This document shows positions 1 to 64,000 of a stretch of DNA of 64,000 nt, in pieces. The notes beneath the pieces were generated by a model. The model did not search any database. It was not told where the DNA came from and saw only the letters and a program-made list of their open reading frames with translations. The stretch's first letter is position 1, and each line of letters begins with the position of its first letter. This DNA is from Tropicimonas sp. IMCC6043 (GTDB lineage Bacteria > Pseudomonadota > Alphaproteobacteria > Rhodobacterales > Rhodobacteraceae): positions 1 to 64,000 of the forward strand of contig NZ_SELO01000024.1 of assembly GCF_004146235.1 (NCBI RefSeq), given 5' to 3'. A program made the position numbers and the translations under genes.

Positions 1-44
1 TCATCAGTGTGGTTCAGCCAAACCACTGTTGAGACCTGAAAACC

Positions 45-95
45 GGTTATGGCCACCAGCTGCGCAACTCGGGGGCTCCGCAGGCGGCCATAACC
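45..95. repeat. 10-bp inverted repeat next to IS remnant
   Basis: The arms GGTTATGGCC (45-54) and GGCCATAACC (86-95) are perfect inverted complements 31 bases apart. They lie just upstream of the point where the transposase homology starts, so they may be the end of another element or a hairpin at the deletion junction. The family is not recognised. Confidence 0.4.
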
Positions 96-107
96 TCCCG
101 AACCGAA

Positions 108-494
108 GGATTCCCGACGTGCTATGGGATCCAGTTCGCCGACCAGCCCCGGAACCGCAACACCATCTATTCCCGGCAAATGCGCTTCGACATGATTTGC
201 GAGGCCAACCGGATCCAGCATCGCCTGACCAAGCCCAACCATCCATGGACCAACGGCCAGGTCGAGCGAATGAACCGGACAATCAAGGACGCGACCGTCA
301 AACGCTTCCACTACGACAGCCACGATCAGCTGCGCGCGCACCTCGCCGACTTCATGGCTGCGTACAACTTCGCCCGAAGGCTCAAGACCCTCAGCGGTCT
401 CACGCCATACGAATACATCTGCAAGATCTGGACTTCAGAGCCAGACAGATTCAATGTCGATCCGATCCACCAAATGCCGGGACTGAACACCTAG
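108..494 (+). pseudogene. IS481-family transposase, 3' remnant
   Basis: Only the C-terminal part of an integrase-core transposase is left. The frame reads through GIQFADQPRNRN, then RLTKPNHPWTNGQVERMNRT (DDE-core region with the conserved glutamate of the third catalytic position), and ends with the family's usual IHQMPGLNT tail and a stop at 494. The expected LTDNGIQF block, which holds the second catalytic Asp, is damaged: upstream of GIQF the frame reads PTCY, and adding about eight bases near 126 would restore the usual motif. The N-terminal helix-turn-helix and first Asp are absent. This is known IS481-type architecture; inactivity is inferred from the missing two thirds. Confidence 0.85.
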
Positions 495-505
495 ACCCCT
501 GCTGA

Positions 506-976
506 CTAACGTCGCCAGAAATTACGGTGCGGGGCAAGAAGCTCGTTTTCAATTTCGGGGAATGGGCCGTGCACCTCAATATCTTTCTGCCCGTGGTTGA
601 GCACAGTACGTGAGGGCAGGTTCATGGTCGGATTGGCGGCATGGTCGCCCGTCAACTCGAGCAGCTTTGCCTCTTCGAAACCGTAGATCAAACGGCCGAT
701 ATTCGCCCAATACAGAGTGCCGGTGCACATAGCACAGGGCTCACCCGTGGAGGCCAGCGTGCAGGTCCAGAGAAACTCGGGCGAGTATTCGCCTGCGGCA
801 CGCCTCGCAAGCTCGGTCTCGGCGTGATGCACTGTGTCGATATTGCCTTGCCTCATGAGGACCTTGTCGTCAGGGCCGACCAATACCGCGCCGAACGGAT
901 GGTGACCGTGTGCGGCAGCGCGAAGAGCAACGGCGTTGGCTGCAAGAAGGTGAGCGATCATCTGGTCGCGGGTCAT
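506..976 (-). CDS. Nucleoside/nucleobase deaminase (CDA superfamily)
   Basis: A 156-residue zinc-dependent deaminase of the cytidine/guanine deaminase fold. The zinc signature is visible as H51-A-E53 and, 28 residues on, P80-C81-A-M-C84; Glu53 would be the proton shuttle and His51, Cys81 and Cys84 the zinc ligands. It probably deaminates a purine or pyrimidine base or nucleoside in the cytosol; the exact substrate cannot be read. The longer frame to 1147 was rejected because family homology starts with MTRDQMIAHL. The gene ends 11 bases from the IS remnant's stop and convergent with it. It has no operon partner, and the flanks look eroded, so it may be a survivor of an insertion-deletion event. 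Confidence 0.85.
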   Translation of the reverse strand: MTRDQMIAHLLAANAVALRAAAHGHHPFGAVLVGPDDKVLMRQGNIDTVHHAETELARRAAGEYSPEFLWTCTLASTGEPCAMCTGTLYWANIGRLIYGFEEAKLLELTGDHAANPTMNLPSRTVLNHGQKDIEVHGPFPEIENELLAPHRNFWRR

Positions 977-1337
977 GTGGAACAACCAATCTTGTGCGGG
1001 ATGAGGCAAGGAAATTTCCCTGCGTTGGCAACATACCATGGAACATCCTCGGTTGGGGAGCGGACCAAAGCGAGTGCATTCGGAAAATTCTGGAGAAGCT
1101 GCCGCAAGCAAGGCAGCAACGAGGGCAAAACTCGGCTCTCGAAGCACAGCGCCAGTTCTGATAGTGGCAGATGGCCGCCGCGAGCGCGCGGGCTGCGCCC
1201 CAGTTCTGGCCGTTCATTTCCGTCCCGGCTTCCGCCATTTCGGTAATGGTTGCGACATCCCCGACCATCTTTATCGACCCAAGTCCAAGCTGAATTCTGT
1301 GATAGGCTGCCGTATCGACGAAAGAAGGGAGGCCGTG

Positions 1338-1511
1338 ATGACGAAGGTTCTGAAGTGCGGAAGTCTTATGCCGGGTTGCGACTTCGAGGCGCGGGGGGAG
1401 ACAGAACAGGACATTCTGCAAGCGGCCGCGGCCCATGCGAAGGAAGTCCACGGTCTGGACGCGACGCCCGAACTGGTCGAGCAGGTAAAGAGTGCAATCC
1501 AGAACGAATAG
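1338..1511 (+). CDS. DUF1059 small protein
   Basis: A 57-residue protein that fits the DUF1059 family in length and pattern. It has an N-terminal KVLKCGSLMPGCDFEARG segment with two cysteines (residues 7 and 13), then a helical region with AAAHAKEVHG and a hydrophilic end. DUF1059 proteins are small and uncharacterised; the Cys-x5-Cys pair and the following His suggest a metal site, which is inference. The ATG at 1338 follows AAGAAGGGAGG. No neighbour on the same strand suggests a role. Confidence 0.75.
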   Translation: MTKVLKCGSLMPGCDFEARGETEQDILQAAAAHAKEVHGLDATPELVEQVKSAIQNE

Positions 1512-2047
1512 CGCGGCGCACGCTCTGCCCCAAGTCGGGACTGCGAATATGGTGATTCCAGATGCGAGCGCCGGGAAAATCGGGGTAGTTCGGGACCCGA
1601 TTCCCTGCCCCCACGCTGTCCATCGCATGAAACCGGGTCTCGAATGTATCCGGTTGCGCGACAGCCGCGCGCGAGGCTGGGTCGGCTTCTGCAAGCTGGT
1701 CCGTGTTCGCGGCGGCCCGCATAGCGGCGGCTTGCTCATTTGGGCGCAATGACCAGTTGTCAAAGCACGTTTCGGCCAGCCACTACGCGATCCACCGTCT
1801 CACCCGCGCGCCAGGCGCAATGCTCAGCCGCAGGCGGCGGGCCTCGTGGATATCGTCAAGACGATGGTCGAGCCGGACAAGGCCCTCGCTTCGTTGAAAT
1901 GAACGCTGATTTGCGCCGTTGCAGTGCCGGGCAAGTTCCGTGATCGATTGGCCGATTGGAGATCCAATGCGCACCGCATCTCTATTGGTGGTTTCCATGA
2001 CTGTTTCGGGCGCCGGTATGGTGCAGGACTTCTGCATCGTGGACGGC
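1512..2047. other. Gene-free, probably eroded region
   Basis: No complete gene is supported. One short stretch on the + strand reads like coding sequence (DIVKTMVEPDKALASLK, stop at 1900-1902) but has no credible start and was not recognised. The region lies between two transposase remnants, so decayed mobile DNA is a reasonable inference. Confidence 0.4.
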
Positions 2048-2194
2048 GACCCAACCCTCGATCTCAGGCGGAGACATGTCGAATGAACGGCTCGCTTCGG
2101 TCGCTGGCGCCTTGCCCTGGAAGATCTCGATCCCCAGGGCCGTCTTCCGCTTCGCCGCCCATCGCTTGATGCTGTCGTCCATCGTCATGCTCAT
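2048..2194 (-). pseudogene. Transposase OrfA-like (DUF1153-type) N-terminal remnant
   Basis: About 49 codons from an ATG at 2194 encode MTMDDSIKRWAAKRKTALG and continue to an EIEGWV motif. This is the helix-turn-helix N-terminus of the small protein that precedes IS3-like transposases. After EIEGWV the homology stops and the frame runs into unrelated residues to a stop at 1982. Only the DNA-binding end of the element remains. Together with the remnant at 108-494 it marks this end of the window as a site of repeated insertion and decay. Confidence 0.6.
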
Positions 2195-2607
2195 TGCGAC
2201 GCTTTCCCCGTGGCATGAGCAGGATGTCACTGGGTCGATGCAGATGCGGGAAGAAATTCACGACGCGCGACATGATGGAAGTGCCGGACCCTATGTATTG
2301 TTGGTAGGATGGATTTCCTGGGAACGTCTATGTAACACAATATCAGAGACTTGCGCGGACCCCGGCTCGACTATATCCGCCGAAAAATTTCGATAGTTGG
2401 GTGGCTGCCGATGTTGGTCACCAATTGGTCAATTTTCGGGTGTCCCTTTTCGGGAGATCCCGGAGCGCCCGGCAGGGGGCGCCAGTCGCCCAAGCTCTGC
2501 GGTCGACTGCCACACGCACTCCCCGACTCACGAAATCGACAATCCGCATTGCAACGATACTTCGATGAGGGCGTATTGCTTTCGGGCACAACTGCTACCG
2601 GGTTTCC
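2195..2607. other. Intergenic, no gene seen
   Basis: Upstream region of the lipid kinase gene. It is somewhat less GC-rich than the surroundings between 2290 and 2450 and contains TTGGTcACCAA (about 2414-2424), a short inverted repeat. No coding frame with family similarity was found. Confidence 0.4.
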
Positions 2608-3585
2608 ATGACACGGGCTACCAACACTCTCCGTGAGGTCGAAATAGGCGAGGCGCAATCGACCCTCGGCCAAGGCGTCGCACCGATTGCCGTGATCGTG
2701 AATGGCCGGTCCGGGGCGAACGCGCGCGACGGCGGGGCCTTGGACCGTGCCATGAAGGTCTTCGGTCCGGAGCGGGCGCGGCTCTACCGCTGGTCGCCGC
2801 GCGAAGACATCACTGGCTTGGTTGAACGTGCCTTGGCGGATGGGGCGCATGCTATTGTGGCTGCGGGAGGGGACGGCACCGCTATGGCCGTCGCAGGAGC
2901 AGTGCTGGGAAGAGGCTGCGCGTTTTCCGTCTTGCCCCTCGGCACGTTCAACTACTTCGCCCGGGGCCTGGGGATCCCCGAAGACCCGGAAGACGCTGCC
3001 CGCGCCATTCTCGATTCCGATACGCGCCAGATCCACGTCGGTACCGTCAACGGCCAGGTGTTCCTGAACAACGCAAGCCTTGGTATCTACCCCGCCATTC
3101 TCAAGGAACGCGAAGACATCTATGGCCGTTACGGCCGGCGGCGGATCATGGCCCACTGGTCGGTCATCCGTACCTTTCTGCGGTTTCGCAAGCCGATGGA
3201 TCTCAGGATCGAGACCGACGGCGAGACGCTCCTGCGCCGCACTCCGCTGCTGTTCGTCGCGCGCTCTGCCTACCAGCTCGAGCGTTATGGCTTGCAAGGC
3301 GGCGATGCGATCAGCGACGATTCCTTCGCAGTTCTGATCGGCCGCGCGAGCACCCGCGCCGACCTGTTCCGAGTGACCGCGCGGCTGGTCGCGCAAACGG
3401 CCGAGCCGGGTGTCGACTACGATTTCCTCGCCACGCGGAAGCTCACCGTCCAAACCCGTCGTCGGCGGGACCTTCTGGCCTATGATGGCGAGAAGACGCG
3501 CACCCCGAACCCGTTCGAGTTCCGCATTTCCGAGGCCCCACTCACCATTCTGTTGCCTCGTGTGCAGGAAGATCTCCCCGGATGA
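2608..3585 (+). CDS. Diacylglycerol/sphingosine kinase family lipid kinase
   Basis: A 325-residue soluble kinase of the DAGK catalytic family (YegS/BmrU group). The nucleotide-binding loop GGDGT is at residues 87-91 and the following PLGTFNYFAR (110-119) matches the family's PLGTxNxFAR block. A C-terminal beta-rich domain with LLAYDGE follows. Family members phosphorylate diacylglycerol or related lipids at the membrane; the lipid here is not known. The first ~22 residues precede the domain, so a slightly later start is possible; no strong ribosome site is visible at 2608. The stop overlaps the next start by four bases, so it is translationally coupled to the phosphoesterase. Confidence 0.85.
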   Translation: MTRATNTLREVEIGEAQSTLGQGVAPIAVIVNGRSGANARDGGALDRAMKVFGPERARLYRWSPREDITGLVERALADGAHAIVAAGGDGTAMAVAGAVLGRGCAFSVLPLGTFNYFARGLGIPEDPEDAARAILDSDTRQIHVGTVNGQVFLNNASLGIYPAILKEREDIYGRYGRRRIMAHWSVIRTFLRFRKPMDLRIETDGETLLRRTPLLFVARSAYQLERYGLQGGDAISDDSFAVLIGRASTRADLFRVTARLVAQTAEPGVDYDFLATRKLTVQTRRRRDLLAYDGEKTRTPNPFEFRISEAPLTILLPRVQEDLPG

Positions 3586-4409
3586 GCCGTATCGTGCATC
3601 TCTCCGACCTGCATTTCGGACGGGTGGATCCGGCTCTGGAGACACCGCTGCTCGATACAGTGGCCAGTCTTGCGCCCGATCTCGTGGTGGTCTCGGGGGA
3701 TCTGACCCAGCGGGCGCGGCGCGGCCAGTTTGCCGCCGCGCGACGATTTCTGGACCGGCTCCCCGGGCCGGTGCTGTGCGTGCCGGGCAATCACGACGTT
3801 CCGTTGGAAAATCTTCTGCTGCGGTTCCTGAACCCTTTCGGCCGCTACCGCCGTTTCATCAACCCCGACCTGGAACCGGTGCACAGCGATGACAGGATGG
3901 TGGTGGTCGGAGTCAACACGGTCAATCGCTTCGCGTGGCAGCGCGGCAGGATCGGCCGCCGTCGGTTGGCGAGGATCGCAGAACGCTTTTCCGGTTCGGG
4001 AAGCAAACTCAGGGTCGGCGTATTGCATCACCCGCTCGAGCACGGCCCTGAGACCGCGAAACGTTTGACGAGGGGGGCTGGCAAGGCACTTCGCGCAATG
4101 TCGGATTGCGGCGCGGACGTCGTGCTCTCGGGCCACCTCCACATTGCCTCGGTCCAGCCCTTCAGAAGCGCTCCGGATCTCTTGTTCGTCCAGGCGGGTA
4201 CTGGTCTTTCCACGCGGCTGCGCGACAGGCAGGGAAATGCCTTCAACCAGCTTGACTATACCGGTGACCGGCTGCGGGTCCTCAGGTGGACGTCCGATCC
4301 AGAGCAAGAACGCGGCTTCACGGTCGCTGGAGAGTCGGAATGGATCCGCAGAGAGACGGCCTGGACGCAGGTGCCGGTCAAAAAGACGGTCGACAAGGCA
4401 GAACGTTGA
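3582..4409 (+). CDS. Calcineurin-like metallophosphoesterase
   Basis: A 275-residue phosphoesterase with the full metal-binding set: D9-x-H11, the GD40 block, GNH71 and the late H150 and GH185-L-H187 motifs. The family hydrolyses phosphomono- or diesters using two metals; class III nucleotidase, 3',5'-cAMP phosphodiesterase and UDP-diacylglucosamine-type members look alike at this level. ATG at 3582 overlaps the kinase stop (ATGA). Pairing with a lipid kinase is common in proteobacteria and suggests turnover of a phosphorylated lipid, which is inference. No signal peptide, so cytosolic. Confidence 0.85.
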   Translation: MSRIVHLSDLHFGRVDPALETPLLDTVASLAPDLVVVSGDLTQRARRGQFAAARRFLDRLPGPVLCVPGNHDVPLENLLLRFLNPFGRYRRFINPDLEPVHSDDRMVVVGVNTVNRFAWQRGRIGRRRLARIAERFSGSGSKLRVGVLHHPLEHGPETAKRLTRGAGKALRAMSDCGADVVLSGHLHIASVQPFRSAPDLLFVQAGTGLSTRLRDRQGNAFNQLDYTGDRLRVLRWTSDPEQERGFTVAGESEWIRRETAWTQVPVKKTVDKAER

Positions 4410-4639
4410 CGCTTGCGTCTGCCCTGATCGACTTGTGGCGACCGTCGCCGAGGAAAGCGACGGGGGCGCCTGTTTGATCTGCGGCGGGGATCTGGCGAGA
4501 CGATATCGGAACCGGTGCGATGCCAGTCGCGTTCGGTCAATCGAAAGGAATGCAAGCCCGACAGTTGCCCAATGCCGGTGACCGTGTTTGGCGATTGACA
4601 AGACTCGCTGCGGCAATTCCTGTCATGGAAGGAGGGAGA

Positions 4640-5785
4640 ATGGACAACAATCCTGAACGCTTCCAAGATCGGGCAACCTCCGGGCAAAGTGTGACCGCAC
4701 CCGGTTGGGCGGTTATTGGGATCTTCCTTCTTCTTCTTGTGGCAGGGCTCGCCTACGCCCGTGCCTTTCTCATGCCCGTTGTTCTGGCAGTTCTGTTGCA
4801 GCTTGTGTTCAGCCCGGTGCGACGCAGGTTCGAACGGCTTGGCTTGTCGCCCGGGCTATCGGCGATGCTCATCGTCGGAACCCTTCTTTTCGCTGGCGGT
4901 GCAGGTGTCGCCTCACTTGCCGTGCCGGTCGGAAAATGGGTCGAACGGGCGCCCATGATCGGGTGGGAATTCAGGCAGAAGATGGAGGAAATCCGCGGCG
5001 CGACGGAGGGAGTGCGGAAAGCCGCGGAGCAGATCGACAAACTCGCCTCCGGCGAGGACGTCACCGAGAAAGATCCCGAAGTCCAGCGCGTTCAGGTCGA
5101 GGAAAGCGGAAGTGCGCTGACCCTGGTCATGTCGGTGCCCGCAGTCGTCGCGCAGGTAGTGTTCACCCTTATCCTTCTCTTCTTTCTATTGTCGTCGGGT
5201 GACATGTTTTACGAGAAGATCGTCTTCGTCATGCCCACCTTCAAGGACAAGCGGCGTGCGATCCGAATTGCTCATGACATCGAACGCAAGCTCTCCCGCT
5301 ACCTGCTGACGATTACGACGATCAACGCAGTGCTCGGCGTGGCGATCGGTTTCGCGATGTGGTGGTTCGGAATGCCCAGCCCCGCACTCTTCGCGATCCT
5401 GGCCTTCCTTCTCAATTTTATTCCCTACATCGGGTCACTTTTCGGCGTGTCGCTGTCGTTTGTGGTGGGGGTCGTCAGTCTGGACCACTTCGGCGAGGCA
5501 ATCGTACCAGCATTTGCGTATCTTGCGCTGACGAGCATCGAGGGGCAGTTCGTCACACCGTATTTCGTCGGCCGCAACCTCCGGCTGAACACAGTGGTGG
5601 TCTTCGTCTCGGTGACATTCTTTGCCTGGCTTTGGTCGGTCGTTGGAATGTTGGTCGCCACGCCGCTGCTGGTTGCCGTTCGGACCTTCTGCGAACATAT
5701 CCCTGCGCTCGAAGGGCTGGGTCATTTCCTCTCGGCACGCGGGGCTGAAAGCCAGACGCAATCGGATGCTGAACAAGACAGTTAG
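4640..5785 (+). CDS. AI-2E family transporter (permease)
   Basis: A 381-residue multi-spanning membrane protein of the AI-2E/PerM family. The usual layout is visible: two or three N-terminal helices from about residue 20, a soluble stretch (about 90-150, with KMEEIRGATEGVRK), then a paired helix near LTLVMSVPAVVAQVVFTLIL, and four C-terminal helices including NFIPYIGSLFG and EGQFVTPYFVGRN-like motifs. Members export autoinducer-2 or act as Na+/H+ antiporters; the substrate is unknown here. I start at 4640 because GGAGGGA precedes it; the open frame extends 40 codons upstream without family similarity. Confidence 0.87.
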   Translation: MDNNPERFQDRATSGQSVTAPGWAVIGIFLLLLVAGLAYARAFLMPVVLAVLLQLVFSPVRRRFERLGLSPGLSAMLIVGTLLFAGGAGVASLAVPVGKWVERAPMIGWEFRQKMEEIRGATEGVRKAAEQIDKLASGEDVTEKDPEVQRVQVEESGSALTLVMSVPAVVAQVVFTLILLFFLLSSGDMFYEKIVFVMPTFKDKRRAIRIAHDIERKLSRYLLTITTINAVLGVAIGFAMWWFGMPSPALFAILAFLLNFIPYIGSLFGVSLSFVVGVVSLDHFGEAIVPAFAYLALTSIEGQFVTPYFVGRNLRLNTVVVFVSVTFFAWLWSVVGMLVATPLLVAVRTFCEHIPALEGLGHFLSARGAESQTQSDAEQDS

Positions 5786-5986
5786 CGGTTTCAGAGCCTT
5801 GATGACGTCGGTCGGTCTCGAAGCGGGCACCTTCCTCCACATCGGTTCAGATAATCTTCGGCTGGACGTGGTGTCGCGAAAATGGGGAGCGCTGGCTCAT
5901 GTTTCGATGTCAGCCGCTGCCTACCCCGGCTCAGGTAGGGCTCCCCTGCTTGCGTTGCTGCCGCGTGCCGCCGAGCCGTATTCTCG

Positions 5987-6187
5987 CTAGACGACCACAA
6001 GCGAAACAAACCCGGCCGTGACTAAAGCGGCGATTGCCAAGCGCATGCTGACCAGACCGAGCCGACGCTTTGCGGAGCTTCGCGATGCGCTCGAAGGTCC
6101 GAATTGGGCGGCGTGAGACCGCCGGTGAAGCAGCCGGAAAGGCACATACACATCCGCGATATCGTTGAGGAGATTGGAGCGATTCAT
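5987..6187 (-). CDS. Small hypothetical protein, divergent from SARP-like regulator
   Basis: A 66-residue frame with a good AAGGA site eight bases before its ATG. It is basic in the middle (RSSAKRRLGL) and ends in a hydrophobic segment (residues 49-66, LAIAALVTAGFVSLVV) long enough for one membrane helix. It diverges from the TPR regulator that starts at 6345. No family is recognised. A similarly placed small ORF diverges from the second TPR regulator at 20003, which raises confidence that it is real. Confidence 0.4.
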   Translation of the reverse strand: MNRSNLLNDIADVYVPFRLLHRRSHAAQFGPSSASRSSAKRRLGLVSMRLAIAALVTAGFVSLVVV

Positions 6188-6344
6188 CAGAGCATTCCTT
6201 TTCTCGGAGTGCCGGACGGCGAGTCCAGCGGCATGACGGGAACCTTGCCGCGCTGGTGTGAACCGGGCGCTTGCCTGCCGTTAAAGCTCCGCGAAATCGG
6301 GAGAGACGCTTGAAAAAAAGGGATGCTCGGGCAGAATTGATCCC

Positions 6345-8309
6345 ATGACATGGACCCTGCGCCTGATGGGTAAGTTCGAAATGACCGCCCCGGACGGCGC
6401 CGCGGTCAACCTGACGTCGCAGCGGGCGCAGGCCTTGGTGGCGCTCCTGGCTCTGGAAAACGGTCATTCGGTGGGACGCCCGCAAATCTGGGCGCTGTTG
6501 TGGGAAGATCGCGCCGAAGCGCAGGCGCGCAACAGCTTGCGGCAGGCATTTTCAGCGCTTCGGAAGGTTTGCGGGGTAACGCATCCGTTTCCGTTTCACG
6601 TTGACGCAACTGAGGCTTCCATCGTTCCGGACATGGTCCGGACAGACATCCAGCGGATTGCCGATTGGTCCGAGGTGATGCGGGACGAGGCCGAACCGCT
6701 TTTTCGGTATCAGGACTTCCTGTTGGGCGTGACGCTGCCGGGTGCGGAGTTTCAGGCTTGGCTGGTACGGGAACGGGAGCATTGGCGTGAGCTTTTCGTT
6801 CGGGCGGCGCTCGAAGCTGTCGGGACTGCGGAACGCACATCAGACTTGCCCGAAGCATCACGCCGGGCCGAGATGGTTCTGGAGGCGGATCCTTTCAATG
6901 AGGCCGCCTACCGTGCGCAAATCCGGGAACGACTTGCTGTCGGCGACAGGGTTGGCGCGCTGCGAAAGTATCAACAGTGCCGCGACCGGTTGCGCTCCGA
7001 CCTGCAGATCGATCCCGGTCCCGAGACCCAGTCGCTCTACCACCAAATCTCTGCCGCGATCTTGGTGACCGCACCGCAGAATGAACCTCTGCCTCCGCCA
7101 GCCGTGCCTGACCGCGAAAAGCCGTCGATCGTGGTATTGCCGTTCACGGCCCATGGTGGCGTCGGGTCCTTCGTCGAGGATTTCGCTGCCGGTCTGACCG
7201 AAAGCCTGACCGACGATCTGTCCCGCTTCCACGACCTGCACGTTGCGGCCAGCCGCTCTGCCTTCGCCTATCAGCAGCGCGCCGTGGATGTGGGGAGCGT
7301 GTGCCGGGAACTGGCCGTGCGCTTTGCGCTCTCGGGACGCGTGCAAAGCGACGGCGGGCGCCTTCGGGTCCAAGCCCGACTGGTCGACGGTTCGGACGGC
7401 CGTGTCGTCTGGACCGAACGATACGACCGTACCGGGGACGATCTTTGGGATCTGCGCGATGAGCTCTCCGAAGTGATCGTCGCGACACTCGCCAACACCT
7501 ATGGAGGTCGCCTGCGGAAGGCGTTCCAGAAAAGTCCACGCGCCGTATCCTCCGTTGGCAGCGAGGCCTATGACTGTTTCGTGCGGGGTATCGACATGGT
7601 GGATCAATGGACATTCGAGGCGTTGGAGCCGGGCACTGCGCTGTTGCAGCGGGCAATCGATCTGGACCCGGGCTTCGCCAAGGCGCACGCCAAACTGTCC
7701 TTCTGCGATGTGATCGCAGCACATGAGGGCTGGGCCCCGGATTTCGATGCTGCTCTCGCCGATGGCTACCGTAAGGCCCGCGATGCCATCGCCGCGGACG
7801 ATAGCGAGCCCTGGGGGCATTGGGCGCTGTCCTACTGCCACCTTTTCGCGGGAAAGCACGACCTTTGTCTGCACGCCATCGAACATGCCTTGCGGCTGAA
7901 CCCCAACGACGCGGACATCATTGCCGATCTTGGGCTGTTCCAGGGCTGCGCCGGACAGGCCGACCGCGGCGTTGACACCCTGAAGGACGCAATGCGGCGC
8001 AATCCGCATTATCCCGACTGGTACGTGCTGCAGCTCGTGCAGGTTCTGTTCGACGCGCACCGCTATGCAGAAGTGATCGAAACCCATGGCCGAATGCGGA
8101 TCACGTCGCCGTTGACCGACCTGTACTTGGCCGCCAGTCACGCGGCGCTTGGCGACCTTCCCAAGGCGCAACGCATCTTCGGCAAGACACGAGCCGAAGC
8201 CCCCGAAGTCGTCGACCGCATTCGGACCGATCCGCGGCGGCTTCCCTATCGGCGGCATGAAGATCAGGCGCACTTCCTGGACCATATCGATCGGGCAGAA
8301 CGCGGCTGA
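6345..8309 (+). CDS. SARP/BTAD-type transcriptional regulator with TPR repeats
   Basis: A 654-residue regulator in three parts. Residues 1-75 form a winged-helix-like DNA-binding domain of the SARP type (TLRLMGKFEM, then the NSLRQAFSALRK recognition region). Residues about 95-235 are a bacterial transcriptional activation domain (ADPFNEAAYR, ALRKYQQCRDRLRSDL, DPGPETQSLY). About 255-390 is a TolB/FlgO-like alpha-beta domain (IVVLPFTAHGG, FALSGRVQSDGGRLRVQARLVD, VVWTERYD), as in adenylate-cyclase-associated regulators. The rest is TPR-like helices (ALRLNPNDADIIADLGL). Ligand and targets are unknown. Target genes could be the divergent small ORF or the barrel protein downstream; both are guesses. 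Confidence 0.85.
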   Translation: MTWTLRLMGKFEMTAPDGAAVNLTSQRAQALVALLALENGHSVGRPQIWALLWEDRAEAQARNSLRQAFSALRKVCGVTHPFPFHVDATEASIVPDMVRTDIQRIADWSEVMRDEAEPLFRYQDFLLGVTLPGAEFQAWLVREREHWRELFVRAALEAVGTAERTSDLPEASRRAEMVLEADPFNEAAYRAQIRERLAVGDRVGALRKYQQCRDRLRSDLQIDPGPETQSLYHQISAAILVTAPQNEPLPPPAVPDREKPSIVVLPFTAHGGVGSFVEDFAAGLTESLTDDLSRFHDLHVAASRSAFAYQQRAVDVGSVCRELAVRFALSGRVQSDGGRLRVQARLVDGSDGRVVWTERYDRTGDDLWDLRDELSEVIVATLANTYGGRLRKAFQKSPRAVSSVGSEAYDCFVRGIDMVDQWTFEALEPGTALLQRAIDLDPGFAKAHAKLSFCDVIAAHEGWAPDFDAALADGYRKARDAIAADDSEPWGHWALSYCHLFAGKHDLCLHAIEHALRLNPNDADIIADLGLFQGCAGQADRGVDTLKDAMRRNPHYPDWYVLQLVQVLFDAHRYAEVIETHGRMRITSPLTDLYLAASHAALGDLPKAQRIFGKTRAEAPEVVDRIRTDPRRLPYRRHEDQAHFLDHIDRAERG

Positions 8310-8699
8310 CCGGACCTACACGCGGTCGCACCTCCGGAACTGCTTTTCCGTTGCTTCCGCCCTTTGCGGCGAGCATCCTCGCCAAAGCCGTGATGGCGCA
8401 CCTCTCCTGTCATTGGACGGCACCCATCACGTCGCAGCGCAGCTTCCGTTCTTCGGCCATTCGTGGTGACCGCGGATAGCCTCCTGGGCAGACCTCAATG
8501 GACCTGGCTTGGTCCGTCGTTCGACTGCGTGTACCCTGTGACGGACGCCGAGAAAACGGTGGCAGTGCCGATCCGAAGTCGTTGTGTTTTTCGCATTTGT
8601 CACTGATCAATGAAGACGGCCTCGGTCTTTCGCTATACTCTTCCCCAAGTCGATGCCGCAGGGCGGCGGCGACGCGTGTCGAATGGAAAGGACAACACC
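8310..8699. other. Intergenic, no gene seen
   Basis: No coding frame with recognisable similarity. The region should hold the promoter of the outer-membrane protein gene that starts at 8700. Confidence 0.4.
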
Positions 8700-9473
8700 A
8701 TGAAGCCCATGTTCGGATTCGCACTTTCCGCCGGATTGATCGCTGCCGGCGCAGTGGCGGATGCCCAGGATGTGTCTGCCAATTCAGCCATCGACCCGGC
8801 CTGGACGTATGAGCTGCAACTTTACCTTTGGGCCACCGAGGTCGGCGGAACTGCCCTCGGGGAGGATTTCACGCTCGGCTTCGATCAGATCCTCGACAAC
8901 CTGAACGTCGCCCTCATGGGCCGGCTCAACGCCTACCAGGGTCCATGGATGACCTGGGGCGACCTCACCTATGCCAGTCTGGGCAAGGACGGCAGTTCGA
9001 AATTCACGATCTCTCCGGCGCCCGGCGTGGATCTTGACGTCAAGGCCGTGGCCGACGCGGAGGTCAAGACCACGATCGTCTCCTTCGGTGGAGGTTACAA
9101 GCTGGTCGGAACCGACAGCTACGCGCTCTACGGCACGCTTGGGGCGCGCTATCTTCGTCTTCAGAGTGATCTGAAGCTGGACCTGAACAACCTCTCCTTC
9201 AAGGCCGACAGCGACGACGATTACTGGGATGCGGTCGTCGGTGTGGCAGGCCGGGCGGCGTTCAACGAGAACTGGTTCATGTCTTACCTGGCGGATGTCG
9301 GCGCCGGCAATTCCGACCTGACATGGCAAGCCTATGTCGGGATCGGATACAATTTCGGGCGGCAGGACGTCGTGTTCGGGTATCGGCACATGGAATGGGA
9401 CCTGCCGGACGAAGACTTGCTGACCGAATACTATCAGAGCGGGCCGGTTCTGGTCTGGAACATCCGCTTCTGA
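8700..9473 (+). CDS. Outer-membrane beta-barrel protein
   Basis: A 257-residue secreted protein. Residues 1-22 are a signal peptide (hydrophobic core GFALSAGLIAAGAVA, then DAQD). The mature part alternates polar and hydrophobic residues in strands (WTYELQLYLWATEV, YALYGTLGARYLRLQSDL, WQAYVGIGYNFG) and ends in WNIRF, the terminal Phe typical of barrels inserted by the BAM machinery. It resembles uncharacterised porin-like proteins of about this size. The ATG at 8700 follows GGAAAGGA. The next gene downstream is on the other strand, so it is monocistronic. Function unknown; a pore or structural role is inferred from fold only. Confidence 0.75.
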   Translation: MKPMFGFALSAGLIAAGAVADAQDVSANSAIDPAWTYELQLYLWATEVGGTALGEDFTLGFDQILDNLNVALMGRLNAYQGPWMTWGDLTYASLGKDGSSKFTISPAPGVDLDVKAVADAEVKTTIVSFGGGYKLVGTDSYALYGTLGARYLRLQSDLKLDLNNLSFKADSDDDYWDAVVGVAGRAAFNENWFMSYLADVGAGNSDLTWQAYVGIGYNFGRQDVVFGYRHMEWDLPDEDLLTEYYQSGPVLVWNIRF

Positions 9474-9586
9474 GCGAGGGCTGGTCGCGGGACTGTCTCC
9501 TTTCTGAAATCGTTTGAGACCGCGCAGGCAACGCGGAACCGTGTTGCTGCCGTTTTCGCACCACCGACCCGCGATCGCCGCTTTCT

Positions 9587-9724
9587 CTACAGTTGGCTGC
9601 CGATTGGAAGAAAACCGTAGACGCGGCTCATGAACACGCGCCAGGCGGAGCGCGCAGGCTCCTGTTTGTAGACGACCAGGGTTCCGTCTTCGCGACGAGA
9701 GAGTGATCTCCTTATCCGGCCAGA
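9587..9724 (-). pseudogene. Phospholipase-D/cardiolipin-synthase-like C-terminal remnant
   Basis: A frame closed by TAG (9587-9589) reads REDGTLVVYKQEPARSAW and ends FLPIGSQL. This strongly resembles the extreme C-terminus of ClsC-type phospholipase D proteins (a DG..V.Y..EP...W pattern, then LPIE.QL). Upstream the frame hits a stop at 9725-9727 and no HKD motifs are present. So only about 45 codons remain. It is too short for automatic gene calling; the assignment rests on pattern memory of the family tail. Confidence 0.5.
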
Positions 9725-9906
9725 TCAGACATGCCCCACGCTTGCTGTGCGCGTGACTCTTGCTGGACCAGTTTGCCGTACGCTGGCGGCCAGGGTGTCA
9801 GCTTCGTCATCCAGCCCGTCTGAATAGACCGATCCGCGGTGTGAGATCTTCTCGGGAAGAAGTCTGTAGCGACACCCTCCGGTACAATGGAGCCGGCACT
9901 GGCGCC

Positions 9907-10620
9907 TCAGTCGCTCTGTTCGGTGTCCCGTTCGGCGCGAAGCCGGGCCTGGTTCGCCTTGGCACTCATGAGATGGGTGCTCAGCGCGGCGGCGGCGCGA
10001 TCGCCGTCGCGTGCCTCGATCGCCGCGACAATCTCGTCATGCTCGGCAAGGGTCACGTCGCGCCAGCGCATCTGCTTCGAGGACATAAACCGCGCCCGGA
10101 AGAGCGCCGCGTTGTATTGCCTGTGTGTCTCGGCCAGGGCCGCGTTCGCCGTGCCGTGCACGATCCGGCAGTGGAATTCCATGTCCAGGCGAAAGAATGT
10201 CATCGGCTCTTCTTTCATGGCGATCGCGTTGAGCTGTCGTTGCATTTCCGCTACCTCGCGGATCTGCTCGTCGCTCGCGCGCTGGCAGAACAGCCGCCCG
10301 GAGAGCGCTTCCAATGTGGCCTGAACGTCAAACAGGTCGTCGATATGTGTGGGTGAGGGGTCCGCGACCTGCGGACGACGGTTGGGTGGGATCTCGATCA
10401 ATCGTTCCTGGGTCAGTTGTCGGATGGCCTCGCGAAGCGGGGTGCGCGAGATCTGGAGCCGCTCGGACAGCTCGCGTTCCGACAACGTGCAGCCCGGCGC
10501 GAGTTTCTGCAGCAGGATCAACTCGCGCAAACGTTCGGCGGCGACCTCCGCAAGCGAGACTCTTTCGACGGCCAGGTCTTCTTTCAGATCGGCCAATGCA
10601 GCCTGTCGGGGCTTCGCCAT
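9907..10620 (-). CDS. GntR family regulator, FCD (FadR) subfamily
   Basis: A 237-residue repressor-type protein. The N-terminal winged helix (about 22-85) contains the GntR signature LSERELSERLQISRTPLREA. The C-terminal FCD ligand domain (about 95-220) shows the metal-binding pattern with FRLDMEFHCRIVHGT and a late EHDEIVAAIEARD. FCD regulators sense carboxylic acids such as lactate, pyruvate, citrate or gluconate; the ligand is not readable here. ATG at 10620 is preceded by AGGAG at four bases. No catabolic operon lies beside it, so its targets may be elsewhere. Confidence 0.88.
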   Translation of the reverse strand: MAKPRQAALADLKEDLAVERVSLAEVAAERLRELILLQKLAPGCTLSERELSERLQISRTPLREAIRQLTQERLIEIPPNRRPQVADPSPTHIDDLFDVQATLEALSGRLFCQRASDEQIREVAEMQRQLNAIAMKEEPMTFFRLDMEFHCRIVHGTANAALAETHRQYNAALFRARFMSSKQMRWRDVTLAEHDEIVAAIEARDGDRAAAALSTHLMSAKANQARLRAERDTEQSD

Positions 10621-10881
10621 TGATCTCCTGCCTTTCCCTGCACGCTCACGCGCAACCGGCTCTTGTCCTCAACGTCGGGGCGGTTTCCGGTCCTTCGTCC
10701 CGCATCTCGCCGGTATACCACTTGCACTTGAAAGAAATACTATTTGGAGCGGTTGGTCACCATGTCCACTGCGTGCGCCGTGGCGGCAGGGAACCTTGCG
10801 TGAGGATTGGCGACGCTCTAACTGTTCGCGCAAAGGATCCGGGCGCTCCGCACCGGTGTTCGGGGAAGCGGGGATGGCGCA

Positions 10882-11604
10882 ATGTTCGATCCACAGTCCA
10901 GCCTCATGGGGGGCGTCCTGCCCGGCGACGGTACGGTGGATTTCTACCTGCGCGTCGCCACCATTGTCGATGCGCGGACCGTTCTGCTCGATCTCGGCGC
11001 GGGGCGCGGCGAGTGGTTCGAGGACGACGACGTCCCGTTGCGCCGAAACCTCCGGCTGATGAAGGGGCGCGCCGTCGAGGTGATCGGTGTCGATGTCGAT
11101 CCGGCGGTCCTCGAGAACCGATCGGTGGACCGTGCCGCGGTGATTACCGATGGCGTAATTCCGGTGCCGGACGGTGCGGTTGACGTGATCGTTTGCGACT
11201 ATGTGCTGGAGCATGTCGACGACGTCGCGGGGTTCGCGGCCGAGATCGACCGTGTGCTGAAACCCGGCGGCTGGTTCTGTGCCCGGACACCGTCGAAATG
11301 GCACTATATCGCCATGGCTGGACGGATCATGAGCAATGGCCTCGCCAGCCGTTTGATCCGACGCAGCCAGCCCGATCGGAAACAAGAAGACGTTTTCCCG
11401 ACGGTCTACAAGCTGAACCGGCTCAGGGACGTCGCGGCGGCTTTTCCGAGCTACGAAAGTCGCTCCTTCGTGTTCCGGACCCGCCCCAGCTATTTCTTCG
11501 GCAATCGGGCGCTGTTCTGGGCATTCGACTTCCTGCACCGGGTGATGCCGGCTGCCTTTTCTGGTAACCTCTTCGTCTTCTTGAAGAAATCCGGCAGCGG
11601 CTAG
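10882..11604 (+). CDS. SAM-dependent methyltransferase (class I)
   Basis: A 240-residue methyltransferase. Motif I is LLDLGAGRGEW near residues 36-46, followed by an acidic residue in IGVDVDPAV, the DVIVCDYVLEHVDD block and EIDRVLKPGGWFCART, all in the order of Methyltransf_11/25 proteins. The C-terminal half (SRSFVFRTRPSYFFGN) is not recognised and probably sets the acceptor. Similar proteins methylate small metabolites, quinones or glycan precursors; nothing nearby decides among them. It stands alone between the GntR gene and a long spacer. Confidence 0.75.
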   Translation: MFDPQSSLMGGVLPGDGTVDFYLRVATIVDARTVLLDLGAGRGEWFEDDDVPLRRNLRLMKGRAVEVIGVDVDPAVLENRSVDRAAVITDGVIPVPDGAVDVIVCDYVLEHVDDVAGFAAEIDRVLKPGGWFCARTPSKWHYIAMAGRIMSNGLASRLIRRSQPDRKQEDVFPTVYKLNRLRDVAAAFPSYESRSFVFRTRPSYFFGNRALFWAFDFLHRVMPAAFSGNLFVFLKKSGSG

Positions 11605-12112
11605 CGGCTGTCGGCGCCCGGTCTCGTCTAGGTCGGAGAGTCATCCGGCGAGCGAGACGCGCCCGCATCATCAGTGCGACGATGGCGGATGGATGGATTC
11701 GGAGCCTCTCCGCCAAGGGCCGCTCTCAAAGGAAAGCGGTCCGGATGGTGACGGCCCGTTCGCCGTGGAACTGCACGGCAAAATCTCAAAAAAAATGCGG
11801 AATTTCTTGACGGAGTTGTTTTCGCAAAACAAAGTTGTCTGTGAAGAACAAAGTGATTGTTCTGGAGGGCGAAACAAAGTCGCCGATCGGCTCTTTTTGT
11901 TGCGGGTTCTTCGTTGTGTGTGCGCTGGCCGATAGGAGCCAAATGACCCCCCGGTGACGATCTTTCCCGCCGCCGGACAAGGCCATTTCGGTCGTTCGGA
12001 AAAGGCCCGTGCGCGAGGGACGCCGCGGGTAGCTCCACTCACGGGGGAAAGGAAGCGGGCGGCCCGACGGGTCGTCTGCTCTTCCCGTGCGAGGCCGCGC
12101 GCCGTGTTGCGT
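11605..12112. other. Spacer between convergent genes with a cluster of palindromes
   Basis: No gene is supported in this 508-base spacer. Its middle (11780-11900) is clearly more AT-rich than everything around it and holds the palindromes and direct repeats listed separately. Two short frames (11693-11935 on + and 11786-11986 on -) cross it but have no ribosome sites or family similarity. Confidence 0.5.
11816..11884. promoter_or_regulatory. Three inverted repeats and three AACAAAGT direct repeats
   Basis: TTGTTTT-cgc-AAAACAA (11816-11832), AGAACAA-agtga-TTGTTCT (11845-11863) and GGCGA-aacaaag-TCGCC (11868-11884) follow each other, all with perfect arms. The octamer AACAAAGT occurs at 11828, 11847 and 11873. 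A TTGACG hexamer lies just before (11807-11812) and a T-rich CTCTTTTTGTT just after (11891-11901). This could be an operator array or a small structured RNA with its own terminator. Neither is proved. Confidence 0.45.
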
Positions 12113-14938
12113 TCAGGCGTAATCCGTCACCGGCGGGCAGGTGCAGACGAGGTTGCGGTCGCCATAGGCGTTGTCGACCCGGCCGACAGGTGGCCAGTAT
12201 TTGTCGACCCGGAAGCTGCCCGGCGGGAAGCACCCCTGTTCGCGGGGATATTTCCGCTCCCAGTCCGCGACCAGATCTTCGACCGTGTGCGGTGCGTATC
12301 GCAGCGGGCTGTCCTCATAGGCGATCTCGCCGGCTTCGACCGCGGCGATCTCGGAGCGGATCGACAGCATCGCGTCGATGAACCGGTCTAGCTCGGCCTT
12401 GGTTTCCGATTCCGTGGGTTCGACCATCAGCGTACCCGCGACCGGCCAGGACATCGTCGGCGCATGGAAGCCCGAATCCATCAGACGTTTGGCGATGTCG
12501 TCGACATGGACGCCGGACTCGGCAAAGGGCCGGGTGTCGAGGATGCATTCATGGGCGACCCGGCCGTGCCGTCCCTTGAACAGCACGTCGAAGGCGCCGG
12601 CGAGCCGCGCCGCGATATAGTTGGCCGAGAGGATCGCCACCTTGGTCGCCTGCGTGAGCCCCGCGCCGCCCATAAGCTGCACATAGGCCCAGGAGATCGG
12701 CAGGATCGAGGCCGAGCCGAAGGGGGCGGCCGCGACCGGCCCCGCGCGCCCGCCGGCCACCGGGTCTCCGGGCAGGAAGGGCTCCAGATGCGCCTTGACG
12801 CCGATCGGTCCCATGCCGGGGCCGCCGCCGCCATGCGGAATGCAGAAGGTCTTGTGCAGGTTCAGGTGGCTGACGTCCGAGCCGAGATCGCCGGGCCGCG
12901 ACAGCCCGACCATCGCGTTGAGATTGGCGCCGTCGAGATAGACCTGGCCTCCATGCCCGTGGGTGATCGCGCAGACCTCGCGCACCGTCTCCTCGAAGAC
13001 GCCGTGGGTCGAGGGGTAGGTGATCATGCAGGCGGAAAGCCGGTCCCCCGCGGCTGCGGCCTTCTCGCGGAAATCGGCGAGGTCGATATCGCCGTTGGCG
13101 GCCGATTTCACCACCACGACCTTCATCCCCGCCATTACCGCCGAGGCGGGGTTGGTACCATGGGCGGAGGTCGGGATCAGGCAGATGTCGCGGTCCTCGC
13201 CGCGCGCCCGGTGCCAGGCCGCGATGGTCAGCAGGCCCGCATATTCGCCCTGGGCGCCGGAATTGGGCTGCATCGACATCGCGTCATAGCCGGTGATCTC
13301 GCAAAGCTTGGCCGAGAGATCGACCAGCATTTCGGCATAACCTTCGGCCTGGTCCGCCGGCACGAAGGGATGCAGCGTGCCAAATTCCGGCCAGGTGACG
13401 GGCATCATCTCGACCGCGGCGTTGAGCTTCATCGTGCAAGAGCCCAGCGGGATCATCGCCCGGTCGAGCGCGAGGTCGCGGTCGGCGAGGCGGCGCATGT
13501 AGCGCATCATCTCCGCCTCGGCGCGGTTGAGATGGAAGATCGGGTGGGTCAGGTAGTCGCTTGTCCGGAGCAGGGCCTCCGGCAGGGCGGTCGTCGTCGG
13601 TGTGCCAAAACTCTTGGCGATGCCGAAGGCGCGCCAGACCCGTTCGATCGTGTCGGCGTTGCAAGTCTCGTCCACCGAGATGCCGATCCGCGTCTCGCCG
13701 AACTTGCGCAGGTTGATCCCCTCGGCGCGCGCCGAGCGCAGGATCGCGCCTTGCAGCGGGCCGACATCGACCGTGATCGTGTCGAAGAAATTCTCGGGGT
13801 CGACCTTGAAGCCGGCCTCGCGGAGCCCCTCGGCGAGTCGGACGGCGTGGACATGGATCCGTTCGGCGATCGCCCGGAGCCCGCGCGGTCCATGGAACAC
13901 GGCGTAGAAGCTCGCCATCACCGCCAGCAGAGCTTGCGCCGTGCAGACATTCGACGTCGCCTTCTCGCGGCGGATATGCTGCTCGCGGGTTGCCAGGCTG
14001 AGCCGGTAGGCCTTGTTGCCGCGTGCATCCACGGAGACGCCGACGATGCGGCCCGGCATGGCGCGCTTGTAGGTGTCGTGGCAGGCCATATAAGCGGCAT
14101 GCGGGCCGCCATAGCCCATCGGGACGCCGAAGCGCTGTGCCGAGCCCACGGCGATGTCCGCCCCCATCGCGCCCGGCTCCTTGAGCAGCAGCAGCGCCAT
14201 GAGGTCTGCGGCGACGATTCCGATGGCCTTCTCGGCGTGGAGCGCCTCCATTTCGGGCGTGAAATCCCGCAGCTTGCCGTCGGTGCCTGGATACTGGAAG
14301 AGCGCGCCGAAGACGGCGGCAGCGTCCAAGTCGTCCGCCGGCCCCACGACGACATCGATTCCGAGCGGCCTCGCGCGGGTCTCGACCACGGCGATGGTCT
14401 GCGGATGGCAGTTATGGTCGACGAAGAACGCCGTCGCCTTTGATTTCGAAGACCGCCGCGCCATCGTCATCGCCTCGGCCGCCGCGGTGGCCTCGTCAAG
14501 GAGCGAGGCATTGGCGATTTCGAGCCCTGTCAGGTCCGCGATCATGGTCTGGAAGTTCAGCAGCGCCTCGAGCCTGCCCTGCGCGATCTCGGGCTGGTAA
14601 GGCGTATAGGCGGTGTACCAGGCCGGGTTTTCGAGGATATTGCGCTGGATCGCGGGCGGTGTGACGGTGCCGTAATAGCCCTGGCCGATGAGCGAGTGCA
14701 GGACTTTATTCTTCCGCGCAACGGCGCGCATCTTCACCAGCAATTCGCCCTCGGGCAGCGGGCTCCAGTCGAGCGGCTGGGCCTGGCGGAGGTCCGCCGG
14801 CACCGTTTGTTCGATCAGCGCATCGAGGCTGTCGACGCCGATTGCCGCGAGCATCGCTTCCATCTCCTCGGGGGAGGGGCCGATATGTCGGCGATTGGCG
14901 AAGTCATAGGGATCGTATTCGGTCGGTTGGAAGGGCAC
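12113..14938 (-). CDS. gcvP: Glycine dehydrogenase (P protein)
   Basis: The PLP-dependent decarboxylating subunit of the glycine cleavage system, fused N and C halves, 941 residues as usual for proteobacteria. The N-terminus [18 protein letters not shown] and the PLP lysine in SHLNLHK (Lys696), followed by the glycine-rich loop GGGGPGMGP, are diagnostic. It takes glycine, releases CO2 and passes the aminomethyl group to lipoyl-GcvH. I choose GTG at 14938 because GGGAG lies seven bases before it and homology begins there; the ATG at 14968 has no ribosome site. It is the last gene of gcvT-gcvH-gcvP and is controlled by the riboswitch at 16634-16790. Confidence 0.96.
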
Positions 14939-15049
14939 GGTTTGTCTCCCGGACTTCAGGTGGCTCATGCAGGGAAGGATGGAAATGCAACCGCCGCGCG
15001 TTGGGCGCGGCGGCGGGATGGCCCGGCGGACCGCCGGGCGCTGACTCGC

Positions 15050-15412
15050 TCAGGCAATCAGGTCCTTGTAGGCCGTCTCGTCCATGTATTCGTCGAGCTG
15101 GCTCTCGTCGTCGATCTTCACCTTGAAGAACCAGGCCGCGCCTTCGGCGTCCTCGTTGACCTTGCCGGGCACGTCGATGATCCCCTCGTTGATCTCGACG
15201 ATCTCGCCGTCGAGCGGGGCGACGATGTCGGAGGCGGCCTTGACGGATTCGATCACCACGACCTCGTCCCCCTTTGACACCTGGGTTCCGACCTCCGGCA
15301 ATTCCACGAAGACGATATCGCCCAGCTGCTCCTGGGCATGGTCGGTGATGCCCACGGTGACGATGTCGCCGTCCAGGCTCAACCACTCGTGGTCTTCGGT
15401 GAATTTGATCAT
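15050..15412 (-). CDS. gcvH: Glycine cleavage system H protein
   Basis: The 120-residue lipoyl carrier of the glycine cleavage system. The lipoylated lysine is Lys58 in [10 protein letters not shown]. It shuttles the aminomethyl group from GcvP to GcvT and is reoxidised by dihydrolipoamide dehydrogenase, which is not in this window. The ATG at 15412 is preceded by GGAG at eight bases; an in-frame TTG two codons upstream sits too close to that site. It lies 12 bases behind gcvT and about 110 bases before gcvP. Confidence 0.96.
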
Positions 15413-15424
15413 CGGCAAAGCTCC

Positions 15425-16555
15425 TCAGCGCTTGTATGTGGCAGGACGGAAGGGAAGGCGGACGATCTCGGCGGGCTGTCGCTTGCCGCGTACCTCGCCC
15501 CAGATCCGCGTGCCGGGATGGGCGAGGCGGGCGGGAACGTAGCCCATCGAGATCGGATGGTCGACGGAAGGGCCGAAGGCGCCCGACGTGATGGTCCCGA
15601 CAGGCGTGTCGTCCGCTTCGTTCTCGAAGAGCTGGACGCCCTCGCGCATCGGGCCGCGGCCGTCGGGGCGGATCCCGACCCGGCGCTTGTCCGCGTCGTC
15701 GGCCGCATCCGCAAGTTTCCGCAGAATGACGGAATCGCCCGGGAACTTCCCTTCGCGGTCGCCGCCCTTCCGGCGCGCCTTCTGGATCGCCCAGCCGAGA
15801 TCGGCCTGAACCGGATCGGTCGACGCGTCGATGTCATTGCCGTAGAGGCACAATCCGGCTTCGAGTCGGAGCGAATCTCGTGCGCCGAGGCCGATCGGTT
15901 CGACCTCCGGCATTTCGAGCAGGGCGCGGGCGAAATCTTCCGCCCGGTCGCAGGCCACGGAAATCTCGAAGCCGTCCTCGCCGGTATAGCCGGACCGTGA
16001 GACCCAGAGGTTTCCGAAATCACTGGGAAAGACGGTCGATTCCATGAAGGCCATCGACTCAACCGGCACGATCCGCGACAGGGCGGTCTCCGCGGCCGGT
16101 CCCTGAAGCGCGAGGAGCGCGCGGTCGGTGATCTCGATTACGGTTGTGGCGCCGAGATGCCGGCGCAGATGCGCGATGTCGGCCGCCTTGCATGCTGCGT
16201 TCACGACAAGGAAGAGGTCGCCGTCGGCCCGCCGCGCCACCATGAGATCGTCCAGTATCCCGCCATCTTCATTGGTGAAGAAGGCATAGCGCTGGCGCCG
16301 GTCGCCGAGGCCGCAGATCGACTGCGGAACCAGCCGCTCGAGGTCGAGCGCGGCATTGTCGCCTTCGAGGAGAAGCTGGCCCATGTGGCTCACGTCGAAA
16401 AGGCCCGCCGCGGTGCGGGTGTGGAGGTGCTCCTTCATGACCCCCGTGGGGTATTGCACCGGCATCTCGTAGCCGGCGAAGGGCACCATCCGCGCGCCCA
16501 GCTCGAGGTGCAGTGCGTGGAGCGGGGTTTTTTCCAGGTTCTCGCCCAAGGGCAT
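15425..16555 (-). CDS. gcvT: Aminomethyltransferase (T protein)
   Basis: The tetrahydrofolate-dependent subunit of the glycine cleavage system, about 376 residues. It shows KTPLHALHLELGARMVPFAG at the N-terminus, the DVSHMGQ motif and a C-terminal barrel domain (GTITSGAFGPS). It releases ammonia and makes 5,10-methylene-THF from aminomethyl-lipoyl-GcvH. Two starts compete: ATG at 16555 touches the GGAGGG site directly, while the in-frame TTG at 16549 has GGAGG at a normal seven-base distance, so the true start may be TTG. First gene of the operon, directly behind the tandem glycine riboswitch. Confidence 0.95.
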   Translation of the reverse strand: MPLGENLEKTPLHALHLELGARMVPFAGYEMPVQYPTGVMKEHLHTRTAAGLFDVSHMGQLLLEGDNAALDLERLVPQSICGLGDRRQRYAFFTNEDGGILDDLMVARRADGDLFLVVNAACKAADIAHLRRHLGATTVIEITDRALLALQGPAAETALSRIVPVESMAFMESTVFPSDFGNLWVSRSGYTGEDGFEISVACDRAEDFARALLEMPEVEPIGLGARDSLRLEAGLCLYGNDIDASTDPVQADLGWAIQKARRKGGDREGKFPGDSVILRKLADAADDADKRRVGIRPDGRGPMREGVQLFENEADDTPVGTITSGAFGPSVDHPISMGYVPARLAHPGTRIWGEVRGKRQPAEIVRLPFRPATYKR

Positions 16556-16633
16556 CCCTCCGTCGTCTCGCTTCCGGCCGTCAGGCAAACCGAACGGCAC
16601 CGTTTCCGGGGCCCCAATACGGCCCACCCGATG

Positions 16634-16790
16634 CCCCCTCTGTCCTTTCGCCTGAGATCGTTATCCCTTCGGCGGGGGCGATCGCCCCTCTCTCCAGAGT
16701 TCCGTTCACCCGTGCGGTCCTTCGGCCTGAGAGTTTACCGGGGCGGTTGCTCCTTCGGCATCGGTCCCTAGGGACCGAATTCTCCCGACG
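16634..16790 (-). ncRNA. Tandem glycine riboswitch
   Basis: Read on the minus strand, two consecutive glycine aptamers are visible. The first runs from CGGGAGA (about 16790) through GCCGAAGGAGCAA and AAACTCTCAGGCCGAAGGAC. The second runs from GGAGAGAGG through GCCGAAGGGATAA and ATCTCAGGCGAAAGGACAGAGG (ending about 16636). These match the conserved CCGAAGG and CTCAGGC..AAGGAC cores of both units. It sits 80 bases before gcvT. Known members switch gcv expression on with glycine, which fits the operon here. The expression platform was not resolved; no clear terminator follows. Confidence 0.93.
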
Positions 16791-16869
16791 CGGGATGATT
16801 TCGGGATAGCGAATGATCGCGGCGCCGACAAGCCTTGCCTTCCTCTGCCCGAACCGTCATTTCGGCACC

Positions 16870-17463
16870 ATGCAGCATCGGCAGGTCTTCGGCTACGGCT
16901 CGCTGGTCAACCGGGCCACCCACACTTACGCGAACGCACGCCCGGCGCGGCTGGAGGGCTGGCGCCGCGTCTGGGTCCACACCCACCTGCGCCCGCTCGC
17001 CTATCTGTCCGTGGAGCGCAGCGACGCCGAGATCGACGGGCTCGTGGCCGAGGTTCCTGACGCGGACTGGGGGGCACTCGATTCGCGCGAGCGGGCCTAT
17101 GACCGGCACCCTGTCCGGGCACTGCTCAGCGCCTGCGGCTCGCCGGCAGAGGCCGTGGTCTACGCCGTGCCCGCCGGCCACGCAGCGCCGCCGGATGTCA
17201 CGCATCCGGTGCTTCTGAGTTACATCGACACGGTGGTCCTGGGGTTCCTCGACGTGTTTGGAGAGATCGGGGCGGAACGGTTCTTCGCCACGACGGCGGG
17301 TTGGACGACACCGGTACTGAATGATCGCGCCGCGCCGCGCTATGCGCGACACCAGCCGCTCTCGCCGAGGCAGCGTGACCTTGTCGACAGCCACCTCGCG
17401 GCGCTGTCGGTGCGGCTCGTCGACGGTGGTGAGCCGCCGGTACAGCCGTCCCGGTCCGCGTAA
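16870..17463 (+). CDS. Gamma-glutamylcyclotransferase family protein
   Basis: A small enzyme with the GGCT-fold signature VFGYGSLVNR at its N-terminus and PARLEGWRRVW a few residues on, the usual second block. Family members release 5-oxoproline from gamma-glutamyl peptides, for example in glutathione turnover; several bacterial ones remain uncharacterised. An upstream ATG at 16813 adds 19 residues without family pattern and almost touches the riboswitch, so I start at 16870 (197 residues); neither has a good ribosome site. It diverges from the gcv operon, and its promoter must overlap the riboswitch leader. Confidence 0.75.
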   Translation: MQHRQVFGYGSLVNRATHTYANARPARLEGWRRVWVHTHLRPLAYLSVERSDAEIDGLVAEVPDADWGALDSRERAYDRHPVRALLSACGSPAEAVVYAVPAGHAAPPDVTHPVLLSYIDTVVLGFLDVFGEIGAERFFATTAGWTTPVLNDRAAPRYARHQPLSPRQRDLVDSHLAALSVRLVDGGEPPVQPSRSA

Positions 17464-17470
17464 AACCCGT

Positions 17471-17794
17471 TCAGTAGGCAGTCGGGCAGGCGTATTCCTC
17501 GTATACCCAACCGGCCGGACCGTCGAGAGTCTGGTCTTGCGGGCCATCGAGCACAATGACCTGCCGCCAGCCCTTGATCGCATACGGCTCAAGCGTCAGC
17601 ATGAAACTATCGGGGCCCAGCTTCGCGAGCATCGCGCAACGGGTCGATCCGCAGTTCCGCAATGCCAGGAAATTGTCGCCCTGCGGGTTCAGTCGGCAGG
17701 TGACAAGTATCTCGCCGCTATAGGCCCGCGCGGTAAGCGTGGACGCGGCGAGCAGGAGGGCCGCGGAGAGGGCGGTGGTCGTGGTCCGGAACAT
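17471..17794 (-). CDS. Secreted SH3-like hypothetical protein
   Basis: A 107-residue exported protein. Residues 1-24 are a signal peptide (MFRTTTTALSAALLLAAS, cleavage near ARA-YS). The mature part (ILVTCRLNPQGDNFLALRNC, then MLAKLGPDSFML and GWVYEEYAC) follows the pattern of a bacterial SH3 domain, with four cysteines that could form two disulfides in the periplasm. Bacterial SH3 domains often bind cell wall or other proteins. The function is unknown. It is convergent with the gamma-glutamylcyclotransferase gene, seven bases away. Confidence 0.65.
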   Translation of the reverse strand: MFRTTTTALSAALLLAASTLTARAYSGEILVTCRLNPQGDNFLALRNCGSTRCAMLAKLGPDSFMLTLEPYAIKGWRQVIVLDGPQDQTLDGPAGWVYEEYACPTAY

Positions 17795-17922
17795 GGCGGG
17801 GTCCCTTTGGGTCGTGATGGTCGGCAGAGGGTTCCCAGATGCACGGAGGGTCAACCCGGCGAATGGGCGCGCTCCCCGCACGGGCTGCCGCCAGTTGCCG
17901 ACCGCAGAGCCCGGTCGCGCGG

Positions 17923-18942
17923 TCAGTTGCCGCAGATTCCCTGGAGGGCCACCCAGTCGCCATCCTCCAGCACCGGCTTGCGCGCGCCGCCGCCACGCAT
18001 CGGGTCGGCCTCGATCAGCGGCAGCGTCGCCTCTCCGGTGACGTCGAGCGCATAGGCATAGGGGGTGGAACTCACCCCGGCGGCGGCGAAGCGCGCGAGC
18101 AGCCTGTCTTCGGCGACGGGCGTGGGCGCCGCGGTGGTGAGTGTCTCGGCATGTTTCTTCAGCACGTCCTCTGGCAGGTGTCCGGTGGTCAGAAGGCGCA
18201 GCGTGGCGATCGGCCCTGCGGCCTCGAGCACCGGGCGGAGCGGGTCGATACTCTCCTGGCGCGTCGCTTCGGCAAGGATGTATCCCGCCGCGACATCTGG
18301 CGATTCATGGTCCTCGACCAGGCTGCGGTTGAGCAGCATGATGCCACCGGGCAGGAGGATCGTGTTCGAGACTCCTTCCGGCACGACCAGCAACCCGCCC
18401 TTGTCCGGCGCGAGCAGACGGGCGTGGAGCCGAGCCAGCGCCTGATCGCCGCGGGCGCTGCGGCAGGGGCTGCCGGTGACCCGGCCGATGGCCTGGAAGA
18501 GCGCGGTGCCGATTTCCGCTCGGGTCGGATCGGGTACCACGGCGAGGGTGTGCCGCATGAGGGCGCCAGGTAGCCAGAGCGCTGCGGCAGCGAGCGCAAC
18601 CGCGACCGTTCCGCCGACAAGCAGGAGGCGGAGCCGGCCGCGGCGGGGCCGTGACTTCAGGATCGCGCCGCGCACGGTCTCGATCGCCTCTATCATCGTC
18701 GCGTCGTCGATCTCGAGCGTCTCGCTGCCATCTGCCGACGGCGTGTAGAGCGCCGGCCGCTCGCCGCGATTGATCCGCACGACGGCGGCGAGAGACCAGT
18801 GGCTCAACGCGCGGCCATTGCGGTCCGAGATTACCAGCGAAGCGTCGCCGAAGGAGACGATGACGTCCTGGCGCTGTGCATCCGGGTCCGGACGCCAGAT
18901 GCCGGGGCTTTCCAGCCGGCTGTATTTTGTGAGCGCTGTCAT
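17923..18942 (-). CDS. Membrane protein with degenerate M48-like domain
   Basis: A 339-residue protein. Residues 1-100 are a cytoplasmic domain (DVIVSFGDASLVISDRNGRA) that looks like a DNA- or ligand-independent beta domain, not recognised. One membrane helix spans about 104-127. The C-terminal part contains NTILLPGGIMLLNRSLV and then AAGYILAEATRQ, which parallels the M48 peptidase pattern NAFALPGG...LAHEIAH, but the two zinc histidines are replaced (A224-E-A-T-R228). So it looks like a dead M48-like domain; this is inference from pattern. The ATG at 18942 follows GGAG; the open frame extends 89 codons further upstream without sense. Confidence 0.65.
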   Translation of the reverse strand: MTALTKYSRLESPGIWRPDPDAQRQDVIVSFGDASLVISDRNGRALSHWSLAAVVRINRGERPALYTPSADGSETLEIDDATMIEAIETVRGAILKSRPRRGRLRLLLVGGTVAVALAAAALWLPGALMRHTLAVVPDPTRAEIGTALFQAIGRVTGSPCRSARGDQALARLHARLLAPDKGGLLVVPEGVSNTILLPGGIMLLNRSLVEDHESPDVAAGYILAEATRQESIDPLRPVLEAAGPIATLRLLTTGHLPEDVLKKHAETLTTAAPTPVAEDRLLARFAAAGVSSTPYAYALDVTGEATLPLIEADPMRGGGARKPVLEDGDWVALQGICGN

Positions 18943-19639
18943 GGGCCTGCTCCGCCTCTCTGTGCGAAAGGATAGCCGAGCGGTGAGGCCGGAACAATTG
19001 CTGCGATGGACACGGCAGAAGGCCGGGAGGACGGGTGATTTTGTCTCGCCATGCGAAACAGTCGTTTCTCTTGGAGATAATTTCTTCCGCAACCGCGACA
19101 CTGCTGCGGCTCCGCTGCTTTTCCGGCAAATTGCCGTCCGCCCGGTAAGGCCCTTGGAACCCTGCTTTGGAAGGCTTTGTTCACCTATGCCGGGGCCGTT
19201 GAACCGCACAAGGACGGGGAGCGATCATACTGGTCTGGACCAGGAAGGCCGCAAGCCACAAGGCGCGCCGGGACGGCATGGCACTATTCCGTGCCGTCGC
19301 GTCGCGACGCAGTGGCGCTGGTGGCCGGATTTGCCGGAGTCGACGAGGCCCTGGAGGCGGCCCCTGCGGTGCCGCAGAGCGTCCGGGTGGCCAGACCGCC
19401 GCCGCCAAGGGCCGATCCGCTAACAGCGAGACCGGGCGATCGGACAGCAAAGGTGCACGTCCACCTCTTGACGGGACGAAATGGATCGATGTGGTGTGTA
19501 GAGGCGAGGAACCCGGGGCTGGGATCTCGCCGTGAAAGAGACATATCGTTTTGAAATGGCGACAGAAATCTGGGCCGGCACCGCCGGGGCATCGCCTTCG
19601 ACATCGTTCGAAGCGCCGGCACATATGTCGCGACGAGCG
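18943..19639. other. Gene-free region
   Basis: About 700 bases without a supported gene. Several overlapping frames exist on both strands but none has a ribosome site plus family similarity. No tRNA or clear terminator was seen. Confidence 0.4.
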
Positions 19640-19864
19640 TTAGCGATTTTGCCTGTGATCAGGTCCACGTCCGGCGAAAGGCTCCACATGGGCCATCTCG
19701 AAGGCCTTCGCCACGGTAACGAAGGTCAGGGCGACCGTCCTGACGAGTCCGCGAGCGACCGATGCCACCCGCCGCACAAGACCGGCAGTGGCTGACCGCA
19801 AGCCCGATAGCGAGCGATTGGCGGGTTTGCCCATCGCGGTATTCAGAGTTGGTGACGTGGTCAT
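19640..19864 (-). CDS. Small hypothetical protein, divergent from wHTH-TPR regulator
   Basis: A 74-residue frame with a strong AAGGAG site seven bases before its ATG. The product starts MTTSPTLNTAMGKPANRSL and has an amphipathic, positively charged core (LVRRVASVARGLVRTVALTFVTVAKAF) that could associate with membrane or nucleic acid. No family is recognised. It diverges from the regulator at 20003, with about 140 bases between. The arrangement copies that of the small ORF at 5987-6187 and its regulator. Confidence 0.5.
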   Translation of the reverse strand: MTTSPTLNTAMGKPANRSLSGLRSATAGLVRRVASVARGLVRTVALTFVTVAKAFEMAHVEPFAGRGPDHRQNR

Positions 19865-20002
19865 TGCGCATCTCCTTCTCTTCGAAGGATGACCGCATGT
19901 CCCGGTGGGGTCTTTGGGACGAACCTGAAGAATTCTGATGCTTCCTGAACCGAGCTTACAGGAATGGGTCCAGGTGGTATCCTGGTCTCAGGGAGACGTG
20001 GC

Positions 20003-21559
20003 TTGGATATCCAGTTCGGCGAATACCAACTCTTCAAGAGCGAGCGGCGGCTGCATGGTCCGCAGGGATCGGTCCAACTGGGCGATCGGGCCTGCGAAGT
20101 TCTGTCGGTTCTGCTGGAACGTGCGAGTTCGGTTGTCGGAAAGAACGAACTTCTGGATGCGGTCTGGCCAAATCTCGCGGTCGAGGAAAACACGCTACAG
20201 GTTCATATCTCCGCGCTTCGAAAGGCGTTGGGGCCGAACGTCATCAGGACCGTGCACGGGCGCGGCTACCAATATGTCGGCCCGCCTCCGACTTTGTCCG
20301 ACCACGGGATCGTCGAGCGCCAGGTTCGCGAGGGCCGGACTACTGATACGTCCCACAACATCGTCCCCGCGCAGGGGCGTGAGGCATCTTCGACCCATGT
20401 GGTGATCCTGCCGTTTTCGAGTTTGTTGAATGACCGGTTCGCAGAAATGGTCTCCGACGGGCTCTGGGAAGACGTCGTGATCGAGTTGGGGCGGTATCGC
20501 CACCTTGCCGTCACGCCCTATCGTTCCCGCTTGAATGGCACCGTGCAGAACCCGTCCGCTGTGCAAGTGGGACGGCATCTGGCGGCAGATTTTGTCGTCG
20601 AGGGTCGGCTCAGGTTCGTGGAACAGACGATCCGGATGAACGTGCAGCTTATCGATGTCGAAACGGGGATGCAGGTCTGGGGCGAGCGATTTGACTTCGC
20701 GGCCACGAATGTCTTTTCGGTTCAGGACTCCATCGTCGACGCACTCATATCTCATCTGTCCTTCAATCTCGACGACGCGGCGCAGGAGAAACGCACCAAG
20801 GATCCGACGACCTCGAAAACGGCCTATACGTACTTTCTGAAGGCCCGTTCGACATGGCGCGCCGGCGACGAAGCATTGGCCATGCAGTTCGCCCAGAAGG
20901 CTGTCGAAGCCGATCCGCGCTACGGGCGGGCGCACGCCTACGTCGCATTCTTCTACGGATATAGTCTTTTTTCGCAGCAACTTGGACTTGGTTCAGACCA
21001 GACCGTGGAGCTCGCTGAAGGCGCCCTCGAACAGGCGATGAGATGTGATCGGAACGATCCGTTCACGCTCCAGAAGGCGTCAATGACGCTCATCATGCTT
21101 GGCCGGCCGCGGGATGGGTTGAGGCTCTCAGAAGCGTCGCTTCGAATTGGCGCCCGGGACGGTGAAATCGTCATGACTCACGGTCACGCTCTCATTGCCT
21201 GCGGCTCCTACGAAAAGGGCCGGGCGCTCATGGAACAGGCGATGTCTCCAACGAAGCCATTCCTCGTGCCGCCCGGGTTCTTCTGCGGATTGGGAGAAGG
21301 GCGGCATATCTGCCGCGACTATGCAGGAAGCCTCGCGGCGCTGGAAATGATGCCGGATCCACCCTACTACATCACGTTGCTCAAGGCCGCGAACCTCGCT
21401 CGGCTGGGCGACAGGGAGATGGCCCGCCAGATCGTCGATTCAGCCCCGGTGCGGTTCGACACCGTACGCTACGCACGTAACATGGCAAAGACCTGTGCGC
21501 TGGCCGAAGACATCGAGCACTATCTCGCGAGCTTCCGGTTGGCCGGAATCGAGGTGTAA
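20003..21559 (+). CDS. wHTH transcriptional regulator with TolB-like and TPR domains
   Basis: A 518-residue regulator. Residues 1-93 are an OmpR/PhoB/CadC-type winged helix (IQFGEYQLFKSERRL, ENTLQVHISALRKAL, then RTVHGRGYQYVG). About 128-250 is a TolB/FlgO-like domain (HVVILPFSSL, DFVVEGRLRFVEQTIRMNVQ, MQVWGERFDF). The rest is TPR-like. There is no membrane helix between the domains, unlike CadC. I choose TTG at 20003 because GGGAG stands seven bases upstream and the domain starts right there; ATG at 19964 adds 13 residues. It has the same TolB-like/TPR layout as the regulator at 6345 but a different DNA-binding family. Signal and targets are unknown. Confidence 0.83.
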   Translation: MDIQFGEYQLFKSERRLHGPQGSVQLGDRACEVLSVLLERASSVVGKNELLDAVWPNLAVEENTLQVHISALRKALGPNVIRTVHGRGYQYVGPPPTLSDHGIVERQVREGRTTDTSHNIVPAQGREASSTHVVILPFSSLLNDRFAEMVSDGLWEDVVIELGRYRHLAVTPYRSRLNGTVQNPSAVQVGRHLAADFVVEGRLRFVEQTIRMNVQLIDVETGMQVWGERFDFAATNVFSVQDSIVDALISHLSFNLDDAAQEKRTKDPTTSKTAYTYFLKARSTWRAGDEALAMQFAQKAVEADPRYGRAHAYVAFFYGYSLFSQQLGLGSDQTVELAEGALEQAMRCDRNDPFTLQKASMTLIMLGRPRDGLRLSEASLRIGARDGEIVMTHGHALIACGSYEKGRALMEQAMSPTKPFLVPPGFFCGLGEGRHICRDYAGSLAALEMMPDPPYYITLLKAANLARLGDREMARQIVDSAPVRFDTVRYARNMAKTCALAEDIEHYLASFRLAGIEV

Positions 21560-22013
21560 CGAAGGATCCTTCTTGGAGCCCATTCAAGTGTCGAGACCTG
21601 TCGCGCGGCGAATTGCAGGTGCGGGCAAGCCAGGGAGCACGAAAGGCCCGGACCATGTGCCTGGCAATCGTGTCCTCGGCCAGGTCCGTTCACACCAAAG
21701 CCAAACAATGTCGCTTCGACGTTTTGCGCCGAGATTGATCTGGCGGCGGCCAATCGGTACGTTCCGGCTCTTCTTCTGTCTAGAAGTATCCCAACCGGAG
21801 GCATGAAGACTCCTTCCCGCGGGCAAGGGAAGGGCCCATTCCGACGGTCCCCCTGCGGGGGGCGTTTCCAGGACTCCGGGCGTGCGGTGACGGCGGCATT
21901 TCAGCCCGTTGCCTCAGCTGTCGCCGAAACGGTCCCACGACATGCCGATTGCGATTTCAATCCCCCCGCGAACCGATCTAGGGTCCCGCCAAAATCCCGA
22001 AAAGGAGTCGCCA
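21560..22013. other. Intergenic, no gene seen
   Basis: About 450 bases before the dipeptidase gene. It contains a GC hairpin CCCCC-tgc-GGGGG (21849-21861) followed by a short GCGTTTCC, which could terminate transcription from the regulator. No coding frame is supported. Confidence 0.35.
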
Positions 22014-23411
22014 ATGTCAGACCCCCGCCTTGCCCCCGTCCTCGACCGGATCGATGCCGAGTTGCCCGCCGCTCTCGACCGGCTGATGGAGTTCCTGCGC
22101 ATTCCGTCGATCTCGACCGACCCGGCCTACAGATCCGAATGCGACCGGGCGGCCGACTGGCTTGTGGCCGATCTTGTCTCGATCGGCGTCGACGCGGCCA
22201 AGCGACCGACGCCGGGCCATGCGATGGTGGTGGGCCACACGGCGGATGCCGGTCCGCATGTCCTCTTCTACGGCCATTACGACGTCCAGCCGGTGGATCC
22301 GCTCGGCGAGTGGAAGACGCCGCCCTTCGAGCCGGTGCTTCAGGAGACGGAAGAGCATGGCCAGGTGATCCGCGGCCGCGGGTCCTCCGACGACAAGGGG
22401 CAGCTCATGACTTTCGTCGAGGCCTGCCGCGCCTGGAAGGCGGTGCATGGCAGCCTGCCGGCGAAGATCTCCTTCTTCTTCGAGGGAGAGGAGGAGAGCG
22501 GCTCGCCCTCGCTCATCCCCTTCATGAAGGAAAACGCCGCCGAGCTCACCGCCGAGCTCGCGCTGATCTGCGACACCTCGATGGTGGCGCCGGGCGTGCC
22601 CTCAATCGCCAGCCAGCTCCGCGGCATGCTGAAGGATGAGTTCACCATCACCGGCCCGCGGATCGACCTGCATTCCGGCCATTACGGCGGCCCGGCATTG
22701 AACCCGCTGAAGGAGATCGCCCGCGTCGTCGCCTCATTCCACGACGAGACCGGCCGCGTCGCGGTCGAGGGGTTCTACGAAGGCGTTGAGGAGATCTCGG
22801 ACGAGATGAAGCGGCAATGGGAGGCCAGCGGCTTCGACGAGAAGACCTACCTTGAGAGCGTCGGCATGTCCCGCGCGCATGGCGAGGAAGGCTATTCCAC
22901 GCTCGAGCAGCAATGGGCCCGTCCAACGCTAGAGGTGAACGGGCTCTGGGGCGGCTATATGGGGGCCGGCAGCAAGACGGTGATCCCTTCGAAAGCGCAT
23001 TGCAAGATCACCTGCCGGCTGGTCGGCTCGATGGACCCCGACCGCCTGCGCGAGAAGATCCGCGCACATGTTTCGGACCGGCTCTCGCCCGATGCAACGG
23101 TCACCTGGGACGGCAATCTCGATGGCTCCCCGGCCGCGGTGATGAACACGGACCGGCCCGAGTTCGAGGCCGCCCGGTCCGCGCTTTCCGACGAATGGGA
23201 CCGCGAAGCGGTGCTGGTCGGCATGGGCGGCTCGATTCCGATCGCCGGTTTCTTCAAGGAGGTCCTCGGCATGGACGCGATGCTGATCGGCTTCGCCAAT
23301 GACGACGACGCGATCCATTCGCCGAACGAGAAATACAACGTCGAGAGTTTCCACAAGGGTATTCGCAGCTGGGCGCGGGTGCTGGCGGCGCTGTCGGCGG
23401 AGCGGAGCTAG
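22014..23411 (+). CDS. M20 family dipeptidase/metallopeptidase
   Basis: A 465-residue zinc peptidase of the M20 family, closest in pattern to carnosinase-like dipeptidases. Visible are the HYDVQPVDP metal motif, GRGSSDDKGQ with the bridging aspartate, the catalytic FEGEEESGS and the dimerisation-domain motif DLHSGHYGG, with a late histidine in DAIHSPNEKY. It would hydrolyse dipeptides or N-acyl amino acids in the cytosol. AAGGAG precedes the ATG at 22014; the frame extends 35 codons further without family pattern. A single gene with no operon partner. Confidence 0.9.
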   Translation: MSDPRLAPVLDRIDAELPAALDRLMEFLRIPSISTDPAYRSECDRAADWLVADLVSIGVDAAKRPTPGHAMVVGHTADAGPHVLFYGHYDVQPVDPLGEWKTPPFEPVLQETEEHGQVIRGRGSSDDKGQLMTFVEACRAWKAVHGSLPAKISFFFEGEEESGSPSLIPFMKENAAELTAELALICDTSMVAPGVPSIASQLRGMLKDEFTITGPRIDLHSGHYGGPALNPLKEIARVVASFHDETGRVAVEGFYEGVEEISDEMKRQWEASGFDEKTYLESVGMSRAHGEEGYSTLEQQWARPTLEVNGLWGGYMGAGSKTVIPSKAHCKITCRLVGSMDPDRLREKIRAHVSDRLSPDATVTWDGNLDGSPAAVMNTDRPEFEAARSALSDEWDREAVLVGMGGSIPIAGFFKEVLGMDAMLIGFANDDDAIHSPNEKYNVESFHKGIRSWARVLAALSAERS

Positions 23412-23512
23412 GGGCAGGGTCGGTTTTCACGCCGCCGGAAATCTCGAAGTAACCTTTTCCCGTCATGCTCCGGCGCAGGATGTTCGGCGCCATGCTGACG
23501 GGAAGAGCCGAG

Positions 23513-23941
23513 ATGAACCGCACCATTGTCGTCGAAGACGAGATAGATCGCCAGATCGAGCATATCCGCGATGCGATGGACCTGGCCGGGGAACCGCTGG
23601 CGGCCCTGCCGGGCCGGCAGATCCTGCAAATCCGGACGGCGCGCTACCACACCGCCGGCTTCATTCCGAGCGCCGCCGGCCGGCCGACATCGCAGGCCTA
23701 TATCGTTTTCACCGGCGAGCCGACGCCGAGCTCGGACGTGACCCGCGGCATCCTGCGCTTCGTGTCGGACGACGAACTGCAGACGCCGAGCTACGATGCG
23801 GCGCAGAAGACGATTCAGATCTGGGTGGACTGGACCTATGTCCACATGGTGATCGAGCAGCTCAAGCACCGCCGACACTATCTCTGGATCGGCTTCTTCG
23901 AGAAGGGGCACACATACGGGGATCTGCACAGCGACCCCTGA
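23513..23941 (+). CDS. Conserved-looking hypothetical protein
   Basis: A 142-residue acidic soluble protein starting MNRTIVVEDEIDRQIEHIRD. It mixes helices at the N-terminus with predicted strands (ILQIRTARYHTAGF, AYIVFTGEPTP, QIWVDWTYVHMVIEQL) and ends YLWIGFFEKGHTYGDLHSDP. No signal peptide, membrane segment or catalytic motif is seen and I do not recognise the family. Codon use fits the neighbourhood. Start chosen at 23513; an in-frame ATG at 23492 is possible. It follows the dipeptidase by about 100 bases and may share its transcript. Confidence 0.55.
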   Translation: MNRTIVVEDEIDRQIEHIRDAMDLAGEPLAALPGRQILQIRTARYHTAGFIPSAAGRPTSQAYIVFTGEPTPSSDVTRGILRFVSDDELQTPSYDAAQKTIQIWVDWTYVHMVIEQLKHRRHYLWIGFFEKGHTYGDLHSDP

Positions 23942-24400
23942 TGCGGACCCTCCCTTGATGCCGCAAGTAATTCTTTTCATTAAAAAAATATGGATTCGGT
24001 CGAGCTAGGACTGCGAATCTTCGAGGTCGCCGGGTCGAAGCTCAGGTTCGAGTAGGGAATGACGTCGGTCATGTCGAAATAGCCTGAAAAGGCTCTCCTA
24101 CCGGCAAGAGGCTGCGCGGTTTACTGGGCTTAAGCCGACGACCTACTACGTGGCGGGCGGGTCCCGCATGGTAAGAGGCAGTGCGTCGCTGGCCTCTTTT
24201 GAACAGCTCTCGCCGGCGGATCGCCGGTCCCAGAATATCCAATTGGGAGTGGCCCATAGAAAGGGGGGCCGGACATACCGCTGTCTTCCGACACGCCTTG
24301 AACAGACATTCAAAGTGGAAAAGTTGGAGAAAATGCGTGCTTAATCCGGTATTCTTTCGTGCATCACGCAGTTTTTGAACCAAAAGATTGAGGAGCGCTG
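23942..24400. other. Intergenic, comparatively AT-rich
   Basis: No gene is supported in these 460 bases. The start (23965-24000) is notably AT-rich, with a run of seven A, and could be a promoter. A terminator-like hairpin follows at 24173-24200. A small RNA between the two is possible but unproved. Confidence 0.4.
24173..24200 (+). terminator. Rho-independent-type hairpin with T run
   Basis: AAGAGGC (24173-24179) pairs with GCCTCTT (24192-24198), the loop can pair further (AG/CT), and TTTT ends the element. It lies about 230 bases after the nearest upstream stop codon, too far for a simple gene terminator. Confidence 0.45.
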
Positions 24401-25153
24401 ATGGGAAACGCGACCAACGGACGTTCTGAGTACCGCTGGTATGAGAAAGGCTTTGGGCTCAGGAAAAAACTCGGGTCCGTCTACCATTTGTATCGCTTCA
24501 TGCCGGGCTGGGAAGGTAATCGGGCCTACCTCGAGTGGCTCAAGACCGCTCGGATGGAGCGGATGAAGGACACCCTCGCTGCCTTCGATACCGTGCTTGC
24601 CGGCTTGACGCCTGGCAGCATTGCCCTCGATCTTGGGGCGAATATCGGGGACTACACAGCAAAGCTTGCGGCGACGGGTGCAGAAGTCCATGCCTTCGAG
24701 CCCGAACCAACCCTCTTCGCTCAACTCGAACGCCGTTTCGCCGACACGCCAAATGTTGTCCTCCATCAAGCGGCAATTGCGGCGGAGGCTGGAACGGTGC
24801 AATTCTGGCCCGAGAACAACGAAGGCGCAGACCCGCTGGCGTTGATGTCTCATTCAATCGTCGAGGGAGGGAAGCATACGGCCGGTAGCATCCCGTTCGA
24901 GGTCCAGTGCGTCGACTTTTTCTCTTTCATCGAAAGTTTGGAGCAAGCGCCAGCGCTGGTGAAGATGGATATCGAAGGTGCCGAAGTGGCGATTCTCGAG
25001 CGGATGTTGGAGGAGAAACGGTTCGACCTAGTCGGTGAACTCTTCGTCGAAACGCATGAGAGCCAGTTTCCGAAACTGCAGGATCGTATTGTGGCGATTC
25101 ACAAGAGGACGAAATCTGCGGGTCTCACCAATGTGAATCTCTTCTGGCCGTAG
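24401..25153 (+). CDS. FkbM family methyltransferase
   Basis: A 250-residue SAM-dependent methyltransferase. Motif I is IALDLGANIGDYTAKLA at about residues 74-90, with FEPEPTLFAQLERRF (acidic ribose contact) next and the FkbM hallmark VKMDIEGAEVAILE at about 187-200. FkbM enzymes methylate hydroxyls of polyketides, glycans or lipids; many lie in surface-glycan regions. The acceptor is unknown. GAGGAG lies six bases before ATG at 24401. A seven-base-pair hairpin follows the stop. The spacing and lower GC of the upstream region suggest it may have been acquired separately, which is inference. Confidence 0.83.
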   Translation: MGNATNGRSEYRWYEKGFGLRKKLGSVYHLYRFMPGWEGNRAYLEWLKTARMERMKDTLAAFDTVLAGLTPGSIALDLGANIGDYTAKLAATGAEVHAFEPEPTLFAQLERRFADTPNVVLHQAAIAAEAGTVQFWPENNEGADPLALMSHSIVEGGKHTAGSIPFEVQCVDFFSFIESLEQAPALVKMDIEGAEVAILERMLEEKRFDLVGELFVETHESQFPKLQDRIVAIHKRTKSAGLTNVNLFWP

Positions 25154-25159
25154 CCGCCA

Positions 25160-25181
25160 TGTCTGGGCTCGGGTCCAGACA
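25160..25181 (+). terminator. Hairpin after FkbM gene
   Basis: TGTCTGG (25160-25166) and CCAGACA (25175-25181) form a perfect stem seven bases after the stop codon. No T run follows, so it may stabilise the mRNA end rather than terminate alone. Confidence 0.35.
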
Positions 25182-25262
25182 GGTGCTCCGGTCAAACCTT
25201 TCCAGCTTTCGCATCCGGTCAACGCCGGAGAACATCGAATGCAAAACATCAATCGAGTGTTG

Positions 25263-25278
25263 CAGGGCGGCGGCCCTG
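25263..25278 (-). terminator. Hairpin downstream of tRNA-Asp
   Basis: CAGGGC and GCCCTG form a six-base-pair stem with a four-base loop, 50 bases beyond the tRNA 3' end on its strand. No T tract follows; a weak candidate for processing or termination. Confidence 0.3.
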
Positions 25279-25327
25279 AACATCCAGAAAGGCATGCGCC
25301 AAAGCAGAGGGCGTGTCCAAGCGGAAA

Positions 25328-25404
25328 TGGCGCGGTTGACGGGGCTCGAACCCGCGACCTCCGGCGTGACAGGCCGGCACTCTAACCAGCTGAGCTACAA
25401 CCGC
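25328..25404 (-). tRNA. tRNA-Asp (GTC)
   Basis: Read on the minus strand the gene starts GCGGTTGTAGCTC, has the anticodon loop CTGTCAC (anticodon GTC) on a CCGGC/GCCGG stem, and the T-arm GGGTTCGAGCCCC. The acceptor strand CAACCGC pairs with GCGGTTG, with discriminator G and an encoded CCA (25328-25330). All four arms pair. It reads aspartate codons GAC and GAT. It stands alone upstream of nothing on its strand and behind the beta-oxidation operon's last gene. Confidence 0.97.
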
Positions 25405-25574
25405 GCAGTATCGGCGGGCGTAGTCGGTCCGTCCGGCCCGGTCAAGCGGAAAGAGCAGCGTGATCGGTGCCGCCGCAGCCGGCAGCAGTGGCCTGTTCCC
25501 AAAGGTTATCCCTTCAGGCCAGGCGGGCAGGCCGGGACATCCCGCGTGTCCCGGGAGTCGTCCAAACGGCGGCG

Positions 25575-27773
25575 TTATCCGTTTGCGGCTTCCGCCGGAG
25601 CGAACCGTCCGTAGAAGCTCTGTCCCTTTGCGGCCATCTCCCGAAGGAGGTCCGGCGGCGAGAAACGCGCGCCATGGGCCGCGGCCAGCGCGCTCGTCCG
25701 CTCGGTGGCATAGGGCGGTCCCAGCATGTCGAGCCAGGAGAACGGCCCGCCCGACCACGGCGCGAAGCCCCAGCCGAGGATCGCGCCGACATCGCCTTCC
25801 CGGATGTCCGCCAGCACGCCTTCCTCGAGCGCCCGCACGGCCTCGAGCACCTGTACGAACAGCAGCCGGTGCTGGACCTCGACCAGCGCGGGTTGTTCGG
25901 CAGCCAGAGGGTATTTCTCCGTCAGCCCGGTCCAGAGACCCTGTCGTTTGCCGCACTCGTCATAGGCGTAGAAGCCGGCCTTCGCCTTCCGCCCCAATCG
26001 GCCTTCGTCGGCCAGCCAGAACAGGATATCGTCGCAGGCATCGTCATAGCCCGCACCCATCGCCGCACGCGTTGCCTTGGCGATCTTCACTCCGAGATCG
26101 ATGGAGGTCTCGTCGGTGAGCTGCAAGGGGCCGAGCGGCATGCCGACAAGCTTCGCCGCGTTCTCGACCAGCGCCGGGTTGATGCCCTCGGTCACCATCC
26201 GTATCCCCTCGTTGAGATAGGGGATGATGCAGCGGTTGGCGTAGAAGAACCGCGCGTCGTTGACGACGATCGGTGTCTTGCGGATCTGGCGCACGTAGTC
26301 GAGCGCCTTGGCTACCGCTTGGTCGCCGGTCTCGTGCCCCTTGATGATTTCCACTAGCAGCATCTTCTCGACCGGCGAGAAGAAATGGATGCCGATGAAT
26401 TGCTCCGGTCGCGTGCTGGCCTTCGCCAGTTCCGAGATCGGCAGCGTCGAGGTGTTGGTGGCAAGGATACAGGCTTCCCCGACGACCGCCTCCACCTGCC
26501 GCGTCACTTCCGCCTTTACGCCGGGATCCTCGAAGACTGCCTCGATCACGAGGTCGCATCCCCGAAGCTCCTTGGAATCCGAGGTGGCGGTGATCCGGTC
26601 GAGTAGCACCTGCTTCTCTTCCGGCGTCGACTTGCCGCGCTTGATTCCGGTGTCGGCATAGGCCGCGCTATGCGCCTTGCCCCGATCCGCCGCCTCCTGG
26701 CTTTGGTCAAGCAGAACCACGTCGATGCCGGCCCGGGCCGAGACCAGCGCGATGCCGGCGCCCATCATCCCCGCACCGATCACGCCCAGCTTCGACACCT
26801 TCTGGTCGGGGGCGGCCGGACGGTTCGCGCCCTTTTCCAGCGCTTCCTTGTTGATGAAGAGCGAACGGATCATCGCCGCTGAGGAGGGGTTCATCAGAAC
26901 GTTGACGAACCAGCGACACTCGATCCGAAGCGCGGTGTCGAAATCGACCTGCGCGCCCTCGTAGACCGCCGATAGGAGCGCCTTCGCGGCCGGATAGACG
27001 CCCTGTGTCCGGCCGTTCACCATCGCCGAGGCACCGACGAAGGTCATGAAGCCCGCAGGGTGATAAGGCGCACCGCCAGGCATCTTGTAGCCCTTCTCGT
27101 CCCAGGGCTTGACGATCTTCGGCTCCGACAGGACCCAGGCACGCGCCCGTTCGACCAACTCCTCCGGCGGCACGACCTCGTCGATCACGCCGGCGGCCTT
27201 CGCCTGTTTGCCATCGTTCAGCTTGCCCTCGAGCAGCAGCGGCGCGGCGGCCATCGCGCCGAGCCGACGCACCAGCCGTGTCGTTCCGCCTGCGCCGGGG
27301 AAGAGGCCGACCTTGATCTCCGGCAGGCCGATCTTCGCCTTCGGGACGTCGGCGGCGAAGATCCGGTGGCAGGCGAGCGGGATCTCGAGACCGATGCCGA
27401 GCGCCGTGCCTGGCAGCGCCGCCGCAAAGGGCTTGCCGCCCCGGTTGGTCTTCGGGTCCATGCCGGCACGCTCGATCTTGCGCAGAATTGCGTGAATGCC
27501 CATCACGCCCTCGAAGAGACCCTTCGCGGGGATCTCGCCCACGCGCTCCTTCAGCGTCGCTATGAGCTTGAGATCCATGCCGCCGGCAAAGCTGTCGGGC
27601 TTGCCGGAGGTGATGACCGCGCCGCAGATCGCATCATCCGCGATTACCCGGTCGACAAGGGCCTCGAGGTCGGCGAAGCCCTGGAGGCTCATCACGTTCA
27701 TGGACCGGCCCGGGGTGTCCCAGGTGATGATGGCGACGCCGTCGTCGCCCACGTCCATGCTGAAATCGCTCAT
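25575..27773 (-). CDS. fadJ: Fatty acid oxidation bifunctional protein (enoyl-CoA hydratase / 3-hydroxyacyl-CoA dehydrogenase)
   Basis: A 732-residue FadJ/FadB-type protein. Residues 1-190 form a crotonase domain (SFAGGMDLK, the oxyanion region ALPGTALGIGLEI, and PEIKVGLFPGAGGT). The NAD-binding fold of 3-hydroxyacyl-CoA dehydrogenase begins at GAGMMG (333-338), followed by the helical C-terminal domain (HFFSPVEKMLLVEI, then NRCIIPYLNEG). It hydrates enoyl-CoA and oxidises the hydroxyacyl-CoA in the beta-oxidation cycle. The upstream open frame (to 28145) is an artefact across the thiolase; the ATG at 27773 fits homology. It is the last gene of the operon behind acyl-CoA dehydrogenase, GST and thiolase. 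Confidence 0.92.
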   Translation of the reverse strand: MSDFSMDVGDDGVAIITWDTPGRSMNVMSLQGFADLEALVDRVIADDAICGAVITSGKPDSFAGGMDLKLIATLKERVGEIPAKGLFEGVMGIHAILRKIERAGMDPKTNRGGKPFAAALPGTALGIGLEIPLACHRIFAADVPKAKIGLPEIKVGLFPGAGGTTRLVRRLGAMAAAPLLLEGKLNDGKQAKAAGVIDEVVPPEELVERARAWVLSEPKIVKPWDEKGYKMPGGAPYHPAGFMTFVGASAMVNGRTQGVYPAAKALLSAVYEGAQVDFDTALRIECRWFVNVLMNPSSAAMIRSLFINKEALEKGANRPAAPDQKVSKLGVIGAGMMGAGIALVSARAGIDVVLLDQSQEAADRGKAHSAAYADTGIKRGKSTPEEKQVLLDRITATSDSKELRGCDLVIEAVFEDPGVKAEVTRQVEAVVGEACILATNTSTLPISELAKASTRPEQFIGIHFFSPVEKMLLVEIIKGHETGDQAVAKALDYVRQIRKTPIVVNDARFFYANRCIIPYLNEGIRMVTEGINPALVENAAKLVGMPLGPLQLTDETSIDLGVKIAKATRAAMGAGYDDACDDILFWLADEGRLGRKAKAGFYAYDECGKRQGLWTGLTEKYPLAAEQPALVEVQHRLLFVQVLEAVRALEEGVLADIREGDVGAILGWGFAPWSGGPFSWLDMLGPPYATERTSALAAAHGARFSPPDLLREMAAKGQSFYGRFAPAEAANG

Positions 27774-27864
27774 CTGGAACAGTCCCTGTTGATTGCCCGC
27801 CCGCGGGGGCGCGCTCCCTGGCGGCCAGCCGCGCTGACGGCCGGAGAACGTGCGGTGCGGCGCG

Positions 27865-29076
27865 TCATACCCGCTCGATGATCGTCGCGGCGCCCATGCC
27901 CGACGCGACGCAGAGGGTGGCGAGGCCGACCTCCCGGTCCGAGCGTTCGAGCTCGTCGAGCAGCGTGCCGATGATGATCGCGCCGGTGGCGCCGAGCGGA
28001 TGACCCATGGCGATGGCGCCGCCATTGACGTTGACCTTGTCCGGCGAGACGCCAAAGGCCTGCTGGAAGCGCAGCACGACCGCCGCGAATGCCTCGTTGA
28101 CCTCGAACAGGTCGATATCGCCGATCGCCATGCCGGCCTCGGCAAGGATCTTCTCTGTCACCGGCACCGGGCCGGTCAGCATGATCGTAGGGTCGGTGCC
28201 GATCTTGGCCGTTGCGCGGATGCGCGCGCGGGGTGTCAGGCCCTGTGCTACCCCGAAATCCTTTGAGCCCACCAGCACCGCCGCCGCGCCGTCGACGATG
28301 CCGGAGCTGTTGCCGGCATGGTGGATGTGGCGGATCTCCTCGAGATGCGGGTATTTCATGATCGCGACCTTGTCGAAGCCGGGCAGCGTCTTGCCCATCT
28401 GCTCGAAGGCGGGCAGGAGTGCGCCGAGCGCCTGCATGTCGGTGCCGGGGCGGATGCTCTCGTCGCGGTCGAGAAGTGTCAGTCCGTTCTGGTCGGTGAC
28501 CGGCACGATGGAGTTTGCGAACCGGCCGGCGTCCCAGGCATCGCTGGCGCGTCGCTGGCTCTCGACCGCCAGCGCATCGGCTTCGTCGCGGGTAAAGCCG
28601 TAAAGGGTCGCGATGAGATCGGCCGAGATGCCCTGGGGCACGAAATTGGTTTCCATGGCGATCGATGGATCGACAGCGATCGCAGCGCCGTCCGACCCCA
28701 TCGCCACGCGGGACATCATCTCGACGCCGCCGGCGATATAGGCCTCTCCGGCACCGCCGCGGACCTGGTTGGCGGCAAGGTTCACGGCTTCCATGCCGGA
28801 GGCGCAGAAGCGGTTGATCGAGAGCCCGGGGATGCTCTGGTCGAGGTCCGACGCGAGCACTGCGGTGCGCGCGAGGCATCCGCCCTGTTCCTTCACCTGC
28901 GTGGCGTTGCCCCAGATCACGTCCTCGACCGCGTGGCCCTCGAGCCCGTTGCGCCGCTTGACGGCGTCGAGCATCTGCGCCGAAAGCCGCGCCGAGGTCA
29001 CTTCGTGCAGCGCCCCGTCCCTGCGGCCACGGCCGCGTGGAGAACGCACGGCATCGTAGATATAGGCGTCTCTCAT
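27865..29076 (-). CDS. fadA: Acetyl-CoA C-acyltransferase (thiolase)
   Basis: A 403-residue thiolase. The acyl-accepting cysteine is Cys91 in INRFCASGMEAV; the C-terminal catalytic set follows in NEAFAA, GHPLGATGA and LCVASGMGAA. It cleaves 3-ketoacyl-CoA to acetyl-CoA and a shortened acyl-CoA, the last beta-oxidation step, and pairs with the FadJ-type protein 91 bases downstream. The start at 29076 (MRDAYIYDAVRSP) is the typical N-terminus. The gene lies 25 bases behind the GST. Confidence 0.94.
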   Translation of the reverse strand: MRDAYIYDAVRSPRGRGRRDGALHEVTSARLSAQMLDAVKRRNGLEGHAVEDVIWGNATQVKEQGGCLARTAVLASDLDQSIPGLSINRFCASGMEAVNLAANQVRGGAGEAYIAGGVEMMSRVAMGSDGAAIAVDPSIAMETNFVPQGISADLIATLYGFTRDEADALAVESQRRASDAWDAGRFANSIVPVTDQNGLTLLDRDESIRPGTDMQALGALLPAFEQMGKTLPGFDKVAIMKYPHLEEIRHIHHAGNSSGIVDGAAAVLVGSKDFGVAQGLTPRARIRATAKIGTDPTIMLTGPVPVTEKILAEAGMAIGDIDLFEVNEAFAAVVLRFQQAFGVSPDKVNVNGGAIAMGHPLGATGAIIIGTLLDELERSDREVGLATLCVASGMGAATIIERV

Positions 29077-29101
29077 CGGTCTTCCTTCGCTCTCCGCGGT
29101 G

Positions 29102-29737
29102 TCAGGCCCGGTCCGCGGGGGAGCCGGGCATAAGCTCGTAGGGATGCTTCCAGCCAGGCAGCGCGGCGATCCGGTCGAGCCAGGCGTCGATATTGGAAAA
29201 GTCCTTGCGGTCGAACCCGAAGGGCTCTTCGTAGAAAAGGTAGCCGCAATTGGCGATATCGGCGATCGTCGGTCGCTCGCCAACCAGCCAGTCGCGGCCC
29301 TCGAGGCAGCGGTCGAGTACGGTCATCGCCGCAGTGTGACGCGCAATCAGGAAGGCGTTGACCGCATCGCTGCGCTTGTAAGAGGGGAGGAAGTTCATAT
29401 TGAACCGCGCTGGCCCCGCCACGCCCGAATTCTTGTGGTTGTCGAACAGGATCCAGCGCAGAATCTCGCGCCGCTCGGCCGCGTCCTTCCAGCCAAGCTT
29501 CCCGCTCGTCTCAGCGACATAATCCTGGATCACGCCGGACTGGGTGAGCACAATCTCATCCTCCACCATCACCGGCACCTCGCCCATCGGGTTCAGGGCG
29601 CGGAAGGCCGGCTTTCGGGTCTCGCTATGAAAGAAATCGACAAAGACCGGCTCCCAGTCGAGTCCGGCGAGTTCAAGCGACAGCGCCGCCTTGTAGGCAT
29701 TGCCGGATTCGCCGAAGCAATAGAGCCTGATTGCCAT
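29102..29737 (-). CDS. Glutathione S-transferase
   Basis: A 211-residue GST. The N-terminal thioredoxin-like domain (residues 1-80) opens IRLYCFGESGNAYKAAL, where Ser9-Gly-Asn is the likely glutathione-activating region, and contains NPMGEVPVM (cis-Pro) and LTQSGVIQDYV (glutathione gamma-Glu binding). The C-terminal helical domain has GERPTIADIANCGYLFY. It may detoxify electrophiles or handle an acyl intermediate; its place inside a beta-oxidation operon favours the latter, as inference. ATG at 29737 fits the family; the longer frame does not. Confidence 0.88.
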   Translation of the reverse strand: MAIRLYCFGESGNAYKAALSLELAGLDWEPVFVDFFHSETRKPAFRALNPMGEVPVMVEDEIVLTQSGVIQDYVAETSGKLGWKDAAERREILRWILFDNHKNSGVAGPARFNMNFLPSYKRSDAVNAFLIARHTAAMTVLDRCLEGRDWLVGERPTIADIANCGYLFYEEPFGFDRKDFSNIDAWLDRIAALPGWKHPYELMPGSPADRA

Positions 29738-29916
29738 TGTCCCGTTCTCCACTTTGCCCCAGTCCGAGGCGATGTTTTCCCTGCGCTTGGCGGTGGCGCC
29801 GACAACCGCCCAGGGAGAAGACGCGTCGGGCCGCCGGACCCTGTTCCTCCCCCCGCGCACCGGTCGGCCCTGCTTCTTGCTGGCGAGCCTCTCCCTCGCC
29901 AAACCTGCCTCCGCCG

Positions 29917-30129
29917 TTACCTCTTGCGCGCCTCCAGCTCGGCCTGGAAGAGGCGGAGCCGGTGTGGCAGAGCGTCGTCATCGGTGACACTGCCGAAATT
30001 CTCGAACAGAAAGCACAATGCCTCGTCCTGCGTCAGCCCGGCTTCCTCGGCGAACTTGCGCAGGCGGCGATAGGCGTCCTCGCTCAGCGCGACGTTCAAT
30101 CGGCGGGTGAGGCGCAGGCGTTTCGGCAT
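29917..30129 (-). CDS. Small ribbon-helix-helix-like protein
   Basis: A 70-residue basic protein, MPKRLRLTRRLNVALSEDAY, then helices rich in charged residues (RRLRKFAEEAGLTQDEALCF). A short strand followed by two helices fits a ribbon-helix-helix DNA-binding or antitoxin-like fold, which is inference. It begins 14 bases behind the acyl-CoA dehydrogenase stop, on the same strand, so it is in the operon. Small proteins of this kind sit beside this acyl-CoA dehydrogenase in other Rhodobacterales to my knowledge. No partner toxin is visible. Confidence 0.65.
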   Translation of the reverse strand: MPKRLRLTRRLNVALSEDAYRRLRKFAEEAGLTQDEALCFLFENFGSVTDDDALPHRLRLFQAELEARKR

Positions 30130-30143
30130 CGTAGCGGCCCCGT

Positions 30144-31922
30144 TCAGAAGGCGTCGGCAGGCAGCGACATCACCGGCTCCGCGCCGCTCCGGATGCGGGC
30201 GAGATGCAGGGCGGTCGCCGGCAGCTGGCGCGCCATATAATATCGGCCGGTGGCGAGCTTGGCCTCGAGAAAGGCCGCGTCGCCCGTGCAGGCGGCGAGG
30301 TTTTCCCGCGCCGCCTTGGCCATCCGAGCCCACATCAGCCCGAGGCAGGTGTGGCCGAAGAGATGCATGAAGTCGTAGGAGCCTGCGAGCGCGGCGTTGG
30401 GATTGGTCATGCCGTCCTGCATGAAGAACATCGTCGCCGCCTGCAAGTCCACGATGGCCCGTGCGAGCGGATCGAGGAAGTCCGCCTCCAGGCCCACGTC
30501 CCCCTCGCTGTCCCGGATGAAGTCCTGCGCAAGCTCAAAGAAGGCCGTGACATGCCGGCTGCCGTCTTGGGTGAGCTTTCGGCCCACGAGGTCGAGCGCC
30601 TGAACGCCGTTGGCGCCTTCGTAGATCTGGGTGATGCGGGCATCGCGGACGAATTGCGACATGCCCGAAGCCTCGATATAGCCGTGCCCACCGAAGACCT
30701 GTTGCGCCTGGACGCACATCTCGAGCCCCTTGTCTGTCAGGAACCCCTTAAGCACGGGTGTCAGGAGCGAGACCAGACCCTCGGCCTCCGCGTCGCCGGA
30801 GCGATGCGATCGGTCGATCAGGCTCGCGCCCCAGAGCAGGAAGGCCCGCGCGCCCTCGACGAAGCTCTTCTGGTCCATCAGGTTGCGGCGGATATCGGGA
30901 TGCACGATCAGCGGGTCAGCCGGCCCGTTTGGATTGGCAGGCAGCGGCACCGCGCGCCCCTGAAGCCGCTCCTTGGCATAGGCCGCCGCGTTCTGGTAAG
31001 CGGCCTCGGCCTGCGCAAGACCCTGCATCGCGACGCCGAGCCTGGCTTCGTTCATCATCGTGAACATCGCCCGCATGCCCTTGTGCGGCGCGCCCAGAAG
31101 ATAGCCCTCGGCCTCATCGAAATTCATCACGCAGGTCGCGTTGCCGTGGATGCCCATCTTCTCTTCGAGCTTGCCCACGGAGACACCGTTGCGGGCACCG
31201 AGCCTGCCGGTGTCGTCGACGAGGAATTTCGGCACGATGAAGAGCGATACCCCCTTGATGCCCTCGGGGGATCCGGGAATCTTCGCCAGCACGAGGTGGA
31301 CGATATTCTGGGCGAGGTCATGGTCGCCCGCCGAGATAAAGATCTTCTGGCCGGTGACCCGATAGCTCCCGTCTTCCTGCGGCACGGCCCGCGTGCGCAT
31401 GAGGCCAAGATCGGTGCCACAATGCGGCTCGGTGAGGTTCATCGTGCCGGTCCAGTCGCAGGAAACCATCTTCGGCAGCCATTTGGCCTTCTGCGCTTCG
31501 GTCCCGTGAGTGTGGATCGCGGTGTAGGCGCCGTGCGTCAGCCCCTGATACATCGTGAAGGCCTGGTTGGCCCCCGAGAACAGCTCGCCGACCGCCGTGC
31601 CGAGCAGGACCGGCATGCCCTGACCGCCATAGGCGGGGTCGCAGTCAAGCGCGGTCCAGCCGCCCTGCTTCATTTCCTTGAAAGCCTGCCCGAAGCCCGC
31701 GGGCGTTCGCACGACGCCGTTGTCGAGCCGGCAGCCCTCGCGGTCCCCCACCGCGTTGAGCGGTGCAAGGACGTTGCCGGCGATCTTGCCGGCTTCCTCC
31801 AGGACCGCGGCGGTGAAACCTGCGTCGAGTTCGTCATAGCCCGGAATGTCCTGACGCGAGGCATCGAGCAACGCGTGCAGGACAAACTGGATGTCGTTCA
31901 CTGGAGCCGTGTAGCTCGGCAT
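30144..31922 (-). CDS. Acyl-CoA dehydrogenase (DmdC-like)
   Basis: A 592-residue acyl-CoA dehydrogenase with an extra C-terminal domain, the length and start ([20 protein letters not shown]) of the DmdC/AcdA group. FAD-binding blocks are visible ([39 protein letters not shown]), as is the C-terminal [18 protein letters not shown] region. DmdC oxidises 3-methylmercaptopropionyl-CoA in DMSP breakdown; close relatives oxidise long-chain acyl-CoAs. With thiolase and FadJ downstream and no dmdB or dmdD here, general beta-oxidation is more likely. It follows the MerR gene by 28 bases and is the first enzyme gene of the operon. Confidence 0.88.
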
Positions 31923-31950
31923 GAGGACTCTCCTCGGGCCGGCATTCGGG

Positions 31951-32355
31951 CTATTCCGCGGCCGAATGGACGTTCAGTTCGACGAGCCGACGCTCGCACC
32001 AGGCGAGCTGTTCCTTGAGTTCTGTGATAGCCTCATCGAGTTCCGTGCGCTGCCGGACCATGTCATTGAGGTGCCGGGACGCGACCTCGTAGGTCCGAGC
32101 AAGCTGGGTCACCTGCTGGTCGCCGACGTCGTAAAGATCGAGAAGCTGGCGGATCTCCTCGAGGCTGAACCCGAACCGCTTGCCGCGAAGGATCAGCTTC
32201 AGCCGCGCCCGGTCCCGCCGGGTGAACAGCCGCCGCGTGCCTTGCCGGATCGGCGACAGGAGCTCTTTGGACTCGTAGAAACGCAGCGCGCGCGGGGTTA
32301 CACCATAAGCATCGCACATCTTGCGTATAGTCATCAGGTCGTCTTCGTTACTCAT
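31951..32355 (-). CDS. MerR family transcriptional regulator 1
   Basis: A 134-residue MerR regulator. The winged helix is at about residues 8-75 ([20 protein letters not shown], then the [20 protein letters not shown] wing with [15 protein letters not shown]), followed by a long dimerisation coiled coil (70-130). There is no C-terminal effector domain or metal-binding cysteine pair. It is the first gene of the beta-oxidation operon. A perfect palindrome TTACGC-CA-GCGTAA 76 bases upstream is a good candidate for its own site, so autoregulation with the operon is likely. MerR proteins of the LiuR kind control acyl-CoA catabolism through similar sites. Confidence 0.88.
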
Positions 32356-32430
32356 CTCTCTTCCTCTCCGCACTCCGCAGAACCAACTACAACCGGGGCA
32401 CGCGTTTCCGGCGCTTCCCTACACATTGCT

Positions 32431-32444
32431 TTACGCCAGCGTAA
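32431..32444. promoter_or_regulatory. Palindrome TTACGC-CA-GCGTAA, likely MerR operator
   Basis: Perfect six-base arms with a two-base centre, in the spacer between the two MerR genes and upstream of the first gene of the beta-oxidation operon. It resembles the TTTACGTnnACGTAAA type of site known for MerR-family acyl-CoA catabolism regulators (LiuR). The next bases (CGCTGCG) partly repeat the half-site. Confidence 0.6.
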
Positions 32445-32577
32445 GTCTGACGCTGCGTCACATTTTGACCGGAAAGGCCGGTTTCTTGCCTGACGACGAA
32501 ATTTCCTTGCGCCCACGATCAAAGGGCTTTGGAAGGCGGCGGGGGACAGGGATGATCTGGTCACGTCGCCATCCTCC

Positions 32578-32946
32578 CTAGTTCAGGGCCGCCGCGGTTT
32601 CGTCGCGGAGTTTCTGAAGCTCGAGAATCGTTTCTTCGAGCTCTGCCTTTCGGCGCCCGAGTTCGGCGAGTTGGCGGTCTGCCATCTCGATCCAGGTGTC
32701 GAGTTGGCGGCGTGTGCCCTCCTGCTCGTAGAGCAGAAGCCATTGCCGGATATCCTCGAGGCTGAAGCCGAACCGCCGGCCGCGCAGGATCAGCGTCATG
32801 CGCGCCACCTCGCGCGGGTGATACCAGCGGGTCCGTCCCTCCCGTTCGGGCTGAAGCAGTTCGATATACTCGTAATATCGCAACGTGCGCGGCGTCACAT
32901 CGAACTTTGCGCACATTTCCTTGAAACTCAGCCGGACGCCGGGCAC
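32578..32946 (-). CDS. MerR family transcriptional regulator 2
   Basis: A 122-residue MerR protein with the same layout as the neighbour at 31951: winged helix (LSFKEMCAKFDVTPRTLRYY, then GFSLEDIRQWLLLYEQ) and a coiled-coil tail ending LRDETAAALN. The start is GTG at 32946, with GGAG nine bases before. The two MerR genes are tandem and about half identical by eye in the DNA-binding part, so they look like a duplication and could bind the same palindrome or form heterodimers (inference). It diverges from the thioesterase/MATE operon, whose promoter it may also control. Confidence 0.85.
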   Translation of the reverse strand: MPGVRLSFKEMCAKFDVTPRTLRYYEYIELLQPEREGRTRWYHPREVARMTLILRGRRFGFSLEDIRQWLLLYEQEGTRRQLDTWIEMADRQLAELGRRKAELEETILELQKLRDETAAALN

Positions 32947-33101
32947 CGGGTCGCTCTCCGTCTATGGGTTCAAGAAAAAGGTATGGCTGTCCGCGAAAGC
33001 GTTCAATGGCCGATCGGCAAACCGCGACGACAGGGCGGGCTTGCAAGGCCGGTCTCGAACCGGATAGTCCGGGCCAACACGTGGAGCCACGGGAGAGCGG
33101 T

Positions 33102-33533
33102 GTGCAAAACCAGACGATTGCGCGGCAGGTGATCGAGTCGCTGCCCTTCTCGCAGGCGCTCGGGATGCGGCTGGAAGAAGTCGGGGAAGGGCGCGCGGTG
33201 CTTTCGATGCCCTGGGACGCGCGGCTTGTGGGCGACCCGCATACCGGCGTGATCCATGGCGGCGCGGTGAGCGCTCTGATGGACACCACCGCGGGCACCG
33301 CGGTCATCGCGCGCGGCGACGGCACGGGCACAACCGCGACACTGGATCTGAGAATCGACTACATGCGTCCCGCCCGCTCCGGCCAGCGGTTGCGCTGTGA
33401 GGCCGTCTGCTATCACACCACACGCACCGTCGCCTTCATCCGGGCCACCACTCAGGACGAGGATGCGGAGGCCGGCCCGGTGGCCACCGCCGTCGGCGCC
33501 TTCACCTTCGAGCGCCGGGAGGAGGTGTCGTGA
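33102..33533 (+). CDS. PaaI-type hotdog thioesterase 1
   Basis: A 143-residue hotdog-fold thioesterase. The core HTGVIHGGAVSALMDTTAGT (about 46-65) carries the HGG motif of the PaaI/4HBT-like group, then TATLDLRIDYMRPA. Such enzymes hydrolyse acyl-CoA thioesters. I start at GTG 33102 because GGGAG lies six bases upstream; the frame open from 32964 adds 46 residues of no pattern. Its stop overlaps the next start by four bases (GTGA). Position opposite the beta-oxidation operon suggests release of CoA from dead-end acyl-CoAs. Confidence 0.88.
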   Translation: MQNQTIARQVIESLPFSQALGMRLEEVGEGRAVLSMPWDARLVGDPHTGVIHGGAVSALMDTTAGTAVIARGDGTGTTATLDLRIDYMRPARSGQRLRCEAVCYHTTRTVAFIRATTQDEDAEAGPVATAVGAFTFERREEVS

Positions 33534-34036
33534 GCAAGCCGCGGCCCGAACCTGTGCAGGTGATCAAGGAACGGCGTGACCGGGCGCTCGATGCGCTGGT
33601 TCGTGGCGTGCCCTATATCGCCTTTCTCGGCATCGCCTTCGACCGCCGCGGCGACGAACTCACGGCGATCCTGCCCTATCGAGAAACTCATATCGGGAAC
33701 CCGACGCTGCCGGCGCTGCATGGCGGCGCGACCGCCTCCTTCCTCGAGGTGACCGCGATCATCGGGCTCGGCTGGTCGATCCTCTGGGAGAGGATCGAGA
33801 GCGGCGCCGTCGACCCCGCCGCGATCGGTGCCGGCCGGATCCCGGCCCTGCCCAAGACGATCGATTTCACGACTGATTTCCTGCGCACCGGCTTGCCGCG
33901 CGATGCCTATGCCCGCGCCCTCGTGAACCGCTCCGGGCGGCGCTATGCCTCCGTCCATGTCGAGGCCTGGCAGGACAACCGCGCACGGCCCTTTGCCCAG
34001 GCGACCGGCCATTTCCTGATGCCCGCGGATGACTGA
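33530..34036 (+). CDS. PaaI-type hotdog thioesterase 2
   Basis: A 168-residue second thioesterase of the same fold, with LPALHGGATASFLEVTAI at about 60-78 and an inserted segment (ILWERIESGAVDPAAIGAG) before the KTIDFTTDFLRTG strand. GTG start at 33530 with GGAGG four bases before. Two adjacent hotdog proteins can form a heteromeric enzyme; whether these do is unknown. The two genes are translationally coupled, and this one overlaps the MATE gene by eight bases. Confidence 0.85.
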   Translation: MSKPRPEPVQVIKERRDRALDALVRGVPYIAFLGIAFDRRGDELTAILPYRETHIGNPTLPALHGGATASFLEVTAIIGLGWSILWERIESGAVDPAAIGAGRIPALPKTIDFTTDFLRTGLPRDAYARALVNRSGRRYASVHVEAWQDNRARPFAQATGHFLMPADD

Positions 34037-35363
34037 GGCCGCCCACACGGGCGAGGTTCGGCCGATCACCCACCGGCGCGTGCTGGCCATCGCCGCACCC
34101 ATCGTGCTCTCCAACACGACGGTTCCGATCCTCGGGCTGGTCGACACCGGCGTGGTCGGACAGATGGGCGAGGCCGCGCCGATCGGCGCGGTTGGGATCG
34201 GCGCGATCATCCTGACGTCGATCTACTGGATATTCGGCTTCGTCCGGATGGGGACGACCGGGCTGGTCGGCCAGGCGCATGGTGCCGGGAACCGGGCCGA
34301 GGTCTCCGCGCTGCTCACCCGGGCCCTGATCGTCGCCGGTATCGCGGGCGGCGCGACGATCCTTGCGCAATCGGCGATCTTCGCCGGCGCCTTCCGGCTG
34401 TCGCCCGCGAGCCCCGAGGTCGAGGCGCTGGCGCGGCAGTATCTGGCGATCCGCGTCTGGTCGGCGCCCGCGGCCATCGCCATCTTCGGGCTCACCGGAT
34501 GGCTCATCGCGCTGGAGCGAACGTGCTCGGTGCTGGTCCTTCAGGTTGCGATGAACGCGGTCAATATCGCGCTCGACCTGCTCTTTGTCCTCGGTTTCGA
34601 GTGGGGCGTGCGCGGCGTTGCCGTCGCCACTTTCGTTGCCGAATGGGGCGGCGCGGGCCTCGGCCTGTGGCTCTGTCGGGACGCGTTCGCGGGGCGCTTC
34701 TGGCGCGACTGGTCCCGGGTCTTCGACCGCGTGCAGCTGTTTCGCATGGCCTCGGTGAATACCGACATCCTGATCCGTTCGCTGCTGCTGCAGGCGATCT
34801 TCGTCTCCTTCCTCTTCTTTGCCGCCGATCTTGGCGACGTGGCGCTCGCCGCCAACCAGGTGCTGCTGCAATTCCTCCAGGTGACGGCCTATGCGATGGA
34901 CGGCTTCGCCTTCTCTGCGGAGGCGCTGGTCGCACAGGCGATGGGGCGGCGCAGCGTCCCGGCGCTCCGCCGGAGCGCGGTGATGACAAGCCTCTGGGGG
35001 CTCGGCGCCGGGCTCGCGATGGCCGCGGGCTTCGCGCTTGTCGGTGGCGCGGTGATCGATCTCATGACCACCGCGCCCGAGGTGCGCATCGCGGCGCGGG
35101 ACTATCTGCCCTGGATGGTGGCGGTTCCCATTCTCGGCGCGGCGCCCTGGATGCTCGACGGCATCTTCATCGGCGCGACCCGCACGCGCGATATGCGAAA
35201 CATGATGCTCCTGTCGGCGTTGGCCTATGTGCTGACGTTGGCCGCGCTGATGCCCGTTTTCGGTAATCACGGCCTCTGGGCGGCTCTGGCCGTCTCCTTT
35301 GTTGCGCGGGGGACGACGCTCTGGATCCGCTATCCCGCGCTGGAGCGCGCCGTCGGCCAGTGA
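34029..35363 (+). CDS. MATE family efflux transporter (DinF-like)
   Basis: A 444-residue membrane protein with about twelve helices. The first helices show the MATE pattern (RRVLAIAAPIVLSNTTVPIL, LVDTGVVGQMG) repeated in the second half (YAMDGFAFSAEALVAQAMG). MATE pumps export cationic drugs or metabolites with Na+ or H+. It is the last gene of a three-gene overlapping set with two thioesterases, so its substrate may be an acid freed by them; that is speculation. Confidence 0.9.
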   Translation: MTEAAHTGEVRPITHRRVLAIAAPIVLSNTTVPILGLVDTGVVGQMGEAAPIGAVGIGAIILTSIYWIFGFVRMGTTGLVGQAHGAGNRAEVSALLTRALIVAGIAGGATILAQSAIFAGAFRLSPASPEVEALARQYLAIRVWSAPAAIAIFGLTGWLIALERTCSVLVLQVAMNAVNIALDLLFVLGFEWGVRGVAVATFVAEWGGAGLGLWLCRDAFAGRFWRDWSRVFDRVQLFRMASVNTDILIRSLLLQAIFVSFLFFAADLGDVALAANQVLLQFLQVTAYAMDGFAFSAEALVAQAMGRRSVPALRRSAVMTSLWGLGAGLAMAAGFALVGGAVIDLMTTAPEVRIAARDYLPWMVAVPILGAAPWMLDGIFIGATRTRDMRNMMLLSALAYVLTLAALMPVFGNHGLWAALAVSFVARGTTLWIRYPALERAVGQ

Positions 35364-35488
35364 TCCCGCTGGCGGTGCCCTGCCGTCCGCGCCGCGGCCT
35401 TTCGGCCGGGCGGTGCGAACAGTCTCTATCCAGGCAAGCGGCGGCGGGATAGGCTCGCCCTCACAGGATCCGTATCCGGGCAGGGACG

Positions 35489-36184
35489 ATGACCGACTAC
35501 CTCCTCCACTATTGGCCCATCGCGTTTCGAGGAGAGTTCGTGCGCGCGGTCCTCGCTTATGCGGGCGCGTCCTGGGAAGAGCCGGGCATGGACGAGATCC
35601 GGGCGCAGAAGTCGCGTGCGCCGCGAGATCAGATCGTGCCGCATATGGGGCCGCCCGTGCTCACCGACCTCCGCGCCAATGCCAGCATCGCCCAGATGCC
35701 CGCCATCCTGTTCTACCTCGCCGAACGCCATGGCCTGTTTCCGCAGGAGCCGATGCGCCGGGCGCTCTGCCTCAAGGCGGTCGAGGATGCCAATGACGTG
35801 CTCTACGAGATGACCCGCCACAACGGCAACCAGATGTGGACCGACGATGCCTGGCGCGTCTTTCGGCCCCGGCTCGACCGCTGGATGGGGATTTTCGAGG
35901 AGACCGGGCGACGTTTCGGCCTCGAGGCCGGTGACGGATTCCTGCTAGGCACCGCGGACGCCTGCCTCGCCGATCTTGTGACCGCGACGCTCTGGGGAAC
36001 GATGACCGAAAAGCTGCCGCCGCTCAGGCCGGTGCTCGATGCCAATGCGCCCCGGATCGCGGGACTCTGCGACCGGATGGCGGCGCGTCCGGCGCTCGCG
36101 GCGCAGCGAAGGGACAGCGATGCACGCTTCGGCGATGCCTGGTGCGGCGGCCAGATCGAGGCGTCGCTCCGCGCCGTGATCTGA
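35489..36184 (+). CDS. Glutathione S-transferase-like protein
   Basis: A 231-residue GST-fold protein. N-terminal domain YLLHYWPIAFRGEFVRAVLA with MGPPVLTD (cis-Pro) and ASIAQMPAILFYLAERHG; a helical C-terminal domain follows with GTADACLADLVTATLWG. The usual first-strand Ser/Cys is replaced (Y8-W-P-I-A-F-R), so glutathione use is uncertain. It follows the MATE gene by 125 bases and is convergent with pyrD. Confidence 0.8.
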   Translation: MTDYLLHYWPIAFRGEFVRAVLAYAGASWEEPGMDEIRAQKSRAPRDQIVPHMGPPVLTDLRANASIAQMPAILFYLAERHGLFPQEPMRRALCLKAVEDANDVLYEMTRHNGNQMWTDDAWRVFRPRLDRWMGIFEETGRRFGLEAGDGFLLGTADACLADLVTATLWGTMTEKLPPLRPVLDANAPRIAGLCDRMAARPALAAQRRDSDARFGDAWCGGQIEASLRAVI

Positions 36185-36195
36185 AAAGCCGGGAC

Positions 36196-37242
36196 CTAAA
36201 GGTCCGCGCCCACCGCCTCCGCGACCTTGGAAACCCCGTCGCGCGCGAGCAGCGCCTCTAGGTCCCGCAGGATCTCGCCCACGAGCGACAACCCGCCATA
36301 GACCAGCGCGGTATAGAGCTGCACCGCCGTCGCGCCGGCGCGGATCTTGGCATAGGCCTCCGCGCCCGAGCCAACGCCGCCCACGCCCACAAGCGGGATG
36401 CGCCCGCCGGTCTCCGCGAAGAGCCGCGCGAGCACGGAAGTCGATCTCTCGAAGAGCGGCGCGCCCGAGAGACCGCCGGCCTCGACGGCATGCGGGCTCC
36501 GGAGCCCCTCCCGCGAGAGCGTGGTGTTGGTCGCGACGATCGCGTCGATACCCGTTTGTCCGGCGACCTCGGCGATATCGGCGATATCGGCCTCGGTGAG
36601 ATCCGGCGCGATCTTCACGAAGACCGGAATGCGCCGCGCCAACCCGTCACGCACTTCCAGGACGGAGCGAAGCAGCGCCTCAAGCGCCGCCTTGCCCTGC
36701 AAGTCGCGCAGGTTCTCGGTGTTGGGCGAGGAGACATTGACGGTCGCAAAGTCGAGATGCGGTCCGCAGCAGGCCAGCACGCGGGCAAAATCCTCGGTGC
36801 GATCCGGGCTGTCCTTGTTCGCGCCGAGGTTGAGGCCGATCACGGCCCCCTTTGGACGCGCCGCGAGCCGCGCGGCCATCGCTTCCATGCCGTCATTGTT
36901 GAAGCCGAAACGGTTGATGACAGCGCGATCCTCTCTGAGACGGAAGAGCCGCGGCTTCGGATTGCCCGGTTGCGGGCGCGGCGTCACGGCTCCGACCTCG
37001 AGAAAACCGAAACCGGCGCGCGCCAGCGGCGAGAGCGCCACGGCGTTCTTGTCCATGCCGGCGGCGAGGCCGAGCGGGTTCGGCAAGTTCAGCCCGGCCA
37101 GCGTCACGCGGAGTCGCGGCGAAGTGATCGGCCCCGGCAGCGGCACAAGCCCGGCGGTGAGCGCCCTGAGCGCCAGCCCGTGCGCAAGCTCCGGATCGAG
37201 CCGCCGCATCGCCGCGAGGCCGATCCGCTCCAGCCGGCTCAT
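36196..37242 (-). CDS. pyrD: Dihydroorotate dehydrogenase, class 2 (quinone)
   Basis: A 348-residue class 2 enzyme, membrane-associated through its N-terminal helices and reducing quinone. Visible are the FMN and orotate blocks [38 protein letters not shown] (with the catalytic serine), [17 protein letters not shown] and [15 protein letters not shown]. It makes orotate in pyrimidine synthesis. The ATG at 37242 overlaps the DUF952 stop by four bases, so the two are coupled. Confidence 0.95.
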
Positions 37243-37577
37243 ACCACGCCTTCGGGAAAGATGTGGCCCGCCCCGCCCAAGGGGAGCGACTTGTCCCAGG
37301 TGACCTCCTCCAGCCGCAGCGTCCGATAGAGATGCGGGAAAAGCGCGCCACCCCGCGACGGCTCCCATTTCAGCGCCTCACCGAGCGCCTCGGCCTTCAC
37401 GGCCACCAGCACAAGATCCGGCTCATCGGCGAAATGCTTCTCGGCGGTGCCCGTGACCTGCGCGGCGGTCGAGAAATGGATGAAGCCGTCTTCGAGGTCC
37501 ACGGGCGCACCCGCGGTTTCGCCGGCATCGCGGAAGGCCTCCCATTCCGGGCGGCGGAGTATCTTGTAGATCAGCAT
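37239..37577 (-). CDS. DUF952 family protein
   Basis: A 112-residue protein of the DUF952 family: [25 protein letters not shown] and FPHLYRTL are the typical blocks, and the conserved HFS and HLY histidines are present. Structures of the family look like ADP-ribosyl-binding or glutaminyl-cyclase-like folds, but the activity is unknown. It commonly stands before pyrD in Rhodobacterales, and here shares a four-base overlap with it. Confidence 0.88.
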
Positions 37578-37717
37578 GCAGGCGATGTGCCCCGCCGCGC
37601 GGGCTGGGTCAAGCGCCTGTCACGATCCCGTTTCCCGGCATCGATAGAAAGACTCGAAGGGTTTGACGCCGGAGCCGAAGCCCGACACTCTTTGCGCCAT
37701 ATAACAGGGAGATTCCG

Positions 37718-39289
37718 ATGTTCGCACGCCTTCTCACTTCGGTCGCCGCGCTCGCCACGATGGCAGGCGCCGCCCAGGCCGATTACACTCTGACCATCCT
37801 GCACACCAACGACTTCCATTCCCGCTTCGAACCGATCAGCAAATACGATTCGGGCTGCTCGGCGGAGGACAATGCCGAGGGCAAGTGCTTCGGCGGCTCC
37901 GCGCGCCTGGTGACGGCCGTGGAAGAGGCCCGCGCCCGCGCCGAGAACCCGGTCCTCTTCGATGGCGGTGATCAGTTCCAGGGCACGCTTTACTATACCT
38001 ATTACAAGGGCAAGATGGCGGCCGAGTTCATGAACAAGCTCGGCTACGACGCGATGACCGTGGGCAACCACGAATTCGACGACGGCCCCGAAGTGCTGCG
38101 CGGATTTGTGGACGCGGTCGATTTCCCGGTCTTGATGTCGAACGCGGACGTAAGCGGTGAACCGCTGCTGAAGGATGCGATCAAGAAGTCCACAGTCATT
38201 GAGCGCAACGGCGAGAAGATCGGATTGATCGGCCTGACGCCTCAGGACACCGCCGAACTCACGATTGGCGGCAGGGATCTGACCTTCACCGACCCCACCC
38301 AAGCCGTTCAGGCCGAAGTCGACAAGCTGACGGCTGAAGGGATCAACAAGATCATCGTTCTCAGTCACTCGGGATATCTGGTGGATCAGGCAGTCGCCGC
38401 GAACACGACGGGCGTGGATGTGATCGTTGGCGGACATGACAATACGTATCTGTCCAACGTGTCCGAGAATGCGAAGGGGCCATATCCCACCATGGTCGGC
38501 GACACGGCCATCGTGCAGGCCTATGCCTATGGCAAGTTCCTCGGCGAGCTGAAGGTGGTTTTCGACGACGAGGGCAAGGTGATCTCTGCCGAGGGTGAGC
38601 CGCTCATCATGGATGCCTCGGTTGCCGAGAATCCTGAGGCTGTCGCCCGCATCGCCGAGCTCGCCAAGCCGCTCGACGAGATCCGCAACAAGGTGGTTGC
38701 CGAGACGTCCGAGGCGATCGAGGGCTCCCGCGAAGTCTGCCGTGCCATGGAATGCCCGATGGGCAACCTCGTGGCCGACGCGATGCTCGACCGGGTGAAG
38801 GACCAGGGTGTCACCATCGCAATCGCCAATGGTGGCGGCCTGCGTGCCTCGATCGATGCCGGAGAGGTGACGATGGGCGAGGTGCTGACCGTGCTGCCCT
38901 TCCAGAACACGCTCTCGACCTTCGAGGTCACCGGCCAGACCGTGATCGACGCGCTGGAGAACGGCGTGAGCGAGGTCGAGGAAGGCGGCGGTCGCTTCCC
39001 GCAGGTCGCCGGGATTAAGTTCACCTGGGATCCGGCCGCCGAGCCCGGCTCCCGGGTCGTCGAGGTGATGGTCGCCGAGGGCGACGGCTGGGCGCCGATC
39101 GACCCGGCCAAGAGCTACTACCTCGTCTCCAACAACTTCGTCCGCGGTGGCGGCGACGGTTACGCGATGTTCCGCGACGCGAAGAATGCCTATGATTTCG
39201 GCCCCGACCTTGCCGATGTAACGGCCGAATATCTCGCGGAAATGGGGCCCTATAAGCCCTACACGGATGGCCGGATCGCCACCAAGTAG
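37718..39289 (+). CDS. Periplasmic 5'-nucleotidase / 2',3'-cyclic phosphodiesterase family
   Basis: A 523-residue exported enzyme of the UshA/CpdB type. Residues 1-21 are a signal peptide (ARLLTSVAALATMAGAAQA). The metallophosphatase domain follows with LTILHTNDFHSRFEP, FDGGDQFQGTLYY, TVGNHEFDDG, LSHSGYLVDQ and GGHDNTYL; the C-terminal substrate domain has AIANGGGLRASIDAG and the aromatic nucleotide stack region FVRGGGDGYAMF. It dephosphorylates nucleotides in the periplasm for uptake of nucleoside and phosphate. SD AGGGAGA precedes ATG 37718. It diverges from DUF952-pyrD, a nucleotide-metabolism neighbourhood. Confidence 0.92.
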   Translation: MFARLLTSVAALATMAGAAQADYTLTILHTNDFHSRFEPISKYDSGCSAEDNAEGKCFGGSARLVTAVEEARARAENPVLFDGGDQFQGTLYYTYYKGKMAAEFMNKLGYDAMTVGNHEFDDGPEVLRGFVDAVDFPVLMSNADVSGEPLLKDAIKKSTVIERNGEKIGLIGLTPQDTAELTIGGRDLTFTDPTQAVQAEVDKLTAEGINKIIVLSHSGYLVDQAVAANTTGVDVIVGGHDNTYLSNVSENAKGPYPTMVGDTAIVQAYAYGKFLGELKVVFDDEGKVISAEGEPLIMDASVAENPEAVARIAELAKPLDEIRNKVVAETSEAIEGSREVCRAMECPMGNLVADAMLDRVKDQGVTIAIANGGGLRASIDAGEVTMGEVLTVLPFQNTLSTFEVTGQTVIDALENGVSEVEEGGGRFPQVAGIKFTWDPAAEPGSRVVEVMVAEGDGWAPIDPAKSYYLVSNNFVRGGGDGYAMFRDAKNAYDFGPDLADVTAEYLAEMGPYKPYTDGRIATK

Positions 39290-39474
39290 CGCTTCCGAAC
39301 GCAAAGCGACGCTGGGCCGGCCCTGTCGGCCCCGCGCGATCGACTGGCTTCGTTCTACCGGAGCGAAAGGTGCCGCGGTCGCGGCGGCGTGGTTTCGGGC
39401 GATGAGCCGGCGGCCGGTTCGGCCATGTGTCGCGACCGTTTCAGCGCTGAGCCGTCTGGGCTATGCTGCCGCCC

Positions 39475-40143
39475 ATGTGCGGACGCTTCGTCAATCTCCT
39501 GCCCACCGAAGCCATGGCGCGCCTCTTCGAGGCGGTGCCGGGCAACGACCTCCCCGATGGGGAGCGCTATAATATCTGCCCGACCAACATGATCACCACG
39601 GCCGTCTCGGAAGACGGCCAACGGCGCCTGCGCGCCATGCGTTGGGGCTTCCTGCCACACTGGTACAAGACGCCCACCGACGGCCCGCTCATCATCAACG
39701 CGCGCGCCGAGGGCATTGCCACCAAGCCCGCCTTCCGCGAGGCGATCCGCAGTCGCCGCTGCCTAGTTCCCGCCTCGGGCTTCTTCGAATGGACCAAGGG
39801 CGCCGAGGGCGCGCGGCTGCCCTGGTATATCCGCCCCGCGGACGCAGGCCCGATGGTCATGGCCGGTGTCTGGCAGGACTGGGAGCGGGAAGGGGCACGG
39901 ATGACGACGGTCGCCATTGTCACCTGCGCCGCGGGCGGCGGGCTCGAGGCTCTGCACCACCGGATGCCGGTGATCCTCGCGGCCGAGGATTGGCCGCTCT
40001 GGCTCGGCGAGTCGGGGCACGGCGCCGCGGTCCTGATGCGGCCGTCGCCGGAAGGCAGCCTCGCCTGGCACCGGGTCGACCCGGCCGTGAACTCCAATCG
40101 CGCCACCGGTCCGGAGCTGATCGAACCCATGGCCGACGGCTGA
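39475..40143 (+). CDS. HMCES/YedK abasic-site shield protein (SRAP)
   Basis: A 222-residue SOS response-associated peptidase-fold protein. The catalytic cysteine must be residue 2, and MCGRFVNL at 39475 provides it, which fixes the start against the ATG four codons upstream. Other conserved blocks are MRWGFLPHWY, IINARAEGIATKPAFREAI, RCLVPASGFFEW and ALHHRMPVIL (catalytic His). The protein forms a thiazolidine link with abasic sites in single-stranded DNA. No LexA-type box was recognised upstream. Confidence 0.93.
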   Translation: MCGRFVNLLPTEAMARLFEAVPGNDLPDGERYNICPTNMITTAVSEDGQRRLRAMRWGFLPHWYKTPTDGPLIINARAEGIATKPAFREAIRSRRCLVPASGFFEWTKGAEGARLPWYIRPADAGPMVMAGVWQDWEREGARMTTVAIVTCAAGGGLEALHHRMPVILAAEDWPLWLGESGHGAAVLMRPSPEGSLAWHRVDPAVNSNRATGPELIEPMADG

Positions 40144-40206
40144 CGTATTCAAAAACACGCATATACTGCGACCAATCGCGCACCCCTTGCGAAAACGTTT
40201 GCCGAC

Positions 40207-40220
40207 TTGATCGTAATCAA
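40207..40220. promoter_or_regulatory. Perfect FNR/FnrL box (TTGAT-CGTA-ATCAA)
   Basis: The 14-mer TTGATCGTAATCAA matches the FNR/FnrL consensus TTGAT-N4-ATCAA at every defined base. It sits 115 bases before the first gene of the Nfn/Kor operon. In Rhodobacter-type bacteria FnrL activates genes under low oxygen. Its position within a 190-base spacer ahead of an operon of oxygen-sensitive enzymes makes a real site likely; no clear -10 hexamer was assigned. Confidence 0.75.
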
Positions 40221-40334
40221 GGAAGAGAAGCGCTGCATGAATAGCGTCATGCCAGCCGAGTCCGGGCTGTATTCCGTCGCGCACAGTCGCACGACCCCGG
40301 CCTGGACCGCGCGAGCCGAAGGAGGAGCACGCGC

Positions 40335-41282
40335 ATGTCCGACAGCGACACGCATGGGAGCGTCCCGGCAGCAGAGCCGGGGCAGGGGACAACGCGCGCG
40401 GCGCAGGACGGCCGGGCGAGCGGCTTTCCGATCGTTGCGCGAACCGACTTTTCGGAGACGACCTTCCTGCTGGAGATCGAGCATCCGCAGATGGCGCGGG
40501 CGGCGAAGCCGGGTCAGTTCGTCATCGTCATGATAGACGAGCACGGCGAGCGCATCCCGCTGACCATCGCCGATTTCGACCGCGAGAAGGGGACTGTCAC
40601 GCTGGTGATCCAGGCGGTTGGCAAGTCGAGTCGCGAGATGCAGGCGCGCGCGCAGGTTGGCGCGACGCTCTACGGCATCGCCGGCCCGATGGGCATTCCG
40701 AGCGAGGTGTCCCATGCGAAGAAGGTGATCTGCGTTGGCGGCGGCCTCGGCGTGGCGCCGATCTACCCGCAGGCGCGGGCCTTCAAAGAAGCAGGCGCCC
40801 ATGTGATCGGCGTCGTTGGCTTCCGCTCCGCCAATCTCGTCTTCTGGGAAGAGAAGTTCCGCGACGTCTGCGACGAGTTCATCATCTGCACCGATGACGG
40901 GTCGGCCGGCATCAAGGGTATGGTCACCGACGGGATTGCGCAGGCGATCGCGGCGCATGGCGATATCGACGAGGTGGTGGCCATCGGCCCGCCGGTGATG
41001 ATGCGTGCCTGTTCCGAGGCGACCCGACCGCATGGTATAAAGACAATGGTGAGCCTCAACCCGATCATGGTGGATGGAACCGGAATGTGCGGTGGCTGCC
41101 GTGTCCGCGTCGGCGGGCGGATCAAGTTCGCCTGCGTCGACGGACCGGATTTCGACGGCCACGAGGTCGATTACGACGACCTGATGGCGCGGCTGAAGCG
41201 CTACCGGCCGCAGGAGGCCAAGGCCATGGAACGCTGGGACGAGAACTGCCGCATGCTGGCGATGGAAGAGGAGGCCCGCTAG
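40335..41282 (+). CDS. NfnA/sulfide dehydrogenase-type FAD/NAD-binding subunit with [2Fe-2S] site
   Basis: A 315-residue ferredoxin-NADP reductase-type subunit, as in NfnA, SudB and dihydroorotate dehydrogenase electron-transfer subunits. It has an FAD barrel (KPGQFVIVMIDEHGERIPLT), an NAD-binding fold (KKVICVGGGLGVAPIYPQAR, VVAIGPPVMMRA) and a C-terminal cluster motif GTGMCGGCRVRVGG...FACVDGP with the cysteines of a [2Fe-2S] centre. The first ~30 residues are low-complexity. It begins the operon and abuts the NfnB-like gene (stop TAG, then ATG one base on). Likely role: electron exchange between NAD(H) and the NfnB-like partner. Confidence 0.9.
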   Translation: MSDSDTHGSVPAAEPGQGTTRAAQDGRASGFPIVARTDFSETTFLLEIEHPQMARAAKPGQFVIVMIDEHGERIPLTIADFDREKGTVTLVIQAVGKSSREMQARAQVGATLYGIAGPMGIPSEVSHAKKVICVGGGLGVAPIYPQARAFKEAGAHVIGVVGFRSANLVFWEEKFRDVCDEFIICTDDGSAGIKGMVTDGIAQAIAAHGDIDEVVAIGPPVMMRACSEATRPHGIKTMVSLNPIMVDGTGMCGGCRVRVGGRIKFACVDGPDFDGHEVDYDDLMARLKRYRPQEAKAMERWDENCRMLAMEEEAR

Positions 41283-42791
41283 ATGGCACGCAAGACGATC
41301 CGGTCGATCCCGCAGGAACGGGCCTTCATGCCAGTGCTGGACGCCGAGACTCGGGCAACCAATTTCGAAGAGGTCTCGCTCGGGTTCGACGAGGCGAACG
41401 CGCTGGTCGAATGCGAGCGCTGCCTGATGTGCCCCGAACCCGCTTGCGTCGAAGGCTGCCCGGTCGGCATCGACATCCCAGGTTTCATCGCCAGGATGAT
41501 CAAGAAGGACTATCACGGCGCCTGGGAGGTGCTGACGGATTCTACCCTGCTCCCCGCGGTCTGCGGCCGGGTCTGCCCACAGGAGGACCAGTGCGAAGGC
41601 GTCTGCGCAGTGGCCGTGAGCGGCGGGCTGGAGCCGGTCGCCATCGGCAGGCTCGAACGCTGGCTCGGTGACAAGGCGATCGAGAACGGCTGGCACAAGA
41701 AGAGCCATGTCGAGCCCAACCGCTTCCGGATCGGTGTCATCGGATCGGGTCCGGCGAGCATGGCCTGCGCGGCCGATCTCGCCAAGGCGGGCTGCGAGGT
41801 CACGGTCTTCGAGGCGCTGCACGCGCCCGGCGGGGTACTGCGCTACGGCATTCCGGAATTCCGGCTGCCCAACTCGGTCGTGGATGCCGAGATCGGCAAC
41901 ATGAAGGATCTCGGCGTCGAAATCCGCAACAATACGCTGGTCGGTCGGCTCTTCACCGTCGAGCAGATGATGGACGAGATGGGCTATGACGCCGTGTTCA
42001 TCGGCACCGGCGCAGGCACCCCGAAGTTCATGGACATCCCCGGCGAGAACCTCAACGGCGTGCTCTCGGCCAACGAGCTCCTGACCCGCTGCAACCTGAT
42101 GCATGCGGGCGAGTTCCCGAATTTCGACACGCCGCTGGAGATCGGCAAGAAGGTCGCCGTCATTGGCGCCGGCAACACGGCGATGGACGCGATGCGGGTC
42201 TCGCTCCGGCTCGGTGCCGAGGAGGTCCACTGCGTCTACCGGCGCACCGAAGCCGAATGCCCGGCGCGCAAGGAAGAGCTTCACCACGCGCAGGAAGAGG
42301 GGATCGAGTTCCACTGGCTGACCGCGCCGGTCGAGCTTCTGGGGGATGACGCAAACAACGTCCGCGCCATGCGCTGCCAGCGGATGGAGTTGGGCGCGCC
42401 CGACGACTCGGGCCGGCGGCGGCCGGTGCCGATCGAAGGATCGGAATATGAGTTCGAGGCCGACACGGTGGTTTACGCCATCGGCACCTCGCCCAACCCG
42501 ATCCTCGGGCAGACCTCGAAGGTCGGGCTCAACAAATGGGGCTATATCGACACCGACGCGGATCTCGCGACGTCGCTCGCGGGCGTCTACGCGGGCGGCG
42601 ATATCGTCACCGGCGCGGCGACGGTGATCCTCGCCATGGGCGCCGGCCGGCGCGCGGCGACGAGCATCCGCAAGTATCTCGGCATCCGCGACTCGATGGT
42701 GGTCTACGAACCCGAGCGAACGGGCTTCGAGGATACGCTCTTCGGCATCGACATGGCCGAGAAGAACTTCACCCAGCTGCGGCAGATCTAG
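41283..42791 (+). CDS. NfnB/GltD-type NADPH-dependent FAD oxidoreductase
   Basis: A 502-residue flavoprotein of the NfnB (SudA, small-subunit glutamate-synthase-like) type. An N-terminal cluster domain holds Cys44, 47, 50, 55 and 59 (CERCLMCPEPACVEGC) and a second set CGRVCPQEDQCEGVC; then FAD binding (IGVIGSGPASMACAADLAKA) and NADP binding (VAVIGAGNTAMDAM). No glutamate synthase large subunit is nearby, so a GltD role is unlikely. With the preceding gene it would make an Nfn-type complex that couples NADH, NADPH and ferredoxin; in known Nfn this is flavin-based electron bifurcation. Automatic annotations often call such genes gltA or gltD. Confidence 0.9.
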   Translation: MARKTIRSIPQERAFMPVLDAETRATNFEEVSLGFDEANALVECERCLMCPEPACVEGCPVGIDIPGFIARMIKKDYHGAWEVLTDSTLLPAVCGRVCPQEDQCEGVCAVAVSGGLEPVAIGRLERWLGDKAIENGWHKKSHVEPNRFRIGVIGSGPASMACAADLAKAGCEVTVFEALHAPGGVLRYGIPEFRLPNSVVDAEIGNMKDLGVEIRNNTLVGRLFTVEQMMDEMGYDAVFIGTGAGTPKFMDIPGENLNGVLSANELLTRCNLMHAGEFPNFDTPLEIGKKVAVIGAGNTAMDAMRVSLRLGAEEVHCVYRRTEAECPARKEELHHAQEEGIEFHWLTAPVELLGDDANNVRAMRCQRMELGAPDDSGRRRPVPIEGSEYEFEADTVVYAIGTSPNPILGQTSKVGLNKWGYIDTDADLATSLAGVYAGGDIVTGAATVILAMGAGRRAATSIRKYLGIRDSMVVYEPERTGFEDTLFGIDMAEKNFTQLRQI

Positions 42792-42810
42792 AAGAAGGCG
42801 AGGCAGGACA

Positions 42811-44733
42811 ATGACCTCAGACAGCATGGAAGCAGTCGCCGACCCCCGGGCAGACGAGGGTGACGCAGGACGGCCGGCGCGGTCGCGCCCGGCGGAGGTG
42901 CTTCAGGAACATATCGTCGAGATCGTGAGCGACTCGGGCGAAGGCGCGCAGCGCTGCGGCCAGTCGCTGGCGGCGATCGCGGCGCGCTCGGGTATGGGGA
43001 TCTGGACGGTGGAGATCATCCCCGCCGAGATCCAGCCGCCGCCGCGCTCGGTGGCCGGTGCCTCCGGCAACCGCGTACGCATGGCGGCCGGCCCGGTGAC
43101 CAATATCGGCGACCAGGCCGACCTCGTGGTCGCCTTCAACGAGCAGGTGCTGCTCGGCCGGCTCAATGCCGGCGAGATCAAGCCGGGCGCGACGATCCTG
43201 ATCGAGAGCGGCTGGCAGGAGGACATGCATCCCGGCATCGTCGCCTCCTACCTGAAGGTCTGCGCCGATGTGCGCGCGAAGGGCTACAAGCTCTACGAAG
43301 TGCCGATGGGCAAGGAATGCCTGAAGTTCATTCCCGATCCGCGCAAGGGCAAAAACATGTTCGCGCTCGGCATGCTCTGCGCCATCTACTCGCTTGACGA
43401 GGAGGCGGCTCGGGCGCAGGTCCGCTACATCTTCGCCAAGAAGGACCAGCGGATCATCAACGCCAACATCGAGCTGCTCGATGCGGGCCGCGCCTGGGCC
43501 GAGGAAAACCTCGACATCGCCTACCGGATCCCGGCGCCGCCGGTGACCGAACCGCAGGTGGTGATGAACGGCAACGCCGCGCTGGCGCTCGGCACGGTGG
43601 CCTCGGGCATGGAAGTCTGCGCGATGTATCCGATCACGCCGGCGACCTCCGCGAGCCACTACCTCTCGGCGATCTTCGAGAAGGTGGGCTGCGTCGTGCA
43701 CCAGGCGGAGGACGAGATCTCCGCCTGCTGCTTTGCCATCGGCGCCTCCTATGCCGGCAAATGCGCGGTGACGATCACCTCCGGCCCCGGCCTCTCGCTC
43801 AAACAAGAGGCACTCGGCCTCGCGGTGATGTCGGAGATTCCGCTCGTCGTCATCGACGTACAGCGCGGCGGACCCTCGACCGGCCTGCCGACCAAGGTGG
43901 AGCAGGGCGACCTTATGGCCGCGATGTTCGGTACCCATGGCGACGCACCGAAGGTGGTGATGGCGGTGTCCTCGATCGAGGACTGTTTCCACTCGGTCAT
44001 CACCGCGCGGAAGATCGCCGAGACCTTCAACATGGTCGTGGTGATCCTGTCGGATGCCGCCCTTGCGACGGCACAGCAGCCCTTCCGCCGACCGGAGTTC
44101 CGCGCCGACTGGCTGGCGCCGCCGGTCAACCAGAGCGCAGTGCCGGAAGATGCGCACCCCTATGACTGGGACGAGCGCACCGGCATCGCCACCCGCTTCA
44201 TTCCCGGCCAGCCGAACGGCATGCATTGCCTCACCGGGCTTGCGCACGACCGGGACAGCCATGTGGCCTATGATCCGGCGACCAACGAGGAGGGGCTGCT
44301 CAACCGCTCGCGCAAGCTCGCGGCGCTTCAGACAACGCTTCGCCTCGAACCGGTCCACGGCGACGAGGAGGGCGACCTCCTGTTGATCGGCTGGGGATCG
44401 AGCCGCGGCGCGATCCAGGAGGCGGTCGACCGGCTGCGTGCCAAGGGGCACAAGGTCTCTTCGCTGCACCTGAAATTCCTGCAACCGATGGCCTCGGGCA
44501 TCGATACGGTGATGAAGCGGTTCAAGAAGGTGATGACCATCGAGAACAACTGGAACGACCCGCTGTCGGACCCGCTCGTCACCCCCGACAACCGCCGCCT
44601 GTCGCATCTGGCGATGCTCCTGCGCTCGCGCTGGCTGGTCGATGTCGACTGCTGGGGCAATTCGCGCGGACAGCCGCTGAAGCCCGGTGAGATCACCGCC
44701 GCCGCCCTCGCCAAGCTGGGAGAAGTGAAATGA
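42811..44733 (+). CDS. korA: 2-Oxoacid:ferredoxin oxidoreductase, fused gamma-alpha subunit
   Basis: A 640-residue subunit. The N-terminal gamma domain (about 30-230: GGQSLAAIAARSGMGIWTVE-like core with NEQVLLGRL) is fused to the alpha domain (about 245-640), which contains CAMYPITPATSASHYLSAI, AISGPGLSLKQE-like TSGPGLSLKQE and VIDVQRGGPSTGLPTK. This is the KorA/OorA-type architecture of 2-oxoglutarate or branched 2-oxoacid:ferredoxin oxidoreductases. The enzyme turns a 2-oxoacid and CoA into acyl-CoA, CO2 and reduced ferredoxin. The substrate cannot be fixed from motifs. Its stop overlaps the beta-subunit start by four bases. Confidence 0.92.
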   Translation: MTSDSMEAVADPRADEGDAGRPARSRPAEVLQEHIVEIVSDSGEGAQRCGQSLAAIAARSGMGIWTVEIIPAEIQPPPRSVAGASGNRVRMAAGPVTNIGDQADLVVAFNEQVLLGRLNAGEIKPGATILIESGWQEDMHPGIVASYLKVCADVRAKGYKLYEVPMGKECLKFIPDPRKGKNMFALGMLCAIYSLDEEAARAQVRYIFAKKDQRIINANIELLDAGRAWAEENLDIAYRIPAPPVTEPQVVMNGNAALALGTVASGMEVCAMYPITPATSASHYLSAIFEKVGCVVHQAEDEISACCFAIGASYAGKCAVTITSGPGLSLKQEALGLAVMSEIPLVVIDVQRGGPSTGLPTKVEQGDLMAAMFGTHGDAPKVVMAVSSIEDCFHSVITARKIAETFNMVVVILSDAALATAQQPFRRPEFRADWLAPPVNQSAVPEDAHPYDWDERTGIATRFIPGQPNGMHCLTGLAHDRDSHVAYDPATNEEGLLNRSRKLAALQTTLRLEPVHGDEEGDLLLIGWGSSRGAIQEAVDRLRAKGHKVSSLHLKFLQPMASGIDTVMKRFKKVMTIENNWNDPLSDPLVTPDNRRLSHLAMLLRSRWLVDVDCWGNSRGQPLKPGEITAAALAKLGEVK

Positions 44734-45716
44734 CCGCGACAATGACCCAGTGCCTGACGCAGTTGGTCCAGACCGACTACGGCATGACCGACTACCAGAG
44801 CGAGATCGAGCCCCGCTGGTGCACCGGCTGCGGCGACAACGCGATCCTGACGGCGATGCAGCGGCTTTGCCGCGACGAGCAACTCCCGCCGGAGAAGACC
44901 GTCAGCGTCTCGGGCATCGGCTGTGCCTCGCGGCTGCCGCATTACATGAATGCCTATGGTTTCCACGGCATCCATGGCCGCGCGCTGCCGATCGCCGAAG
45001 GAATCAAGATCCGCCGCCCCGACCTCTCGGTCTTCGTCACCACAGGCGACGGCGACAACTGTTCGATCGGCGCGGCGCACTGGCTCCACGCGGTGCGCTA
45101 CAACATGAACATGGTGGTCATGCTGCATGACAACCAGGTCTATGGCCTGACCAAGAAACAGGCCTCGCCAACCTCGCCCAAGGGGCTGACGACCAACACC
45201 ACTCCCTTCGGCGCCGCGCTCAATCCGCTGAACCCGCTGACGGTGACGCTAGGCATCTCAAACGTCTCCTTCGTGGCCCAGGTGGTCGACTGGATTCCGG
45301 AGCTGCTCTACGAGGTCCTGCACATGGCCTACAAGCACAAGGGCTTCTCCTTCATCCGCATCCTGCAGCGCTGCCCGAACTTCATGGACCACCATTTCGA
45401 CAACTGGATGCAGGACCCGGCACGCACCCGGATCCTGACCCATTCGGACGGTCTGCGCCTGAAGCCGGAGCTGTCCCGGGTCTACAAGAAGCAGGAGACG
45501 CATGACCCGCTCGACATGCCGCGTGCCCTGGCGCTGGCGGCGCTGACCGACGAGGTGCCGGTCGGCATTCTCTACAAGAACCCCGAAGTGCCCTGCTACG
45601 ACGAGCTGCGGGCCGGCGAGCGCCCCTCGACCCCGTCGCTGGTCGAGACGGTGCTCAACGAGGAGTTCGACAAGGTCGGCATCTGGCCGGCAGAGACGGC
45701 GGAGGCCGGGAGATAG
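44730..45716 (+). CDS. korB: 2-Oxoacid:ferredoxin oxidoreductase, beta subunit (TPP)
   Basis: A 328-residue TPP-binding subunit. RWCTGCGD (Cys31, Cys34) opens the cluster-binding part, SGIGCASRLPHYMNAYGFHG follows, and the TPP motif runs from GDGDNCSIG to NQVYGLTKKQASPTSPKG. These are the hallmark blocks of KorB/OorB proteins; a further conserved cysteine lies in LQRCPNF. With the gamma-alpha protein it completes an oxygen-sensitive CoA-dependent 2-oxoacid dehydrogenase. It lies four bases before the large ferredoxin-fusion gene. Confidence 0.93.
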   Translation: MTATMTQCLTQLVQTDYGMTDYQSEIEPRWCTGCGDNAILTAMQRLCRDEQLPPEKTVSVSGIGCASRLPHYMNAYGFHGIHGRALPIAEGIKIRRPDLSVFVTTGDGDNCSIGAAHWLHAVRYNMNMVVMLHDNQVYGLTKKQASPTSPKGLTTNTTPFGAALNPLNPLTVTLGISNVSFVAQVVDWIPELLYEVLHMAYKHKGFSFIRILQRCPNFMDHHFDNWMQDPARTRILTHSDGLRLKPELSRVYKKQETHDPLDMPRALALAALTDEVPVGILYKNPEVPCYDELRAGERPSTPSLVETVLNEEFDKVGIWPAETAEAGR

Positions 45717-45720
45717 GCAG

Positions 45721-47892
45721 ATGCAACACCAGACGATTGCCCCCACACCTATGCCGAGCGGCCCGGCGACGCCGTCGCTTCGGCCCGCGCTCTTTGCCCG
45801 CTACCGGGCGCTTGAGGACTTGCGGCACGACTACCCGCTCATCCTCGTCGACCGGAAGGCGGACCGGCCCCTGCTGCGCCCGCTCTCCCGTGTCATCGAC
45901 GACACCCTGAAGCGGGTCGCGCCCGCGGATCTCTCCGGCGAGGCGCTTCGGAGCCAAGTGCTCCGGCTCGAGGCCGGGATCCGCGCGCGGATCTTTGCCG
46001 GCCGGGAGGGACGGCTCTCCGATCTCTGGCGCGAGGTCGCTGCGGAGATGATCGAGACCAGCGGCGAGGCGCCGTTCGGCGCCCTCGACAACAACCTGGA
46101 GACCGCGCGCAAGGCGCTTCCGCTCGACGGCATGGTGATCGGCTGCGATGGCGAGACGCCGGGCAAGGTCCTGCGCCATGCCTGGGACGCGAAACAGGCG
46201 GCCAAGGCGCACCGGTTCCGCAAGATCGTCGACGGGCTGATCCTGAAGCTCGAGGACATCCTGAAATCCGACCACATGAAGTCGGACGAGGCGCATGGTC
46301 CGAGCGCGCTGGCCTCGGCAATGGGCGAGACCGCCAACGGGGCGATCGATTTTGGCGCGCTCTCCTCGGTGCTGCACCGCGCCCGGCCCGAAGACCGCCT
46401 GCCCGCCGACCGGGTCGACCGTATCCGCGGCGCGCTCGGCGTGCTCCGGTGCCAACCCTTCTTCGGCCCGGGCCGCGCCTCGCATAACTGCGCCGAACGG
46501 CGCGACCCCTACAGCTACACTTTCGATACCTGCTCGGCCGCGCTCGACGCCTATCGGGAGCGCCTGCCGGACGTGCTCGAATTCACCAAGGCGCTGACGG
46601 TGGCCGAACTCGAGGTCGCGCACAAGTATCGCCCGGAGTTGCATGACGGGATCCTCGCGAGCTTCGACGAGAGCGACCTTTCGGCCGAGCAGATCAACCT
46701 GCTGCCCTCGGCGCTGGTCTGCCTGCGCGACGGCGAGACCGAATCGGCCGAGATCGCCCGGAGTTACGAGGCGCTGGCCTGTGGCCTGCCGATCACGGTG
46801 ATGATCCAGGTCGACGACCTCCTCGGCCCGACATCGCCGGAGCCGCCCGCGCACAGTTTCGGGGCCGGCACGGCCCGGCTCGCGACAATGGCGATCGGGC
46901 TGAACAACGCCTTCGTTCTGCAATGCGCCTCCGCCCATATCCACGGCATGAACGCGGAACTGGAACGCGGAATGGAATACGAGGGCCCGGCGCTGTTCTC
47001 GATCTTCTCCGGCGCGACGCCGAGCGTGCCCGATGTCGCGCCCTATATCGTCTCGGCGGCGGCCACCGAATCGCGCGCCTTCCCGAGCTTCACCTACGAC
47101 CCGTCCGCTGGTGGTGACTGGGCGGCGCGGTTCGACCTGACATACAACCCGCAGCGCGAGGCCGACTGGCCGCTGCATCGGCTGGACTATGAGGACGCGC
47201 AAGGCCAGCGCCAGAGCGAGGAGGTCGCCTTCACCTTTGCCGATTTCGCCGCTTGCGACAGCCGCTACGCCCGGTTCTTCCAGCCGGTAAACGGCGAGGC
47301 GCGCGAGGAGGCGCCGGTCACGGTTCGCGACTGGATGAAGCTGCAGAGGGCGGCGGCCAATTTCTCGGCGCCCGCGATCCCGGTAATCGACCCCGACGCG
47401 CGGCTCTTCCGGGTGACCGTCGAGGGCAAGCTCGCGGAGATGGTGCGCCGGTGCAACGACGCCTGGCGGCGCCTGCAGGAACTGGCTGGGATCAACAATT
47501 CCCACGCGCTGCGCCTGTTGCAGGAAGACCGCCTGAAACGCGAGCAGACCGCAGAGTCCACCCCCGCGGCCGAGACGCCGGAGCCAGTCGCCGAAACACC
47601 TGTCCCGGCCGAGGCACCCGCGGCGGCGCAGGAGGGAGCGGCGGATGGTGCGCCGTGGATCGAGACGCCGCGCTGCACGACCTGCAACGAGTGTGTCCAG
47701 ACAAACAGCGCGCTCTTCGCCTATGACGATAACAAGCAGGCCTATATCAAGGATCCGGACGCCGGCACCTACCGCCAGCTTGTCGAGGCGGCGGAGAGTT
47801 GCCAGGTCAGCATCATCCATCCGGGCCAGCCGCGGAACCCGGACGAGGCGGATCTTGAGGAGCTGATCGAGCGCGCCGCGCCGTTCAACTGA
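45721..47892 (+). CDS. PFOR-domain-like protein fused to a [4Fe-4S] ferredoxin
   Basis: A 723-residue cytosolic protein, not a textbook family. Residues about 1-240 are helical and unrecognised. From about 280 to 560 it follows the pattern of the TPP/beta domain of pyruvate:ferredoxin oxidoreductase (ARLATMAIGLNNAFVLQCAS, GMEYEGPALFSIFSG, FPSFTYDP, then F.L..NPQ.E.DWP), but the GDG...N TPP signature is missing. An Ala/Pro/Glu-rich linker (about 610-640) leads to a ferredoxin with C652-x2-C655-x2-C658 and Cys694, enough for one [4Fe-4S] cluster. It is the last gene of the Nfn-Kor operon. A scaffold or electron-relay role between Kor and Nfn is inference. Confidence 0.75.
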   Translation: MQHQTIAPTPMPSGPATPSLRPALFARYRALEDLRHDYPLILVDRKADRPLLRPLSRVIDDTLKRVAPADLSGEALRSQVLRLEAGIRARIFAGREGRLSDLWREVAAEMIETSGEAPFGALDNNLETARKALPLDGMVIGCDGETPGKVLRHAWDAKQAAKAHRFRKIVDGLILKLEDILKSDHMKSDEAHGPSALASAMGETANGAIDFGALSSVLHRARPEDRLPADRVDRIRGALGVLRCQPFFGPGRASHNCAERRDPYSYTFDTCSAALDAYRERLPDVLEFTKALTVAELEVAHKYRPELHDGILASFDESDLSAEQINLLPSALVCLRDGETESAEIARSYEALACGLPITVMIQVDDLLGPTSPEPPAHSFGAGTARLATMAIGLNNAFVLQCASAHIHGMNAELERGMEYEGPALFSIFSGATPSVPDVAPYIVSAAATESRAFPSFTYDPSAGGDWAARFDLTYNPQREADWPLHRLDYEDAQGQRQSEEVAFTFADFAACDSRYARFFQPVNGEAREEAPVTVRDWMKLQRAAANFSAPAIPVIDPDARLFRVTVEGKLAEMVRRCNDAWRRLQELAGINNSHALRLLQEDRLKREQTAESTPAAETPEPVAETPVPAEAPAAAQEGAADGAPWIETPRCTTCNECVQTNSALFAYDDNKQAYIKDPDAGTYRQLVEAAESCQVSIIHPGQPRNPDEADLEELIERAAPFN

Positions 47893-48173
47893 CGGCGGGA
47901 GAAGGGCGGCCGGGGCCGCGAGGTCCCGGCGGCGCGACGACCCGAACAGGGAATCGATCCCTCGAAGACACCGTTCCGCGCCGATCGGGTCGCGGTCGCG
48001 CGGCGGGTGCGTGGCCCTATGGCCGGCCTACCGGGGTGCGAGATGCCTCTGGCGAGGATTGGGTGCGCGGTGCGCCACGAAATTAACATCCGGTTTGTCA
48101 CTGCGTGCAATCGGGCAGTCGCCATGCCGTTCCGGAGGGGATACAGATTCCGCAGATCCGAAGGAGAGAGATC
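47893..48173. other. Spacer before aroQ
   Basis: About 280 bases. The first part is very GC-rich with short stems (GGCCGGGGCC type) that may end the Kor operon. The second part carries the 18-base motif at 48082-48099 and the promoter of aroQ. Confidence 0.4.
48082..48099 (+). promoter_or_regulatory. Shared motif ATTAACAT-n2-GGTTTG-n-C, copy 1
   Basis: ATTAACATCCGGTTTGTC lies 75 bases before the aroQ start. It agrees at 14 of 18 positions with the element at 50617-50634 in front of the second operon, same orientation. Probably the binding site of the LysR protein encoded between them. Confidence 0.5.
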
Positions 48174-48614
48174 GTGACTAAGCTCATTTTTGTCCTGAAT
48201 GGACCGAACCTCAACCTGCTCGGCAAGCGCCAGCCCGAAATCTACGGGCGCGAGACGCTGGAGGACGTGGAGCGGAACTGTGCCAAGGTCGGCGCAGGTT
48301 TCGGCCTCGACGTGCGGCTGCTTCAATCCAACCACGAGGGCCAGATCGTCGACTGGATTCACGAGGCGCGCGAGGCGGCTGCCGGCATCGTGATCAATCC
48401 GGGGGCCTTCACGCATACCTCGGTGGCCATTCTGGATGCGCTGAACGCCTTCGAAGGACCGGTCTTCGAGGTGCATATCAGCCAGGTACACAAGCGCGAG
48501 GCCTTCCGGCACCACTCCTATGTCAGCATGCGGTCGGACGGCATTATCGTCGGCTGTGGCATCGAGGGCTACGAACTCGCCATGCGCCGCCTCGGAACGC
48601 TCCTCGCGGACTGA
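48174..48614 (+). CDS. aroQ: 3-Dehydroquinate dehydratase, type II
   Basis: A 146-residue type II dehydroquinase. [20 protein letters not shown] holds the catalytic arginine and Tyr24; [16 protein letters not shown] and [17 protein letters not shown] carry the substrate and His motifs. It interconverts 3-dehydroquinate and 3-dehydroshikimate. The start is GTG at 48174 with AAGGAG seven bases before; upstream in-frame codons lack similarity. The neighbours (quinate/shikimate-type dehydrogenase and quiC) show that this copy serves catabolism of quinate or shikimate, not aromatic amino-acid synthesis. Confidence 0.93.
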
Positions 48615-48757
48615 GCGCCTGCGACGGCCGGACCGCGCTTCGGCGGCCGCGTCTCTCCTGTGCCCGCAGTGTGCCGGTGAATCCGCCGGTGCAATCTGTC
48701 TCCTCCCCAATCGCGGGTCGCAACAGGCCCGCGCCCTGCCAAAGCAAGGACGTGGCC

Positions 48758-49594
48758 ATGGCCGATCTTCAACTGGGACTCATCGGTGACAACATCTCCA
48801 GCTCCTCGGCACCACGGCTGCATCGCCTCGCCGGACGTCAAAACGGGCTCGACGTTCGATACGACCGGCTTGTCCCGGCGGAGCTCGGCAAGTCCTTCGA
48901 CGAGATCCTGGCCGATTGTCGCGCGACCGGGTTCCGCGGGATCAATGTCACCTATCCTTACAAGGAAGTCGCGGCCCGCAAGGTCACCATCGAAGACCCG
49001 CAGGTTCGCCGCATCGGCGCGGTGAACACGATCCGGTTCGAGGATGGCGCGGCATTCGGGTTCAACACGGACTACACCGGATTCATCGGCGGCTACCGGG
49101 CGGTCCGGGGAGACAAAGCCCCCGGCGTCGTCGGCGTTGCGGGGGCGGGCGGTGTCGGGCGCGCGGTCACTTTCGGCCTGCTGACGCTCGGGGCGAGCGA
49201 GATCCGTCTGTTCGACCGGGACGCGGAAAAGGCCGAGACGCTGGCCCGGGCGCTGCGGGAGGCCGGCACGGAGACACGTGTGGCGGCGTCCGCCAGCCCG
49301 GCCGAGATGGCGCGCGACACGACTGGCCTCATCAACTGCACGCAGCTGGGCATGGTCGGCTATCCCGGCTCCGCTATCCCGCGCGACCTGATGGGCGGCC
49401 AGGAATGGGCATTCGATGCGGTCTACACGCCGATCGACACGGCTTTCCTGCTGGATGCGGCGGCGGAGGGGATGCAGATCATCTCTGGCTACGAACTGTT
49501 CTTCTTTCAGGGCGTCCATGCCTGGTCGATCTTCTCCGATCTCCCGCTGGACGAGGATCGTCTGCGGCAGGATCTGGCCTCGGGTGCGGACTGA
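48758..49594 (+). CDS. Shikimate/quinate dehydrogenase (AroE-like, catabolic type)
   Basis: A 278-residue AroE-fold enzyme. The substrate serines lie in NISSSSAPRLH (13-23), the catalytic lysine is Lys69 in NVTYPYKE (biosynthetic AroE usually has NVTxPHK), and the dinucleotide fold starts GVAGAGGVGRAVTFGL. FDRDAEKAETL follows the second strand: an acidic residue there favours NAD over NADP, as expected for a catabolic enzyme. It would oxidise quinate or shikimate to the 3-dehydro acid, the substrate of AroQ/QuiC. ATG 48758 is preceded by AAGGA. About 140 bases behind aroQ. Confidence 0.88.
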   Translation: MADLQLGLIGDNISSSSAPRLHRLAGRQNGLDVRYDRLVPAELGKSFDEILADCRATGFRGINVTYPYKEVAARKVTIEDPQVRRIGAVNTIRFEDGAAFGFNTDYTGFIGGYRAVRGDKAPGVVGVAGAGGVGRAVTFGLLTLGASEIRLFDRDAEKAETLARALREAGTETRVAASASPAEMARDTTGLINCTQLGMVGYPGSAIPRDLMGGQEWAFDAVYTPIDTAFLLDAAAEGMQIISGYELFFFQGVHAWSIFSDLPLDEDRLRQDLASGAD

Positions 49595-49680
49595 GAACGC
49601 AATCCGCGCGTTTCAGCTGGCTAGATTTGCCTGGCACAGAGTGGCGTGGCGCAGGCTCGTCCGATAGCGGACGGCGTGCA

Positions 49681-50592
49681 TCAAGTCCGGGCGCGCGCGG
49701 CGGTTGCGCCGCTCATTTCCGCTTTCACCTGTTCGACCAGCGCGTCGGCAAAGACCGACCGGGGCGTGTTGGCGTTGAAGGCCGCATAGGCCCGGAACGC
49801 GGTCGGCTCGGCGATCGGGCGGATCTCGATCCCCGGATAGCGGGACGGTCCGGCGAGCGAGAACTCGTCGATGATCGCGACGCCGAGGCCACGACCGACA
49901 AGAGAGGCGATCATCTCGCCGGTGCGGGCGAGAATCGCGTATTCGACGTCGAGGCCATTTTGCCGGAACGGCTCGTGCAGGATGCGCCCATAGGGGTCGT
50001 CGAGCCCGACGCCGATCAGGCGTTCGGACACAAGAGATTGCACGGAGACGTGGTCCTTTGCAGCAAGCCTGTGCCCGGTCGGGAAGATCGCCATGAGTCG
50101 GCCGGCGTGGAGCAACTGCATCGTCAGGCCGGGATGATCGAGCTTATAGCTGAGCAGGGCGATCTCGCCGCGCCCCAGCAGCAGATAGTCGATGGCCTCC
50201 TCGATCTTGATCGTGTTGAGGCTCATGCGAAGGTCCGGAAACCGGGCCGCAAGGCGCGCCACGGCCGCCGGGAGCACGTGATGGGCAATCGAGGGAACCG
50301 CCGCGAAGGCCGCGACCCGGCCCTGCCCGGCCTTGAGCGCCTCGATCGAGTATTGCAGGTTCTCGACGGACTTGAAGACAGCCGTCACCTGGGAAAAGAT
50401 GTCGCGCGCTTCGTCGGTCGGGACATAGCGGCCGTGTGTCCGGGAGAACAGGCGGATGCCGAGCTGGCTCTCGGTATGTTTCATCAACCGGCTGATCCCC
50501 GGCGCCGAGACCCCGAGCAATTCGGCCGCTCCCTTTACGGTGCCCGCGACAGTGACCGCGCGGATCACCTCGATCTGCCTTAGCGTCAGCAT
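49681..50592 (-). CDS. LysR family regulator, probably of the quinate/shikimate regulon
   Basis: A 303-residue LysR protein. The helix-turn-helix is at residues 1-60 (LTLRQIEVIRAVTVAGTVKG, AAELLGVSAPGISRLMKHTE) and the periplasmic-binding-like effector domain at about 90-295. ATG 50592 fits; the frame continuing to 51057 runs across the divergent gene. It stands between aroE (convergent) and the HMG-CoA-lyase-like gene (divergent). The shared motif is 25 bases from its own start, so it probably binds there, controls itself and the divergent operon, and also aroQ. The inducer would be a quinate-pathway acid (inference). Confidence 0.88.
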   Translation of the reverse strand: MLTLRQIEVIRAVTVAGTVKGAAELLGVSAPGISRLMKHTESQLGIRLFSRTHGRYVPTDEARDIFSQVTAVFKSVENLQYSIEALKAGQGRVAAFAAVPSIAHHVLPAAVARLAARFPDLRMSLNTIKIEEAIDYLLLGRGEIALLSYKLDHPGLTMQLLHAGRLMAIFPTGHRLAAKDHVSVQSLVSERLIGVGLDDPYGRILHEPFRQNGLDVEYAILARTGEMIASLVGRGLGVAIIDEFSLAGPSRYPGIEIRPIAEPTAFRAYAAFNANTPRSVFADALVEQVKAEMSGATAARART

Positions 50593-50616
50593 TTGGATCG
50601 TCCCCTCCCGAAAGAG

Positions 50617-50634
50617 ATTAACATTGTGTTTGCC
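50617..50634 (+). promoter_or_regulatory. Shared motif ATTAACAT-n3-GTTTG-n-C, copy 2
   Basis: ATTAACATTGTGTTTGCC lies in the divergent promoter region, 97 bases before the HMG-CoA-lyase-like gene and 25 from the LysR gene. It contains AACA-ttg-TGTT, a small inverted repeat, and matches the copy before aroQ. Confidence 0.5.
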
Positions 50635-50730
50635 GAACCACCAATCTCTGTATTCGATATTCCGTTTGGTCCGACGTAGGGTTGCGTCAGATGCACTCAT
50701 GGGCCGATCCCCGGGTGCCGGGAGGCTCCG

Positions 50731-51663
50731 ATGTTCGACTTTCACGGCGATGTGCTGATCGAGGACGAGTTCCTGCGGGATGGCCTGCAGAACGAGTCGC
50801 GCCTGTTTTCGATCGACGAGAAGCTCGGCTTTCTCGCCGCGCTGGAGGCCGCGGGCCTGCGGCGTATCCAGGTCGGCTCCTTCGTGCATCCCAAAAGGGT
50901 GCCACAGATGGCCGACACCGATGCGCTCTTCGAGCGGATCGAGCCGCAGCCGGGAATCGTCTATACCGCGCTTGTGCTGAACCGGGCCGGGCTGGAGCGG
51001 GCGCTTGCGGTCGGGGTGAAGCACCTGTCGATCTCGGTTTCCGCTTCCGAAACCCATTCCAGGAAAAACACCAACAAGTCGGTCGACGAGGCCCGCGCGG
51101 CCATCGTCCCGACGATCGAAACGGCGCTCGGCGCAGGTGTCGCGGTGCGCGCCGGGATCCAGTCAGCCCTGGGATGCGGATTCGAGGGCCGGGTGGACCC
51201 CGGGACTGTCGTCGCCATCGCCCGCAGTTTTTCGGCGCTCGGTGTGAGCGAGATCAACATCGCCGACACCGCCGGGCTGGCAAACCCGCGCCAGGTGTTC
51301 GACCTCTGCACGCGGCTGCGCGGCGAGATCGACCCAGCGGTCCAGCTTTCGCTCCACCTGCACGACACCCGCGGACTGGGGCTCGCCAACATGGTGGCCG
51401 GGCTTCAGGCCGGCGTACGGATCTTTGACGCGGCGTTGGGCGGGCTGGGCGGCTGTCCCTTCGTGCCCGGGGCCACAGGAAATATCGCCACCGAGGATGC
51501 GGCCTTTGCCTGTGAGCAGATGGGGCTCGACACCGGCATTGACTGGCAGGCGCTGCGCGCACCGGTCGCCGCGGCCGAGGCGCTGCTGGAGCGGACGCTG
51601 CCGGCGCGGACGAGCCACGTCCCGCCTCCGCCCTGGGACCGGACAGAGGAAAAGGTCACATGA
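50731..51663 (+). CDS. Hydroxymethylglutaryl-CoA lyase-like enzyme
   Basis: A 310-residue DRE-TIM metallolyase. EFLRDGLQNE carries the catalytic Arg-Asp pair, SVSASETHSRKNTNKS the conserved region of the lyase, LHLHDTRGLGLANM the metal-binding HxH-type site, and GLGGCPFVPGATGNIATED the cysteine loop typical of HMG-CoA lyases. The family splits 3-hydroxy-3-methylglutaryl-CoA or similar branched hydroxyacyl-CoAs. No leucine-degradation gene is near, so another hydroxyacyl-CoA is likely. GGAGG precedes ATG 50731. Its stop overlaps the next start (ATGA). Confidence 0.88.
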   Translation: MFDFHGDVLIEDEFLRDGLQNESRLFSIDEKLGFLAALEAAGLRRIQVGSFVHPKRVPQMADTDALFERIEPQPGIVYTALVLNRAGLERALAVGVKHLSISVSASETHSRKNTNKSVDEARAAIVPTIETALGAGVAVRAGIQSALGCGFEGRVDPGTVVAIARSFSALGVSEINIADTAGLANPRQVFDLCTRLRGEIDPAVQLSLHLHDTRGLGLANMVAGLQAGVRIFDAALGGLGGCPFVPGATGNIATEDAAFACEQMGLDTGIDWQALRAPVAAAEALLERTLPARTSHVPPPPWDRTEEKVT

Positions 51664-52469
51664 GCCACAAGTATTCGCTCTCCTACCTGACGGTGCCGGG
51701 CGTCACGCCGCCGGAGCAGACCCATATCGCCGCGAAGGCCGGCTACGAATATGTCAGCTACCGGCTCTTTCATCTCGGCGTGGCCGGCGAGCCGGATATC
51801 GATCCGACCTCGCCGCAAATCATCCGCGAGACCCGGCAGGCGCTGGCCGACACCGGGCTGCAATGCTTCGACATCGAGCTGATGCGCATCGTGCGCGACC
51901 TCGATCCGAGGCAGTTCCTTCCTGCCTTCGAGGCCGGTGCCGCGCTCGGTGCGACTCAGGTGATCTGTTCGGCCTGGACCGATGTGCGGAACGACCGTGC
52001 CTATATCGTCGAGACATTTGCCGAGATCTGCGATCTCGCCGCGCCATTCGGCCTGACGGTGAACCTAGAGTTCCCCGCCTTCTCGCGCCTGACGACGCTG
52101 GAGGAGGTGCTGGAGATCCTCGAGCGCACCGAACGCCGCAATCAGGGCGTGCTTGTCGATACGCTTTACATGCATTTCAACAAGGCGCCGCTCCTGGCCT
52201 TGGAGCGGGTGCCGCCGGAGTGGATCAACTTCCTGCATATCTGCGACGCAGAGGACCTCGCCTATACCAAGGAAGACATGATCCACATTGCCCGCGATGC
52301 CCGGCTCTATCCCGGCGAGGGGGCCATCGACTTCTGGTCGGTGAACTATCTTTTCCCGGATCTGCCGCTGTCCATCGAACTGCCGCATGCGGCGCGGATG
52401 GCGGAGTTCGGACCCGAAAAACACGCCCGGAACTGCATCGAGGCGGCCCGCTCCGTCTTCGACGTCTGA
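51660..52469 (+). CDS. Sugar phosphate isomerase/epimerase-type TIM-barrel protein
   Basis: A 269-residue xylose-isomerase-like (AP-endonuclease 2) barrel. Metal-site acids are plausible in CFDIELMRI, TVNLEFPAF, GVLVDTLYMHFNK and HICDAEDL, in the order of the family. Members are isomerases, epimerases or dehydratases such as IolE and 3-dehydroshikimate dehydratase. Here a dehydratase or isomerase acting on a cyclic or open-chain hydroxy acid is possible. It overlaps the lyase gene by four bases and precedes the aldehyde dehydrogenase by 57. Confidence 0.83.
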   Translation: MSHKYSLSYLTVPGVTPPEQTHIAAKAGYEYVSYRLFHLGVAGEPDIDPTSPQIIRETRQALADTGLQCFDIELMRIVRDLDPRQFLPAFEAGAALGATQVICSAWTDVRNDRAYIVETFAEICDLAAPFGLTVNLEFPAFSRLTTLEEVLEILERTERRNQGVLVDTLYMHFNKAPLLALERVPPEWINFLHICDAEDLAYTKEDMIHIARDARLYPGEGAIDFWSVNYLFPDLPLSIELPHAARMAEFGPEKHARNCIEAARSVFDV

Positions 52470-52526
52470 CCGCGGCGCAACACGCAGCCGGCCCATGGTC
52501 GGCACCGGATTTCAGGAGGAAACGAA

Positions 52527-53933
52527 ATGGCACGCGCCATCACCGAAGAAGAGATCGCCACCGTCGATGAAATGCTCGCCCGCGCCCGCAAGGCGATGGA
52601 CGAGATCAAGGACTACGACCAGGCGCAGGTGGACCGGCTGGCCCAGGCCCTGGGCTGGAACTGCGGCAACGAAAAGACGTTTCTGCGCATCGCCCAGATG
52701 GGCGTGGACGAAAGCGGCATTGGCGATCGCGCGGGCCGCGGCGGTAAGCGGTTCAAGGTCCTGGGCATTCTGCGCGACGCCCTGCGGCAGAAATCGGTGG
52801 GCGTGATCGAGGAGGACCCCGCGAAGGGCCTGACCAAGATCGCCAAGCCGGCCGGCGTCATCGCCTCGCTCATTCCCACGACCAACCCGGAACTGACACC
52901 GCCGGTGACCGGTATCAACGCCATCAAGTGCAAGGACGCGGTGATCTTCTCGCCGCACCCGCGCGCCAAGGCGACCACCTTCGAGATGGTCCGCGTGATG
53001 CGCGAGACGCTGAAAAAGCTCGGCGCGCCCGCGGACATCTTCCAATGCGTCGAGACGCCCTCGATCCCGATGACGCAATACCTCATGGAGCAATGCGACC
53101 TGACCATGGCCACCGGCGGCAAGCCGATGGTCAAGGCGGCCTACAGCTCCGGTAAGCCGGCCTATGGCGTGGGCGCGGGCAACTCGACGATGGTGATCGA
53201 CGAGACCGCCGACATCCAGGAGGCGGCGCGGAACTCCCGCATCTCCAAGACCTCCGATTTCGGCTCCGGCTGCTCGGCCGACGGAAACCTCGTTATCGCA
53301 GACCAGATCTATGACGACCTGCGCGCCGCACTGGTCGACGAGGGCGGTTATTTGTGCACTGCCGCGGAGAAGACGTTGCTGGAGAAGGCGCTTTGGGATG
53401 ATCAGGGGCGCCGGACGATCAATACCGTCGCCGTCTCCGCCCAGACCATCGCCGGCATCGCGGGGTTCGAGATTCCCGAGGACCGGAAATTCATCATGGT
53501 CGAGCAAGACGAGATTGGCCCCGAGCACAGGTTCTCCGGCGAGAAGCTCTGCGTGGTGATGGCGCTCTACAGGTTCCGGGAATTCGACGAGGCGATGGCG
53601 ATGGTGCGCGCGATCTTCGATGTCGGCGGCAAGGGCCATTCCTGCGGCATCTACAGCTTCGACGAAGAGCGTATTCTCCGGCACGCCGCAAATGCGCCGG
53701 TCAGCCGCGTGATGGTGCGCCAGCCGCAATCCAAGGCCAATGCCGGAAGCTTCGAGAACGGGATGCCTATGACCTCCTCGCTTGGCTGCGGCATCTGGGG
53801 CGGCAACATCACGAACGAGAACATCTCGCTCAAGCATTACATGAACGTCACCTGGGTCGCCCGGCCGATCCCCATCGACCGTCCCTCCGACGAGGAACTC
53901 TTCGGTGAATTCTACAACACCGAGGTGATGTGA
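52527..53933 (+). CDS. CoA-acylating aldehyde dehydrogenase (SauS/EutE-like)
   Basis: A 468-residue aldehyde dehydrogenase without the usual ~30-residue extension, of the acylating group. GVIASLIPTTNPELTP is the typical N-terminal nucleotide region, and the catalytic cysteine is Cys249 in DFGSGCSADGN. Sulfoacetaldehyde dehydrogenase SauS is a close pattern match, but no sulfonate genes are here. It should oxidise an aldehyde to an acyl-CoA with NAD(P). AGGAGG precedes ATG 52527. The stop overlaps the next start by one base (TGATG), so its aldehyde probably comes from the TPP enzyme. Confidence 0.88.
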   Translation: MARAITEEEIATVDEMLARARKAMDEIKDYDQAQVDRLAQALGWNCGNEKTFLRIAQMGVDESGIGDRAGRGGKRFKVLGILRDALRQKSVGVIEEDPAKGLTKIAKPAGVIASLIPTTNPELTPPVTGINAIKCKDAVIFSPHPRAKATTFEMVRVMRETLKKLGAPADIFQCVETPSIPMTQYLMEQCDLTMATGGKPMVKAAYSSGKPAYGVGAGNSTMVIDETADIQEAARNSRISKTSDFGSGCSADGNLVIADQIYDDLRAALVDEGGYLCTAAEKTLLEKALWDDQGRRTINTVAVSAQTIAGIAGFEIPEDRKFIMVEQDEIGPEHRFSGEKLCVVMALYRFREFDEAMAMVRAIFDVGGKGHSCGIYSFDEERILRHAANAPVSRVMVRQPQSKANAGSFENGMPMTSSLGCGIWGGNITNENISLKHYMNVTWVARPIPIDRPSDEELFGEFYNTEVM

Positions 53934-55708
53934 TGGCGACCGACCTGATCTCCAACCAGCTCGTCCGTTACCTGGAGCGGCGCGGCATCGCGCATGTGTT
54001 CGGTCTCTGCGGGCACACCAATATCGCGGTACTCTCGGCGATGGCGAATTCGAAGATCCGTTTCGTCAACGTTCGCCACGAGCAGATTTCGGCGCATGCG
54101 GCCGATGGCTATGCGCGGGTGACGGGCAGGGCCTCGGTGCTGCTTTCGCATCTCTCGCCCGGCCTCACCAATGCCGCGACCGGCGTGGCGAACGCGGCGC
54201 TCGACTGCATCCCGATGGTGGTGATCGCGGGCGATGTGCCGTCCTACTACTACGGCAAGCACCCGCACCAGGAGGTGAACCTGCACAGCGATGCCAGCCA
54301 GTATGAGATCTACCGGCCCTTCGTGAAGCGCGCCTGGCGGGTGGACACACCCGAACTGCTGCCGGAGATCCTGGAAAAGGCATTCCTTCTGGCCGAAAGC
54401 GGGCAGCCCGGGCCGGTGCTGGTCAACGTGCCGATGGATATCTTTTCGGCCGAGATCGACGTCGCACTCTGGGAGCGTCTTCGGGCCAATACCAAGACGC
54501 TGACCAAGCCCTCGATTGACGAAGAGACCGCGCGCGAGATCATCTCCCGTCTCGCCGCCGCCACGTCGCCGCTGCTCTATGTCGGCGGCGGCGTGGCCCT
54601 GGCGCGGGCCTATGACGAGCTGCGCGATTTCGTCGACCACATGCAGATCCCCGTGGCGCATTCGCTGATGGGCAAGGGGGTGCTGCCCGACGACCATCCG
54701 CTGGTGCTTGGCATGACCGGCTTCTGGGGCATGAAGTTCACCAACGAGCAGACGCTCGGCGCCGACTGGATCCTGGGGCTTGGCACGCGCTTCAAGGAGG
54801 CCGATTGCTCGTCCTGGTACCCTGAATACACGTTCAACATCGGCGAAGGCGGTTCGCGACTGATCCATATCGACATCGAGCCGCAGGAGATCGGCCGTAA
54901 CTACCCGACGGAGATCGGCGTGGTGGCGGATCTGAAATCGGCATTGAAGGTGTTGAACCGTGTGGCGCGCGACATGCTGCCCCAAGGCCGCGCGGCGCCC
55001 GGGCTGGCGGACCGGATTGCCGCCGAACGCCGGGCCTTCGCGGAGAAGAATGTCGAGATGCAGAGCTCCGACGCCTTCCCGATGATGCCCGAACGGATCC
55101 TCGCCGACCTGCGCGCGGCAATGCCGCGGGATGCGATCCTGACCTCCGACGTCGGCTGGAACAAGAACGGGGTGGCTCAGCAGTTCGACATCTACGAGCC
55201 CGGCTCGATCCTGATTCCCGGCGGCTTCGCCACCATGGGGTTTGGCCCGCCGGCTGCGATCGGCGCCAAGATCGCCGCCCCCGACCGCGTGGTGATCAGC
55301 CTCGTCGGTGATGGCGGTTTCGGCCAGAACCCGGCGATGCTGGCCACCGCTGAGGCCGAAAAAACGCCGGTGATCTGGATCATCATGAACAACAACGCCT
55401 ATGGCACCATCGCCGGGCTGCAGAAGGCGAATTACGGGCTGACCCACGGCACTACCTTCCCGCGCGCCGCATCCCCCGAGGAGCAGACTCCCGACTACGC
55501 CGCCATCGCGCGCGCCTATGGTTGCGACGGGGTGCGGGTGACATCGGCCGACGCGTTCAAGCCGGCGCTGGAGGCCGCCATCGCCTCCGGCCGGCCCACC
55601 GTCATCGATGTCGCCATGGTCAACAACCCGACGCCGACATCGGGGCACTGGAACATCCTCGACATCTACTCGCCAGAGGGCAATGCTGGCCACGTTTCGA
55701 CAGATTGA
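53933..55708 (+). CDS. TPP-dependent enzyme (AHAS/decarboxylase/dione-hydrolase superfamily)
   Basis: A 591-residue three-domain TPP enzyme. The PYR domain has the cofactor-activating Glu50 in VNVRHEQISAHAADGYAR, a central domain lies at about 195-330 (LYVGGGVALARAYDEL), and the PP domain carries LVGDGGFGQ...IIMNNNAYGTI. Family members include acetolactate synthase, 2-oxoacid decarboxylases, IolD and cyclohexane-1,2-dione hydrolase. The acylating dehydrogenase beside it implies an aldehyde product, either by decarboxylation or by cleavage of a cyclic dione. The GTG one codon upstream is not needed; ATG 53933 sits in TGATG. Confidence 0.88.
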   Translation: MATDLISNQLVRYLERRGIAHVFGLCGHTNIAVLSAMANSKIRFVNVRHEQISAHAADGYARVTGRASVLLSHLSPGLTNAATGVANAALDCIPMVVIAGDVPSYYYGKHPHQEVNLHSDASQYEIYRPFVKRAWRVDTPELLPEILEKAFLLAESGQPGPVLVNVPMDIFSAEIDVALWERLRANTKTLTKPSIDEETAREIISRLAAATSPLLYVGGGVALARAYDELRDFVDHMQIPVAHSLMGKGVLPDDHPLVLGMTGFWGMKFTNEQTLGADWILGLGTRFKEADCSSWYPEYTFNIGEGGSRLIHIDIEPQEIGRNYPTEIGVVADLKSALKVLNRVARDMLPQGRAAPGLADRIAAERRAFAEKNVEMQSSDAFPMMPERILADLRAAMPRDAILTSDVGWNKNGVAQQFDIYEPGSILIPGGFATMGFGPPAAIGAKIAAPDRVVISLVGDGGFGQNPAMLATAEAEKTPVIWIIMNNNAYGTIAGLQKANYGLTHGTTFPRAASPEEQTPDYAAIARAYGCDGVRVTSADAFKPALEAAIASGRPTVIDVAMVNNPTPTSGHWNILDIYSPEGNAGHVSTD

Positions 55709-55729
55709 CGGCCGGAGCAAAAGAATGGC

Positions 55730-55752
55730 GGCGGCGCGCAGTTCGCGCCGCC
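55730..55752 (+). other. Strong GC hairpin between TPP gene and quiC
   Basis: GGCGGCGCG (55730-55738) and CGCGCCGCC (55744-55752) form a nine-base-pair all-GC stem with a five-base loop, 22 bases after the TPP-enzyme stop. No T tract follows. It may slow transcription or protect the upstream mRNA, giving less quiC message. Confidence 0.5.
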
Positions 55753-55777
55753 CCGGCGCCACAGGAAGGACCACGCG

Positions 55778-57673
55778 ATGCAGACCTCCATTGCCACCGT
55801 TTCCATCGCCGGCGACCTCGGCGACAAACTCACCGCGATCGCCGCGGCCGGCTTCAACGGAATCGAGATCTTCGAACAGGATTTCATCGCCCATAGCGGC
55901 TCCCCGGCGGAGATCGGCCGGATGGTCCGCGACCACGGGCTCAGGATCGACCTGTTTCAGCCGGTGCGCGATTTCGAGGGCCTGCCGGAGCCGCTGCGGA
56001 CCAAGGCATTCGACCGGATCGAGCGTCGATTTGACCTGATGGGCGAGCTTGGTACCGATCTGCTTCTGGTCAGCTCGAGCACCCATCCCGAGAGCCTCGG
56101 AGGCATCGACCGGATCGCCGCCGATTTCGCCGAACTTGGCGCCCGCGCCGCGGCGCGCGGGATGCGGATCTGCTACGAGGCGCGGTCCTGGGGGAAACAT
56201 GTCGCGGACTATCGCGACGCCTGGGAGGTGGTGCGGCGCGCCGGCCACCCCGCCGTCGGGCTTGTTCTCGACAGTTTCCACACGCTGGCAAAGAAGGTCG
56301 ACCCGGAGGGAATACGGTCGATCCCTGCCGATCGCATCTTCCACGTCCAGCTGGCGGACGCGCCGGTGATCAACATGGATCTCGACTACATGTCGCGCCA
56401 TTTCCGCGTCATGCCGGGCGAGGGCGACCTGCCGGTGCTGGACTTTCTGCGGGCCGTCGCGGCCACCGGCTACGATGGCGTTTACAGCCTGGAAATCCTG
56501 AACGACCAGCTGCGCGGCGGCAGCGCCCGGATTGCCGCACAGGACGGCCACCGCTCGCTGATCTACCTCGCCGACCAGCTCCGCCGGGCCGAGCCCTCGG
56601 CGCGGATCGACGTGCCGGAAATGCCTGCCAAGGGGCGGGTGACCGGCGTGGAATTCGTCGAGTTCTCCGCCAACGAGGAGGAGGCGGAGATCCTGGGCGG
56701 GATGCTGCACCGGCTCGGATTCTCGCCGGCCGCACAGCATGTCGCCAAGCAGGTGACGCTCTGGAAACAGGGTGACATCAACATCGTGATCAATACCGAG
56801 CAGGAGGGCTTTGCGCATTCCTCCTACGTGATGCACGGCACCAGCGTCTGCGACATTGGCCTGCTGGTCGAGGATGCCAGGGCCACGGCGGAACGGGCAC
56901 AGGCGCTCGGCGCCAACCTCTTTTCGCAGCGCCGCGGCGAGGGTGAGCTCGACATCCCCGCGATCCGCGGCGTTGGCGGCTCGGTGCTGCACTTCCTCGA
57001 CCGGAACCCGGAGCTGGCCGGAGTCTGGGCCGTCGAGTTCGACCCGACCAAACCGGACCCGGGGGCCAGCCCGACCGGTCTGACCCGGATCGACCACGTC
57101 GCCCAGGTCATGAAACACGAGGAAATGCTCACCTGGATGCTGTTCTACACATCGATCTTCGAGATCGAGAAGGCGCCCGAGGTGGACGTGGCGGATCCCG
57201 GCGGGATCGTCCATTCCCGCGCCTTGCAGGGCGCGGATGGCGGGCTGCGGATCACCCTGAACGGTGTCGACACGCACCGCACCTTCGCCGGCCGTTTCGT
57301 CTCCGACAGCTTCGGCTCCTCCGTCCAGCACCTCGCCTTCGCCACTGGAGACATCTTCGAGACGGCCCGGATGCTCGCGGCCAACGGGTTCGAGAGCCTG
57401 CCGATCCCGGCCAACTATTATGGCGAGATCGAGAGCGGTTTCGGGCTGGACGTGGAGCTTGTTCAGGCGTTTCAGGCGGCGAACATTCTCTACGACGAGG
57501 ACGGCGCGGGCGGCAGCTACTTCCAGCTCTACTCGCGGCCCTATGGCGACGGCTTCTTCTTCGAGATCGTCGAGCGGCGCGGCGGCTATGACGGCTACGG
57601 CGCTCCCAACGCTCCCTACCGCACCGCCGCGCTCAAACGCCTCGGGCGCCCCGCCGGCATTCCCAGGCTGTAA
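55778..57673 (+). CDS. quiC: 3-Dehydroshikimate dehydratase, QuiC type (TIM barrel + HPPD-like)
   Basis: A 631-residue fusion. Residues 1-280 are a sugar-phosphate-isomerase-like barrel (GFNGIEIFEQDFI, RICYEARSWGKHV, GLVLDSFHT, FHVQLADAP, YSLEIL), the dehydratase with its metal ligands. The C-terminal part (about 295-625) is a vicinal-oxygen-chelate domain like 4-hydroxyphenylpyruvate dioxygenase (RIDHVAQVMKHEEMLTWMLF, VQHLAFATGDIFETA, YSRPYGDGFFFEIVER). QuiC enzymes dehydrate 3-dehydroshikimate to protocatechuate. SD AGGAAGG before ATG 55778. Last gene of the operon; a protocatechuate dioxygenase is not in the window. Confidence 0.92.
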   Translation: MQTSIATVSIAGDLGDKLTAIAAAGFNGIEIFEQDFIAHSGSPAEIGRMVRDHGLRIDLFQPVRDFEGLPEPLRTKAFDRIERRFDLMGELGTDLLLVSSSTHPESLGGIDRIAADFAELGARAAARGMRICYEARSWGKHVADYRDAWEVVRRAGHPAVGLVLDSFHTLAKKVDPEGIRSIPADRIFHVQLADAPVINMDLDYMSRHFRVMPGEGDLPVLDFLRAVAATGYDGVYSLEILNDQLRGGSARIAAQDGHRSLIYLADQLRRAEPSARIDVPEMPAKGRVTGVEFVEFSANEEEAEILGGMLHRLGFSPAAQHVAKQVTLWKQGDINIVINTEQEGFAHSSYVMHGTSVCDIGLLVEDARATAERAQALGANLFSQRRGEGELDIPAIRGVGGSVLHFLDRNPELAGVWAVEFDPTKPDPGASPTGLTRIDHVAQVMKHEEMLTWMLFYTSIFEIEKAPEVDVADPGGIVHSRALQGADGGLRITLNGVDTHRTFAGRFVSDSFGSSVQHLAFATGDIFETARMLAANGFESLPIPANYYGEIESGFGLDVELVQAFQAANILYDEDGAGGSYFQLYSRPYGDGFFFEIVERRGGYDGYGAPNAPYRTAALKRLGRPAGIPRL

Positions 57674-57764
57674 CCACGCGCGCTGCTGGACCGAACCGGA
57701 CGATATGGTCATCGCCCGGCGGCAGTCCTGAGACCCGTGCGCGGTCTATTCAGCCGATCATCGG

Positions 57765-58808
57765 TCACACGCGGTCCAGAACGCCACCTGCGACATGTGC
57801 CGTGTCGGACCAGGATGGCAACAGGTGGCCTGCGCTCAGAGCGGCGTCCGCGCAGCGGCGATAGCTGGTTTCGTCCTGCAGAAGACCGGCGAGTTCTTCG
57901 GCAAAGGCTTCCGGATCGTCAGGCGCGACAAGCCGGCCGGCCTCTGCCGGGACCGTGTCGGGCACGGCGCCCGTCCGGCAGCTGACGATCGGCAGTCCGT
58001 TTGCGAGCGCTTCGTCGAAGACGAGGCCGTAGCCCTCGTAGCGCGTGGCGAGCGCGAATATGGTGGCCGACGCGTAGAGCGCGGCAAGCTCTGCGCCGGG
58101 CAGGTATCCGGCAATCCTGACCCTCTTGCCGAACCGCAATTCGTCCTTGAGGCGCGCGAGCGCCTTGGCGTGGTCCGAGTCGTAAGCAGTGCCTACGATG
58201 ACCGCGGTCCAGTCGAGATCCATCAGGCGGGCAAGTGCCTTGAGAAGGATGTCGTGGCCCTTGCGCGGATGCTGGATTCCCACCGACAGGATGAGCGGCG
58301 GTCGGACCGGGTTGCGGGGGTAACTCGGGCGGTCTGTGCCCGGACGGGCGACGGTGATCCGACCCGCGTCGACGCCGTAGGAACCGGACAGCATTGCCGC
58401 GGTGCTCGGGCTCGGCACCAGGATGTGCGAGACATGCGCGAGGTTGTCCCGCTCGATCCGGTAGAGTTGCTCGCGCCGCGCCGGGTCGAGGCCCGTTTCC
58501 AGCGCGAGCGGGTGGTGGACCATGGCCACGCTCGGAACGTGAAGCTGTGCGAGCGCACGGGTCTCGAGCGTGGCCGAGATGAAACCGTCGAGGATCACCG
58601 CGCGGTCGGGTTCCAGCGCGGCGAGCTTTGCGATGGCGTCGGCCATGTCGGCCGGTGTCGGGTCCGGGAAGGAGGCGCCCAGTTCGACATGCGCCACGTC
58701 GCGGCCTTGTGCGCGCAGGCCTTCCAGCAGGCGGCGCTCGTAAATGTAGCCCCCGGTCGGCGTCGTGATGTCGCCCGGGATCGCAAAGGCTGCCCGGCGC
58801 AGGGTCAT
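57765..58808 (-). CDS. Glycosyltransferase family 4
   Basis: A 347-residue GT-B glycosyltransferase. The acceptor half starts RRAAFAIPGDITTPTGGYIY; the donor half shows ILSVGIQHPRKGHDILLKAL, VRIAGYLPGAELAALY and the GT4 signature TRYEGYGLVFDEALANGLP with the two catalytic glutamates. It probably transfers a hexose to a lipid or glycan at the cytoplasmic face. Last gene of a four-gene operon with a flippase-like protein, a phosphatase-superfamily enzyme and a CDP-alcohol transferase, 88 bases behind the flippase. Confidence 0.88.
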   Translation of the reverse strand: MTLRRAAFAIPGDITTPTGGYIYERRLLEGLRAQGRDVAHVELGASFPDPTPADMADAIAKLAALEPDRAVILDGFISATLETRALAQLHVPSVAMVHHPLALETGLDPARREQLYRIERDNLAHVSHILVPSPSTAAMLSGSYGVDAGRITVARPGTDRPSYPRNPVRPPLILSVGIQHPRKGHDILLKALARLMDLDWTAVIVGTAYDSDHAKALARLKDELRFGKRVRIAGYLPGAELAALYASATIFALATRYEGYGLVFDEALANGLPIVSCRTGAVPDTVPAEAGRLVAPDDPEAFAEELAGLLQDETSYRRCADAALSAGHLLPSWSDTAHVAGGVLDRV

Positions 58809-58896
58809 GGCCGGGATTCCGTATTCGGTCCGGCTGTCATCTCCAGCGTGTTCGCGTCTTTAATGGCAGTCCTTGTGGCCACAATCGCCGGTCTGG

Positions 58897-59967
58897 TCAG
58901 GTGCGGTCGAATGATGTCTTCCTTTGAAATTTGTTCCAGAGCCCGGATTCGCTCCTGCCGGATACGGGGTTCTGCAACGGGTCGCCTGGATCCATCCCGG
59001 GATCGGGCGCATTTGTAATGGTGTCGTGCCGCGCGGCCTTTGGGTCGACCCACAGGAGAACGACACCGGGGAGAACCGACACCGCGAAGAGGAGACCGAA
59101 GGCAACGCTCGCGGCGAGTCCGCCGCTCGCCGTCACGCCTGCGAGCGGCAGGAGGGTTGCTGCCGCACCTTCGCGCAGGCCCCAGCCTGAGATCGTGATC
59201 GGAACCAGCATCGTGAGCAGGATCAGGGGCACGAGCGCGGTCACGGCCGCAAGGCCGAGGTCGACACCGACCGCGCGAGCGCACAGGTCGAAGGCGGCCA
59301 GGTTGCAGAAGGTGGTGCCGAGGCTGAGGACGATCTGTCGGGGCAGCACCGACCGTGCCGCCAGCGCCGTCCCGATCGCGTCACAAAGGCTGAGGATGCT
59401 CCGCCCGGTTGCCCCCGGCATATGTGTTCCGGCAAGAAGTATGACGGGCAGGGCGGCGCCCACGGCGAGCAGCGTCGCGACCGGCGGAATCAGCCATCCG
59501 GGCCAGTCGAGCCCGCCCGGGATCACCAGGGTCACCAGAAACGCCACCGCAAGCGTGGCAAACATCGCGATCTGTCCGGCCAGCCGCTCGAACACCACCG
59601 CCTGTCCCGCGGCAAGGAGGCCGGCGTGCGCGCGGGACCGGACCGCCCGTCCCGCATCGCCGAGCATGCCGCCCGGCAGCGACTGGTTCACGATCTGCGA
59701 GAGATAGTATTCCCGGATTGCCGTCCCGGTTCCGAGCGTGATGCCGAGTTGGCGGGCTGTCAGTCGCCAGCGCAGCGCCGAAAGCACGGTTTGAAGGGTA
59801 AGCGCGAGGAGGGCGAGTGCCAGCAGGCGCCAGTCCGCAGCCGCGAGGCTTCGTGCGGCCTCGGGCCCGTCGGCGGCGCGCCAGAGCAGGGCGAGCAGGC
59901 CGAGCGCGATCGCGATCCGTGCAAGCTTGCGGGCCCGGCCGGGCGCGGATCGGCGCGGGCCCGTCAA
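58897..59967 (-). CDS. Lysylphosphatidylglycerol-synthase-TM-like (UPF0104) membrane protein
   Basis: A 356-residue membrane protein with about eight helices of the AglD/UPF0104 flippase-like family: LARIAIALGLLALLW, the SALRWRLTARQLG loop, YYLSQIVNQSLPGGMLGDAG, and PITISGWGLREGA near the C-terminus, all conserved blocks. Related proteins sit in glycolipid pathways and may move lipids across the membrane. The start is TTG at 59967, overlapping the upstream stop as TTGA; the ORF to 60078 is an artefact. The C-terminal 45 residues are hydrophilic. Confidence 0.8.
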   Translation of the reverse strand: MTGPRRSAPGRARKLARIAIALGLLALLWRAADGPEAARSLAAADWRLLALALLALTLQTVLSALRWRLTARQLGITLGTGTAIREYYLSQIVNQSLPGGMLGDAGRAVRSRAHAGLLAAGQAVVFERLAGQIAMFATLAVAFLVTLVIPGGLDWPGWLIPPVATLLAVGAALPVILLAGTHMPGATGRSILSLCDAIGTALAARSVLPRQIVLSLGTTFCNLAAFDLCARAVGVDLGLAAVTALVPLILLTMLVPITISGWGLREGAAATLLPLAGVTASGGLAASVAFGLLFAVSVLPGVVLLWVDPKAARHDTITNAPDPGMDPGDPLQNPVSGRSESGLWNKFQRKTSFDRT

Positions 59968-61589
59968 TGGACTGCCTGCTGTATGTCGGGCGTGGAATAG
60001 GCCTCGAGGATGAGGTCGCGCATCCGGTCCATCGGACGCACCGGGACCTGCGGATCGGGCAGCAGGCCATCGGTCCACCCCCAGCTCGCGACCGCTGAAA
60101 CCAGCGCCTCCGGGCCGATCACGTGCACAGGCACGTCACGGCGCTCGTCCAGCGCCACGAATCCCGCCGCCTGATGGTCGCCGATCACGAAGATCAGTGG
60201 CGGGTTCGCGGCCTGGCGCGCGGCGTAGTCGAAGACCACGCGGAGCGCATAGTCGATGGCGCGCCGGTATTGCTCGCGCACGCGGTCGCGGTCCTGCCAG
60301 ACCACGTCGGGCGGATCGCCCGACTGTGCCATGGCGTCGAAGATGTGCCCATCGCCGATCTCGTCCCAGGGCACCATGTCGGGCACCGGAACCCAGGGCG
60401 CATGGGACGAGCCGAGCGCGAGTTGCACGAAGAGGGGCCTCTTGTCCTCGCCGTCGCGAAGCAGCCGGTCGAGCGCGGCGAAAGTGAATTGATCGGGCAT
60501 CGTCACCCAGTTGAAGGGCACCCCCTCATAGCCGAGGTCACGGGCGGCCAGCACTGTATCGAACCCCATCAGGGCGGATTCGGGCCAGTCGAGCGTGATC
60601 TGCGGCATCACCGCCGCGGTGTGAAACCCGGCATCCGACGCGATGTGGAACAGGGTTCGCCGGCCGCTGGCGAGCGCGGCTGCATAGCTTGTCTGGTTGG
60701 AGACCCAGAGACCGTTGGCAAAAGTCGCGTGGCTGAGCCAGCTTTGCCCGCCGCGCGTAGGCGCGGCCAGGAAGCCCGAGCGCATCGACAGGCCCAATGC
60801 GCGCAGCCGCGCCTCGGCCGCTCCAAGGGTCGCGCGGTGAGTTTCGGAGTAGAGCGGTGTATCGAGGCTCGTCCGGCCGTAGCTTTCGACAAAAATTATC
60901 AGGACGTCCCGGTCGATCCCGCGCAGCAGGCCCTCGCGGAAGGCATAGGGGTCGCTTGCCGCCGCTGCCTCGAAGGCGCGCAGTTCGGCCAGCGTGGCGC
61001 GAGCCATGTCGATGCGTTCCATCCCGACCCGCGCGGTGAAGGCGGTGCCCGGCGGGGAAACCGGAAGGCTCCAACGGCCCATCGTCTGCCCGACCTCCGC
61101 GACGGCGACTCCAGCGAATAGCAGAGATGCCACGATTGCGCCGCGCGCCAGCCCTTGGGGAACCGCGACCCGCGACCAGACCCCGCTGGCCCACCACGCC
61201 GCCCATGTGACGAGCACTGTCAGAACGACCGCCGCCAGCACCGCCACAGCCGTCGGAACCGGCCCGATTGCGCCAGTGGCGAGGCGTAGCCCCGCCTCGA
61301 TCAGGGACAGGTCCGCAACCGGATTGAAGCCACGCCCGAGCGCCGAGAACATGGCGAAATCGGCTACCTTGAGCACGGCAATGAGCATGAGCACCGCCAC
61401 CAGCGCGCCGCGAAGCCACACCGTCCACTGCGCCCGCGGCAGGGCGACAAGGCCCAGAAGGATCACAGGCAGCTCAAGGGGAAACAGGAAGAGCGCCTGC
61501 CAGGTCATCGCCGATGGATGGTTCGGCTGGATCAGCAGGAGATGGAACACCAAAGCGGCGAGGCCGAGGCGCAGCACTGTCCGGGTCAT
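59964..61589 (-). CDS. Membrane alkaline-phosphatase-superfamily enzyme (sulfatase/phosphoglycerol-transferase-like)
   Basis: A 541-residue protein with about four N-terminal membrane helices (to about residue 150) and a large outer-face catalytic domain. VLIIFVESYGRTSLDTPLYS provides the nucleophile threonine/serine region and first metal acid of the LTA-synthase/MdoB group, PLFVQLALGSSHAPWVPVP the histidine block, and FVIGDHQAA the second metal site. Such enzymes transfer phosphoglycerol or phosphoethanolamine from phospholipids to glycans. ATG 61589 overlaps the CDP-alcohol gene stop (ATGA). Confidence 0.83.
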   Translation of the reverse strand: MTRTVLRLGLAALVFHLLLIQPNHPSAMTWQALFLFPLELPVILLGLVALPRAQWTVWLRGALVAVLMLIAVLKVADFAMFSALGRGFNPVADLSLIEAGLRLATGAIGPVPTAVAVLAAVVLTVLVTWAAWWASGVWSRVAVPQGLARGAIVASLLFAGVAVAEVGQTMGRWSLPVSPPGTAFTARVGMERIDMARATLAELRAFEAAAASDPYAFREGLLRGIDRDVLIIFVESYGRTSLDTPLYSETHRATLGAAEARLRALGLSMRSGFLAAPTRGGQSWLSHATFANGLWVSNQTSYAAALASGRRTLFHIASDAGFHTAAVMPQITLDWPESALMGFDTVLAARDLGYEGVPFNWVTMPDQFTFAALDRLLRDGEDKRPLFVQLALGSSHAPWVPVPDMVPWDEIGDGHIFDAMAQSGDPPDVVWQDRDRVREQYRRAIDYALRVVFDYAARQAANPPLIFVIGDHQAAGFVALDERRDVPVHVIGPEALVSAVASWGWTDGLLPDPQVPVRPMDRMRDLILEAYSTPDIQQAVH

Positions 61590-62338
61590 GCCCGTCGCCG
61601 CCACAGCCAGGCAAGATCGACCGCGAATGACCAGGCGAGACTTGCCGCCGCGAGGACAACGAGCGCCGTCGCAAGCCCCGCTGGCAGGATCGGAACCTGC
61701 AACAGGATCAGCGCGCTCAGCTGAAGGACGCAGATGGACTTGCGGCTGACCCGTTCGGGCAGGTCGCGGCGCATCCAGGGCATGACCCAGGTCGCGCCGA
61801 TGAAGACGTATCTCGGCAGACCGAGGAAGATCGCGAGCACGCCCGCGCCGCTCGCCCCGGCCGCGTTCAGCGCAAGCACGAGCGCGAGGGCGGAATCGAC
61901 CTCCATGTCGAACCGCGCGCCGAATTTCGAGACGAGCCCCTGCCGCCGGGCGAGCCAGCCGTCGAACCCGTCGAGCGTCAACGCGATCGTCGCGACCGCG
62001 ACGACGGCCCAGGACGCCCCGACGCCCGCGACCAAAGGCGCGACGAGCGCCATGGCAAGGGCGAGCCGTCCCAGAGTTATGGCGTTGCACAGTCCGAGCG
62101 ACCGGTGCGGATAGCTTCGATGCAGCGCAAGGCCCGCAAGCGTCGCCGCTACGGCGAAACTGGAGAGCGCCGTGATCGTCGCGATGGCGCCGGCGCCGAA
62201 GACCCACAGGGCGAGGCCAGGGATCAGAAAGGCGCCGAAGCCGAGGGCTGCGGCCGCAAACCCTCCGACCGGCGACCCGAGCCGGGCCAGCAGAGTGTTC
62301 GGCCAGCGCTGCCTTGACTGTGGACGCAGGAGTTCCAT
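61586..62338 (-). CDS. CDP-alcohol phosphatidyltransferase
   Basis: A 250-residue membrane enzyme with about six helices. The family motif is complete: D123-x2-D126-G-x2-A130-R131-x8-G140-x3-D144-x3-D148, the metal and CDP-binding site. It transfers a phosphatidyl group from CDP-diacylglycerol to an alcohol, making a phospholipid head group; the alcohol is unknown. It is the first gene of the four-gene operon and may supply the donor lipid for the phosphatase-superfamily enzyme. ATG 62338; the frame to 62929 is a shadow of the cytochrome gene. Confidence 0.88.
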   Translation of the reverse strand: MELLRPQSRQRWPNTLLARLGSPVGGFAAAALGFGAFLIPGLALWVFGAGAIATITALSSFAVAATLAGLALHRSYPHRSLGLCNAITLGRLALAMALVAPLVAGVGASWAVVAVATIALTLDGFDGWLARRQGLVSKFGARFDMEVDSALALVLALNAAGASGAGVLAIFLGLPRYVFIGATWVMPWMRRDLPERVSRKSICVLQLSALILLQVPILPAGLATALVVLAAASLAWSFAVDLAWLWRRRA

Positions 62339-62437
62339 CTGGCAGACTTTGGGCGGCCTCGGAGAATAGTCAAGCTGCCACGCGCGCACTTGATCCGATC
62401 GGGGCAGGGTGCAACGATTGAATTTTCGGGAGGATCC

Positions 62438-62995
62438 ATGTCCGATTCCGCGACCCAGTTCCGGCGTCCCGCCCGCCTGCTCCATTGGGGCATGGCGGTT
62501 CTGGTCCTTGCGACGATCCCCGCGGGGCTCGTGATGGTGCAGCCCGACCTGAACCGGACCCTGCAAAATACGCTGTTCCTGTTTCACAAGAATGTCGGTG
62601 TCCTGTTGTTCTTTCTGGTGCTGCTGCGGGCTTTCTATCGGTGGCGGCATCCGCCCGCGGCGCTTCCCGCCGACCTGCCGGACTGGCAACGAAAGATTGC
62701 CGGCCTGTCTCATCGGTTGCTCTACGCGTTGCTCGTGATCATGCCCCTGGCGGGCTATGTGCGCGTCAAGGCGGGCGGGTTTCCACTCGAGAGCCTCGAC
62801 TGGCTCGGCGTCCCGTCGCTCGTGCCGCGCTCGGACGCGCTGGCCGCGGTCGCGAAGAATATCCACTTCCTTGGCGGGTTCGCGATTGCAGGCCTGATCG
62901 CACTCCATATTGCGGCGGCCGCCTATCACGGCATTTGGCGCCGGGACGGCGTCTTTTCGCGCATGTGGCCGCCTTTCGCAGGGCGCGGCGACTAG
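62438..62995 (+). CDS. Cytochrome b561-type membrane protein
   Basis: A 185-residue four-helix cytochrome b. Haem-ligand histidines are plausible at RLLHWGMAVLVLA (helix 1), LFLFHKNVGVLLFF (helix 2), LSHRLLYALLVIMPLAGY (helix 3) and IHFLGGFAIAGLIALHIAAA (helix 4), the order of the CybB family. It passes electrons from quinol, for example to superoxide or a periplasmic partner. GGGAGG lies before ATG 62438. It diverges from the CDP-alcohol operon by 100 bases. Confidence 0.88.
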   Translation: MSDSATQFRRPARLLHWGMAVLVLATIPAGLVMVQPDLNRTLQNTLFLFHKNVGVLLFFLVLLRAFYRWRHPPAALPADLPDWQRKIAGLSHRLLYALLVIMPLAGYVRVKAGGFPLESLDWLGVPSLVPRSDALAAVAKNIHFLGGFAIAGLIALHIAAAAYHGIWRRDGVFSRMWPPFAGRGD

Positions 62996-63090
62996 CGCGA
63001 CTTGCCTCGGCCGGGCCTTGGCATAGCTGTCGGATTATTTTCATAAGCGCCTCCGCCGGCGCGGTCGAACAGGAAGGTGCGCGAACCATC

Positions 63091-64000
63091 ATGTTGCTCG
63101 CAGTCTCACGTCCGCGTCTGCGCTTCGCCCGTGCCGCATGGCACGGCCCGCGCGCATGGGTGGCGGCGCTTTCGGCGGGCATGACGCTGGCGATCGTCTG
63201 GGCCTTTTGCGCGGGCGTGACCGTATGGACCCCGGCGGCGCTTGTCGCGGTGCCGCTCGTTGCCCTGACCGCGATCTGGATTTCCGGTGGCGCAGCGACG
63301 GCGCTTCTGGGCATCGCCCTGCCGGCGCCAGCGCGTGCGCCTGTTCCCGAAGGCTGGACGCCCGTGAGCCGCACGGCGATCCTGGTCATGCTCTGCAAGG
63401 AGGCGCCGGAGCCGCTGGCCGGCCATCTCGTGGCCCTGCATGCCGGGCTGGCGCGGGCAAGGCTGGACGGTGCGACACAGATTTTCGTGCTGTCGGACAC
63501 GTTCGGCGCCGACCTGGTCAGGCAGGAGGAAGCGGCGCTTCACCCCCTGATGGCCGCCGGCGTGCTACGCTACCGGCGCCGCGCGCGAAATACCGGACGC
63601 AAGCCCGGCAACATCGCCGAATGGGTGTCCACTCATGGCGACCTGTTCGACCACATGCTGGTACTGGATGCCGACAGCAGGATGACCCCGCGGCGCATTC
63701 GCCGGATGATCTGGCAGATGGAACAGCGTCCTCGGCTCGGTCTGTTGCAGGCCGGTATCGCGCTCCGGCCCGGAACGACCCGCCTCGGCCGTCATCAGCG
63801 TGGCAGTGCCCGTCTTCTGTCGCGCGGTTTCGGGCGCGGTTTCGCTGCCTGGAGCGGGGACAGCAGCAATTACTGGGGGCATAACGCGATCATACGCCTC
63901 GCCGCGTTTCGCACGGCGACCTCTCTTCCCGTGCTTCCGGGGCGCGCGCCCTTCGGTGGTCCGTTGCTGAGCCATGATTTCATCGAAGCGGCATGGATCC
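63091..64000 (+). CDS. opgH: Glucans biosynthesis glucosyltransferase H, N-terminal part (runs off window)
   Basis: An open frame of 303 codons from ATG 63091 (AGGAAGG upstream) to the window end. Two N-terminal helices (about 25-70) are followed by a family-2 glycosyltransferase domain: ILVMLCKEAPEPLAG, the KPGNIAEWV block, LDADSRM (UDP-glucose Asp pair), SNYWGHNAIIR and PLLSHDFIEAAWI, which are OpgH-specific. The enzyme polymerises the beta-glucan backbone of osmoregulated periplasmic glucans in the inner membrane. The C-terminal transmembrane part lies beyond the window. Next to an MdoB-like enzyme and a phospholipid synthase it suggests glucan synthesis and decoration. Confidence 0.9.
   Translation, partial: MLLAVSRPRLRFARAAWHGPRAWVAALSAGMTLAIVWAFCAGVTVWTPAALVAVPLVALTAIWISGGAATALLGIALPAPARAPVPEGWTPVSRTAILVMLCKEAPEPLAGHLVALHAGLARARLDGATQIFVLSDTFGADLVRQEEAALHPLMAAGVLRYRRRARNTGRKPGNIAEWVSTHGDLFDHMLVLDADSRMTPRRIRRMIWQMEQRPRLGLLQAGIALRPGTTRLGRHQRGSARLLSRGFGRGFAAWSGDSSNYWGHNAIIRLAAFRTATSLPVLPGRAPFGGPLLSHDFIEAAWI

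Follow-up and report, generated by a model that had tools for sequence, protein, structure and literature searches.

A probably non-catalytic PFOR-related protein with a tethered ferredoxin, encoded beside KorAB and NfnAB-like genes in Tropicimonas sp. IMCC6043

Introduction

The 2-oxoglutarate:NADP+ oxidoreductase of Azoarcus evansii consists of KorAB coupled to an NADP+-reducing flavoprotein, and to our knowledge it contains no subunit with a ferredoxin that resembles pyruvate:ferredoxin oxidoreductase (PFOR); nor do we know of a PFOR-like third subunit in Mag-KOR. Relatives of Nfn use free ferredoxin, and we know of no pseudoenzymes of the 2-oxoacid oxidoreductase family. An open-access literature search that included the term 'pseudoenzyme' found none of this family; among the matches listed, the titles and abstract openings in the open-access literature named neither the protein described here nor a kor-nfn operon that includes a subunit of this kind. 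StOFOR is described as a two-subunit enzyme with an external ferredoxin (PMC5020499), and for the Solemya velum symbiont a PFOR in an Rnf setting, between rnfB2 and rnfC2, has been published (PMC4287430).

Here we describe a 723-aa protein, called X below, that is encoded in a window of 64,000 nucleotides of Tropicimonas sp. IMCC6043 (contig NZ_SELO01000024.1, positions 1 to 64,000 of the forward strand). The family of the host, Rhodobacteraceae, is known mostly from aerobic seawater bacteria.

Results

Curated libraries recognise a single ferredoxin domain in X

The original prediction gave X 723 residues and a one-cluster ferredoxin with cysteines at 652, 655, 658 and 694, and both statements agree with the translation of the open reading frame and with a Pfam match to Fer4_13 (residues 651–700, 27.6 bits against a cut-off of 24.5), while Fer4_15 stays under its cut-off (Table 1). 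The ferredoxin is all that the curated libraries (Pfam, NCBIfam) see in X: the NCBIfam search gave no match, and Pfam gave no match to POR_N, PFOR_II or POR at E 10. When X was searched by sequence against the PDB, it reached Ferredoxin I (1dax), at E 1.7e-4 with the single sequence and 1.4e-6 with a profile, and, besides ferredoxin, had no match at a meaningful E-value.

Table 1. Features of the nfn-kor-X operon and of protein X, with positions in the window
Feature	Position	Strand	Support
nfnA-like (NfnS), FAD/NAD-binding, motif DGTGMCxxC	40335..41282	+	phmmer 5jca_S (NfnI) E 3.2e-94, 4ylf_A 1.4e-77; PRK06222 390.8 bits (cut-off 220)
nfnB-like (NfnL, GltD-type)	41283..42791	+	phmmer 4ylf_B E 3.5e-162, 5jca_L (NfnI) 1.2e-142
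korA, 2-oxoacid:acceptor oxidoreductase alpha (gamma-alpha fusion)	42811..44733	+	TIGR03710 515.1 bits (cut-off 482.75); POR_N, POR; YPITP at 273
korB, beta subunit (GDG..N and CxxC present)	44730..45716	+	Mag-KOR 6n2n_B E 5.6e-53; TPP_enzyme_C 87.6 bits
X, probably non-catalytic PFOR domain V–VI relative with tethered ferredoxin, 723 aa	45721..47892	+	ORF, model, VIA, hhalign
X residues 20–265, helical module that aligns with domain V and with helical segments of long PFORs	45778..46515	+	hhalign
X residues 266–610, domain VI-like region	46516..47550	+	hhalign of this region alone against the long-PFOR profile, E 1.1e-73; VIA Z 18.0
X residues 611–645, flexible linker rich in Ala/Pro/Glu	47551..47655	+	pLDDT, composition
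X residues 646–700, one-cluster ferredoxin (C652, C655, C658, C694)	47656..47820	+	Fer4_13; 1dax
X residues 701–723, conserved C-terminal tail, predicted helix 712–722	47821..47889	+	median identity 65%; model
Cys142 of X, sole proximal-cluster cysteine position retained	46144..46146	+	X alignments
R336-D337-G338 of X, remnant of the GDG motif	46726..46734	+	alignment with long PFORs

X is homologous to domains V–VI of long PFORs

In profile comparisons with hhalign, residues 20–610 of X align over 568 columns with a profile of eight active long PFORs (E 8.9e-85), and residues 20–135 taken alone reach E 1.8e-10; since these comparisons are pairwise, the E-values hold for a single template. We then considered the AlphaFold2 model of the full protein, a single chain predicted from 22 rows of X sequences (pLDDT 81.5, pTM 0.73). 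Foldseek ranks PFORs first (6cio_D, E 4.7e-5), but with a low TM-score (0.23 by query length) and an rmsd of 11.1. With VIA, residues 35–590 of the model match residues 689–1170 of Moorella PFOR (6ciq_C) at Z 18.0 over 284 residues, with an rmsd of 5.9 and 15% identity; the beta chains of two-subunit KOR/OFOR/OOR enzymes match more weakly (Z 7.0–8.9), and unrelated rows, one of them vinculin, lie at Z about 5–6. The claim that the middle of X parallels the last PFOR domain was thus borne out by hhalign, Foldseek and VIA, and its predicted structure does relate to PFOR; because the profile comparison and the fold match span both domains, the relation is longer and takes in the whole domain V–VI half. 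On these comparisons of sequence, X is homologous over residues 20–610 to domains V–VI of the long PFOR subtype.

Residues 1–268 were also folded separately and gave a pLDDT of 76.5 and a pTM of 0.59. The N-terminal alignment comprised 18 of the 22 rows (L013, L018, L020 and L022 were excluded; for L013 and L018 a start close to that of the alignment was chosen by hand). Foldseek found no match to this N-terminal model in the PDB under E 0.001 (6cin_B stands at E 6.2), and the best VIA hits, at Z 6.7, were unrelated helical chains, so a solved fold for the isolated module was rejected. Since nothing in the PDB clearly resembles the isolated N-terminal module, its relation to domain V rests on the hhalign profile comparison.

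X forms a rare family

Relatives were collected from 33 loci of a genome collection, 21 of which encode X (L003–L022 and L031) and 12 long PFORs or pieces at contig edges; adding the window and L075 and L076, two loci of whole genomes, brings the X loci to 24. Among the remaining pieces, L028 was compared by BLAST only, as a long-PFOR piece 57% identical to L029, and L034 comprises 60 residues followed by rnfC and is too short for a sure assignment. In a tree of the domain VI region, in which long branches were flagged, 19 X rows stand apart from 12 long-PFOR rows with full support, which makes X, by this tree, a clade of its own separate from the PFORs. Its distribution is sparse: among 398 Pseudomonadota genomes 49 match at all, the host genome alone with the full profile, and within the family of the host X occurs in 3 of 394 genomes. 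Of the 45 weaker matches among Pseudomonadota, 44 lie in frames of 415–592 aa, and one (L048) was read. X is present in the type strains Aliiruegeria lutimaris (L003) and Tropicimonas isoalkanivorans (L007). One operon (L006) lies on a contig labelled Anaerolineae, while its X groups with the alphaproteobacterial L009 by very short branches; the grouping suggests that the contig is probably misbinned.

Catalytic sites are lost and the ferredoxin is kept

X and long PFORs were aligned together, with 19 of the 22 X rows included (L010, L020 and L022, cut by contig ends, were excluded, as was the long-PFOR row L030; L033 is likewise outside the alignment). In the GDG..T..N columns the first Gly, the Thr and the Asn are found in 0 of 19 X rows, and the Asp and the last Gly in 11 of 19 each. 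The four proximal [4Fe-4S] cysteine positions are occupied in 0, 19, 0 and 0 of 19 rows, and both CxxCxxC cluster motifs of domain V of the long PFORs align to gaps. Furthermore, X has a CxxC only within its ferredoxin, and the GDG..N and proximal CxxC of OFOR/KOR beta subunits are missing at the aligned positions. Judged by the motifs that define these proteins, X therefore belongs neither to the PFORs nor to the KOR beta subunits, and it is probably a non-catalytic subunit within the 2-oxoacid:ferredoxin oxidoreductase family. The idea of a catalytically silent copy is supported in that the TPP motif is broken and three of the four proximal cysteines are lost; the statement that GDG..N is absent holds for the first Gly, Thr and Asn, but D-G persists in X itself. 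The cysteine that remains, Cys142, is kept in 20 of the 20 rows that reach it and is aligned to the second Cys of the CxxC in 19 of 19; it is invariant although its three partner ligands are lost.

At the Mg loop, X has QVDDLL after residue 360, a Gln-x-Asp-Asp in place of the Asp-Thr-Gln-Val of the TPP/Mg loop, and this substitute is itself conserved (Q in 17, D in 16 and D in 17 of 19 rows). It is conceivable that non-canonical residues form a functional TPP or metal site in X, for which KorA would supply the partner domain, and the persistence of D337-G338, with the Asp in 11 of 19 rows, would point the same way. We consider such a site very unlikely: the first Gly, the Thr and the Asn never occur, residues 374–382 just past the loop are modelled with pLDDT under 50, X matches none of POR_N, PFOR_II and POR, and the neighbouring KorB has an intact motif. 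The question of a TPP pocket raised by the original prediction is thus answered for the canonical motif, broken in 19 of 19 rows, while the conserved Gln-x-Asp-Asp leaves room for a non-canonical one. On the same count, X as a PFOR-type catalyst was rejected, with the new Gln-x-Asp-Asp as a reservation.

The ferredoxin is the most conserved region of X and the linker the least: the median identity to X is 80% in the ferredoxin, 43.5% in domain VI, 41% in the N-terminal module and 22% in the linker, and all 21 rows that extend to the ferredoxin cysteines have them. The linker had been called acidic, and indeed residues 608–645 hold 8 D/E and no K/R among 38 residues; with 19 A/P it is better described as rich in Ala, Pro and Glu. 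Residues 615–651 have a pLDDT under 50 in the AlphaFold2 model and, because the linker is disordered there, the ferredoxin is probably mobile. In view of the many sites lost, X could be regarded as a decaying remnant; this is scarcely credible, since 19 of the 22 rows are of whole length (719–859 aa, with L015 stopping where its contig does; the other three are cut by contig ends), 59 positions are the same in every row present, and no ferredoxin cysteine is ever replaced. A pseudogene was likewise rejected, X being conserved across phyla.

X follows KorB and lies beside nfn or rnf genes

Among solved structures, the two genes upstream of korA have NfnA and NfnB as their nearest matches (5jca, named NfnI in its structure record, and 4ylf, which we take to be the NfnAB structure), while NCBIfam calls nfnB 'NADPH-dependent glutamate synthase' (TIGR01316, 576 bits, cut-off 471.75). 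KorB scores just under the cut-off of TIGR02177 (245 against 261.9 bits) and has intact motifs. The genes nfnA, nfnB, korA, korB and X are spaced by 0, 19, -4 and 4 bases, and this order, with X last in the operon, is found in 17 of the 24 X loci (the window, L003–L010, L012, where nfnA is cut by the contig start, L013–L015, L017, L018, L075 and L076). L019 shows nfnB-korA-korB-X from the contig edge, and L011, L016 and L020 end too early for nfn or rnf to be visible. In L021, L022 and L031, from Cloacimonadota, Calditrichota and a gammaproteobacterial MAG, X adjoins rnfB, a long PFOR-like gene and rnfC.

The korB gene lies directly upstream of X in 21 of the 21 loci in which that side is visible, although in L021 korA does not adjoin korB. 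Of 394 genomes of the host's family, 3 have X and the same 3 have this KorB; these are not three independent events because two of them belong to one genus; among the 398 Pseudomonadota genomes, one has a KorB match (47% identity) without X. The tie of X to Kor, foreseen in the original prediction, is supported by gene order and co-occurrence; that reading missed the homology to domain V, the NfnA- and NfnB-like neighbours and the Rnf genes beside X in other phyla.

Adjacency of genes is no proof of contact, and the loci with Rnf genes show a change of partner to be possible, so that X could hand the electrons of KorAB to some other acceptor while NfnAB only balances pools through free ferredoxin. 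We regard this as improbable, given that, of the 21 X loci on contigs long enough to tell, 18 have nfn genes and the other three have rnf genes; a nitrogenase-type acceptor is unlikely because no nifH was found above the cut-off in the three X-bearing genomes of the family. For the same reason a tie of X to nitrogen fixation was rejected. The three genomes have no rnfC above the cut-off and do have SucA above it.

Downstream, the first gene begins 212 bases after X; this gene (48105-48614) and the next (48671-49594) are presumably aroQ and aroE. They were rejected as operon members on account of the gap and because aroQ was matched in no relative's locus, the window's own DNA (L001) excepted. 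Promoter and terminator scans gave no excess over shuffled sequences (1 against 0.9 and 4 against 4.1).

Long PFORs and degraded relatives share the setting

A search of the host genome with X gave a second match, at E 2.7e-20, in an open frame of 1672 residues. This paralogue is a long PFOR of 1666 aa from the first start codon, with GDG..N and the proximal and domain V cluster motifs intact, and it ends in a one-cluster ferredoxin (Fer4_15, 28.0 bits, cut-off 22.4). At its locus (L036, 3570-11308 of G000:C293) the PFOR gene is followed by a fused NfnB-NfnA gene, the product of which is 42% and 43% identical to NfnB and NfnA of the X operon. The parallel between the two host loci is one of layout, because the ferredoxin of the long PFOR is far from that of X, on a very long branch.

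In the Gemmatimonadota loci L026, L027 and L029, about 1 kb separates korA-korB from rnfB, after which comes a long PFOR whose motifs and ferredoxin are intact. L027 and L029 continue to rnfC and further, and L026 ends with its contig. In the Solemya velum symbiont (L024, 5061-9731) the PFOR frame stops at 1556 aa without a ferredoxin, while the tblastn match extends to residue 722 of X, which points to a frameshift or a sequence error. The PFOR-like genes between rnfB and rnfC in L021 (11072-15712), L022 (2205-6698) and L031 (8652-13253) are each degraded differently: in L022 and L031 the TPP motif and the proximal cysteines are lost and the domain V motifs kept, and in L021 the GDG is kept and the Asn and all cluster motifs are lost. 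From their motifs it is possible that they form a second set of PFOR pseudoenzymes. Finally, L048 (514-2190) encodes a standalone domain V–VI subunit of 558 aa with all motifs present.

X may serve as an electron adaptor of KorAB

Altogether, we favour, as fairly probable, the reading in which X, as a half of PFOR without catalysis, docks on KorAB and hands 2-oxoacid electrons to NfnAB through its tethered ferredoxin. The homology and fold, the loss of sites, the conservation of the ferredoxin, the gene order, the co-occurrence, the Nfn-like neighbours, the host layout of long PFOR and NfnB-NfnA and the lack of an rnfC above the cut-off in the three family genomes count in its favour; the N-terminal module without a clear PDB match, the low Foldseek TM-scores of the whole model, the conservation of Cys142 and Gln-x-Asp-Asp for no known reason, korA in L021 and the one KorB without X count against it. 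Among the roles first suggested, a structural or electron-relay subunit of Kor, the link to Kor stands and the relay is plausible.

X would be the C-terminal half of a long-type PFOR (domains V–VI with the C-terminal ferredoxin) turned pseudoenzyme, from which the TPP motif, the proximal cluster and both domain V clusters disappeared while the scaffold and the tethered ferredoxin stayed. It would most likely bind KorAB, itself without domain V, and give it, as a separate subunit, the scaffold and ferredoxin that long PFORs carry C-terminally. KorAB would oxidise a 2-oxoacid, probably 2-oxoglutarate, and electrons would pass from the predicted [4Fe-4S] cluster of KorB to the mobile ferredoxin of X, on to NfnAB and to NADPH, with NADH made alongside if NfnAB here works like its relatives. 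Alternatively, the chain may run in reverse and drive reductive carboxylation. In the Cloacimonadota, the Calditrichota and one gammaproteobacterial MAG, X would serve Rnf instead. Because the three family genomes lack rnfC and nifH above the cut-off and have SucA, Kor is better seen as an extra route than as the only step that closes the citric acid cycle, and NfnAB as the neighbouring acceptor.

X could also be a structural or regulatory partner of KorAB, such as a dimer spacer or an oxygen or redox sensor, with its ferredoxin off the main electron path. Three of the four long-PFOR clusters are gone, as if scaffold had been retained more than chemistry, Cys142 is invariant, and with SucA in all three family genomes Kor is an extra route; but the best-conserved part of X is a ferredoxin on a flexible linker, as expected of a relay, and we think a purely structural or regulatory function unlikely. 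Even as an adaptor between KorAB and NfnAB, X need not be their exclusive link, because relatives of KorAB and NfnAB use free ferredoxin (StOFOR, as described in PMC5020499).

Discussion

If X channels the low-potential electrons of KOR to a flavin-based bifurcating enzyme, it would show how members of the mostly aerobic Rhodobacteraceae could run a ferredoxin-dependent reaction and release no reduced ferredoxin. For the 2-oxoacid oxidoreductases this would add a third way for electrons to leave the enzyme, next to the built-in domain V and free ferredoxin. An unnamed gene of Aliiruegeria lutimaris and Tropicimonas isoalkanivorans, both type strains, would thereby gain a likely role. A bolder version, which we hold as a tentative possibility, is that the dead PFOR half is a general adaptor that fills the empty domain V pocket of KorAB and swings its ferredoxin to NfnAB (or Rnf), so that a five-subunit complex would couple 2-oxoacid oxidation and electron confurcation without free ferredoxin.

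Among known systems, KorAB of the X operon is nearest to the two-subunit KOR/OFOR enzymes (Mag-KOR, 6n2n; StOFOR, 5b46-5b48), to the beta subunits of which X itself has the weaker fold match (Z 7.0–8.1). The PFORs of Desulfovibrio and Moorella (1b0p, 6cin) have the fold of the V–VI half in common with X (Z 17.3–18.0), and X differs by its tethered ferredoxin and by lacking their TPP motif and three of their clusters. For the Solemya velum symbiont, a pyruvate-oxidising PFOR is described, not X (PMC4287430). The standalone L048 subunit has the same V–VI extent as X in a separate gene; it carries GDG..N, the proximal motif and both domain V motifs and is without a C-terminal ferredoxin, while X is the reverse. 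Another known system is the long PFOR of about 1650–1700 aa (G000:C293, Gemmatimonadota, Ectothiorhodospiraceae): it has domains I–IV, an intact TPP motif and the proximal and domain V clusters, all of which are missing from X, but its domains V–VI align end to end with residues 20–610 of X, in the Gemmatimonadota and Ectothiorhodospiraceae its C-terminal ferredoxin also aligns with that of X at 41–70% identity, and, like X, long PFORs adjoin nfn or rnf genes.
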